A DNA stretch of 45,094 bases from Acidobacteriota bacterium (GCA_025463165.1 JAOBAU010000254.1:1-45094), one strand, 5' to 3'. Counted from the first letter of the stretch, positions 1-45,094 are shown. The notes: generated from the sequence alone by a model not told the origin. Numbers and translations: made by a program.

Positions 1-676
1 CCTCCCGTCGCAAGCCGAGCGCGCGCACTTTGTACAACTCGACGCCGGGATGCAGCCACGGTCCGTCCGAGCCGAAGATGATCTTGTGTGCGCCGGCGCG
101 CGCGACCGCTTCGCGCAGCAGATCGAATCGCCGGACGCCCGACGTGTCGGTGTAGACGTTCGGATGGCGCGCGACGATGTCGATGAGCGAGCGCTGCGCC
201 GCCCAGTCGTCGCCGAAGCTGCCGAGGTGCGGAATGATGAAGTTGACGTCGCGATACTCGGTGGCGAGCAGCTCGACCGAAGAGACTTCGCCCATCACGT
301 CATAGAGAATCGGCAGCGACCACGCGCGCGCCGCGTCGCAGATCTCGCGCGAGATGCGCGCATCGTGTCGATGCACTTTGATGCCGCGAAAGCCGTGCTC
401 TTCGACCGCTTCCGCGATCAGCTCCGCGATGCGTCCGCGATCGCGCTCGGCATTCACGAACGCCAGTCCGACGTAACGTTGCGGCGATCGGCGGACGATC
501 GCCGCAACTTCACGATTGGCGGTGCGATAGTCGGAATGAAACGCCGCCATCAGCACGGTGCGATCGATGCCGGCCGCCGTCGCGCGGCGCGCGTAATCGG
601 AAAGCCGGGCCGCGGTGTCCCACGGCCCGGTGAATCCACCTCCGCTGCCGGCGTGGCAGTGACCATCGACGATCAT
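1..676 (-). CDS. Amidohydrolase (TIM-barrel metal-dependent hydrolase), 3' end outside window
   Basis: Own translation of the minus strand from ATG at 676: MIVDGHCHAGSGGGFTGPWDTAARLSDYARRATAAGIDRTVLMAAFHSDYRTANREV...GFRGIKVHRHDARI...YRDVNFIIPHLGSFGDDW...HPNVYTDTSG...KIIFGSDGPWLHPGVEL. Typical amidohydrolase_2 motifs (DGHCH, HLG, FGSDGPW). Absent from the ORF track because it runs off the window. Confidence 0.85.
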   Translation of the reverse strand, partial: MIVDGHCHAGSGGGFTGPWDTAARLSDYARRATAAGIDRTVLMAAFHSDYRTANREVAAIVRRSPQRYVGLAFVNAERDRGRIAELIAEAVEEHGFRGIKVHRHDARISREICDAARAWSLPILYDVMGEVSSVELLATEYRDVNFIIPHLGSFGDDWAAQRSLIDIVARHPNVYTDTSGVRRFDLLREAVARAGAHKIIFGSDGPWLHPGVELYKVRALGLRRE

Positions 677-2187
677 CGCCGCTGCCGCGCCAGCTGCTGC
701 TGCATGAGGATAGCCGGCTCCGTTGCATCGATTTCGCGACTCGAGGTCGTGACGGGAGTCGTGCCGAGGTCGACGCCGGTGACGGCGTGGTACGCGTGGA
801 TGTAGCGCTGAACCTCGGTCTTCCAGAACTGCGCCCAGCCGCGCGCTTCGTTCTCGTTGTCCGCCACGCTCCAGTCGCCATAGCGGATGGACAGCAGGAT
901 CTGTTCGCCATGCACCGCGAGGTCGCGGAAGTGCGTGACCGACGTATCGGTCCAGCCCATGAGGCGTTTCATCGAATCGACGACGCCCATCCACGGCTCG
1001 GCGTACGGCACCATCTGGCGCGCACCGAGGAACTCGCGCATCTCGCGGCGCGAGAGAATCCACTGCTGCATCATCATTTCGGCGCGTGCCATCCACGTCA
1101 GGCCGCGGAACTGGTTGTGCGCTCCCTCGGCGAGGATGAGATGCACTTCGCGCAGCGCGTTGAGCAGCGGGAAACCGTCGGCGCGAATGGTGAGATTCGA
1201 CGCCCGCTCGTAAAAGATCGCGGCGTGATGCAGCAGCGCGTGGAATGCGGCGAGGAACTTCGAACGATCGTCGGCGACGCGCATCGTCGGCACCGCTTTT
1301 CCGATCAGCGAGAGGCCGTACTCGTGACGATATTCATACGCGCGGCGCGCGACCGTCAGCCGATGATCCTCATCCTGCACGTAGCCCCAGAAGATGTGCG
1401 ACAGCGGCCGCAGCGGATGCATCTCGAGGTTCGCGAGCGGCTCGCGATCGCCGGGACCGCGCTTGTTCTGGAAGCGAAGGCTGATGGCGTTGATCGCCTG
1501 CACCATCATCCCGTGCTCGTGCCAGAGCGACCAGTAAAGCTCGATGGCGCACGGATGCAGGACCTTGTCTGCGATGGGCGCGCTGCTGCAGAACGGACTC
1601 GGACCGATGTCGTTGAAGGCCTCGGTGATTCGATGGAGGTACGGCAGCATGCCTTCCGTGTCTTTGAGGTAGTTCTTCAGATCCTCGACGAGGTCGCGCT
1701 CCACGCCGAGACCGAGCCGGCCATCCTCGACTTCATAGCCGGTGAGGTCGAACACCGTTGCACAGCGATCCATCAGGAACACTTCGGTCGCGGCTTTCAG
1801 GACTTTGTAGCTGTCGACGCCGTTCAGCAGATGCGGCGGGAGCTTGGCGTGACCCGCGGCATCGGGACAGAGGATGCTGTTGACGTATTTCTCGTAGACG
1901 CTGAAGGACAGCGCCTGCGTGCCTTTGTGAATCGCCGCCCAGAGACCCTGCGCCGTCGTGTGGCCGATCGACGATTCCTGCAGATTCACATCGACCGTAC
2001 CGATGCGCAGCGGCGTTGCCGGCCAGGACTTGATGTCAACGGTCTCGTGCTCCTCGCTGCCGGCGACGCCGAAGTTTGCCGGTTTGGGCTCGGCAAGGTC
2101 AACGACCGGTGGCGTGGGAGAAGGGTTGTCGGGATCGTTCACCGGAGGAAGCGGTCCGCCGACGGTGTCATCTGATTTCTTAGGCAT
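673..2187 (-). CDS. Hypothetical protein (504 aa), operon member
   Basis: Long ORF MPKKSDDTVGGPLPPVNDPDNPS...; ATGA overlap with the downstream amidohydrolase and 21-nt gap to the upstream gene. No family recognised. Confidence 0.8.
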   Translation of the reverse strand: MPKKSDDTVGGPLPPVNDPDNPSPTPPVVDLAEPKPANFGVAGSEEHETVDIKSWPATPLRIGTVDVNLQESSIGHTTAQGLWAAIHKGTQALSFSVYEKYVNSILCPDAAGHAKLPPHLLNGVDSYKVLKAATEVFLMDRCATVFDLTGYEVEDGRLGLGVERDLVEDLKNYLKDTEGMLPYLHRITEAFNDIGPSPFCSSAPIADKVLHPCAIELYWSLWHEHGMMVQAINAISLRFQNKRGPGDREPLANLEMHPLRPLSHIFWGYVQDEDHRLTVARRAYEYRHEYGLSLIGKAVPTMRVADDRSKFLAAFHALLHHAAIFYERASNLTIRADGFPLLNALREVHLILAEGAHNQFRGLTWMARAEMMMQQWILSRREMREFLGARQMVPYAEPWMGVVDSMKRLMGWTDTSVTHFRDLAVHGEQILLSIRYGDWSVADNENEARGWAQFWKTEVQRYIHAYHAVTGVDLGTTPVTTSSREIDATEPAILMQQQLARQRR

Positions 2188-2208
2188 GTGTGTCTCCTTT
2201 TCTTCATG

Positions 2209-3516
2209 TCAGGCGGCGAGTGCCGGCGTGTGAGTGCGCGGAAGTCGGGTGTCGCGCAACGAGCGCATCAGCGCCCACCGCGTCAGTAACTGCGCGACGA
2301 CGCGACTCTCGCGTTCCGGTGTGAGCAGACGATCCTGTTTCGCCTGTCCGAGCACCGCGAGCGCAAGGGTCGGCGAGAGCGACTGCAGGCCGTCGACGAG
2401 CGGGCGCGATTCGCGGAAGATGCGGCGCAGCCGCGCGGGCGTTCGTTGCGCGAGCTCGAATGCGCTCGCGAACGGACGTCCTTTCATCGCCGCCGGCCGA
2501 TGCTCCGCCAGCAGGCGAAGGAACTCCGACATCGTCGCTTCGAGTGCGGCGATGATTCGCAGGCGCTCCGCATCGAGGCCGGTGCGTGGATAGAACGATT
2601 CCCACATCCGCACCAGCTGCCCCCACTGCGGATCGGGATGCAGCATCGCACCCGCGGCAGCGGAGAGCTTCACGCGAATCCACGGGAACGGATGAGGGTC
2701 CTCGGTGTCGAGACGGAAGACGATGGCGCGCGGCAGGCTGACGACGTTCATCAGTCCCTGCGTCGCCGCGACGCCGAGCTTGCCGACCGACCAGAAATCG
2801 GCGGCGATCTCCGAGATCCAGCGCTCCCACAACTGCCATGCGATGCGCTGTTCGGCGGGACTTTGCCGCTGCTTCGCCTTCAGGTCCGTGCGCAATCGCG
2901 GCAGAAGATCGAGCAGCGCCGCCGCCTGATGTCCGACTTCGTGTACGAGCGACGATGCCACGCCGCTGCCGACCATCCGTTCGCGCGGCATCCGAATGAC
3001 GGCGACAGGATTGTCGCCGCCGCCCGGCAAGCGCGCGCGGACGCGGCGGATTGCGGCGCCGTGTCCGCGGTCGAGATAGGTGATGACCGGCGGGCGCGGG
3101 AAGGAATCATCGCTGCCGATCGCCAGCGCGTCATCGGCAACGACGTCGAGACCGCCGAGCCAGACGCCGTTGCCGACTTCGGCGCGCAGATTCAGCGCGT
3201 CCGCGAAGATGTCGAACTGCGTCAGCGCGACGTTGAAGCGCAGTTTCAGAATTGCGAAGCGGTGCTGCGCGTGCGCCGCGCTCGCGCCGCGTCCCTCCGG
3301 CGTGCGCAGCCACTGAATGTAATCCTTGATGCGGTGACGCAGCCGGCGCCGGCCGTCGATCAGATAGTGCTCGATGGCGTGCGCCGCCTGGTCGGAGATC
3401 CGCGCCGCGGAGACCATCGGCATCGCCAGTGCGAACGGCTGCACGTTGGCGAGCCTCGTCTGCAGCGCGCGCGCTTCGAGCGTCAGCGTTGCGGCGACGT
3501 AAGAGGGGAGCGCCAT
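2209..3516 (-). CDS. Putative HEXXH zinc metallopeptidase-like protein (435 aa)
   Basis: SSLVHEVGHQAAALLDLLPRL contains HEVGH; a downstream EIAADFW could supply a third ligand. Start codon shares a base with the preceding stop (TGATG). Confidence 0.75.
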   Translation of the reverse strand: MALPSYVAATLTLEARALQTRLANVQPFALAMPMVSAARISDQAAHAIEHYLIDGRRRLRHRIKDYIQWLRTPEGRGASAAHAQHRFAILKLRFNVALTQFDIFADALNLRAEVGNGVWLGGLDVVADDALAIGSDDSFPRPPVITYLDRGHGAAIRRVRARLPGGGDNPVAVIRMPRERMVGSGVASSLVHEVGHQAAALLDLLPRLRTDLKAKQRQSPAEQRIAWQLWERWISEIAADFWSVGKLGVAATQGLMNVVSLPRAIVFRLDTEDPHPFPWIRVKLSAAAGAMLHPDPQWGQLVRMWESFYPRTGLDAERLRIIAALEATMSEFLRLLAEHRPAAMKGRPFASAFELAQRTPARLRRIFRESRPLVDGLQSLSPTLALAVLGQAKQDRLLTPERESRVVAQLLTRWALMRSLRDTRLPRTHTPALAA

Positions 3517-4082
3517 CAGAATGCTCCGAGGATTTGCAGACGGTTTCCGGAGCGGATCCAGCGGCCCGACATCGGCCGTGGCGACACGGGACGGACGAGG
3601 CCGGGCGCATATTCGCGCGCGGCCTGTATGACGGCGCCGCGAGCGACGCGCATCGGATCGGCGTACGGCGGCGCGGAGCCGGCGTTCTTCGCCGCGACGC
3701 AGGCGAGCCGGACGAACTGCTTCGCCACTTCGAGCTCCTGCTCCGCTTCCGGCAGCGTTTCGTCGACTTCGAAGAGCTTCGTGGCCATCGAGCCGAGCTT
3801 GCCGCCGATCTGCGCACCGATCGGGCCGCCGAAGAATCCGCCGGCGACCTTTCCCGCGATCGGAAGCAGCGTCTTCGCGAGCGGCTTGATGAACTTTCCC
3901 GCCCCTTTGAGCAGCTTCCTGAAGAACTCTTCGAGCTCTGCTTCGCCCGAGAGCGTCAGCAGTTCGTGGGCGAGCTCGAGCTCCTGTTCCTGCGACATTT
4001 CACCGGTGAATTCGCGATCTTCCCACTGCGTTTCATAGGCTTCGGAATCGTATGTTCTGAGTGTGCGATCGAGATCGTGCAT
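3516..4082 (-). CDS. Acidic N-terminus / glycine-zipper protein, paralogue 1
   Basis: MHDLDRTLRTYDSEAYETQWEDREFTGEMSQEQELELAHELLTLSGEAELEEFFRKLLKGAGKFIKP...GKVAGGFFGGPIGAQIGGKLGSMATKLFE...ELEVAKQFVRLACVAAKNA...GRWIRSGNRLQILGAF. Start chosen at internal Met (ORF track begins at 4100). Confidence 0.75.
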   Translation of the reverse strand: MHDLDRTLRTYDSEAYETQWEDREFTGEMSQEQELELAHELLTLSGEAELEEFFRKLLKGAGKFIKPLAKTLLPIAGKVAGGFFGGPIGAQIGGKLGSMATKLFEVDETLPEAEQELEVAKQFVRLACVAAKNAGSAPPYADPMRVARGAVIQAAREYAPGLVRPVSPRPMSGRWIRSGNRLQILGAF

Positions 4083-4096
4083 GGCGTTCTCCTTCC

Positions 4097-4765
4097 TCAC
4101 AGTCCGACGACGACGATGCGGCGGCCGCGGCGAAACCAGCGGCCGGTCGCGGGGCGCGTGGCGTTGCCGGGACAGCTGCCGCCGCCGAGGCTCGTGACGA
4201 GGCCGGGTGCGTGACGCTGCGCGGCGCTGGCGAGCGCTCGCTGTGCGGTCAGCTGCGGATTGCCGTTGCGCGGTGCGGATGCGAGGTTGTTCGCCGCGGT
4301 GGTGGAGAGACGGACGAACTGCTTCGCCATCTCGAACTCGCGGTCTTCGCCGCTCATCCCTTCGAGCTCGAGCCCGAAGATGGAGCTGGCGAGATTACCG
4401 GCCTGCGTTCCGATCTGACCGCCGCGGTTGCCGCCGAAGTAGCTGCCGATCGCTTCGCCGCCGAGCGGCAGCGCTTTCTTCGCCGTGTCGCGAAGCAGCC
4501 CTTTCAGCTTCTGGCCGGCCGGCGTGTTCAGCACGCCTTTGACGCCTTTCAGCAGCTTGCCGAAAAATTCGTCCAGCTCACGCTCGCCGGAGATCGAAAG
4601 CAGTTCGGCCGCGAGCTCCAGCTCGCGATCTTCGCCCTCGTATTCGTGCTGGCTCTCGTGCTGGCTTTCGTAGCTCTCGTACTGGCTTTCGCCTTCGCCT
4701 TCCCCGAGAAACTCGAACTCCCCTTCGAACTCGTTTGTCTCGAATGCGTTCTCGTTCACGTTCAT
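4097..4765 (-). CDS. Acidic N-terminus / glycine-zipper protein, paralogue 2
   Basis: MNVNENAFETNEFEGEFEFLGEGEGESQYESYESQHESQHEYEGEDRELELAAELLSISGERELDEFFGKLLKGVKG...GGEAIGSYFGGNRGGQIGTQAGNLASSIFGLELEGM...EFEMAKQFVRLSTTAANN...GRWFRRGRRIVVVGL. Collinear with paralogue 1. Start chosen at MNVNE (ORF track begins at 4792). Confidence 0.75.
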   Translation of the reverse strand: MNVNENAFETNEFEGEFEFLGEGEGESQYESYESQHESQHEYEGEDRELELAAELLSISGERELDEFFGKLLKGVKGVLNTPAGQKLKGLLRDTAKKALPLGGEAIGSYFGGNRGGQIGTQAGNLASSIFGLELEGMSGEDREFEMAKQFVRLSTTAANNLASAPRNGNPQLTAQRALASAAQRHAPGLVTSLGGGSCPGNATRPATGRWFRRGRRIVVVGL

Positions 4766-5007
4766 GTGTGTCCTCCGTTTCGGAGTGCACATGGAGCAAC
4801 GGCAGAGCCACCGTGACTTACTGATTTATCGTTGCTTCAGGTGAACGTAAGTTCGTAGGGAGGGATGGAAGGGCATTGCGGGGTGAAGATTGGTTCGCCT
4901 TTCTTCCGCTAAAGAATAAGAACGTAATGCCCGTCACGGCCGTGCGACGTTTCGGAACCGAATGTGGCTTCCATCCGATTCTGAAAAACCGTGGAGGAAG
5001 AAACGAC

Positions 5008-5622
5008 ATGTCTCATTCGATTCGCACGCTCCTGCTCTCGCTCGTCGCCGTCGCTCTCGCTGCACCCGTTTTTGCGTACAACGTCGTCAACACATCGTGG
5101 ACGGTCCAGTGCCTCTTCAGCACGAGCTGCAGCGTCACCGTGACGGACTACGTTGCGGAATTCGCCGTCAGCGGAGGCAGCGGCAATGGCCGATTGCAGT
5201 CTCGCGTGTATCAGGGCCAGCCAGGTTCCACGGCCGCGGGCAAGTGGATCTACGAATACCGCATCAACCTCGGGCCGGTCGGCGGCATCGTGAATGTCCC
5301 GTACGCCGACCAGCTGGCGATCGCGTCGTGGGGAACGGTTCGCCAATACGACTACAACTCCGACAGCGTCGCCACCGATCATGTGTTCAACATCACCAGC
5401 GGCGGCCTCGGCACGAAGGCCGTGACGTCCGCGTTTCTCTCGGCGCCGTGGTCGTACTTCGTGTTGAGCAATCCCGTCTACGCCGGCAACTTTCCGGGCG
5501 GCGGCGAGAGCAGCTATTTCTTCGGCCTCGTCTCCGACCAGGCGCCGGTCCTGCGGACGGTTTGGGTTCACACCGACAGCGGATGGGTGTCCATGACCGG
5601 TTACGCGCCGCCGCTTCCGTAA
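5008..5622 (+). CDS. Secreted hypothetical protein (about 204 aa) with signal peptide
   Basis: [31 protein letters not shown]: classical signal peptide; GGAGG about 10 nt upstream of ATG at 5008. Confidence 0.75.
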
Positions 5623-6641
5623 TGCCGATTTGCGAGTGCGGATGCGCGGGTGTCGCCGCGCATCCGCTGCTCCCTCAACCCGCTCGCTTTTGACGCAAGT
5701 GCGTCGAGCACCGCGCGGCCGACCGCTTCGACGACCGGCACGACGACCGAGTTGCCGAACTGTTTGTAGGCCTGCGTGTCGGAGACGACGATCTTGAAGG
5801 AGTCGGGATAGCCCATCAGCCGCGCGCATTCACGCGGCGTGAGTCGGCGCGGAGTGGCGGCGCCGCGTCGCGGGATGAGGATCTCGGAACCGTCTTTGTA
5901 GTAACGCGCGCTGAGCGTGCGCGTGATGCCGTCGAGCTTCGCGAGTCCGAAGCCGAAGCCGTTCCCGGCCGCCTGATGTTTGCGCGCGTAATCCTGCAGG
6001 TACTGCCACAGCTTGTCGCTCAGGCCGTACTTCGCGTCGACGCCTTTCTGCAGGATGTCGCGCAGCGGCGGCGAGTCGTTCGTCCAGCGCGGAAAGTCGA
6101 ACGCGCGCGGCTCGCGAAAGCCGACGATGAAGATTCGTTCGCGATGCTGCGGCACGACGTGCTTCGCATCGAGCACCTGAAAGTGGACGTCGTATCCAAG
6201 GTCTTCTTTCAGCGTGCGATGGATGACTTCGAAGGTGCGGCCCTTGTCGTGCGTGCGGAGGTTGCGGACGTTCTCGAGGATGAACGCGCACGGGCGATGT
6301 GCGTCAACGATGCGCGCGATCTCGAAGAAGAGATTTCCCTGCGTCGGATCGGCGAAACCGTGCGGACGGCCGAGACTGTTCTTCTTCGACACGCCGGAGA
6401 TCGAGAATGGCTGACAGGGAAACCCGGCGGTGAGGATGTCGTGCCGCGGGATGTCGGCCGCGTCGATCTGACGAATGTCGCCCGCCGGCTCGTCGCCGAA
6501 ATTCGCGGCGTAAGTCTGTCGCGCGAAGCGATCCCAGTCGGACGAAAAGACGCACGTTCCGCCGAGCCGCTCGAGCGCGATCCGGAAGCCGCCGATGCCT
6601 GAGAAGAGGTCGATGAAACGAAAGGGACGGGTGGGTGACAT
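5601..6641 (-). CDS. dcm: DNA (cytosine-5)-methyltransferase, Dcm/M.EcoRII-like
   Basis: [18 protein letters not shown] (motif I), [12 protein letters not shown] (motif IV), ENVRNL (motif VI), [11 protein letters not shown] (motif VIII), [12 protein letters not shown] (motif X). Confidence 0.95.
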
Positions 6642-6670
6642 CCGTCGATCAGAATACCGCGAGAAACTCG

Positions 6671-6714
6671 CCCCTCACCCGGCCTTTGGCCACGCTCTCC
6701 CGGAGGGCAAGGGA
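6671..6714 (+). repeat. Dispersed palindromic repeat, copy A
   Basis: cccctcacccggcctttggccacgctctcccggagggcaaggga; same architecture as copies B, C and D. Confidence 0.75.
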
Positions 6715-6752
6715 TTTTGCGTCGCTCCACGCCGCGTAGAATCGCGGTTGCC

Positions 6753-7169
6753 GTGGTCGACGTCCTTTCTCCCGCGCAGCGCAGGAAGAACATGCAGCGA
6801 ATCCGGTCGAAGGATACGCAGCCGGAGCTGCGCGTGCGGCGGCTCATTCACGCCCTCGGCTATCGCTATCGATTGCACGCGCGCGAGTTACCGGGACGAC
6901 CCGATCTCGTCTTTCGTTCGCGGCGCAAAGCGATCTTCGTGCATGGCTGTTACTGGCACGTCCACAGTTGCGCGCTCGGTCGCGTGGCGCCGGCGACGAA
7001 TGCGGAATTCTGGCGTGCGAAGCGGCAGAGCAACGTCGATCGCGATCTGCGCAATCTTGCGGCGTTGCGTGATGCAGGATGGCAAACGCTCGTGATCTGG
7101 CAGTGTGAGATTGCGGACGCCGACGCGCTCACGCAGCGCATTCGCGAGTTTCTCGAGGACGCTCGTTGA
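6753..7169 (+). CDS. vsr: Very short patch repair (Vsr) endonuclease
   Basis: VDVLSPAQRRKNMQRIRSKDTQPELRVRRLIHALGYRYRLHARELPGRPDLVFRSRRKAIFVHGCYWHVHSC...FWRAKRQSNVDRD: canonical Vsr motifs. Start assigned to GTG at 6753 (ORF track starts 6717). Confidence 0.93.
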   Translation: MVDVLSPAQRRKNMQRIRSKDTQPELRVRRLIHALGYRYRLHARELPGRPDLVFRSRRKAIFVHGCYWHVHSCALGRVAPATNAEFWRAKRQSNVDRDLRNLAALRDAGWQTLVIWQCEIADADALTQRIREFLEDAR

Positions 7170-8380
7170 CGCTGTCGCTCGCGTCGGTCTTCGCGTCGGT
7201 GGCGACGAAGCGGCTGGCGCTCGTCGATCTGCCGAAGCGCGGGTCGCATCAGCACGAGTTGAATGGCTCGTCGCGCCTGCGGGAGTTTTTCGGGAAAGAG
7301 AAAGTTCAGGGCGAGCTGCAGTGGCATCGCTTCGCCGAGGATGCGGAGCCCGCGCATGCCGCGGGGACGTTCACGTTTTACGACTCGCGCGCGAGGAGCG
7401 CCGATCGCACGGGACGGAGCGAGTGGCGGATGTACTACACCGGCGCGTTCCTCGAGCGCGCCGCTCCGGGCGATCTGCTCGTGCTCGCCCGCGCGCGCGG
7501 CGGCGACATTCACGCGCTCGTGTTCGAAGAGCATTCGAGCTGGATGCGCTCCGCGCGCGTGCTGTTCGATATCGATGCGAACGCGACGCTCTTCCGCGTG
7601 TCCGGCGAGGAGGAGCTCGATCGCCGCGCGCTCGAATTCGTCTACGCACGCATTCTCGAAGAGCTGCAGCTCGACGTCGTGCTGCCTTCCACTCCCGCTC
7701 ACGAAACGATCGCGGAACGCGAGCTCGCTGCAGCGGTGAAAGCGGGACTGAAGTTTCCGACCACCGCGCGAATGGCTGCCGTCGCGCGCGAGCTCGCGGG
7801 CGTTGAATCGGCCGACGCCGACGAGACGCTGCTTCGCTGGCTCGAAGCTGAAGAGCGAATCTTTCGCGCCGCCGAACGGCAGCTCGTCGACGTGAAGCTG
7901 CGCGCCGGCTTCACCGACGTCGACGACTTCGTCAGCTATTCGCTGTCGGTGCAGAATCGCCGCAAGTCGCGCATGGGACTGGCGCTGCAAAACCATCTCA
8001 CCGAACTGTTCCGCGCGAACGCCATCCGGTTCTCGGCGCAGGCGTACACCGAGAACCGGAAGAAGCCCGACTTTCTCTTCCCGGGAGAGTCGGAGTATCA
8101 CGACGCGAATTTCGATTCGTCGCGTCTGGCGATGCTCGCCGCGAAGTCATCGTGCAAAGATCGCTGGCCGCAAATCCTGCCGGAGGCTGATCGGATTCCG
8201 ATCAAGCATCTCTGCACGCTCGAAGCGTCGATCTCCGAGGCGCAGACGGAGGAGATGACGCGGAAGCAGGTCGTGCTCGTTCTTCCGCACGCGCTGCACG
8301 CGACCTACTCCGCATCACAGCGCGCCACACTACTCACGCTGCAGCAATTCATCGAGCAGCTCCGCCAACTCCAGCGCTAA
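7166..8380 (+). CDS. Type IIE restriction endonuclease, EcoRII-like (B3-like effector domain plus EcoRII-C catalytic domain)
   Basis: TTG start overlapping the vsr stop (TTGA). N-terminus GSHQHELNGSS...TFTFYDSRARSADRTGRSEWRM resembles EcoRII-N. C-terminus NRKKPDFLFPGESEYHDANFDSSRLAMLAAKSSCKDRWPQILPEADRIPIKHLCTLEASISEAQTEEM closely follows the EcoRII/PspGI catalytic core. Confidence 0.93.
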   Translation: MTLSLASVFASVATKRLALVDLPKRGSHQHELNGSSRLREFFGKEKVQGELQWHRFAEDAEPAHAAGTFTFYDSRARSADRTGRSEWRMYYTGAFLERAAPGDLLVLARARGGDIHALVFEEHSSWMRSARVLFDIDANATLFRVSGEEELDRRALEFVYARILEELQLDVVLPSTPAHETIAERELAAAVKAGLKFPTTARMAAVARELAGVESADADETLLRWLEAEERIFRAAERQLVDVKLRAGFTDVDDFVSYSLSVQNRRKSRMGLALQNHLTELFRANAIRFSAQAYTENRKKPDFLFPGESEYHDANFDSSRLAMLAAKSSCKDRWPQILPEADRIPIKHLCTLEASISEAQTEEMTRKQVVLVLPHALHATYSASQRATLLTLQQFIEQLRQLQR

Positions 8381-8465
8381 CGCGCAACCTCCGCAACATT
8401 TCCCTCGCCTCGGCGCCATCGGGATTCAGCTTCAGCGCCGCTTCGTATTCGCGAATCGCAGCGTC
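8375..8465 (-). pseudogene. Remnant of a TPR-repeat C-terminus
   Basis: Minus-strand frame reads AAIREYEAALKLNPDGAEAREMLRRLR, a TPR-type motif, with no upstream TPR body. Confidence 0.45.
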
Positions 8466-8711
8466 GCGATCGATCGCGCCACGCGTGCGGTGACGCGCGG
8501 CGGCATCGTCATCGAGCTCGCGCCGAAAGAGTACGAGCTGCTCGTCGCGCTCGTCGATCGGCAGGGCGCGGTCCGGGTCGCGTCGGATTCGGTGATCACG
8601 CGGACGATCGATACCCACATCGCCGAGCTGCGGCGAAAGCTCGAACACGATCCCGCGCATCCGCGCCACATCCTGACGGTGCGGAAGGTCGGCGATCGAC
8701 TGCAGCGGTGA
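8462..8711 (+). pseudogene. Remnant of an OmpR-family winged-helix DNA-binding domain
   Basis: Reads VAIDRATRAVTRGGIVIELAPKEYELLVALVDRQGAVRVASDSVITRTIDTHIAELRRKLEHDPAHPRHILTVRKVGDRLQR; no receiver domain upstream, and the SREELLxxVWG segment is missing. Confidence 0.7.
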
Positions 8712-8728
8712 CGTACCATTTCGCGCGA

Positions 8729-10615
8729 ATGTCGGCGGCGCGTGCGCGGGTGCTCGTCTTTCTCTCCGCGCTCGGCGTGAAGGCGGCGGTGTGGCTCGGG
8801 CTGCGCGATCATCCGCTGCTGCAGCCGGCCGGCGATCTCGACGGCGCCGTCTACCTCGAGCTCGCGCGGCACGGTGCGCCGCCGGTGGCCTACTTCGTTT
8901 CGCCGCTCTACCTCTATTTCCTCAAGTTTTCGCACGGTTCGCTGCTGCTGCAAGTCGTGCTCGGCAGCGCAGCGGTGGTGTTGCTGTTCGACACCGCATC
9001 GCGCTGGTTCGGCGAGCGGGCGGCGTGGATCACGGCGCTGCTGGCGATCGGCACCGGCGTCGTCACGTTCAACGAAGTGACGATCCTGCAGTCGGCGCTC
9101 GATCCGTTTCTCGTCGCGCTGATGGCGTGGTCTCTCACGCGCGCGTTGCAGCGCGACGACGGACGCGGATTCATCGCTGCCGGCGCCGCGGCCGCGCTCT
9201 TCGCGCTCAATCGTCCGAACGTGCTGCTCTGGATCGCGGCGCTCGGCGCGCTGCTGTTGATGCAGCGACGGTGGCGCGCGACGCTGGCGTTCGCCGCCGG
9301 CTGCGTGCTCGTGCTGACGCCGGTCGCCGCGCGCAACGTCATCGTCGCGCACGAGCTGGTGCTCGTCTCCTCGCACGGCGGACTCAATTTCTACATCGGC
9401 AACAACGAGACGGCGGACGGCCGGTATCACGCGGTGCCGGGCATTCGTCCGACGATCGCCGGACAGTCGGAAGATACGCGGCTCGTCGCCGAACGCGCCA
9501 CCGGCCGATCGATGACGTCGCGCGAGGTGTCGCGCTGGTTTTACGCGCGGTCGTTCGCGTGGATCGGCGCGCATCCCGTCGACGCGCTGCGGCTCTTCTC
9601 GCGAAAGCTGGCGTTCACGATCAACGAGACCGATCTCGCGCTGAACTACAGCTACGACTATTTCCGCCGCGACGTCGTTTCGGCGCTGCGATTTCTGATT
9701 GTCGGGCCGTGGCTGCTCGTGCCGCTCGGCGTGGCCGGCGCGATGACGCGCGTCCGCGATCGTGGCTTCCTTACGTGGTTCGCGTTCGTGCCGGTCTACG
9801 CGATCTCCGTCGCGATCTTCTTCGTCTCGTCGCGCTATCGCTTGCCCCTGCTGCTCGTGCTCGCGATCTGCGCGGCGGGCGTCGTCCATGTGCGGCGACT
9901 ATGGCAAATCATTCCTGCGCTGCTCCTCGGCGCGATCGCAATCTTTCCGTTCGGCCTCGACAGCGGACGCGGCAACGAGCAGACGAGCATGGTGGTCTGG
10001 CTGATCGAGCATCATCGCTTCAGTGAGGCCGAGACGATGATGAAGAAGGTCGAGCCGGGACACGATGACGTGGCGCGGCTGCATCATCGCGCCGCGATCG
10101 CCTACGCGGAAGCTGGCGATACGAACCGCGCCGTCGCGATGTACGAACAGGTGTTGCGCGATCCGGTCGCGCAGCCGGTGCTGCGCGAGAATGCGATCGA
10201 AGAGCTGGTCCGCGCGGACACGCGCGCCGGTCGCAGCGAAGACGCTAAACGTCTGCTCGCCGCGATCGAGGAGCGATCGCTCTCACCGTCGCGCGCGGCG
10301 ACGTTCGGCCGGCTCGCGCTCGAAGCGCGCGACGCCGTCGACGCGATCCGTTTCCTCGCTCACTCCGATTCTCCATATGACCTCGGCGTCGCGTTGCTCG
10401 CGCACGGCGACAACGCGGCGGCCATCGCAGCGCTTCGTCGCGCGCCGCACGACGCGCCGTCGCAACTGATGCTGGCGATCGCGTATGCGCAGAGTGGAGA
10501 TGTGACTGAAGCGCGGCGAAGCGCCGAGGAAGCGCTGCGGTTGCGGCCGGGATTCATGGAAGCGAAACGGTTGCTGTCGAGACTGCCTTCTCAGGCAGGC
10601 TTGCCCCAGAAGTAA
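8729..10615 (+). CDS. GT39/ArnT-like integral membrane glycosyltransferase with C-terminal TPR region
   Basis: GDLDGAVYLELAR, multiple TM helices, HGGLNFYIGNNETADGRYHAVPG, then TPR-like C-terminus. A GTG at 8708 is an alternative start. Confidence 0.75.
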   Translation: MSAARARVLVFLSALGVKAAVWLGLRDHPLLQPAGDLDGAVYLELARHGAPPVAYFVSPLYLYFLKFSHGSLLLQVVLGSAAVVLLFDTASRWFGERAAWITALLAIGTGVVTFNEVTILQSALDPFLVALMAWSLTRALQRDDGRGFIAAGAAAALFALNRPNVLLWIAALGALLLMQRRWRATLAFAAGCVLVLTPVAARNVIVAHELVLVSSHGGLNFYIGNNETADGRYHAVPGIRPTIAGQSEDTRLVAERATGRSMTSREVSRWFYARSFAWIGAHPVDALRLFSRKLAFTINETDLALNYSYDYFRRDVVSALRFLIVGPWLLVPLGVAGAMTRVRDRGFLTWFAFVPVYAISVAIFFVSSRYRLPLLLVLAICAAGVVHVRRLWQIIPALLLGAIAIFPFGLDSGRGNEQTSMVVWLIEHHRFSEAETMMKKVEPGHDDVARLHHRAAIAYAEAGDTNRAVAMYEQVLRDPVAQPVLRENAIEELVRADTRAGRSEDAKRLLAAIEERSLSPSRAATFGRLALEARDAVDAIRFLAHSDSPYDLGVALLAHGDNAAAIAALRRAPHDAPSQLMLAIAYAQSGDVTEARRSAEEALRLRPGFMEAKRLLSRLPSQAGLPQK

Positions 10616-12282
10616 CCCTGCCCGTACTCGATTCCGAGCGAGCGGACGATCGCCAGCTCACCGGCCGTTTCGATTCCTTCCGCGACGAGCTCGCATTTCA
10701 GCGCGCGCGCCACCGACACATATCGCTTAAGTTGCGCGATCCGCACCTCGTCTCCCTCGATGCCGATCACGCAACGCTTGTCGATCTTCACGACCTCCGG
10801 CTCGAGCAGCACTAGGCTTTCAAGACAGCTGCTGCCGAATCCGACGTCATCGATCGCGATCATCACTCCCGCTTTGCGCAGCGTCTGCACCGCCGGCGCG
10901 AGATACGACGGATCGCCGATGAGCTGCTGCTCGCTGATCTCGAGACAGAAGGTGCCGGGCGGAATCGGCTTCGGGAAAAGATCGAGCAGATGTTCGGGCG
11001 GAATCGCCAGCAGCGTCGTCGGGAAGATGTTGAAGTGAAAGCGCGCGTACGGCGGAAGCTGCATCGCCGCGCCGACCGCGGAGCGCAGACAGGCATGATC
11101 GACGAGCGTCAGCACGTTGCGCTCGGAGCAAAGCCGGAAGAAGTTGTCCGGCATTTCGAACGTGCCGTTCGAATAGCGGCTGAGAAATTCGTAACCGATC
11201 GGACTCTCGTCCGCGAGCCGGAAGATCGGCTGCTTGAGCGTCTGGAGATATCTGCCGTGCGTCAGGTTCGCGCACATGTCGGCCTGCGCGCGCAACCGCC
11301 GTGCGGTGTCGTCGAAGTCGCTCGACGGGAAGACGACGCGATTCTTTCCCGCGCTTTTCGCACGCGCGAGCAGATCGTGCGCGCGCGTCAGCAGCTCATC
11401 GACGGCCGGCATCTCGGTCGTCACGAGCAGCGTCGCAATCGACGCGGTGACGGTGACGCCGCCGGTGCTGTGTTGAATCATCGCGGCCGAGATGGCGATG
11501 CGGATTCGTTCGGCGACGCGCGCCGCTTCGGCCGGATCGGTTTCGGGAAGAATGAGCATGAACTCATCGCCGCCAAGGCGGCCGACGTAATCGACGGCGC
11601 GCACGGAAGCGCGGAGACGGCGTCCGATCTCTTTCAGCACGACGTCGCCGGCGGCGTGGCCGAGGGAATCGTTGATGTGCTTGAAGTCATCGAGATCGAT
11701 GACGATGGCGGCGGCGCCGGTGACGCTGCGCACGAGGTGCTGCACTTCGCGAGAGAGCGCCTGCTGCAGGCCGCGGCGATTGAGCAGTTCCGTCAGCGGC
11801 TCGATCAGCGTCAGTCGTTCGAGATCGCGATTCGCGCTTTCGAGCTCTTTCTTCACGCGCGCCAGATCGCGCACGCCGCGATGCCGTTCGACCGCATATC
11901 GGATCGAGCGCATCAGCGAGTCATGATCGACCGTCCCCTTCAGCAAATAGTCCTCGGCGCCGTGATGGAACGCATCGTTCACGAGCCGTTCGTCGTTCTG
12001 GCCGGTGAGGACGATGACCGGAATCTCATCGATGCACTGTTCGATGCGCGTCAGCGCTTCGAGATCGGTCGCATCGGGAAGGCCGAGATCGAGGATGACG
12101 ATGTCGATGTCGCCTTCGGCCACCGCATCGCACGCCGCGGCCGCGCTGCCGACATGCCGCACGGTGAAGCGCGGCGCTTCGGTACTTTCGAGCAGCTCGC
12201 GCAGCGATGAAGCGGACGCGGGATCGTCTTCAACGAGCAGGAGTCGGAGGGCGCGTGTGTCCGTCGCGACGGCAATGGCCAT
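10591..12282 (-). CDS. Response regulator with GGDEF and divergent EAL domains
   Basis: REC: LLLVEDDPASASS...DIVILDLGLPDA; GGDEF: VGRLGGDEFMLILPE; EAL-like: IGYEFLSRYSNG...IAIDDVGFGSSCLESL...CELVAEGIETAGEL...YGQGYFWGKPA. Confidence 0.93.
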   Translation of the reverse strand: MAIAVATDTRALRLLLVEDDPASASSLRELLESTEAPRFTVRHVGSAAAACDAVAEGDIDIVILDLGLPDATDLEALTRIEQCIDEIPVIVLTGQNDERLVNDAFHHGAEDYLLKGTVDHDSLMRSIRYAVERHRGVRDLARVKKELESANRDLERLTLIEPLTELLNRRGLQQALSREVQHLVRSVTGAAAIVIDLDDFKHINDSLGHAAGDVVLKEIGRRLRASVRAVDYVGRLGGDEFMLILPETDPAEAARVAERIRIAISAAMIQHSTGGVTVTASIATLLVTTEMPAVDELLTRAHDLLARAKSAGKNRVVFPSSDFDDTARRLRAQADMCANLTHGRYLQTLKQPIFRLADESPIGYEFLSRYSNGTFEMPDNFFRLCSERNVLTLVDHACLRSAVGAAMQLPPYARFHFNIFPTTLLAIPPEHLLDLFPKPIPPGTFCLEISEQQLIGDPSYLAPAVQTLRKAGVMIAIDDVGFGSSCLESLVLLEPEVVKIDKRCVIGIEGDEVRIAQLKRYVSVARALKCELVAEGIETAGELAIVRSLGIEYGQGYFWGKPA

Positions 12283-12958
12283 GCAGCACCACTACTCCGC
12301 ATCGGCGGCGGATTCCGTGATGAAAATCACGCTGGTTCGTGCGGTCCGAAGCGACGTCAACCGTAAGACGAGAGAGGTGAGTGTCAGACGCCGCGAAGGA
12401 TCTCGTCGCGGTGGCGCTGGTACTCCTCGTTCGAGATTCGTCCGTTCGCGTCCGCCGGTGACGGCTGGATTATGCGAGACCCTGACCGTGCGCGAGCATC
12501 CGACTGTGGCCATGTACATGCAGCCGACCGCGGCCCACGCGTTGAAAGATGCGCGGCGCACCATGACGAGGAGCCGGTGAACGTGAAGCGCTCCACGAAG
12601 AAGGTGAGCGTGACCGGTTCACGAGGAAGGACGCGCGCCGGCGGTTGCGGCGGAGCGGCGGTCGTGGTTGTGGATTGTCGTCGACGTCTTGCGGCCGCGT
12701 CCGGGATTTCGCGATTTGCTCTTCGCTGCAGTCGTTATTGGATCGGCACGCTCGAGGTCGTCACGACGGCCGCGGCGGTCGTCAACGAAGGCGCGGCGGC
12801 GTGCGAACGACGACCTCAGCAGACGTCTGCATATGGACGGAGTGTCAGCCGCGCGGCTTTCCCTACCCACTGAAAAATTCATTTGCCACTTTCGTGCGGC
12901 GGACGTACATTGAAACCTTCCACAACAAAGGCAGTCCATCTGCGACCCGGAGGTCGTC

Positions 12959-15900
12959 ATGGCGTCATTGCCGCTCGAGCTGCACGAAGTCCTCGAACAG
13001 GAGTACGTGTCGATGTACGGGCCGCTGAACCGGCCTGATTACGGCGAGCTGTACGATTCGGAGCAGATCGTCGACGTGGATTGGGCGGAGCGGATTCTCG
13101 TTGCGTGCGGCATCGGGAAGACGTCGCCGGCGCAGGACGCGGCGGTCGCCGAAGATCGCGAGTACGCGGGAGCGGCTCTGGCGGGGAACGTGGCGGCGCA
13201 AAAAGCTGACCGCGCGAGCAAAGCCGCATCGGACGCGACAAAGAACCTCAGAGAGAAGCTGCGGATCGCCGGTGCGGTGACTGATGAAGGCGAAGCGGCG
13301 CTGGAGCGAGCCGTCGTGGCTGAAGGAGCTGCTGGCGCGGAGACCGCGGCGGTCTCAAGGCGACGCGAGATCGCGCAGCTTCTCTCGAAGCTCGTCGCGA
13401 CCGATGCCTGTCCGAATCTCGCCAGCTCTCCGGCGCTCACCGCGCGGGGACGGTTGCTCATCGAACAATACGGCTCCTTCATCGACGTCGCCTCCACGAG
13501 CGCTCACGGCGCGCGCGAGCTGCGGCGCACCATCGTCGATGAAGCGTTTTCCGGCGCCGTGAAATCGCTGCGCGACATTCGCCTCGAGAACGTCTACTCA
13601 TCGCTGCACGGCCGCGCGAAAGAGAAGAAACCGCGCACCGCGCTCTGCATCTCCGGCGGCGGCATCCGCAGCGCGACGTTCGCGCTCGGCGTCATTCAGG
13701 GACTGGCCAGCGCCGGCGTGCTGAAGAAGTTCGATTTCCTTTCGACGGTGTCGGGCGGCGGATACATCGGCAGCTGGCTGTCATCGTGGACGCGCCGTCA
13801 TCGCGACGGCATCGCCGGCGTCGAAGACGATCTGCAGCGCGCCGACACCGCGGTCGCCAGGCGCTGGCCGTATCCGCCATCGGCAAAGGACAACGTCGTC
13901 TATCCGAGCGCACAGACGACGCCGCGCGAATTGCCGAAATCGAAGATCGATCCGGAGCCGCGGCCGGTGCGCCATCTGCGCGAGTACAGCAACTACATGA
14001 GTCCGCGCCTCGGGTTGCTCTCGCCTGACTCCTGGACGCTGGCTTCGATCTACGTCCGCAATCTGTTGCTCAACCTGCTCGTGCTCGTGCCGATCCTCGC
14101 GGCCGTGCTCGCGTATCCGCGTCTTTACAGCTATCTGCTCGCGCGCAGCCGTTTCCTCGATCCGCTTGTCCTTCCGTGGATCTTCGCCGGATGCGTCGCC
14201 ATCGGATTCGCGTACATCGGCGTGGCGAGGCCGGTCGCATACGGCGCCGCCGCCGAGCGAAGGAAGCCGGGCTCCGCGAACGTCCGCTACTTCCTCTTCT
14301 GCGTGCTGCCGCTCACGGCGGCCGCGTTCGCGCTCACCATTTTCTGGGCGCGCGCATACAGAAACTCGAACATCCTCTGGCATGAGTGGACGCTCTACGC
14401 GGTCATCGCGTCAGTTCTCGCGATGACGCTGCTGCCGCACACGCTTTACTACGGCCGTTACCGATCGGCGCTTGCGTCGGTTCGCCGCAGCGGTTTCATC
14501 AGCGACAACGAGCTGTTCGCGGCGGGTGCGAAGAAGAGTTTCCTCGAGCTTTTCGCCGTATCGATCGCGCTCGCAACCTCGGCGGCGCTCTACTGGCTGC
14601 TGGCAAACAAAGTCTTCTACGATCCGCTGCGTCCGACGCCGCGCCTGACCGAGCTGCCGCCGCTGCTCCGCTTCGGACTGCCGTCATTTCCGCAGCAGCA
14701 GTTCTACGTTTGTTTCGCGGTGCCGGCGGTGCTGCTCGTTTTCTACATTCAGGCGAGCGTCTTCGTCGGACTCTCCAGCCGGAGAAATGATGATGCCGAT
14801 CGCGAATGGTGGGGACGCGCCGGCGCCATCGCGCTGATGATCACCGCCGCGCTGGCGCTCGGCAGTTTCATCGCCGTCTTCGGTCCGGTCGCGCTTTACA
14901 ACGCGCCGGTCATCCTCGGTTCCATCGGCGGCGCGGCCGGCATCGGCGCGGCGCTCCTCGGGTTCAGCGACAAGACGCCGGCCAATCAGAAGCAGGAAGA
15001 GAGCAAGACCGACGTCGCCGGGAAAGTCGCATCGGCGCTGATCGTGCCGCTCTTCGTCGTCTTCCTCCTCGCCGCGATCTCGCTCGGGTCGACGTGGCTG
15101 ATCCAGAACTTCCGGACAGCGGCTCCCGATGCGTCGGCGCTGCCCTGGAGCGCCCTGGTGAACTTCCAGTCGGCAGTGTCGCGCACGTCGCAGGTCGTGG
15201 CGCTTGGCTCGACGTATGAGGTGAAAGAAACGGTGCCGGCGACGGCGCGGACGACCGTGCCGGAACTTCGTACCGCCGCTCATCTCGCCACGATCGAGAC
15301 GACGACGCGAACGGAGCTCCTCTTTTTCGCGCTGGTCGGACTCGTTGCCGTCGCTCTCTCGTGGTCAATCGGCGTGAACAAGTTCTCGATGCACGCCCTC
15401 TATCGCAACCGCCTCATCCGCGCGTACCTCGGCGCGTCGCGCTACAACCGCGATCCCGATTCGTTCACCGGCTTCGACGAGAACGACAACCTGCAAATGT
15501 GGGAGCTGCGCCGCGAGATGCTCTGGTCTTCGTCGATCGTCGACGTCGTGAAGTTCATCAATGCGCTCCAGCGTGAGGGGGAGCTCCAAACGCATCTCTG
15601 GAACAAGCTCTCGCCGAAGACGCGGGAGCTCCTCAATCGCAAGCCGCTCGATTCGGCTGCGCCCGATGCGCTCGTGCAGAACCTCAACAACATCCTGCTG
15701 ACCGACGATCTGAAGAGCGTTGTCAAGCCACCGACGTGGGCCGCCGTCAAAGAGAACGAGCTCGGTTACTCGCGACCGTTCATCAATCGCGCGATCGTCG
15801 ATGCGAACTTCCGCGATCACATTCGTCCGATGGCGCGTCCCGATGACAGGAAGGACAAGGACGATCAATCGTCGCGGCCGCCGATGCACGTCGTCAACGT

Positions 15901-16861
15901 CGCGCTCAATCTCACCAGCGGTCAGGACCTCGCGTGGCAGCAGCGGATGGCGGAGTCGTTCACGGTTACGCCGCTGCATTCAGGGAGCTTCTATCTCGGC
16001 TATCGCAATTCACGCGAGTACGGCGGACCGGACGGCATCTCGCTCGGCACCGCCGTCGCCACGTCGGGCGCGGCCGCCAGTCCGAACATGGGCTATCACT
16101 CATCGCCGCTGATGGCGTTCCTCCTCGCGTTCTTCAACATCCGCCTCGGGTCGTGGTTAGGCAATCCCGGACTGCCCGGACAGGACTCGTACGCGGAAGC
16201 GCATCCGAGCTCGAACCTCGTGCCGCTCTTCGCCGAAGTGATCGGCTCGACGAACGATCAGTCGAAGTGGGTCTATCTCTCCGACGGCGGGCACTTCGAA
16301 AATCTCGGCCTCTACGAAATGGTGCTGCGGCGCTGCCATCGCATCGTGTTGAGCGACGCCGGCGCCGACCGCAACTTCTCCTTCGAGGATCTCGGCAACG
16401 CCATCCGAAAAATTCGCACGGACCTCGGCGTCCCGATCGACATCGAGAACATGGACCTGATGACGCCGCGAGCGGATGACGGCTCGTTCGCGGAAGGACG
16501 CTACGTCGCACGCGGCTCGATTCGTTACAGCGCGGTCGACAAGAACGCGGAAGACGGAACGCTCATCTACATCAAGGCCGGCATCTATAAGGACGCGTGG
16601 TTCCCGCGCGACGTCTACAACTACGCGAAGGAATCGCTCGCCTTTCCGCACGAGCCGACGAGCGATCAGTTCTTCAGCGAGTCGCAGTTCGAGAGCTATC
16701 GCGCCCTCGGGCGTCACGCCATCAACGAGATCTCCGACAACTATCCGACGCAGGCGGCCGCCGATGCGCGGCTGGAGATCATCGCCAAGACGTTCGACAG
16801 CGTCGATTCGTTCATCAGCGTTGCACAGCAAAACTCGGGACCGCGAGTGAAACAGGCGTAG
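12959..16861 (+). CDS. Large membrane-embedded patatin-like phospholipase (1300 aa)
   Basis: ALCISGGGIRSATFALGVIQGLASAGVLKKFDFLSTVSGGGYIGSWLSS (oxyanion glycine motif and nucleophile SGGG), several TM helices, WVYLSDGGHFENLGLYEML-type DGG motif. RBS-like cccggagg upstream. Confidence 0.88.
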   Translation: MASLPLELHEVLEQEYVSMYGPLNRPDYGELYDSEQIVDVDWAERILVACGIGKTSPAQDAAVAEDREYAGAALAGNVAAQKADRASKAASDATKNLREKLRIAGAVTDEGEAALERAVVAEGAAGAETAAVSRRREIAQLLSKLVATDACPNLASSPALTARGRLLIEQYGSFIDVASTSAHGARELRRTIVDEAFSGAVKSLRDIRLENVYSSLHGRAKEKKPRTALCISGGGIRSATFALGVIQGLASAGVLKKFDFLSTVSGGGYIGSWLSSWTRRHRDGIAGVEDDLQRADTAVARRWPYPPSAKDNVVYPSAQTTPRELPKSKIDPEPRPVRHLREYSNYMSPRLGLLSPDSWTLASIYVRNLLLNLLVLVPILAAVLAYPRLYSYLLARSRFLDPLVLPWIFAGCVAIGFAYIGVARPVAYGAAAERRKPGSANVRYFLFCVLPLTAAAFALTIFWARAYRNSNILWHEWTLYAVIASVLAMTLLPHTLYYGRYRSALASVRRSGFISDNELFAAGAKKSFLELFAVSIALATSAALYWLLANKVFYDPLRPTPRLTELPPLLRFGLPSFPQQQFYVCFAVPAVLLVFYIQASVFVGLSSRRNDDADREWWGRAGAIALMITAALALGSFIAVFGPVALYNAPVILGSIGGAAGIGAALLGFSDKTPANQKQEESKTDVAGKVASALIVPLFVVFLLAAISLGSTWLIQNFRTAAPDASALPWSALVNFQSAVSRTSQVVALGSTYEVKETVPATARTTVPELRTAAHLATIETTTRTELLFFALVGLVAVALSWSIGVNKFSMHALYRNRLIRAYLGASRYNRDPDSFTGFDENDNLQMWELRREMLWSSSIVDVVKFINALQREGELQTHLWNKLSPKTRELLNRKPLDSAAPDALVQNLNNILLTDDLKSVVKPPTWAAVKENELGYSRPFINRAIVDANFRDHIRPMARPDDRKDKDDQSSRPPMHVVNVALNLTSGQDLAWQQRMAESFTVTPLHSGSFYLGYRNSREYGGPDGISLGTAVATSGAAASPNMGYHSSPLMAFLLAFFNIRLGSWLGNPGLPGQDSYAEAHPSSNLVPLFAEVIGSTNDQSKWVYLSDGGHFENLGLYEMVLRRCHRIVLSDAGADRNFSFEDLGNAIRKIRTDLGVPIDIENMDLMTPRADDGSFAEGRYVARGSIRYSAVDKNAEDGTLIYIKAGIYKDAWFPRDVYNYAKESLAFPHEPTSDQFFSESQFESYRALGRHAINEISDNYPTQAAADARLEIIAKTFDSVDSFISVAQQNSGPRVKQA

Positions 16862-16864
16862 TCA

Positions 16865-17878
16865 TCATGAGCGCGTAACTTCAATGAGCAGCGTCAGGCC
16901 GGTTTCCTCGCGCGTGATCGAGATTTCATGCGCGGGGATGCCGGCCGCGTCGCAGTAGCGGCGGATCTCCGCTTCGCTGCGCTCGATCAGGAACCAGTCG
17001 CCGAAGTATTCGATCAGCGGGCGATATGGGTTCCCCTCGGCGATGTTGGTGAAGAAGAACGTGCCGCCTGATTTGAGCAGCGAGTACGAGTGCTCGATCA
17101 GATAGATGGCGTGCTTTTCCGGGAGGTAGTCGAAGAGGCCGCCGGCGAGGACGAGATCGAAGATCGGGCCGAGCTGCGCGATCTTGCGGACGACTTTCAG
17201 CGCGTTGCCGGGCCGATAGTGCGAACGATCGCGGATCGGCGCGAGCGCACGCGCGGAGAACGAAAGCGCGTCGGCGTCGTTGTCGTTGAGCCAGAGTTCG
17301 CCGAGGAGTGAGGGGAGGTGCGCGGCGATGGTGCGGAGATCGGGACAGCTGCCGCAGGCGACAGTGAGCACGCGCGCGCTGCCGGGATGTTCGAGCAGCG
17401 TGCGCATGATGCGCGCGGCCTGATGCTGCACTTTGTTGCGATGCTGTTGCGCGATGGAACGGCTCAGCGCATACGACTCGCAGAACCACGGCAGTGTTCC
17501 TTCCTCGGCGCGATTGGTGGCGCTGCAGAGATGCTCGACCGTTTCGAAATCGCCCGGATAGGCGCGCGGCCATTCCTGCAGGCGCTTTACGAAAGGTGAG
17601 CGCGCGTGAATGCGTCGGACAGGCTCGAGCACTTCGACGATCTCCGCGCGCGTGTAGCCTGCCTGTTCGCAGGCGACGATCGCGGCGCAGAGTTGATGAA
17701 CGACCGCCAGGACGCGGTGATACAGCTCCTGCCTGCCCGCGTGTTCCCCTTCGAGCGCGACGAACGTTTGGACGTGCGCACGAAGAGCATCAACCTCATC
17801 TTCGGAACGGGACGTGGATCCGACGAAGCGGTTTGCATGAATCGCCATCACCCGGTTTCCTCTCACGTGAAGTTCCAT
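16865..17878 (-). CDS. Class I SAM-dependent methyltransferase
   Basis: ARVLTVACGSCPDLRTIAAHL (SAM-binding loop), FDLVLAGGLFDYLPEKHAIYLIEHSYSLLKSGGTFFFTNI; upstream YPGDFETVEHL motif. Confidence 0.82.
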   Translation of the reverse strand: MELHVRGNRVMAIHANRFVGSTSRSEDEVDALRAHVQTFVALEGEHAGRQELYHRVLAVVHQLCAAIVACEQAGYTRAEIVEVLEPVRRIHARSPFVKRLQEWPRAYPGDFETVEHLCSATNRAEEGTLPWFCESYALSRSIAQQHRNKVQHQAARIMRTLLEHPGSARVLTVACGSCPDLRTIAAHLPSLLGELWLNDNDADALSFSARALAPIRDRSHYRPGNALKVVRKIAQLGPIFDLVLAGGLFDYLPEKHAIYLIEHSYSLLKSGGTFFFTNIAEGNPYRPLIEYFGDWFLIERSEAEIRRYCDAAGIPAHEISITREETGLTLLIEVTRS

Positions 17879-17925
17879 GATTGCCCTCCACGCGAGAGGA
17901 GACGGACGAGGCGGGAAAGTTCACA

Positions 17926-18750
17926 TCAGGGGTAGGTGGTGGCCGAGCAGGCTTTGTTGAGGGACTCCGGATGGCTCGAGTCGTGGCTGTGCTCCAGCCG
18001 GAGCTTCATCTTGCTGATCGGATGCTTGCACTCCCCCGGAGGCGGTTCTTTATCGAGCAGTTTGAAGTGGAGGTACCAGTCCTTTTCGCCGCCGGCCGAG
18101 CTGTGGTTGCCCGGCTTGTCAATGGCGTCGTGCTTCATCATGTTTATGATCGCGATCTGCGCGCCGGCAGGTACGACAATCCTGTGGTTCGCTCGCGTCG
18201 TCGATTCGATGGTTACCTCGTCGATGTGGACCTCGGGCTGCGGAACGTTGAGCATCATCGTTCGCATGTCGTTGAACTCCGGTATGCCTGCGAGCTGGCC
18301 CGTCTTGATCGTGAGTGTGGCGGCCGAGTTGTCGTGCGCCTTCGTGGCGATCAGCTTTGGGGTGGTAGTAGTCCCGAAAAACTTCTTCAGCCGCGGTACA
18401 AGGCCGAGCGACGCGGTAACCGCCACGCCGTCGTCCAAAGTGCTGACGCCGGTGATGGTGAGATCATCGTGGTCGAGTTCGTACAGAAGGCAGTGATCCT
18501 TATGCGGATCCGGTCCTTCTGTTTCACACGGGATGGCTGTCTTGCTCTCCCATATGGCGCTGACCGCGTCGCCGACGATGCGGAGGTACGCGTGATGTTC
18601 CGGGATGTCCGCGTCGCAGACTTTGACTACGTGAGTGTCGTCGCCGGGCGTGGCGTCGACGGCGAACATCGTGTAGTTCACCTTGCCGTTTGTCCCAAAC
18701 GTATGAAAAAGCAGCACGAGTCCGATGAACTTGATCGTGATGAGATCCAT
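17926..18750 (-). CDS. Hypothetical protein (274 aa), operon partner of CHAT protein
   Basis: MDLITIKFIGLVLLFHTFGTNGKVNYTMFAVDATPGDDTHVVKVCDADIPEHHAYLRI...; starts 18 nt after the CHAT gene stop, same strand. Confidence 0.78.
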   Translation of the reverse strand: MDLITIKFIGLVLLFHTFGTNGKVNYTMFAVDATPGDDTHVVKVCDADIPEHHAYLRIVGDAVSAIWESKTAIPCETEGPDPHKDHCLLYELDHDDLTITGVSTLDDGVAVTASLGLVPRLKKFFGTTTTPKLIATKAHDNSAATLTIKTGQLAGIPEFNDMRTMMLNVPQPEVHIDEVTIESTTRANHRIVVPAGAQIAIINMMKHDAIDKPGNHSSAGGEKDWYLHFKLLDKEPPPGECKHPISKMKLRLEHSHDSSHPESLNKACSATTYP

Positions 18751-18768
18751 AAGTTCCTCCTCCTTCTC

Positions 18769-21700
18769 TCAGCTCCCGATGGTTTGAATCGCCGCCCAGA
18801 TCGACGGCGGTAACGGCGCGGTACCGCGGATCGCGTCGATCTGTGCTTCGCGCACGGCCTCGCCGGCGGACACTCCGCGCGCGAGCCGCCGATGAATGCG
18901 AACGAACATCGGCGCCGCGAGGCGGTCGTCGATCGGCCAGAGCGTGGCGATGACGGACGGCGCGCCGGCGGCGAGAAACGCGCGTGCGACGCTGTCGACT
19001 CCTTCGCGTCCGCTTCGCTCTCGCGCCGCCGCGGTGCTGCATGCAGCAAGTACGACCGTCCGCACGACAGGCAGCGACAGCGCGGCGATGTCGCGCGTAT
19101 CGACGATGCCGGAGTCGCCCGCACTCGACGCGAGGAGCAGCGCCGAACCGGCACGCGCATCCGTGATGCCGTGTCCGGCAAAGTGCACGACATTCGCGTC
19201 GGTCACCTCGCGCTGCAATGCGGCGCGTGACGCGGCGGCGCCAGTCAGTCGCGTCACCTTGGCGTAGAGCGGCGCGATCTCCTCCGCTTCGCCGGTGTCG
19301 AGCGGCACGTCGCCGCGCTTCGGCTGCGCGACCAGCAGCAGCTCGTTCGAGGAGACGCGCGTCTCGCGACGCTTCAGCGCTTCGCTGTAAACGGCGGCGC
19401 TCGGCGCGACGATCACCGCGTGATCCTCAATGAGATATCGCCTGCTCTGCGGATCGAACAACGCGCTGAACGCGACGCCGTGCAGCGCGCCGTCGGGAAC
19501 GACGACGAGCGTCGGCTGCCGTGCGATCCGCTGCGCGATCGGCGCGATGAGCAGCGCGTGGAGTTGCGCGCCGCTCGTTGCGTCACCGCGCTCGAGCGAT
19601 GAACGGAACGTTGCCACGAGGCTTTCGATCGTCGAACGATTGGCGACGATCTGCACCACTGTTACTCCGCTGCGATCGGCCGCGAAGACGACGAGGCGGT
19701 CGCCGAGCCAGACATATTCGAGTAGTGCGGTGCCGGCGGGAAGCGAAGCGGGGAGGCGGGCGGGCGGAGCGGACGAAAGCGTATCGAGCAGCACGCGCGA
19801 ACGCGCACGATCGGCAAGCGCGAGCGCGGCCGCGGGATCGCCGCGCGCCACGAGCAGGTCGACCGACTCGGCGACCACTTCCTGCGACGCGTCGAAGATC
19901 GCCCAGCGCAAATCACCCTTCGGCGCGGCGGCGCGCTGCTGCTCGACCTCCGCAAACGCCTCGGCGAGCACACGCGAGGCCGCTTCGTTCTCTCCGCGAG
20001 CGCGGTGCATCCGCGCACGCGACAACAGCAGCGACGGCAGGAGATCGCGGCGTCCTCGCGTCCGGTGAAACTCAATGGCGCGATCGATCCCTTCGGCCTT
20101 CGACGGGACGATGATCGCCGCCGCCGCGGCACGATCGACCTGCTCCCGTTCGCGCGTCGGCGCATCGGCGATCGACGCCGTCACCGCGTCGGCTTCACGC
20201 AGCGAACGGAGCGCGTCATCAGTCACCCCGCGACGGAAGTCGACGAGCGCGCGGCGTTCCAGTGCGTCGGCGAGAAGCTGCTTGTGATCGATGGCTCGCG
20301 CCGCCGCGATCTCGATGCGCAGCAGCGAATCGGCCGCGTCCCAGTCGCCGTCGTGGATCGCGTTTCGCGTCGCTGCCGCGAGCGCTGTCAGGCCGCGCTC
20401 GTTCTGTTCCGCGCTGACGATCGGCATCGCGGCGATGCGATGCCGCCATGCCTCGCTGCTGTCGCCGAGCGCTTCGAGCACGTCGGCGGTGATGACGTCG
20501 ACGGAAGCGGCGTTCGTTCGCTCGCCGAGTTGCGTGAAGAGCTCACGGCTGTCGTTGAGCGCTTCGAGCGAACGGGTCCAGCGCGTTTCGGCGCCGTGGC
20601 AAAGTCCGAGCTCCCACTGCACGTGCGCGCGCAGCGCGTGATGCGATGGCGCGATGGACGCCAGGATCGGCTCGAGCTGCGCCTTCGCTTCGTCGCGCCG
20701 ATCCTCATCGAACGCCGCACACGCCGCGAAGTAGCGAGCCGCCTGCGTCATCGGACTCTTCGCCGCCGCGAACAGCTCCGCCGCTTTGCGCAGCAGCGGC
20801 TCGGCGATGGATGGCTGTTGTTTGCTGTACGCGATGCGGCCTTCGCGATAGATGCGGTGCGCGTCGCGAAGCCGTGCGTCGCCGCCATCGATCGCCGCGA
20901 CGGCATCGGCGAGCATCGTTTCGCCGCTGCGCTGCGCGAGTGCGGCGCCGAGCGCGCGCGCGACCGCCAGATGCTGCGCGGAACCGTCCGCCGCCCAGCG
21001 GCCGAGGATTTCGGCTTCGCCCCAGGTGCGCGCATCCTGCGGAAAGGAGGTCACGAGCTCGCGCGCTGCTTCTTCATCACCGGAAGCCAGCTTCGCGTAT
21101 CGGCGATCGAGCTCGTCGCGGAAACTGGCGCGCGGACGGGAGAGTGTCGCCAGATGCTCGCGCGCTTCATCGGCCCACTGCGATTTCGGATCGACGGCGA
21201 GGTATTGCTTCCACGCATCGGTTGCCGGTTGCACGAGGCCGAGCCGCTGGAGGATCAGCGCGCGATTGAAGAGCGCTTCCGGCGACTCGCGCTCGAGCGC
21301 CAGCGCTTTGTCCGCCGCTGTCAGCGCGCCCTTCAGCTGTTCAGGCGAATCGTCGCGCATGGCGGCGGCGTAGCGCGCGGCAGCGAGATCGTTCCAGACG
21401 TGCGCATCATTCGATGCGCGTGCGGCGGCTTCGAGCTCGCGAATGGCATCGTCGCGCTGTTCCGTCAAAAGCTGCGCGACACCGGCCGCGTGCCGCGACT
21501 CCGGCGACGTCGAAGTGCGCGCTTCCTGCAACACCAGGCCGGCGGCGCCGGTGAGCTGCATCTGTTCCGTGTCGGCCGGCTCGCCGCTGCCGCGCGTCAC
21601 GTGCAGAGGTGCCCAGGCGAAGCCGCTCAATCGCACTTCCAGCTCGCGGTGCCCGGTCGGTGCGGCGGCGATGAGTCGCTGCATCGGATCGTGTTGCGCC

Positions 21701-21966
21701 TGGAGACGGATCATCCAGATCGCGCCGGCGACGATGACGATCGCCGCGGCGGCGGCGAGCCACCACGGCGCGGACATTTCTCGCGGCGCCGCGGCGCGCA
21801 CTTCGTCGCGCGAGACCGCGGCGGCATCGCGTAGCAGCGCGCGGCACTCCATGCAATCGCTCAAATGCTCCGTCACCGACATGAGGTCCGCGCCTTCGAG
21901 TCCGCCTTCGATGAAGGCGGCGAGCTCGTCGGGCTCAGGATGTCGGCGCGATGCGGGTGTGCTCAT
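18769..21966 (-). CDS. Zinc-finger (anti-sigma-like) - TM - TPR - CHAT domain protein (1065 aa)
   Basis: N-terminus HPEPDELAAFIEGGLEGADLMSVTEHLSDCMECRALL (HxxxCxxC), TM WWLAAAAAIVIVAGAIWMI, TPR-like middle, CHAT C-terminus VVHFAGHG...VRTVVLAACSTA...REGVDSVARAFLAAGAPSVIATLWPIDD. Confidence 0.9.
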   Translation of the reverse strand: MSTPASRRHPEPDELAAFIEGGLEGADLMSVTEHLSDCMECRALLRDAAAVSRDEVRAAAPREMSAPWWLAAAAAIVIVAGAIWMIRLQAQHDPMQRLIAAAPTGHRELEVRLSGFAWAPLHVTRGSGEPADTEQMQLTGAAGLVLQEARTSTSPESRHAAGVAQLLTEQRDDAIRELEAAARASNDAHVWNDLAAARYAAAMRDDSPEQLKGALTAADKALALERESPEALFNRALILQRLGLVQPATDAWKQYLAVDPKSQWADEAREHLATLSRPRASFRDELDRRYAKLASGDEEAARELVTSFPQDARTWGEAEILGRWAADGSAQHLAVARALGAALAQRSGETMLADAVAAIDGGDARLRDAHRIYREGRIAYSKQQPSIAEPLLRKAAELFAAAKSPMTQAARYFAACAAFDEDRRDEAKAQLEPILASIAPSHHALRAHVQWELGLCHGAETRWTRSLEALNDSRELFTQLGERTNAASVDVITADVLEALGDSSEAWRHRIAAMPIVSAEQNERGLTALAAATRNAIHDGDWDAADSLLRIEIAAARAIDHKQLLADALERRALVDFRRGVTDDALRSLREADAVTASIADAPTREREQVDRAAAAAIIVPSKAEGIDRAIEFHRTRGRRDLLPSLLLSRARMHRARGENEAASRVLAEAFAEVEQQRAAAPKGDLRWAIFDASQEVVAESVDLLVARGDPAAALALADRARSRVLLDTLSSAPPARLPASLPAGTALLEYVWLGDRLVVFAADRSGVTVVQIVANRSTIESLVATFRSSLERGDATSGAQLHALLIAPIAQRIARQPTLVVVPDGALHGVAFSALFDPQSRRYLIEDHAVIVAPSAAVYSEALKRRETRVSSNELLLVAQPKRGDVPLDTGEAEEIAPLYAKVTRLTGAAASRAALQREVTDANVVHFAGHGITDARAGSALLLASSAGDSGIVDTRDIAALSLPVVRTVVLAACSTAAARERSGREGVDSVARAFLAAGAPSVIATLWPIDDRLAAPMFVRIHRRLARGVSAGEAVREAQIDAIRGTAPLPPSIWAAIQTIGS

Positions 21967-22802
21967 CGCGAGATTTCCTCCTGTGCGCCCGCGCTCGTCG
22001 TCTCATTACCGGTAGACGGACGGACGGCTTTATTTCGCAACTCGAACTCCAGCCGCACGCCGCGCGCCCCGATGAGTCCGTCAACATCCTCGGCGCCAAC
22101 TCCGGCGCGTTCCAGCTCCGCGCGAACGCCGTCGAGCCGCCGCTGAATGCGGCGATAGAGCTGCTTCGGATCGAGGTGCAACGAGCGCGCGATCTCCGCG
22201 ACCGTCATGCCGGAATCGAATCGCAGCTGCAGCACGAGCCGGTCGTCGGCCGGCAAGCCATCGATGAATGCGCGGACGATCGGCGAGAGACGATCGGACA
22301 CACGCTGCGAATCGTGATCCGGCGGCGGCGCTTCATACGCGACTGCCTGCGCTTCTTCGAGATCGACGAGCCGCCGTTTCGGCGGACGCGCCGGCAGTCG
22401 CGCCAGCAGCGAATCGAGGTCGGCGCGTGTCAGCGACGGATCGCGCTGGCGGAGAACGCCGAGCGCTTCATCGACCGTGCGGCCGTCGCGATGCACGAGC
22501 ACTTCGAGCGCGGTCGCGGTGTCGCCGAGGCGTTTCGCTTCGCTGGAGGTGTGCCATTTGCCCCAGAGATGGATGCGATGATCGAGCAGCATTCGCTGTA
22601 CGACGACGGCGAGATAGGTCGCGAAACTGCTGCGGGCCGCGAACTTCCGGATGATCGCGTAATCGTTTTCGATGAGCCGCAGTTTGACGACCGACGCGAA
22701 TTCTTCCGCCTCGGTGTCATCGAGACGCTGCGCGCGGCAGATGTAGGCAACCACCCGCTCGACGAGCGCAAGGTTCTCCTCCAGAAACTGGCGAGCGTTC
22801 AC
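21963..22802 (-). CDS. ECF-like RNA polymerase sigma factor
   Basis: SSFATYLAVVVQRMLLDHRI (region 2-like) and LPADDRLVLQLRFDSGMTVAEIARSLHLDPKQLYRRIQRRLDGVRAEL (region 4-like HTH); ATGA overlap with the zinc-finger/CHAT gene. Confidence 0.85.
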   Translation of the reverse strand: MNARQFLEENLALVERVVAYICRAQRLDDTEAEEFASVVKLRLIENDYAIIRKFAARSSFATYLAVVVQRMLLDHRIHLWGKWHTSSEAKRLGDTATALEVLVHRDGRTVDEALGVLRQRDPSLTRADLDSLLARLPARPPKRRLVDLEEAQAVAYEAPPPDHDSQRVSDRLSPIVRAFIDGLPADDRLVLQLRFDSGMTVAEIARSLHLDPKQLYRRIQRRLDGVRAELERAGVGAEDVDGLIGARGVRLEFELRNKAVRPSTGNETTSAGAQEEISR

Positions 22803-22908
22803 GATCAGGGTTTCTCTCCGGAAGATGGAAGACTAACCGAGATTGGCCGTTCGGGATCGACGAGGTAGGGGAAAGAGGGCCGGCCGTCACTCCTTATCGG
22901 AGGATGCG

Positions 22909-23265
22909 ATGCCGGACGCAGTCATCGATTCGAAGGCGAAATGGAACCGAACCGGGATCCAGGTTACGGCTGGAACGACCTATCGCCTGACGGCCAGCGG
23001 TCAGTGGTGGGACGCCAGCCATCAGTGCGGACCCGACGGATACGACGATCCGAAGCTGGCGCGCTACGTTCGCTGGCGGCGATTCGTGTCGGCGAAATGG
23101 TTCACGCTGATCGGATCGGTCGACGGCCGGCACGAGTTCGTGATCGGCAGCGGCACGACGTGGAAAGCGCCGGCCGGCGGCGAGCTGCGCTGCTACGCGA
23201 ACGACGTCGCGATCATGTACTGGAACAACAAAGGAAGCGTGACGCTGAAGGTGGAAGCTCAGTAA
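22909..23265 (+). CDS. Small PA-IL (LecA)-like lectin/galactose-binding-like protein
   Basis: MPDAVIDSKAKWNRTGIQVTAGTTYRLTASGQWWDASHQCGPDGY...GSGTTWKAPAGGELRCYANDVAIMYWNNKGSVTLKVEAQ; the pattern (W-AP-G-L-YND---Y-NN-GS--V) resembles PA-IL. cggagga RBS at 22898-22904. Start chosen at 22909. Confidence 0.6.
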   Translation: MPDAVIDSKAKWNRTGIQVTAGTTYRLTASGQWWDASHQCGPDGYDDPKLARYVRWRRFVSAKWFTLIGSVDGRHEFVIGSGTTWKAPAGGELRCYANDVAIMYWNNKGSVTLKVEAQ

Positions 23266-23482
23266 AAGCAGGTGCAGTAATCGACGCGCAGGACGCAGCC
23301 GAGGTAGTTCGGCCGCTTGCCATCCGAAACAGGCCGCGGGCGGCGAAACGGCAATGGGCGACGCGGCACGACCCGGCCGGCCTCACTGGTGCCATAATGC
23401 CGCACGGTGCCGCCGGCGGGTTCGATCTTCGCATGGAAGATCGCTGTACAGGCCCCGGTTGCGGCCTTCGACCACGACCCTG

Positions 23483-25414
23483 ATGCAGACGCTGACCCTG
23501 ATTCACTCGGACGTTTTCCCGATCGCGCAATATGCAGACGCGCTCGGCAGGGAGGCGATCGCGCCGCGCCAAATCTCCACCCTCGAGAACCTCGGTGCCG
23601 ATCACAACGCCCTCCGCGTCCTGCTCGTCGATCCATCGATCGGCAGCAATGGCCACGCTCCCGGCTCCATCGATGCCCGCACCGCCGTCGTCGGCCTGGG
23701 GCTGACCGAGCAGCCGAAGTGGCTTTCCGACGACAGCGTCTACTTCGATCTGCCGGAAAATCCGTCGTCGACGGTGCTGCTCAACACCGTGCGGCGCGCG
23801 TATCAGTTCCTCTTTCAGAAGCAGCGCGCCGATCAGCTCGATCGCCAGCTCGCCGACCGGACGCGCGAGCTGCGCGAAGTCAGTCAGGTCGGCATCGCCC
23901 TCTCCACCGAGCGCGACCATTCGGTCCTGCTTACGAAGATCCTTTCCAAAGCGCGCGAGCTTTCGCGCGCCGATGCCGGTTCGCTCTATCTCCTCGATGA
24001 CGATGGAAACGACGGCCGCGCCCTTCGCTGGAAGCTGGCCCAGAACGATTCCGTCGACGTCGACTTCGAAGAGCGCGTGCTGCCGATCACGAAGAAGAGC
24101 CTCGCCGGCTACGTCGCGCTGACCGGCGAGACGCTCGTCATCGACGACGCTTACGATCTGCCGCACGACGCCGAGTACTCGATCAATCGTTCGTTCGACG
24201 AAGAGAACAGTTACCTCACGCGCTCGATCCTCGTCTTCCCGATGACGAATCACGTCGGCGAAGTGATCGGCGTTTTGCAGCTGATCAATCGCAAACGGAC
24301 CGCGGCGAAGACGACGAAGCTGACCGCGGCGACGGTGCCGGACGAAGTGATCTCGTTCGACAAAGAGATCGTCGAAGTGATGCGCTCGCTGGCCGGACAG
24401 GCGGCGGTGGCGGTCGAGAACAACCTGCTGTACGAATCGATCGAGCGGCTGTTCGAAGGATTCGTCACGGCGGCCGTCACGGCCATCGAACAGCGCGATC
24501 CGACGACGTCCGGTCATTCGTTCCGCGTCGCCGATCTGACGGTCGAGCTGGCGCGCGTCATCGATCGCGATTCCGAGCGCTACGCGAACGTGCACTTCTC
24601 GAGCGATCAGGTTCGCGAGATGCGCTACGCGTCGCTGCTTCACGACTTCGGCAAAGTCGGCGTCCGCGAGCAGGTCCTCGTTAAAGAGAAGAAGCTCTAT
24701 CCGCTGCAGCTCGAAACCGTGCGCGCGCGCTTCGATTTCGTGATGAAGGCGGTCGAGAATCGCGCCAACGAACGGAAGCTGGCGCAGCTTCTCGCTCATG
24801 GCCCCGATGGATACGAAGCGTTCGCGAAACAGGTCGATAAAGAGACGCGCGCGGAGCTCGAGCGGCTGCAGAAAGATTTCGCGTTCATCGCGACGTCGAA
24901 CGAGCCGACGGTGCTGCCGGAAGGCGACTTCCAGTATCTGCAGCAGCTGGCGCAGCGCGAGTACGACGACATCCGCGGCTCGCGCAGCCTGTTACTGAAG
25001 CCGGAAGAGGCAAAGATCCTTTCGATCCGCAAAGGAAATCTCGACGCCATCGAGCGCGGCGAGATCGAGAGCCACGTCACGCACACGTACAACTTCCTGC
25101 AGAAGATTCCGTGGACGAAGGATCTCATCGGCGTCCCGAACATCGCGTACGCGCATCACGAGAAGCTGAACGGCCGCGGCTATCCGCGCAAGCTGATGGC
25201 GCAGGACATCCCGCTGCAGTCGCGGATGATGACGGTCAGCGACATCTACGACGCGCTGACGGCGAACGATCGTCCGTACAAGCGCGCCATCTCGACCGAC
25301 CGAGCGCTCGATATCCTGAAGATGGAAGTGGCGGACGGATTCCTCGATCCGACGCTCGTCGATCTGTTCATGGATGCGAAGGTGTACGAGCGGGCGGGCG
25401 TGTTGCGAACGTAG
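23483..25414 (+). CDS. GAF and HD-GYP domain protein (putative cyclic-di-GMP phosphodiesterase)
   Basis: GAF-like RADAGSLYLLDDDG...; HD-GYP: TSGHSFRVADLTVELAR, RYASLLHDFGKVGV, YAHHEKLNGRGYPRKL, MMTVSDIYDALTANDRPYK. Confidence 0.9.
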   Translation: MQTLTLIHSDVFPIAQYADALGREAIAPRQISTLENLGADHNALRVLLVDPSIGSNGHAPGSIDARTAVVGLGLTEQPKWLSDDSVYFDLPENPSSTVLLNTVRRAYQFLFQKQRADQLDRQLADRTRELREVSQVGIALSTERDHSVLLTKILSKARELSRADAGSLYLLDDDGNDGRALRWKLAQNDSVDVDFEERVLPITKKSLAGYVALTGETLVIDDAYDLPHDAEYSINRSFDEENSYLTRSILVFPMTNHVGEVIGVLQLINRKRTAAKTTKLTAATVPDEVISFDKEIVEVMRSLAGQAAVAVENNLLYESIERLFEGFVTAAVTAIEQRDPTTSGHSFRVADLTVELARVIDRDSERYANVHFSSDQVREMRYASLLHDFGKVGVREQVLVKEKKLYPLQLETVRARFDFVMKAVENRANERKLAQLLAHGPDGYEAFAKQVDKETRAELERLQKDFAFIATSNEPTVLPEGDFQYLQQLAQREYDDIRGSRSLLLKPEEAKILSIRKGNLDAIERGEIESHVTHTYNFLQKIPWTKDLIGVPNIAYAHHEKLNGRGYPRKLMAQDIPLQSRMMTVSDIYDALTANDRPYKRAISTDRALDILKMEVADGFLDPTLVDLFMDAKVYERAGVLRT

Positions 25415-25416
25415 GC

Positions 25417-25480
25417 ATGAGGGATGCGGCATGAGGCATGAGCAAAGACTTCTACTCATGCCTCATTACTCATCCCTCAT
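25417..25480. repeat. Long imperfect inverted repeat between convergent genes
   Basis: ATGAGGGATG-cggc-ATGAGGCATGAG ... CTCATGCCTCAT-tact-CATCCCTCAT: 22 of 26 arm positions complementary, 12-nt loop. Confidence 0.85.
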
Positions 25481-25989
25481 ACCTCTTCAAGAATCGCGCG
25501 ACAAAACTCCGCGCGCGCGGCGCTCCGTTTCGCCAGCCATTCGCGTGCGGTCTCGCTCATCCATTCCGGCGGTGTGATCGGCTCGTTGCGGACGACGTCG
25601 ATGATCGTCTGTCCTTCGCGGCGCGAACGCGAGAGCCGCTCGGCCAGTCCGCGAACACCGGCTCCGTCGATGAGGATCGCTGATGCGATGGCGCGCTCGG
25701 CCTCGGATTCCGGCGCGTCGAGACGACGGATCGACATCGCGGTGCGGCGCAGCTCGTTCTCGTTTACGCCGCCGACGGCGAGCAACACGCGCGAGAGATT
25801 GCCGAGCTTCTCCAGCCAGTTGCCGAGCGGATGAAAGAGGACCAGCAGCTCGAGCTCGCGCGACGGCTCGGTGAGCCGCCGCGCGATGGCGCCGATGCGC
25901 TCGGCGTCGTCGGACCGCGACGCGCCGTCGAGGTCCTGATAGTGCGGACGGAGGAACGCTTCCAGCCGTTCCCGCAGGGCATCATCCAT
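25477..25989 (-). CDS. Hypothetical protein (about 170 aa)
   Basis: MDDALRERLEAFLRPHYQDLDGASRSDDAERIGAIARRLTEPSRELELLVLFHPLGNWLEKLGNLSRVLLAVGG...; start at 25989 avoids overlap with the upstream gene (ORF track starts 26010). Confidence 0.65.
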   Translation of the reverse strand: MDDALRERLEAFLRPHYQDLDGASRSDDAERIGAIARRLTEPSRELELLVLFHPLGNWLEKLGNLSRVLLAVGGVNENELRRTAMSIRRLDAPESEAERAIASAILIDGAGVRGLAERLSRSRREGQTIIDVVRNEPITPPEWMSETAREWLAKRSAARAEFCRAILEEV

Positions 25990-25996
25990 GAGCGCG

Positions 25997-28078
25997 TCAG
26001 GATGCCACAACCTCCGCCACCGGCGGCGTCGCTTCCACCATCCGCGCGCGAATGGCCGCCGTCAACGTTGCGCGTTCGCGCCAGAGAAGCCACAACGCGC
26101 AAATGATCAGCGCGGCGCGCAACCACCAGAGCAACGCGGCGGAAAGCATCAGCACCACGATCTGCTGCGGGCGATCGACGCCGAGCAGCGGAATGCCGAA
26201 GAGCGTCTGGCGATCGGGTTGCGGCATCGCGAAGCGCGCCGGCAGTCCCTGATACGCATCGGCTTTCGGCGGTTTCGGTGCGCCGAAATTCACGTTGGGG
26301 CCGGCCTGCTTCATTTCGGAATACAACGAACGGATCTGGTATGTGTTCGGCGGCGACGACACGGCGCCAAGGCCGCCGCTGCCGGTGCTGGACAAGGCCA
26401 TTCCTTCGTTGAATGCACGTTGTTCGAGCAGCGAAGGCGACATGAGGAAGATGACGGTGATCACCGCGATGGCGACGCCTGCCGCAAGTCGCGCGAAGTT
26501 CCAGCGCTCCGGCGAGCGTGGCGAAAGGACGATGATCGATGCCAGCGCTGCAGCGAGCACCGCGACGTAGAAGAACGGTTCCGCAAATGCGGTGGCCAGG
26601 GCAAGCGTGATTGCGAGCGCGACGCGACGTTTGATCGTCACGGCGAAGCGCGCCAGCAATCGCTCGAACCAGAGCGCGAGAATCAGAAACACGATCATCG
26701 TCGACGCTTCCGGCGTGCCGAGCTTCACGCGCGACGCGAACGTTTCCACGAGCGGCGTCCACTGCCGCGGATAGCCGATCTCGACCATCGTTCCGCTCGA
26801 CGCCACCGGCAGCCGCGGCACCGCGATCGTAGCGAGGCCGAAGCCGGCGAACGAGCGAAACGTCTGCTTGTGCTGGAGGAAGAGCGACTGTTCGCCGGCG
26901 GAGAGCGGCACGCTCACGCGTCCGTCTTTGCCGGCCGTCATCAGCAGCGGCTCGTCTTCGAGCGCGGCGTACGTCGGCGCCGGTTCCTTCGGCAGCGTGA
27001 CGTCCGGCGCTCCCTGGTTGTTGATGCGAAAGATGGTCTCGCCGAGGATGTCGCCGTCGCCGCCGAGGAAGAAGGTGTGGCGTGCGCCGTCGATTGCGTA
27101 GCTGATGGTGTGCAGCGCTTCGAGACGCGTCACCTTCCACGACACGCGCTCGCGGCCGGAAAGTTCGAACGCCTGCGCGCCGCGATACGTCGGAGTGACT
27201 CCGGTCTCGGCGACGCTGACGCGCTTCGCGGCGCCGGTCGCGGCGGGACGCAGCAGCGGATGATTTTCAATCACGAGGTATTGCAGCGTGGCGTCGAGTG
27301 GCACCGCGAACGAATCGCCACGCAGCTCGCCGGTGATGACGATCGATGAATCGCCGGGTGCGATGGCGAAGAGATACGCGCCGTCGCGCAGGTCGTACGA
27401 GGACTGTGATTTGATCTCCTGAACGTGCTCGCCCGATGCGATCTTCAGCGGCAGCGACGCCGTTGCGCGATTCGGATTGTGGACGTCGATCGCGTAACGG
27501 AAGCGGGTTGCATCGGGGAGGAACGTCACGAGATAACGGCCGGTCGCGGTGACCGCGAGCGTTTCCGACGAGACGGACGCCTGACGAACGAGCGTCCATG
27601 CGCGTCCACCCTGGGCATCTTCATCGCCGGCCAGCAGCTCTCCATCGCTCACGGTCGAACGGACGGAGAGGACCGAGGACGCGGCGTGCAGTTGCAGTCG
27701 ATCGCTGCCGCTCACGCGCAGCTCGCATTGCGCGCGGAACGATTGCGCGAGCGGGATCAGATCGAACGCCCCCTGTGCGGAGCGGGTGATCAGCGCGTCG
27801 CCGCTGCAGCCGGAGATCGTGATCGCAGCGGCGCCGTCGACGACGCGCGAGGCGGCGCGATTGCCGATCGCGCGTCCGCTGAAAGCGATGGAAAGTTTCG
27901 CGTCGCGGAAACTGCCGCCGAGCTCCATCGTATCGATGACGACCGCGGAGACCGATTCCTGACCTTCGCGGATCTTCTCGAAATCGGTGAGAGGAATCGT
28001 GACCGTGGAGTCGCCCGCGATGAGCAGGGCGGGAAGGATGAGGGACACAACGAATGCCGCGACGCGAATGGTGCGCAT
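25997..28078 (-). CDS. Large exported/membrane hypothetical protein (693 aa)
   Basis: Signal peptide MRTIRVAAFVVSLILPALLIAGDS, beta-rich middle, C-terminal TM helices. Confidence 0.75.
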   Translation of the reverse strand: MRTIRVAAFVVSLILPALLIAGDSTVTIPLTDFEKIREGQESVSAVVIDTMELGGSFRDAKLSIAFSGRAIGNRAASRVVDGAAAITISGCSGDALITRSAQGAFDLIPLAQSFRAQCELRVSGSDRLQLHAASSVLSVRSTVSDGELLAGDEDAQGGRAWTLVRQASVSSETLAVTATGRYLVTFLPDATRFRYAIDVHNPNRATASLPLKIASGEHVQEIKSQSSYDLRDGAYLFAIAPGDSSIVITGELRGDSFAVPLDATLQYLVIENHPLLRPAATGAAKRVSVAETGVTPTYRGAQAFELSGRERVSWKVTRLEALHTISYAIDGARHTFFLGGDGDILGETIFRINNQGAPDVTLPKEPAPTYAALEDEPLLMTAGKDGRVSVPLSAGEQSLFLQHKQTFRSFAGFGLATIAVPRLPVASSGTMVEIGYPRQWTPLVETFASRVKLGTPEASTMIVFLILALWFERLLARFAVTIKRRVALAITLALATAFAEPFFYVAVLAAALASIIVLSPRSPERWNFARLAAGVAIAVITVIFLMSPSLLEQRAFNEGMALSSTGSGGLGAVSSPPNTYQIRSLYSEMKQAGPNVNFGAPKPPKADAYQGLPARFAMPQPDRQTLFGIPLLGVDRPQQIVVLMLSAALLWWLRAALIICALWLLWRERATLTAAIRARMVEATPPVAEVVAS

Positions 28079-28154
28079 GAGGTCCTCCTTGTTCTTACAG
28101 GATGAGACGCGGCGCGTTGCCGAAGGGAAACCGTCCCGTTACGCTTCGCGGGCA

Positions 28155-29204
28155 ATGCTCGTCGCCGGCGTTCGTTATCGATTCGCAAACGGTCTGCGGG
28201 CCGCGATGAGCATATGGGGAGCGTTGCTCGTCGGCTTCGCGGTCGCGGAAGGTTTGCATGCGGCGCCGCCGCTGGTGGCGTGGGGACGCGCGTGGATGGC
28301 GACGCCGTTTCCGCGGCGGTTGCTGCTCGACGGCGGCGTGGCGCTGCTGTTCGGACTCGTTGCGCGTTCGATGTTCGCGTCGTCGGTCGGTGCGTGGGGG
28401 GCGGAGCAGCTGGACGTGTTGCCGCTGAATCGTGCGCAGCGATCTGCGATTGATTATTTCAGTACGCTGATGTTTTTGGCGCCGCCGCTGGTGGCTTGTG
28501 TTGCTGTTTGCGGGAGTGCTTCGCCGGTGTTTGCTTTTGTTCTTGCGGCGGGTTTTGGGGGGAAGAGGATTCGGGCGGTTTCGCGCCCCTCATCCGCCGC
28601 TTCGCGGCACCTTCTCCCGGAGGGAGAAGGATATGGGTGGGAGTGGGGGTGGTTGTTGCGGGTCGGTGAGGAGCGGATTTTGTTCGCGCTTCTGACTTCG
28701 ACGCTTGCGGCGGCGGCTTCGTGGCTCGCCATTCGGAACAATGATGTCGTGGCGCCGCTGGCGGTGCTGCGAATCGAGAGTGCGTTCGTGGCATTCGCGG
28801 CGGGACTGCTCGCTTCGGCGATCAGTGCGGCGCGCAATCTGGCGCGGCCGTATCGCGTCAGTGAATCGCTCGTGCCGGTTTCGTCCGCGGCGCGCATCAA
28901 CGCGCTGCTCGTGACGTCGTTGCCGTTGATGCTCGCGCCGCTCGCAGCTGTTGCGTTGCTTCGCTTCTCACTCGGCGCGTTGTTGTACGGAGCGTTCTCG
29001 TTCGCGCTGTTGTTGTTGATCGGCGAGGCTCGCGGTGAATCGGTGGTGATGGCGATCGCGGTCGTCGCGGCAGTTGGCGGCGCACTCGATGCGCGCGTAG
29101 CGATCGTCATCGTCATCGCCATGCTGCCGTTTGCGTGGCGACGCGCCGTCATCACCGACGCGACGCGCGATCTGCGCGTCATCCGCGGCGAGGCGGCGGC
29201 ATGA
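28155..29204 (+). CDS. ABC-2-type transporter permease-like membrane protein, contains an internal palindromic repeat
   Basis: MLVAGVRYRFANGLRAAMSIWGALLVGFAVAEGL..., many TM helices, ATGA-coupled to an ABC ATPase; start chosen at ATG 28155. Confidence 0.72.
   Translation: MLVAGVRYRFANGLRAAMSIWGALLVGFAVAEGLHAAPPLVAWGRAWMATPFPRRLLLDGGVALLFGLVARSMFASSVGAWGAEQLDVLPLNRAQRSAIDYFSTLMFLAPPLVACVAVCGSASPVFAFVLAAGFGGKRIRAVSRPSSAASRHLLPEGEGYGWEWGWLLRVGEERILFALLTSTLAAAASWLAIRNNDVVAPLAVLRIESAFVAFAAGLLASAISAARNLARPYRVSESLVPVSSAARINALLVTSLPLMLAPLAAVALLRFSLGALLYGAFSFALLLLIGEARGESVVMAIAVVAAVGGALDARVAIVIVIAMLPFAWRRAVITDATRDLRVIRGEAAA
28586..28630 (+). repeat. Dispersed palindromic repeat, copy B (inside permease ORF)
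   Basis: cccctcatccgccgcttcgcggcaccttctcccggagggagaagg; near-identical to the reverse complement of copy C. Confidence 0.88.
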
Positions 29205-29899
29205 TCGAGACCGACCGCGTTGCGAAGCTCATCGGTGGCCGGCCGATCGTCAACAACGTGACGATCTCGATACCTTCCGGCATCGTCGCGCTCCTCGGGC
29301 GCAACGGCGCCGGCAAGACGACGCTCATGCGCCTGCTGACCGGCATCTGGAAGCCGTCGCTTGGCAGCGTGCACATCGCCGGACATGACCTCGCATCCGA
29401 TCCGGTGGCCGCGAAACGGGAGCTCGGCTATCAGCCCGAGCATCCCGATCTTCATCCGCGCATGCGCCCCCGCGAGTTGCTCAACTTCGTCGCCGCCGCG
29501 CGCGGCCTCGCGCGAGGCGAGGTGACGCGCATCGCCGATGAGCTGGAGATCGGCGGATTGCTCGACTCGCGCTGCGGCGCGTTGTCGCAGGGACAGCGGC
29601 GGCTGGTGACGCTCGCCGCGGCGATGATCCATCGTCCGGCCGCGCTGCTGCTCGATGAACCGACGAACGCGCTCGACACGCATCGCGTCGCAACGCTGAA
29701 GCGCTATCTGCAATCGGAGCGCGCACCGCGAGCAACGCTCGTCTCGACGCACCAGCTCGACTTCGTCGTCACCATCGCGCAGCGCTTCATCCTGATGCGC
29801 GACGGCGCGATCGTCGGCGACGGCAGCGTCGAGGAACTCGGCGCACAACTCGGCATGCCCGGCGCTTCGCTCGAAGCGATCGTTTTGCGCGCCACGTGA
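29201..29899 (+). CDS. ABC transporter ATP-binding protein
   Basis: Walker A GRNGAGKTT, signature LSQGQRR, Walker B ALLLDEPTNALD; ATGA overlap with the permease. Confidence 0.95.
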   Translation: MIETDRVAKLIGGRPIVNNVTISIPSGIVALLGRNGAGKTTLMRLLTGIWKPSLGSVHIAGHDLASDPVAAKRELGYQPEHPDLHPRMRPRELLNFVAAARGLARGEVTRIADELEIGGLLDSRCGALSQGQRRLVTLAAAMIHRPAALLLDEPTNALDTHRVATLKRYLQSERAPRATLVSTHQLDFVVTIAQRFILMRDGAIVGDGSVEELGAQLGMPGASLEAIVLRAT

Positions 29900-29931
29900 A
29901 ACCGCGCACGGCGGCCTCCGTACACTCGCTC

Positions 29932-30687
29932 ATGAGAACCGCACTCTTCGCTACTCTCGCTCTCGCCGCCACGACCGCCGGCGCCGGAATCTTCAGCGAC
30001 TGCGACCAGAAGGCGGCGCGCAACGTCAGCGCGCCGGCCGGCGGCGCGACGCGGATCGTCGTCGTCGGCCGCGCCGGAACGCTGAAGGTCGAGGGTCGCG
30101 CAGGTGTCGGCGAAGTGCGCGGCTCGGGAACGGCATGCGCGTCGAGCAGCTCGCTGCTGAACGAGGTTCAGCTGCGCGCGACCCGCTCCGGCGGCGAGGT
30201 GCGCATCGAAGCAGAGGTTCCGGACAATCTCATCATGGAAGAAGCGTCGCTCGACTTCACGGTGACGCTGCCGAACAACGTGCCGGTGTTCGTCGAAGAC
30301 GGCAGCGGCTCGCTGGAGATCGTGAACACCGCGTCGCTCGACGTGACGGACGGTTCGGGTGAATTGACGGTGACGAACGTCAACGGCAACGTTGCCATCC
30401 GCGACGGCTCCGGCTCGATCGACGTCCGCGACGTGACCGGCGACGTGCGCGTCACCGACGGCTCGGGCAGCATCGACATCGCCCGCGCCGGCAGCGTGAC
30501 GATCGACTCCGACGGTTCCGGCTCCGTCGACATTCAAACCGTGAAGCGCAACGTGACGATCGCGGAGAAAGGCTCCGGATCGGTGACCGTGACGGACGTC
30601 GGCGGCGACTTCCGTGTCGACCGCAAAGGAAGCGGTCACATCGAGTACGAGCGGGTGGCGGGGAAGGTGGCGGTGCCGGCGCGCTAA
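29932..30687 (+). CDS. Exported GSG-repeat protein (DUF4097 / adhesin-like beta-solenoid)
   Basis: Signal peptide MRTALFATLALAATTAGAG; repeated DGSGSLEI / DGSGELTV / DGSGSIDV / DGSGSIDI / DGSGSVDI / KGSGSVTV / KGSGHIEY. Confidence 0.78.
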   Translation: MRTALFATLALAATTAGAGIFSDCDQKAARNVSAPAGGATRIVVVGRAGTLKVEGRAGVGEVRGSGTACASSSSLLNEVQLRATRSGGEVRIEAEVPDNLIMEEASLDFTVTLPNNVPVFVEDGSGSLEIVNTASLDVTDGSGELTVTNVNGNVAIRDGSGSIDVRDVTGDVRVTDGSGSIDIARAGSVTIDSDGSGSVDIQTVKRNVTIAEKGSGSVTVTDVGGDFRVDRKGSGHIEYERVAGKVAVPAR

Positions 30688-32201
30688 TGCCGGAAGTGCC
30701 GCTCGCCCGTGAACACCATCGCCATGCCGCGTTCATTCGCGGCCGCGATCACTTCGGGATCGCGCACCGATCCTCCCGGCTGAATCACCGCGCGGACGCC
30801 GGCGTCGGCGAGGATGTCGAGCCCGTCGCGAAACGGGAAGAACGCATCTGACGCGGCGAACGATCCGGCCGGCGGCAGAATCGCTTTCATGATCGCGACT
30901 TTCGCGGCGTCGATGCGGCTCATCTGTCCCGCGCCGATTCCGATCGACTGCGATTCGCCGGTCAGCACGATCGCATTCGACTTCACATTCGCGCAGACGA
31001 TCCACGCGAACTCGAGACCGTCGAGCTCTTCCGCCGTCGGCTGGCGTTCGGTCACGACTTTCCACCCGTCGCGTCCAGAAACGCGGTCGGGCGCCTGCGC
31101 GAGATAGCCGCCGGCGGCGCTCCGAATCTCGAGCCGCGGCAGCTCGGCGATCGTCGTGACGAGCCGCAGATTTTTCTTTCGTCCGAGCAGCTCGCGCGCT
31201 TCCTCGGAGAACGACGGCGCGACGATCACCTCGAGGAACATCTCGCCGACGGCGCGCGCGCAGTCGCCGTCGAACTCGCGGTTCGCGCCGATGATCCCGC
31301 CGAATGCGGAGACCGGATCGGCTTCGATCGCGGCACGCAGCGCGTCGACGAGTTGCTCGCGTCGCGCCACGCCGCACGGATTCGTATGCTTGATGATGGC
31401 GATGGCCGGCTGCTCGAATGCGTTCGCGAGTTTGATCGCGGCGTCGAGATCGAGGAGGTTGTTGTACGACAGCTCTTTCCCGTGAAGCTGCTCGAACGGC
31501 CGCTCGCCCGGCGCGACGTAAAACGCCGCGCTCTGGGCCGGGTTCTCTCCGTAACGCAGGTCCTGAAACTTCTCGAGCTCGAGGATGAGCGAGCCATCGT
31601 CGTGCGGCTCTTCATCGGCGCCGATCTGATCCATCAGGTAGTGCGCGATGGCCGCATCGTACTGAGCGGTCGTAGCGAAGACGGCGACCGCCGCCTGCAG
31701 CCGGAAGTCATCGCTGATCGTGCCGCTCTCGAATTCGGCGAGGAAATCTTCGTACATCTCCGGACGGCAAAGCGGCAGGACGTGACGATGGTTCTTCGCC
31801 GCGGCGCGCAGCATCGACGGACCGCCGACGTCGATCTGTTCGATCGCTTCGCTCAGCTCGACGCCGCCTTTCGCGATCGTCTGCTCGAACGGATAGAGAT
31901 TCACGACGACGAGATCGATCGCCGGGATGCCGAGGCGCGTGACGTCGTCGATGTGCGACGAGTTGTCGCGGTCGTGAAGGATCGCGCCGAAGACTTTCGG
32001 CGTGAGCGTCTTCACGCGCCCGCCGAGGATTTCGGGAGCGCCCGACCATTGCGAGATCGGAGTGACGTCGATGCCGTTGTCGGCGAGATGCTTCGCGGTG
32101 CCGCCGGTCGAAAGGATCTCGACGTTCTTCGCGCGCAGCGCGCGGGCGAGCTCGACGATGCCGGTCTTGTCGGAGACGGAAAGGATTGCGCGTTCGATCA
32201 C
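30684..32201 (-). CDS. purH: Bifunctional AICAR formyltransferase / IMP cyclohydrolase
   Basis: [22 protein letters not shown]...[10 protein letters not shown]...[15 protein letters not shown]...[12 protein letters not shown]...[14 protein letters not shown]...[11 protein letters not shown]...[34 protein letters not shown]. Confidence 0.97.
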
Positions 32202-32929
32202 TGCACCATCAGATTGCCGCTGCGCATGACGGACGCCGAACGAACGTCGCCGCCTGCTTCGCGCCAGATGTAGTAGTAGAGATTGACGAGGTCGGTGACG
32301 GCGTGTGAGTACGACACCGCCGCGACGCCGAATGCGGTCGAGCGATCGTCGAACTGCGACGACGTCCGTTCGCCGCGGCCGAAATACTCTTCGCCGATCA
32401 GCGGATAGAAACGCGCACTTCGCGCGAACGTCTTGTCGAAGTACGAGTGCATCGTGAAGTGCTGGTCGAGTCCGTAGAAGACGGTCGCGAACTTCGACAT
32501 GCGGCGCTCGAAGTACTGCTCGAAATCATCGTGCACGAGGCTGAGCCGCGCGTCGCCGTTGGAAACGTGGAAGGGATTGTTGGCGTCGGAGACGAGATGG
32601 GCGAGGCGGCCGAGGCGCTCGATGATTTCGGACATCGGCTTGTTGCCGCGGATGGCGGCGATCGTGATCGCCGTCTCGCTTTCGATCTGTTCCTTCAGCC
32701 GGCCGGTGCGGCTGACGACGAAGTATCGATGCGCGTCCGTTCCTTCCTCCGCCTGCGCGCGCGAGATCCCGCGCTCGTATTCGGCGCTGTAACGCTCCAG
32801 CAGCAGACGAAGATCGGGCGGCGCGAGCGCGGCCGACTTCTTCGCGATGCGCTGATCGGACGCGTGCGTCCACGCACCGGCAACGGCCGGGAGCAGCAGC
32901 ACGAGCGTGGTGAGGAGAAGGCGTTTCAT
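32198..32929 (-). CDS. Exported zinc-dependent phospholipase C / S1-P1 nuclease-like protein
   Basis: MKRLLLTTLVLLLPAVAGA-WTHASDQRIA; internal RLGRLAHLVSDANNPFHVSNGD and SYSHAVTDLVNLYYYIW: His/Asp-rich helices and a possible mature N-terminal Trp as in that superfamily. Confidence 0.6.
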   Translation of the reverse strand: MKRLLLTTLVLLLPAVAGAWTHASDQRIAKKSAALAPPDLRLLLERYSAEYERGISRAQAEEGTDAHRYFVVSRTGRLKEQIESETAITIAAIRGNKPMSEIIERLGRLAHLVSDANNPFHVSNGDARLSLVHDDFEQYFERRMSKFATVFYGLDQHFTMHSYFDKTFARSARFYPLIGEEYFGRGERTSSQFDDRSTAFGVAAVSYSHAVTDLVNLYYYIWREAGGDVRSASVMRSGNLMVQ

Positions 32930-32988
32930 CGAACCGGGCCGATGGTAGCAGGAAGTCGCCGCGAGCCCGACACGTTGTGCTCCCGGCG

Positions 32989-33594
32989 ATGTCGTTCGAT
33001 GAACATCTCGCGCTGTTGTTCGCCTGTCGAGCCTGCCCGAACGTTGCCGGCGTGCCGATCACCGGCGCCGTGCGCGACGCGAAGGTGATGCTCGTCGGTC
33101 AGGCGCCCGGTCCGCATGAAGAGGACGAGCGGCGTCCGTTCGCGTACACCGCGGGCAAGCGGCTGTTCGGCTGGTTTCGCGATCGGCTCGGCGTCGACGA
33201 AGCGGACTTTCGGGAGCGCGTTCACATCGGCGCGGTGATCCGCTGCTTTCCGGGCCGCGATCCGAAAGCCGGCGGAGATCGCGTGCCGGACGCCGACGAG
33301 ATCGCCGCCTGCGGGAAACATCTCGATCGAGAGATTGCGCTGCTTCGTCCGCAGCTGATCATCGCCGTCGGCACGCTTGCATCGATCCAGCTGACCGGCA
33401 TCGCGCAGCTGAAAGATGCGGTCGGCGTCGTGCATCACATCGAGCGCGCCGGACATCGCGCCGACGTCGTCGTGCTGCCGCACCCGTCGGGCCGCTCAAC
33501 GTGGCTCAACAAACGCGAGAACGCGGCGCTGCTCGAGCGATCGCTGCAGCTGATCGCGAAGCATCCGGCGTGGCGCGCGACGTTCAGCCGCTGA
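32989..33594 (+). CDS. Uracil-DNA glycosylase superfamily protein (family 4-like with Fe-S cysteines)
   Basis: CRAC...AKVMLVGQAPGPHEEDERRPFAYTAGKRLFGWF...IRCFPGRDP...EIAACGKHL...VVLPHPSGRSTWLN. Start chosen at 32989. Confidence 0.85.
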   Translation: MSFDEHLALLFACRACPNVAGVPITGAVRDAKVMLVGQAPGPHEEDERRPFAYTAGKRLFGWFRDRLGVDEADFRERVHIGAVIRCFPGRDPKAGGDRVPDADEIAACGKHLDREIALLRPQLIIAVGTLASIQLTGIAQLKDAVGVVHHIERAGHRADVVVLPHPSGRSTWLNKRENAALLERSLQLIAKHPAWRATFSR

Positions 33595-34906
33595 CGCCCG
33601 CGAATGCTTTGCGCGTCAGGTTCTCGTGGCCGTTGGCCGTGACGACGACGTCGTCCTCGATGCGGATGCCCCCGAATTTGCGGAACGACTCGACCTTCTC
33701 CCAGTCGACGTACTTCGCGTTCGCGCCATCCTTCAGCTCCTTCAGCAGCGACGGGATGAAGTAGAAGCCGGGCTCGATCGTGAAGACCTGCCGCTCTTCG
33801 ATGACGCGCGTCAGGCGAAGGTACGGATGCCCTTCCGGTTTCGGAATCGTGGTGCCGCGCGCGTCGGCCGCGAAGCCGGCGACATCGTGGACCTGCAGGC
33901 CGATGAAGTGGCCGACGCCATGCGGAAGGAAGGTGCTGCTGATGCGCCGCTCGACGATGCCGTCCGCGTCGAGGCTGCGGACGAAACCGAATTCGCGCAG
34001 CAGTTCGGCGACTTTGCGGTGCGCAAGCATGTGCAGGTCGGGATAGTTCACGCCCGGTTTCACCTGCGCGCAAATCTCCTGCTGCGCGCGGTCCATCTCG
34101 CCGACCAGCTGGCGGAATTCGTCGTTGCGCGCGGAGTAGGTGCGGGTGATGTCGGATGCGTAACCGTTGACGCTCGCGCCGGCGTCGATGAGGAACGAAT
34201 GCCGATCGCGTTCGCTCAGTTTGACGCGCTCGTGCTGATAGTAATGAAGCACCGCCGCATGCTCGTTGAGCGCGATGATGTTTCCGTACGGCAGCTCCTC
34301 CTCGGTGGAATCGGCGGCGCGCAGATACTCGATGTGGATCTCGTATTCGCTGGCGCCGGCGCGGAACGCTTTCTCCGCCGCGCGATGGCCGCGCGCGCCG
34401 CGTTCGTTCGCGAGGCGCATGCACTCGATCTCGTAGTCGGTTTTCCACGAGCGCTCGAAGTGCAGCCGGTGCATCAGCGGCTCCGGATTCACTTCGCCGT
34501 GCGGATCGTCGGTCTCGCCGATGAACGCGGTCTTCCCCGTTTTCGGGAAGAACTGTTTCGCTTCCTCCGGCGTCGCGATCATCGAGATCTCGAACTGCTC
34601 GGTCCAGTAACCGTTCGGCGTTTCGGCCGGCTTGTGCCAGTAGTCAACAGGTTGATGAAAGACGAGCCGCGGTTTCGCGCCCGGCGTGTAGACGAGGAAG
34701 CAGTGCGGATTGTCGATGACCGGAACCCAGTACTTGAAGTGCGGGTTCACCTTGAACGGGTACGGCATGTCATCGAGGAACATCATCCGCTGCGAGCCGG
34801 CGAAGATGAGGAGATGGTCGAAGCCTTCGTCGGCCAGCGCGCGGTCGTGGCGTGCAATGAGCGTCGCGATGTGATCGGGATAGAACTGCGCCAGTTTGTC
34901 CGTCAT
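33584..34906 (-). CDS. pepQ: Xaa-Pro dipeptidase (PepQ-like M24)
   Basis: FLIDAGASVNGYASDITRTYS (metal Asp residues), FLPHGVGHFIGLQVHDVAG, FTIEPGFYFIPSLL, GGIRIEDDVVVT; 440 aa from ATG at 34906. Confidence 0.93.
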   Translation of the reverse strand: MTDKLAQFYPDHIATLIARHDRALADEGFDHLLIFAGSQRMMFLDDMPYPFKVNPHFKYWVPVIDNPHCFLVYTPGAKPRLVFHQPVDYWHKPAETPNGYWTEQFEISMIATPEEAKQFFPKTGKTAFIGETDDPHGEVNPEPLMHRLHFERSWKTDYEIECMRLANERGARGHRAAEKAFRAGASEYEIHIEYLRAADSTEEELPYGNIIALNEHAAVLHYYQHERVKLSERDRHSFLIDAGASVNGYASDITRTYSARNDEFRQLVGEMDRAQQEICAQVKPGVNYPDLHMLAHRKVAELLREFGFVRSLDADGIVERRISSTFLPHGVGHFIGLQVHDVAGFAADARGTTIPKPEGHPYLRLTRVIEERQVFTIEPGFYFIPSLLKELKDGANAKYVDWEKVESFRKFGGIRIEDDVVVTANGHENLTRKAFAGVSG

Positions 34907-34956
34907 GTGCGCGAAGGATATCGAACTTTCGCGGCGCCGCTCCGTAACGAAATGAT

Positions 34957-35379
34957 GTGAAAACGGTACTGGTGGTTCTTCTCCTGTCAGCTGCTCCAGC
35001 CGAAGCCGCTCTTCTGCGCATCGTGATCCTCGGCGACTCGGTCGCGCACGGTGCCGGAGATGAGAGCGGACGCGGCATTGCCGGCAATCTCGATGGCGAG
35101 CTCGACGCGCGCGGCGTCGCGCATGCGCCGGCGGTGAACGCGGCCGTGAATGGCTCGCGAACATGGGATGTCTTCGCGCGACTGCGCACACAAACGGTGC
35201 GGGCGGTGGTCGCGTCGGCGGACGTGATCGTGCTGTCGATCGGCGGGAACGATCTCTTTGGCGACCGGCCGTCGCAGCTCGTGTCGACGCTCGCGCCGCG
35301 CCTGGCGTCGATGATCGTGCGCTCGCGGATCGCGGTGCTGGTCAAGACGCTGCACGCCATGAACGGCCGCGCGCGCTGA
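34957..35379 (+). pseudogene. SGNH/GDSL hydrolase, apparently C-terminally truncated
   Basis: Signal peptide, RIVILGDSVAHGAGDE (block I) and VLSIGGNDLFGD (block III); ends at 140 aa without a block V D-x-x-H; repeat copy C begins 4 nt after the stop. Confidence 0.7.
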
Positions 35380-35382
35380 CAT

Positions 35383-35429
35383 CCTTCTCCCTGGCGGGAG
35401 AAGGTGCCGCGAAAGCGGCGGATGAGGGG
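35383..35429 (-). repeat. Dispersed palindromic repeat, copy C (inverted)
   Basis: ccttctccctggcgggagaaggtgccgcgaaagcggcggatgagggg; reverse complement matches copy B apart from a few bases. Confidence 0.88.
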
Positions 35430-35447
35430 AGTGGCGGATACGCGCAG

Positions 35448-35490
35448 CCCCTCACCCGGCCTGCGGCCACCCTCTCCCGGCGGGAGAGGG
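35448..35490 (+). repeat. Dispersed palindromic repeat, copy D
   Basis: cccctcacccggcctgcggccaccctctcccggcgggagaggg; closest to copy A. Confidence 0.88.
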
Positions 35491-35497
35491 ATCACGT

Positions 35498-35540
35498 AAA
35501 AAAACGAAACGCGCCGACCCCTTCTGGGATTATCGGCGCG
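35498..35540 (-). terminator. Rho-independent terminator for the minus-strand gene 35595-37037
   Basis: On minus strand: CGCGCCGATAATCCCAGAAGGGGTCGGCGCGTTTCGTTTTTTT; perfect 8-bp stem followed by a T-rich tail. Confidence 0.78.
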
Positions 35541-35594
35541 CTCTGACTACTCGCCAGCGGGCTGCGAGTCGGTATTTGCGCGTTCGATGCCAGC

Positions 35595-37037
35595 TCAGAT
35601 CCACTCGCCGCTGCAGGCGAGGAGCTGATCGATCGACAGCATTCGTTCCTCGCCGTTCGTCGTGGTGAAGATCGAGTGGTACCACCCTTTCACTTTCACC
35701 GGCGTGAGGATGTCGTCGCCGATGCGGAGACGTCTTCCATTTCCCAGATTCAGAAACACGCGCTCGTACGCGGAGCGGCTGAGCGTTGGCGACAGCAGCG
35801 GCGGCGTGCTGCGACGCTCGAGCGTCACGCGCTGACTGGTGCGGCGGTCGGTCGATTCGCCGGCCCACGGCGGCGCGAGCAGCTCGACGTCGCTTCGTCG
35901 CCGGCGTGGTGCGCGCTCGATCTCTTCAACATGACGAGCACGTCGCGCCTCGCGCGCGGCGACGTGCTCGCGCAGCGACTCGCTCTCCATCAGCGACGTG
36001 AAGTTCTCCAGCTCGGGAATGACGGCGCCCCACTTCGCGGCGCTGCCGACGTCGTCGTATGCCGGCGGACGATCGGGAAGATCGAGCAGCGACGGCGTTT
36101 CGCCGCGCAGCACGGAGAAGAGCAACCGCACGCTGAATGAATCGGCGCACTCGGCGATCGATGGTTCGAAATACGTCGCGATGGCGAGGGCGAGCTCGCG
36201 CAGCGAGATCGCATCACCGCTGGTCGTTCGCCACACTCGCTCATCAACGTCGCTCGTGAACGGACTGCGCGGAAAGTGATAGTCCTTCGTGATCCATCCC
36301 TTGCGCGACGGATGCTTGCCCGGCTCGACGCCGGCGAGGCGCGGAATGCCGCGCGCGTCGAGCTCGGCCAGCCGATACGACGGCCATGCGATCACCGCGC
36401 GCACGATGCCGACGATCAGCGCGACCGCCGCCGACATCAGTCCGGGATCGGGCGTGAAGTCCATCGTGAGCTCGATCCGCTCGCGCCGCGGACGAACGCC
36501 GAATCCTGTCGAGCGCCGGTTCGCGCCGAGCAGAATGGCCGGAATGGGAAGAAGATGCGCGAGCAGCACGGCGAGCTTCTGCACGGTGCGGTCGGCGCTC
36601 CGCTCGTCGCGCGCGAGCTCGAACGAGATGTTGACATGACAGCTGAATGCCTGCAGGCGAACGTGCTCGGTCGTCTTCAGTTCCCAGCGATCGAACTGCT
36701 CGCGGACGAAACCGATCTGCTCCCACAAACTGCGCACGACGCGCGCCGTGCATTGCGGCGCGATCTCGATCACCGGCGTCACGACTTCGATCACGCCGCC
36801 GTCGAAGTAGAGTGCGCCGCCGGTCGGCAGCTGCATCGATTTGTTCGTTCGCCTGATGAGTGGCCGGTCGATGAATCCCGCCGGCGTGCGCCACTTTTCT
36901 TCAGGGACGATCTCGACATCGTCGACAAAGACTTTGAACTCCGCTTCGAGGCCGATGACCGGGAGCTCGAGCTCGGATGTGTAGGGGAAACGTTCGTCGT
37001 GAGTAACCGGCATGTCTGTAGGGAGTGGCGTTTGCAA
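35595..37037 (-). CDS. Amidoligase / glutamate-cysteine-ligase-like protein (tentative)
   Basis: LPVIGLEAEFKVFVDDVEIVPE near N-terminus (GxExEF-like motif), LYFDGGVIEVVTPVIE, QAFSCHVNISFEL; 480 aa. Confidence 0.5.
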   Translation of the reverse strand: MQTPLPTDMPVTHDERFPYTSELELPVIGLEAEFKVFVDDVEIVPEEKWRTPAGFIDRPLIRRTNKSMQLPTGGALYFDGGVIEVVTPVIEIAPQCTARVVRSLWEQIGFVREQFDRWELKTTEHVRLQAFSCHVNISFELARDERSADRTVQKLAVLLAHLLPIPAILLGANRRSTGFGVRPRRERIELTMDFTPDPGLMSAAVALIVGIVRAVIAWPSYRLAELDARGIPRLAGVEPGKHPSRKGWITKDYHFPRSPFTSDVDERVWRTTSGDAISLRELALAIATYFEPSIAECADSFSVRLLFSVLRGETPSLLDLPDRPPAYDDVGSAAKWGAVIPELENFTSLMESESLREHVAAREARRARHVEEIERAPRRRRSDVELLAPPWAGESTDRRTSQRVTLERRSTPPLLSPTLSRSAYERVFLNLGNGRRLRIGDDILTPVKVKGWYHSIFTTTNGEERMLSIDQLLACSGEWI

Positions 37038-37054
37038 GAATCACGACTGGAGAG

Positions 37055-37082
37055 GTGCTGAGTGCTGAGTGCAGAGTGCTGA
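37055..37082. repeat. Tandem heptanucleotide repeat (GTGCTGA) x4
   Basis: gtgctga gtgctga gtgcaga gtgctga; third unit has one substitution. Confidence 0.9.
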
Positions 37083-37088
37083 GTCGAA

Positions 37089-37904
37089 ATGCATACACGC
37101 GTGATTGCTTCTTCATCTGAGCTCGTTCCCGTCATCGGGATGGGGACGTGGCAGACGTTTGATGTCTCGGCATCCGCTGAGAAAGTGGGGCTCGGCTCCG
37201 TGCTCGACGTCTTCGCGGCCGGCGGCGGACGTCTCATCGATTCCTCTCCGATGTATGGCCGTGCGGAAGAGGTCGTTGGCGAATTGCGCGCGCACGTCCC
37301 GAACGCGTTCGTCGCGACGAAGGTCTGGACGCGCGGACGCGAAGAGGGTGAGCGGGAGATCGAGCGATCGATGCGATTGCTGCGCGCCGATCCGATCGAC
37401 CTCATACAAATTCACAATCTGCTCGACTGGCGCACGCATCTCCGCACGCTGCGGCGGTTGAAAGATGCCGGCCGCGTTCGCTATATCGGCATCACGCATT
37501 ACGTGACCTCGGCGTTTGGCGAGCTCGAATCGATCATGCGCGGCGAAGAGCTCGACTTCGTCCAGCTGCCGATGTCGATCGCGCTGCCCGACGCCGAGCG
37601 GCGCCTGCTGCCGCTCGCCGCCGAGCGCGGCATCGCGGTGCTCGTCAATCGTCCATTCGAAGGCGGCTCACTCTTTCGTCGCGGCGAGCTGCCGCCGCTC
37701 GCGCGCGAGCTCGGCAGCGAATCGTGGGGCGAGCTCTTTCTTCGCTGGATCATCGCGCACGAAGAAGTGACCTGCGCGATTCCGGCGACCGGCAGCGTCG
37801 AGCATCTTCGCGAGAATCTGCGCGCGGGTGAAAAACCGCTGCTGACGCGCGAGGAGCGCGACGCGTTGCGGGCCGCTATCCTCCCGGCACCAGCTCGAAG
37901 TTGA
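37089..37904 (+). CDS. Aldo/keto reductase family protein
   Basis: PVIGMGTWQTF, LIDSSPMYGRAEEVVGEL, FVATKVW, DLIQIHNLLDW, RVRYIGITHY, AIPATGSVEHLRENL. Confidence 0.92.
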   Translation: MHTRVIASSSELVPVIGMGTWQTFDVSASAEKVGLGSVLDVFAAGGGRLIDSSPMYGRAEEVVGELRAHVPNAFVATKVWTRGREEGEREIERSMRLLRADPIDLIQIHNLLDWRTHLRTLRRLKDAGRVRYIGITHYVTSAFGELESIMRGEELDFVQLPMSIALPDAERRLLPLAAERGIAVLVNRPFEGGSLFRRGELPPLARELGSESWGELFLRWIIAHEEVTCAIPATGSVEHLRENLRAGEKPLLTREERDALRAAILPAPARS

Positions 37905-38673
37905 CCAGCAGCTCGTGCACGACCTCGGTCGGTTTGCCGTCTTTGATCATCGGACGGAAGCGCCAGCGGCGAATCGCGCTCACGGTCACTTCGTTGAAGA
38001 CCGCCTGCTTCGCCGGATCGATCACCTGCACGTCTTTCATCCGGCCGTCGGTGCCGATGACGTAGCGAACGATCACGCTGTCTTCGATCCGCTTCTTCTT
38101 CATCTCCGGCGGATAGCTCGGATACTCCTGCGACAGCGCCAGCAGCGGCAGCGGTTTGCCGCGCTCGATGTGTACGCGTCCATCATCCGGAAACTGAATG
38201 CCGCCGGTAATGCCGTGCAGCTTGCCGCCGATCTCGCCTCCCGCCTGGCCGTCCTTCTCTCCGCCCGGAATGCCGGTCGCAACTCCCCCCACCGCGATCG
38301 CGGTCGTCGCCAGCTGCGCGATCGAATTCGAAACAAGCGGGATCTCGTCGGGGATCACGGTCGGCGCGACGATCTCTTCGACCGGCACCTGCGGCCGCGC
38401 GACGAGCGCCACTTCATGCGTTGCCGGGGGCGGCTGTTGCTGCGCCGGTTTCGGCGGAGGCGGAGGTGGAGGAGGCGGCGGCGGATCGGGAATCGCGGTC
38501 AGGCTGTACATCGTCACGAAGCGCGGCGACTGCCGCGGAAACTCCACCTTCCAGAGCGACGCGCCGACCGCAACACCGACCGCGATCAGATGCAGCACGA
38601 TCGAGACCGGCAGCGTCTCGTACAGCAGTCGCCTGCTGCGCGACACGGAAGCGGTAGCGACGGTCTCGAACAT
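37876..38673 (-). CDS. TonB-like energy transducer, paralogue 1
   Basis: N-terminal TM, poly-Pro DPPPPPPPPPPPKP, C-terminal IRYVIGTDGRMKDVQVIDPAKQAVFNEVTVSAIRRWRFRPMIKDGKPTEVVHELLVNFELV-type TonB_C. Confidence 0.88.
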   Translation of the reverse strand: MFETVATASVSRSRRLLYETLPVSIVLHLIAVGVAVGASLWKVEFPRQSPRFVTMYSLTAIPDPPPPPPPPPPPKPAQQQPPPATHEVALVARPQVPVEEIVAPTVIPDEIPLVSNSIAQLATTAIAVGGVATGIPGGEKDGQAGGEIGGKLHGITGGIQFPDDGRVHIERGKPLPLLALSQEYPSYPPEMKKKRIEDSVIVRYVIGTDGRMKDVQVIDPAKQAVFNEVTVSAIRRWRFRPMIKDGKPTEVVHELLVNFELVPGG

Positions 38674-38710
38674 GCCGGGATGTCCGGAATGTATCAGTTG
38701 GGGCGGTGCG

Positions 38711-39499
38711 TCAATCGCCTTCCAGTTTGAAATTCACTGTTAGTTCATGCACGACTTCAACCGGCTGCCCATCCTTGATCATCGGTTTGAAGCGCCAGAA
38801 ACGAACGGCGCGCATCGTCGCGTCATCGAACTTCTTGAACTGCGCGTGCGCGAGGATCTCGACGCTTTTCACGCGTCCGTCTTTTCCGATGATGTAGCGG
38901 ATGAGGAGACTGTCTTCCTTCATCGCCACGCGCATGTCTTCCGGATATTGCGGCCACGTCTGCGACAGCGGGAACATCCCGAGCGGCTTGTCGCGCGCGA
39001 TGTGTACGCGTCCATCGGACGGTGGTGGCGGCGGAGGAGGCGGTGGCGGAGGGAGTGGCGGCGCGCCGTCGACTTTGCCGCCGAGGATTCCGCCGATGGA
39101 ACCGCCGACGATGCCGCCGACCACGCCGCCGTCGACGCCACCTTCTTCACCGCCGACGACGCCGGCCGGATCGGATGATGGCGGTTGCGCGGACGCCGGC
39201 AGAATCTCGTCGGGAATGACGGTCGGCGCGACGATCTGCTTCGTGACGATCACTTCCGTCGGCGTCGCTTTCGAGGCGGCGGGCGGCGGCGGTGGCGGGG
39301 GCGGCGGCGGAGGTGGCGGCGTCGTGAGCGCGTAGGTCGCGCTCAGCCGCGGGTAGTGATTCGGGAACGAGACTTCCGTATTCGAGATGATGATCGCCGC
39401 CGCGATGGCGAGGATGTGCAGCGCAATCGACACCGGCAGCGTCTCAAAGCGCAGCCATCGATTACGACTCGCTGACGAGCGACGGACAGTCTCAAACAT
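38711..39499 (-). CDS. TonB-like energy transducer, paralogue 2
   Basis: MFETVRRSSASRNRWLRFETLPVSIALH..., poly-Pro, IVAPTVIPDEI, ALLIRYIIGKDGRVKSVEILAHAQFKKFDDATMRAVRFWRFKPMIKDGQPVEVVHELTVNFKLE-like C-terminus. Start chosen at 39499. Confidence 0.88.
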   Translation of the reverse strand: MFETVRRSSASRNRWLRFETLPVSIALHILAIAAAIIISNTEVSFPNHYPRLSATYALTTPPPPPPPPPPPPPAASKATPTEVIVTKQIVAPTVIPDEILPASAQPPSSDPAGVVGGEEGGVDGGVVGGIVGGSIGGILGGKVDGAPPLPPPPPPPPPPPSDGRVHIARDKPLGMFPLSQTWPQYPEDMRVAMKEDSLLIRYIIGKDGRVKSVEILAHAQFKKFDDATMRAVRFWRFKPMIKDGQPVEVVHELTVNFKLEGD

Positions 39500-39655
39500 G
39501 TAAGGGACCGGGCGATTTTGGTATGGGGCGCGACATCCAGGCACATGCTACAAAGAACTTCGCGGCAACGGAACAGAGCAAGCCGTGCGGGAACCGGCAT
39601 CTCTACTCGTGTCGGAGGGGAGACGCGCAGTCGTTTTCCTTATTGGTGCCAGGCG

Positions 39656-39690
39656 CAAAAAAGACGAACGGCGAGCCTGAGCTCGCCGTT
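39656..39690 (-). terminator. Terminator-like hairpin upstream of the tandem TonB genes
   Basis: AACGGCGAGC-ctga-GCTCGCCGTT (perfect 10-bp stem, 39667-39690); on the minus strand followed by CGTCTTTTTT. Confidence 0.6.
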
Positions 39691-39882
39691 TGCCGGGAAC
39701 CGCGTCCCTCGTTCGAACCAAACCGCGGGGGATAAGGTCGCGGCCCGCCCGAATCAGTTCCCGCAGTATGGGAGCGACGAGCCGGGAAGAATCCTGTTAC
39801 GAAACGGTGAACGATTGACCATTATCGGTGTGAGAGCGATCACGCGCATCCTTCGTGCTTCGGGGGATAAATCCAAAACGTG

Positions 39883-40329
39883 ATGGCGCGCTACATCCAG
39901 AAAATCTCCCTCCTCGGCAAGGAGCGATGGATCGGCTGGGAAGTCGACGGCGTCGGCACCGAGATGCCCGGCCTCACGCTCGCCGACGATTTGCCCGAAG
40001 AGGATCTGCGCACGCGCGGCGTGAAAGAGTTTCTGCCGATGCCGTTCGAAAGTTTCCTCGGCATGACCGCGGCCATCGCCGACGGCCGCGCGCAACTCGA
40101 CCAGGATGTGGAGTTCCGCCTCGACGCGTTGCAGGTCGGGATGGAACGTTTCCGCAGCCGCGGCGTGACGGACGTGCCGAAGTCGCTGCTCGCCGACGTC
40201 TTCGGCGGCGACGATCCGCTGCAGCATCCGCGCGTGCAGGAACGCTTCCGAGAGTGGGAGAAAAAGGGAGCGGTCGATGTGGTGCTGCGCGATGACTGCT
40301 ATCTGCGGATTCGCGGAAGACTCGCGTAA
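39883..40329 (+). CDS. Hypothetical protein (148 aa)
   Basis: MARYIQKISLLGKERWIGWEVDGVGTEMPGLTLADDLPEEDLRTRGVKEFLPMPFESFLGMTAAIADGRAQLD...; same strand, just upstream of the kinase-ligase pair. Confidence 0.65.
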   Translation: MARYIQKISLLGKERWIGWEVDGVGTEMPGLTLADDLPEEDLRTRGVKEFLPMPFESFLGMTAAIADGRAQLDQDVEFRLDALQVGMERFRSRGVTDVPKSLLADVFGGDDPLQHPRVQERFREWEKKGAVDVVLRDDCYLRIRGRLA

Positions 40330-40347
40330 CGCGCGCATCATGTTCCC

Positions 40348-40791
40348 GTGGAGCTCGTGATCTTCGCTGGTCTCCCGGCTGCCGGAAAGTCGACGTACTA
40401 CCGCGAGCACTTCGCGTCGACCCACGCGCACGTCAGCAAAGACCTGATGCCGAATGCCGCGCGACGCGATGAGAAGCAGCAGCGGCTCGTCGAGCTGGAG
40501 CTCGCGGCCGGACGCTCGGTCGTCGTCGACAACACCAATCCGACGATCGCGGTTCGCGCGCCGCTGATCGCCATCGGACGGCGACACGATGCGCGCGTGG
40601 TCGGATACTTTTTCGACTGTCCGATCCGCGCGTGCGTGATGCGCAATCGCAACCGCGAAGGTAAGGAACGCGTGCCTGACGTGGCGATCTTCACGACCGC
40701 GAAAAAGCTCGTCGCACCGGCAATCGAGGAAGGATTCGACGAGGTGCGGGTCATCCAGTGCACTCCGTTTGCAGACGCGACCACGCAATGA
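40348..40791 (+). CDS. P-loop kinase, polynucleotide-kinase-like
   Basis: GTG start; GLPAAGKSTYYREHF (Walker A), SVVVDNTNPTIAVRAPLI; ATGA overlap with ligD. Confidence 0.8.
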   Translation: MELVIFAGLPAAGKSTYYREHFASTHAHVSKDLMPNAARRDEKQQRLVELELAAGRSVVVDNTNPTIAVRAPLIAIGRRHDARVVGYFFDCPIRACVMRNRNREGKERVPDVAIFTTAKKLVAPAIEEGFDEVRVIQCTPFADATTQ

Positions 40792-42632
40792 CTCCGCAGA
40801 ACCTGCTTCGCAAACTTTTCCCGCCGATGCTGGCGACGTTGACGGACGCGCCGCCGTCCGACGACGCGAACTGGACGTTCGAGCTGAAGTACGACGGCTT
40901 TCGCGGCGTCTGCGCGAAGAGCGGCGGCGAGCTGGCGCTCTGGTCGCGCAACGAGCTCGATCTCGGCGCGCGGTTTCCGAAGATCGTCGCGGCGCTGGAA
41001 AAGTGGAAGGCCGACGAGATCGTCGTTGACGGCGAGATCGTCGCGCTGAACGATGAAGGCGTTCCGAAGTTCGAGTTGCTGCAGCAGGGCAATGTCCGCG
41101 AGCGCTACGTCGTCTTCGATCTGCTCTGGCTGCACGGCAAAGACGTTCGCGGACTGACGTATCTCGAGCGGCGCGAATTACTGAAGAAGGTGGTGGCGCG
41201 CTCGCCGGCGGCGATCGAGCTGTCGCACGTCGTCGAAGGCTCGGCACCCGAGGCGCTGGCGGAAGCCGCTCAGGAAGGATGGGAAGGGCTGATCGCGAAG
41301 CGCAACGATTCGATCTACGAGCCGCGCCGCTCGAAAGCGTGGCTGAAGATCAAAGCGCTGAACATGCAGGAGCTGGCCATCGTCGGCTTCAATCCGTCGA
41401 CGCATTCCGATCGTGAGATCGGATCGCTGCATCTCGCGGTGATGGGCGATGACGGCGCGCTGCACTACGCGGGAAAAGTCGGCACCGGCTTCTCGTACAA
41501 GCTGCGCATCTGGCTGAAGGAACAACTGTCGAAGGATGCGATCGCGCAGACGCCGGTGAAGGATGCGCCGCGCGAGCGCGTGGCGACGTGGGTGAAGCCG
41601 CGTCTCGTCGCGCAGGTGGCCTTCACCGAATGGACGTCCGACAACAAGCTGCGCCACCCGTCCTTCCTCGGCTTACGCGACGACAAATCACCGGAGGAAA
41701 CCGTGCGCGAACGACCCGAGCCCGCTGCTGCACCGGCAAAAAAGAAAACGACGTCGAAGAAACAAAGTGCCACGGTCACGCTCACGCATCCGGAGCGCGT
41801 GCTTTATCCGAAGGACAAGATCACGAAGCAGGACGTCGCCGATTACTACGCGGCCGTGTCGGACGCGATGATCCGAACGCTGAAGGATCGGCCGCTCGCG
41901 CTCGAGCACTGGAACTCCGGCATCGATCAGCCGTCGTGGTTTCATCAGAACGTCGGGAAGGAAGCGCCGTCCTGGGCGAACGTGATTGAAACGCCGACGC
42001 GCGTCGCCAGCCGCAAGACGGTGCGGCATCTCGTCGTCGATAAACCGGAGACGCTGCAGTGGCTGGCGCAGATGTCGGTGCTGACGATTCATATGTGGTC
42101 GTCGCGCGGCGTGAGTCTCGAAGAGCCGGACTGGCTCGTCTTCGATCTCGATCCGGCGAAAGGAAAAGGAATCGCGCAGGCCATCGATGCCGCGATCGTG
42201 ATGCGCGGACTGCTCGAGAATCTCGAGCTGCCGAGCGTGCCGAAGACGTCGGGGAAGCGCGGCATTCACGTCTTCGTCCCGCTGCAGGCTGGCTACTCGC
42301 ACGAGGACGCGGCGAACTTTGCGTGCTCGATCGCGGCGGCGGTGAGCGCCGAGGTGCCGTATATGACGGTGGAGCGAAGTATCGCCAGCCGGCGCGGACG
42401 GCTCTACCTTGATTGCATGCAAAACGGTTACGGCAAGACGATGGTCGCGCCGTATTCGCTGCGCGCGATCGATGGCGCGCCGGTGTCGGCGCCGCTGAAG
42501 TGGAGTGAGATCACGAAGAAGCTCGACCCGCTGAAGTTCAATCTGCGGACGATGCCGAATCGCCTGGCGAAGATCGGCGATCTGTTCGAAGCGGTGTTCA
42601 AAGAGAAGGCGCGGCTGCCGAAACTGGAATGA
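40788..42632 (+). CDS. ligD: LigD-type ATP-dependent DNA ligase with C-terminal polymerase/primase domain
   Basis: Ligase motif FELKYDGFRG, VVDGEIVAL, EGLIAKRNDSIYEP, SKAWLKIKAL; LigD Pol: TLTHPERVLYPKDKITKQDVADYYAAV, EPDWLVFDLDPAKGKG, TSGKRGIHVFVPL. Confidence 0.95.
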   Translation: MTPQNLLRKLFPPMLATLTDAPPSDDANWTFELKYDGFRGVCAKSGGELALWSRNELDLGARFPKIVAALEKWKADEIVVDGEIVALNDEGVPKFELLQQGNVRERYVVFDLLWLHGKDVRGLTYLERRELLKKVVARSPAAIELSHVVEGSAPEALAEAAQEGWEGLIAKRNDSIYEPRRSKAWLKIKALNMQELAIVGFNPSTHSDREIGSLHLAVMGDDGALHYAGKVGTGFSYKLRIWLKEQLSKDAIAQTPVKDAPRERVATWVKPRLVAQVAFTEWTSDNKLRHPSFLGLRDDKSPEETVRERPEPAAAPAKKKTTSKKQSATVTLTHPERVLYPKDKITKQDVADYYAAVSDAMIRTLKDRPLALEHWNSGIDQPSWFHQNVGKEAPSWANVIETPTRVASRKTVRHLVVDKPETLQWLAQMSVLTIHMWSSRGVSLEEPDWLVFDLDPAKGKGIAQAIDAAIVMRGLLENLELPSVPKTSGKRGIHVFVPLQAGYSHEDAANFACSIAAAVSAEVPYMTVERSIASRRGRLYLDCMQNGYGKTMVAPYSLRAIDGAPVSAPLKWSEITKKLDPLKFNLRTMPNRLAKIGDLFEAVFKEKARLPKLE

Positions 42633-42633
42633 G

Positions 42634-44256
42634 ATGACGAGAGCTGTTCGGCGAGCGGACGTTGCGTCGGTGGTGGCGCTGCTGGCGCTCACCGTGACGC
42701 TTTACCGAAACGTCGTCTCGCTCTGGTGGCTGCTCGATGACGTCTTCCATCTCCACTTCCTGCACGATCATCCCGGCTTCGCGTATCTGAAACGCGATGC
42801 GTTCGATCAGCTGCCGTTCGATCTCTTCACGCCGTTGCTCTTCATCTCGCTGGACGCGGATGAGCGGCTGGCGGGACTCGAGCCGGCGGCGTTCCACCTT
42901 CATCAACTGATCGCGCTCGGCATCGGCGCGATCGTCGCGTACGCGGTCTTCCGGCAGTGGCTGTCGCCGCTCGTTTCGTTTGCGGGATCGGTGCTGATCA
43001 TCGCCGGCGCGCCGCTCTGCACGATCGTGCAGGAGTTGATGCTGCGTCATTACGTCGAGGGCTTCGTCTTCGCCGGCGTGACCGTGTTGTTGTACGTGCA
43101 GGCGCTGCGACGAAACAGCGTTGCGCTGATGATCGCGGCAGCGTGCGCGTACCTGCTCGCCGCGTTTGCGAAAGAGATCTACGTCCCGCTGCCGTTCGCG
43201 TTGCTCGCGCTGCCGGAAGGAACCTGGCCGCGGCGCGTGCGCGCGGCGATTCCGCAGGGCGTCGCGCTGCTCGTCTATCTCGCATTGCGGCGGCTCGCGC
43301 TCGGCACGTTCGGCGGCGGCTATGGCTGGGCGATGGAGGCGCGCGATCTGCCGGAGCTGGCGCGGCGAATGCCGCGAGAGCTGGCGAAACGGATGTTCGT
43401 TACGCCGTCGTTGGCCGTGGTGCTCATCGCGATCATCGTCATCGCGATCGTTGTCCTCGCGCGGCGGAAGAAGTTCGCGCCGCTGACGATCGCGGGGCTG
43501 GCGCTGCTGGCGCTGGGGCCGGTGATTCCCGTGATGAAGGCGTTCGAAGCGCGTTACGCGTTCGCGCTCTGGCTCGTCGTCGCGGTGACGATCGTCGCCG
43601 GCGCGAGCGCCATCGAACGGAGCTGGCCGCGGCTGTCGCTGCTGGCGATCGCGATCGTTGCAACGCTTGCCGCGAATCGTCTGGAGTGGCGAACGACGAT
43701 GGCGATCGCGGAGCGGATGAGTGTCGAAGGTCGCTGGTTCATGGCGGCGAATGCTGATGCGCTCTTGCGCCGGCCTGCGATTCCGCCGGCGGCGATGGGG
43801 GAGCTCGTCTGGCTGAAATCGATCTCCGGACGCGCAGCCGGTGCGCGTTGGTTCTACGACGACATCTTTCTTTGTTCGGCCAGCGCAACGTCGATCCGAG
43901 AGTTCGAAGAAGCATCGAACACAATTCGCGACGTTACGCTGCCGGTTCGTCAATCGAGCGCTGCCATCTGCGATCGCGCGCAACATCCCGCTCCATTCTC
44001 CGCACACTTTCGCTACGACGACGGCGTGTTGCACTGGAAGCTCGGACCGTACGAAGGCGGGCAGTATCGTTTCGTGCTCGGCGACGGAGCGCAGGCGTTC
44101 GACGTCCCGTCCGAGGAAGGCTTTCGGTTGCCCGGCGCTCGCGGACTGACGCTGCGCATCGCGTATCTGCCGCCGAAAGGTGACGAGATCTACTCGTCGC
44201 CGATCGAGCTCGATTTCGTCAATCATCCCGACGTGCGGCTGCCGAAGCGGGAGTGA
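42634..44256 (+). CDS. Polytopic membrane protein (540 aa), possibly glycosyltransferase-like
   Basis: Multiple TM helices, LLDDVFHLHFLHDHPGFAYLKRDAFDQL, soluble C-terminal part; 1 nt after the ligD stop. Confidence 0.75.
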   Translation: MTRAVRRADVASVVALLALTVTLYRNVVSLWWLLDDVFHLHFLHDHPGFAYLKRDAFDQLPFDLFTPLLFISLDADERLAGLEPAAFHLHQLIALGIGAIVAYAVFRQWLSPLVSFAGSVLIIAGAPLCTIVQELMLRHYVEGFVFAGVTVLLYVQALRRNSVALMIAAACAYLLAAFAKEIYVPLPFALLALPEGTWPRRVRAAIPQGVALLVYLALRRLALGTFGGGYGWAMEARDLPELARRMPRELAKRMFVTPSLAVVLIAIIVIAIVVLARRKKFAPLTIAGLALLALGPVIPVMKAFEARYAFALWLVVAVTIVAGASAIERSWPRLSLLAIAIVATLAANRLEWRTTMAIAERMSVEGRWFMAANADALLRRPAIPPAAMGELVWLKSISGRAAGARWFYDDIFLCSASATSIREFEEASNTIRDVTLPVRQSSAAICDRAQHPAPFSAHFRYDDGVLHWKLGPYEGGQYRFVLGDGAQAFDVPSEEGFRLPGARGLTLRIAYLPPKGDEIYSSPIELDFVNHPDVRLPKRE

Positions 44257-44310
44257 TCCGATCTGCTACGATCGATCCTTCAATCACTCACAATTCAAGG
44301 GGCAAACCGC

Positions 44311-45015
44311 ATGAGCGCATCATGGGAGATCGACCTCGACGGGGCGACGCATACCGTCACGGTCGAGCGCAGCGAAGCAGGGAAAGATGTCATTCGGGTC
44401 GACGGGCGCGTTGCCGCGAAGCCTCTCGGATCCGATGAAGATGAGCGCTTCATCACCGTGGCCGGCTATTCGTACGTCGTACGGCGCATCGACGATTCGT
44501 TCGAGCTCGACGTCGCCGACGCGCAGGTCGCGACCGCGGCCAACGTGCTGCTCGGCCAGACGGTGCTGGCGTCATCGAAAGCGGCGCCGATCTCGGCGCG
44601 CAAATCGTCCGGCATCATCGGCAAGATCATCGTATGGGGAACGATCGTCGGCGGGGTGGCGATGCTGATGTTGATGTTGCAGCCGCCGAGTTACGAGAAG
44701 ATCGCCAGAGCGCGCGTGCATCACATGCTTGACGAAATGAAAAGCGGCCGCGGCGAAGAGATGCAGTTCGCGATCTGCCTCTGGCAGCGCAACGTGAAGG
44801 TTCTCGACAACAATGAGATGGGGTACGCGTCCGATAACTTCGACAAATGGCGAAGGGAAAAGGAGCTGTACAACAAAGGCTTCACGAAGTTCGAGATCAT
44901 CAGCTCGAAGGTGTTGAAGGAAGAAGCGGTACCGACGGCGGTCATCGGCTTCTCGCTCGACGGCGTCGAATATCTGGTGCGCGTTCCTGATAAAAAGCCG
45001 ATCTCATGGGAGTGA
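44311..45015 (+). CDS. Hypothetical protein with one TM helix (234 aa)
   Basis: MSASWEIDLDGATHTVTVERSEAGKDVIRVDGRVAAKPLG...; TM IIGKIIVWGTIVGGVAMLMLML. Confidence 0.8.
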   Translation: MSASWEIDLDGATHTVTVERSEAGKDVIRVDGRVAAKPLGSDEDERFITVAGYSYVVRRIDDSFELDVADAQVATAANVLLGQTVLASSKAAPISARKSSGIIGKIIVWGTIVGGVAMLMLMLQPPSYEKIARARVHHMLDEMKSGRGEEMQFAICLWQRNVKVLDNNEMGYASDNFDKWRREKELYNKGFTKFEIISSKVLKEEAVPTAVIGFSLDGVEYLVRVPDKKPISWE

Positions 45016-45016
45016 C

Positions 45017-45094
45017 ATGGCGTTAACGGAGAGCTCGAAGCGCGCGATCATCACCGGCGCTTCATCCGGAATCGGTCACGCGCTGGCGCGCGAG
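45017..45094 (+). CDS. Short-chain dehydrogenase/reductase, N-terminal fragment (runs off window)
   Basis: MALTESSKRAIITGASSGIGHALARE: TGxxxGIG Rossmann motif. Confidence 0.88.
   Translation, partial: MALTESSKRAIITGASSGIGHALARE

What the first reader, a model, noticed from the sequence alone, without database searches (positions are those of the whole stretch)
1..4765. Five-gene operon of two acidic/glycine-zipper paralogues, a HEVGH metallopeptidase-like protein, an unknown 504-aa protein and an amidohydrolase
All five are on one strand with 1-21 nt gaps or overlapping start/stop codons, so co-expression is likely. The two small proteins share an acidic aromatic N-terminus, an ELEL..ELL..SG..EL.EFF.KLLKG block, a G-rich zipper-like segment, AKQFVRL and a GRW(F/I)R terminus, suggesting a cleavable or sorting N-terminal part plus a membrane-active core. 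The next gene carries a zinc-protease motif. Hypothesis: the metallopeptidase processes or releases the glycine-zipper proteins (export, pore-forming or antagonism system). I cannot name a described system with this composition.
Basis: partly seen in the sequence, partly recalled or inferred. Interest (0 to 1): 0.72.

Follow-up and report, generated by a model that had tools for sequence, protein, structure and literature searches.

The report
Unknown glycine-zipper/metallopeptidase gene module
This operon is one short copy of a gene module, found in bacteria of about a dozen phyla, whose three core proteins (a glycine-zipper protein, a zinc-peptidase-like protein and a 500-aa helical protein) always travel together, match no protein family searched here, and in most other copies sit beside swappable cell-wall-cutting and nuclease-like proteins, so it may be an undescribed bacterial weapon or lysis system.

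Summary
The five genes form one minus-strand operon; the amidohydrolase runs off the contig and is completed on contig C355, where it meets a convergent sigma-54 activator gene. The peptidase gene found 65 loci in 13 phyla. Zipper genes lie directly upstream and the 504-aa family directly downstream wherever the contig reaches. In 246 genomes of one bacterial family the three core families occur in exactly the same 32. The zippers, peptidase and 504-aa protein have no credible match in Pfam, NCBIfam, PHROGs, PADLOC or the PDB (for the 504-aa family only its optional N-terminal Ig-like domain does). The peptidase keeps HExxH plus ExxxD in 64 of 66 copies. A -24/-12 (sigma-54) promoter precedes the first zipper in 43 of 60 loci (2.3% of control windows). 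Longer copies add an 8-amino-7-oxononanoate-synthase-like enzyme and peptidoglycan-binding proteins with swapped ends (amidase, NlpC/P60, lipase, GIY-YIG), some fused to the zipper domain. The window copy lacks these. Best reading: a sigma-54-switched module that makes, matures and deploys zipper-tagged lytic effectors. Function, processing and export are inferred, not shown.

The parts
4796..4810 (-). Sigma-54 (-24/-12) promoter-like site TGGCTCTGCCGTTGC upstream of zip1
   Evidence: Only match to TGGCNCNNNNNTTGC in 45 kb, both strands (0.5 expected by chance over the window); a site at this place recurs in 43 of 60 related loci
4097..4765 (-). zip1: 222-aa acidic/aromatic N-terminus plus glycine-zipper core plus GRWFRRG end
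   Evidence: family found only in this module
3516..4082 (-). zip2: 188-aa paralogue, starts MHDLDRT
2209..3516 (-). mp: 435-aa gluzincin-motif metallopeptidase-like protein
   Evidence: no Pfam, NCBIfam or PDB match
2929..2943 (-). HEVGH motif of mp (residues 192-196)
   Evidence: invariant in alignment A1 of 36 sequences
2797..2811 (-). E236-xxx-D240 of mp, the putative third zinc ligand motif
   Evidence: Invariant in alignment A1
673..2187 (-). p504: all-helical 504-aa core family protein of unknown fold
1..676 (-). Amidohydrolase (PF04909); C-terminal end lies on contig C355 (259 aa in all)

Best explanation
The operon is a minimal copy of a horizontally spread, self-contained module. SHOWN: the zipper, mp and p504 genes are always together; most copies sit behind a sigma-54 promoter and carry their own sigma-54 activator; fuller copies add an AONS-like PLP enzyme, an extra zipper and one or more peptidoglycan-binding proteins with exchangeable catalytic ends, some carrying the zipper domain itself. 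INFERRED: on a signal sensed by the activator, RNA polymerase with sigma-54 turns on the operon. Zipper proteins and cargo, marked by a common acidic-aromatic N-terminus, are matured by the mp peptidase and assembled on or by p504. The assembled zipper cores self-associate through glycine zippers and carry or release lytic cargo (murein hydrolases, lipase, nuclease-like) against neighbouring cells. In the window copy only the carrier part remains, so it would act without dedicated cargo or with cargo encoded elsewhere.
For: Obligate association: exactly the same 32 of 246 genomes for zip, mp and p504; zippers only at the module in 33 carrier genomes apart from one weak hit. Control: 43 of 60 loci have a -24/-12 site with at most one mismatch against 2.3% of control windows; among loci long enough to judge, 32 of 37 with the activator have the site against 3 of 8 without it, and the four judged Streptomyces copies have neither; sigma-54 genes lie beside five copies, four of them actinobacterial. 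Cargo: PG_binding_1 fused to Amidase_2, NlpC/P60, LCAT, OmpA or GIY-YIG domains, and separate M74 proteins at the same place, the target range typical of antibacterial effectors (own knowledge); zipper domain C-terminal to PG-binding and GIY-YIG-like domains in L014 and on other large proteins at that position. Peptidase motif. Shared N-terminal tag. Spread: 13 phyla, Nitrosomonas Nm132 nested inside Methylococcaceae, absent from 60 relatives of the host, present on conjugative and mobilizable megaplasmids.
Against: No immunity gene is evident beside the cargo. No export machinery is conserved in the module, and contractile-injection genes are missing from a third of carriers. Zipper cores are not clearly transmembrane. 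No gene for sigma-54 was found in the host's own 96%-complete assembly, so the window copy may be silent. The window copy lacks the PLP enzyme and adjacent cargo, although a cargo-free copy does not refute the module. The mp model has no PDB fold match, so its metallopeptidase fold rests on motif and local secondary structure only. The roles of the amidohydrolase and AONS-like enzyme are unexplained.
Confidence: 0.38

Rival explanations
1. Programmed lysis module: zippers act like holins, and signal-peptide-less peptidoglycan-binding hydrolases act like endolysins, so the producing cell lyses on command and releases its contents.
For: Cargo has no signal peptide by eye and matches phage endolysin families in PHROGs; no immunity genes; glycine-rich small proteins come first in the operon; sigma-54 activator as a switch.
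Against: Zipper cores are mostly below transmembrane hydropathy; nuclease-like and OmpA cargo does not fit simple lysis; p504, mp and the metabolic enzymes have no role in it; mp and p504 are absent from the phage collection.
Confidence: 0.2
2. Zippers are self-assembling structural proteins (filament, vesicle coat or surface layer) matured by mp and p504, with peptidoglycan-binding cargo anchoring the assembly in the envelope.
For: GxxxG spacing 6.8 against 2.8 shuffled; several paralogous subunits per locus; Ig-like CarboxypepD_reg domain on some p504 proteins; weak similarity to glycine-rich stretches of phage tape-measure proteins.
Against: No signal peptides by eye and no export genes; the lytic and nuclease-like cargo ends are not explained.
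Confidence: 0.17
3. Biosynthetic or peptide-maturation pathway: zippers are precursors, mp and the M20 dipeptidase trim them, and the AONS-like enzyme and amidohydrolase make or modify a small molecule.
For: AONS/CAI-1-synthase-like PLP enzyme, amidohydrolase, M20 peptidase in L123 and a related cluster in L034 and L049, metallopeptidase motif.
Against: Zippers are conserved along their whole length with no variable core peptide; the zipper domain is fused to large cargo; no transporter; the window copy lacks AONS.
Confidence: 0.13
4. Cargo and adaptors of a contractile injection system (T6SS or eCIS) encoded elsewhere.
For: Cargo range resembles T6SS and eCIS effectors; 19 of 28 carriers have a gp25-type gene.
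Against: 9 of 28 carriers have none; no CIS gene recurs in the neighbourhoods; mp lacks the HExxHxxQ signature that PMC3482391 gives for the PVC metallopeptidase.
Confidence: 0.07

Closest known systems
Polymorphic toxin/effector systems (Zhang et al. 2012, PMC3482391)
   Same: A conserved N-terminal part joined to exchangeable catalytic C-terminal domains; peptidase and peptidoglycan-binding modules in the same loci
   Different: None of the described trafficking domains seen; no evident immunity genes; new carrier (zipper), peptidase and helical families
Gluzincin metallopeptidases (thermolysin type)
   Same: HExxH helix, then a Glu helix with ExxxD
   Different: No sequence or whole-fold match in the PDB; mostly helical 435-aa protein with two strands before the active-site helix
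Phage holin-endolysin cassettes
   Same: Small glycine-rich proteins with peptidoglycan-binding hydrolases lacking signal peptides
   Different: Chromosome or megaplasmid, sigma-54 controlled, extra core proteins, no phage records
8-amino-7-oxononanoate synthase / CAI-1 synthase family
   Same: The module's PLP enzyme (absent from the window) is an alpha-oxoamine-synthase relative, best E 4e-36
   Different: Embedded in this module; substrate unknown
Sigma-54 activators of the PspF/RtcR/NtrC class
   Same: AAA+ sigma-54 interaction domain, lid and Fis-type HTH
   Different: N-terminal region of about 130 aa has no Pfam match
C19orf12-like and PdsO glycine-zipper proteins
   Same: Weak sub-threshold similarity over the glycine-rich stretch
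   Different: Only that stretch; below curated cut-offs

Membership tests
Polymorphic toxin systems | Conserved N-terminal part with exchangeable C-terminal toxin domains | tested here: met
   PG_binding_1 proteins with several different catalytic ends at the same position in other copies; not in the window copy
Polymorphic toxin systems | Known trafficking domain (T2/T5/T6/T7SS, PVC, MuF) | tested here: not met
   No such Pfam domain on the core or cargo proteins scanned
Polymorphic toxin systems | Immunity gene next to the toxin | tested here: inconclusive
   No recurrent small gene beside the cargo; single-locus genes of unknown function exist (L014:14495-15433, L056:13113-14348)
Gluzincin metallopeptidase | HExxH plus downstream Glu ligand in ExxxD | tested here: met
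   64 of 66 mp ORFs; the two exceptions are L062 (cut by the contig end) and the divergent L069, whose residues my strict pattern did not match; also kept in the divergent L123 homologue
Gluzincin metallopeptidase | Zincin fold | tested here: inconclusive
   AF2 pLDDT 89.3 with strand-strand-HExxH helix-Glu helix order, but no PDB fold match below E 0.06; zinc geometry not measurable here
Gluzincin metallopeptidase | Peptidase activity | not testable with these tools
   Needs an assay
PVC/eCIS metallopeptidase | HExxHxxQ-E signature | tested here: not met
   mp has HEVGHQ with no Q at the required place (signature from PMC3482391)
T6SS/eCIS | gp25-type baseplate gene in the carrier genome | tested here: not met
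   Absent from 9 of 28 carriers
Sigma-54 regulon | -24/-12 promoter with cognate activator | tested here: met
Sigma-54 regulon | Sigma-54 gene in the host | tested here: not met
   No Sigma54_DBD in the 96%-complete own assembly; could be in the missing part
Holin-endolysin cassette | Small protein with transmembrane helices | tested here: not met
   Only 1% of zippers reach hydropathy 1.6
Known anti-phage defence systems | Core proteins match PADLOC models | tested here: not met
   No match for zip, mp, p504 or amidohydrolase

The most novel reading that the evidence does not exclude
An undescribed bacterial system with its own carrier domain (the zipper), its own gluzincin-like maturation peptidase and its own scaffold (p504), switched by sigma-54 and spread across about 13 phyla, that packages or delivers lytic effectors without any known secretion machine.
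Probability: 0.42. Interest if true: 0.88.

Novelty: categorically new. Interest (0 to 1): 0.74.

Why it matters
Three protein families with no credible relative in the libraries searched form an obligate set in bacteria of many phyla, with a defined switch and, in most copies, swappable wall-cutting cargo. If the effector reading holds, it adds a carrier domain and possibly an export route to interbacterial conflict. Even if it does not, the module is now defined by testable parts (promoter, activator, peptidase motif, tag), and cultured carriers such as Janthinobacterium, Cupriavidus and Streptomyces make it directly testable.

Tried and rejected
Chance clustering or contamination: rejected by synteny and by tetranucleotide match of the contig to the rest of the assembly (r 0.97-0.98; operon 0.95). 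T6SS/eCIS membership: not met. Phage origin: no match in phage records; the viral-contig scan failed three times on the server side. Known defence system: no core match; the PADLOC hits of the activator cover only its AAA+/HTH part. Classical transmembrane pore for the zippers: hydropathy too low. RiPP precursor: no variable core. Fold of p504: no PDB or viral match. Literature: seven searches of open-access PMC found no description. Homology of p504 to the two extra genes of the divergent L123 copy: at most a hint (E 0.07 and 0.7).

Full report
What is there. Five minus-strand genes fill the first 4.8 kb of the window. zip1 (4097-4765) and zip2 (3516-4082) are paralogues; mp (2209-3516) carries HEVGH; p504 (673-2187) has no family; the amidohydrolase (PF04909, E 4e-20) starts at 676 and runs off the contig. 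A 127-bp exact overlap joins it to contig C355, where it ends as a 259-aa protein and meets, 3' end to 3' end with overlap, a 468-aa sigma-54 activator.

It is a module. A search of one genome per species with mp gave 65 loci in 13 phyla. Zipper genes lie just upstream of mp in every locus whose contig reaches there, and p504 just downstream likewise. In 246 genomes from the family of a Janthinobacterium carrier, mp, zip and p504 occur in exactly the same 32 genomes, leaving out one marginal hit each for mp (G384, E 3e-4) and zip (G431, E 9e-4). In 33 carrier genomes the zipper profile finds nothing outside the module except one weak glycine-rich hit (G085:C41, E 3e-4). In an even draw of 274 genomes of the class, p504 occurs in three. 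Sixty relatives of the host lack it, five megaplasmids have it or a distant relative, and the Nitrosomonas Nm132 copy nests inside Methylococcaceae copies: horizontal spread is the simplest account, although deep branches of the tree are not resolved.

The core families are unknown. None of 29 zippers, 36 mp or 35 p504 proteins has a convincing Pfam match, apart from an Ig-like CarboxypepD_reg domain in four p504-family proteins. NCBIfam, PHROGs, PADLOC and PDB sequence searches are also empty or trivial for them. The mp model is confident (pLDDT 89.3), mostly helical, with two strands before the HEVGH helix and a later helix with SExxxD; H192, E193, H196, E236 and D240 are invariant in alignment A1, and 64 of 66 ORFs keep the pattern. 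That is the gluzincin layout (own knowledge of thermolysin), but Foldseek finds no PDB fold (best E 0.06), so 'metallopeptidase' rests on motif and local order. The p504 model is moderate (pLDDT 72), all-helical, without fold relatives in PDB or viral models.

Control. The window has one match to TGGCNCN5TTGC on either strand, at 4796-4810, just upstream of zip1. Across loci, 43 of 60 have a site with at most one mismatch upstream of the first zipper, against 2.3% of control windows from the same loci. Loci are related and the control windows were not matched to intergenic DNA, so the p-value is too small, but the contrast is large. Where the contig is long enough to judge, 32 of 37 loci with the activator have the site and 3 of 8 without it do; the four judged Streptomyces copies have neither. 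Sigma-54 genes sit beside the module in four actinobacterial loci and one Palleronia (one checked by Pfam). The host of the window shows no sigma-54 gene in a 96%-complete assembly; this is unexplained.

Longer copies. After p504 most loci have a PLP enzyme of about 350-380 aa whose profile finds AONS, KBL and CAI-1 synthase in the PDB (E down to 4e-36), then one or more proteins with PG_binding_1 and varying ends: Amidase_2, NlpC/P60, LCAT, OmpA, GIY-YIG (one weak Pfam hit, others by eye), or separate M74 endopeptidases, sometimes with the zipper domain at the C-terminus. A common acidic-aromatic N-terminus marks 66 of 76 zippers and 9 of 22 of the PG-binding proteins, against 18 of 371 other genes. 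The window genome has no such PLP enzyme in the module (one ordinary relative elsewhere) and three PG_binding_1 proteins on other contigs that I did not examine.

A divergent relative on a Paraburkholderia PGU19 plasmid (L123) has two acidic glycine-rich proteins, an mp homologue with HEVSH and ExxxD (profile E 3e-19), two unknown genes, an M20 peptidase and the amidohydrolase in the same order. This suggests that zipper, mp and amidohydrolase are the oldest part, with p504 possibly replaced.

How it may work. The cargo range is that of antibacterial effectors or endolysins, cargo has no evident signal peptide, and the shared N-terminus suggests one handling route; mp and p504 are the obvious handlers. 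I therefore commit to a sigma-54-switched effector module with zipper carriers (0.38), ahead of programmed lysis (0.20), structural assembly (0.17), a biosynthetic or peptide-maturation pathway (0.13) and injection-system cargo (0.07). Processing, assembly, export and targets are all inferred. Missing immunity genes and low zipper hydropathy are the main weaknesses.

Novelty. The module fails the tests for T6SS/eCIS, known defence systems, phage lysis cassettes and, for lack of trafficking and immunity genes, classical polymorphic toxins. I found no description in open-access papers, but subscription journals, preprints and AlphaFold DB were not available, so 'categorically new' means new as far as these sources show; if the effector reading is right, a specialist could also call it a new variant of effector systems.

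Noticed in passing
window 5601-8380: EcoRII-type restriction-modification set next to the operon: C5 cytosine methylase (5601-6641 -), Vsr (6717-7169 +) and EcoRII-C endonuclease (7166-8380 +).
   Followed up: partly
G000 (own assembly): No Sigma54_DBD match although the genome carries a sigma-54 activator and a -24/-12 site.
   Followed up: partly
L053, L054, L057, L058, L056: Sigma-54 (RpoN) genes directly beside the module in four actinobacterial copies, a phylum that mostly lacks sigma-54 (own knowledge), and in Palleronia.
   Followed up: partly
L123:9451-18907: Divergent 'type II' copy on a Paraburkholderia plasmid, with M20 peptidase and two unknown genes in place of p504.
   Followed up: partly
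L039:9620-11164 and L041:4660-6144: PG-binding/OmpA cargo with a caspase/CHAT-like looking C-terminal part (HSGS...LHGCN), judged by eye only.
   Followed up: no
L061-L066 (Streptomyces): Copies without activator or -24/-12 site; a LuxR-type ATPase regulator lies downstream in L061, judged by eye.
   Followed up: no
window 4876-5622: Possible secreted protein of about 200 aa (signal-peptide-like start) without any Pfam family, upstream of the operon on the other strand.
   Followed up: no
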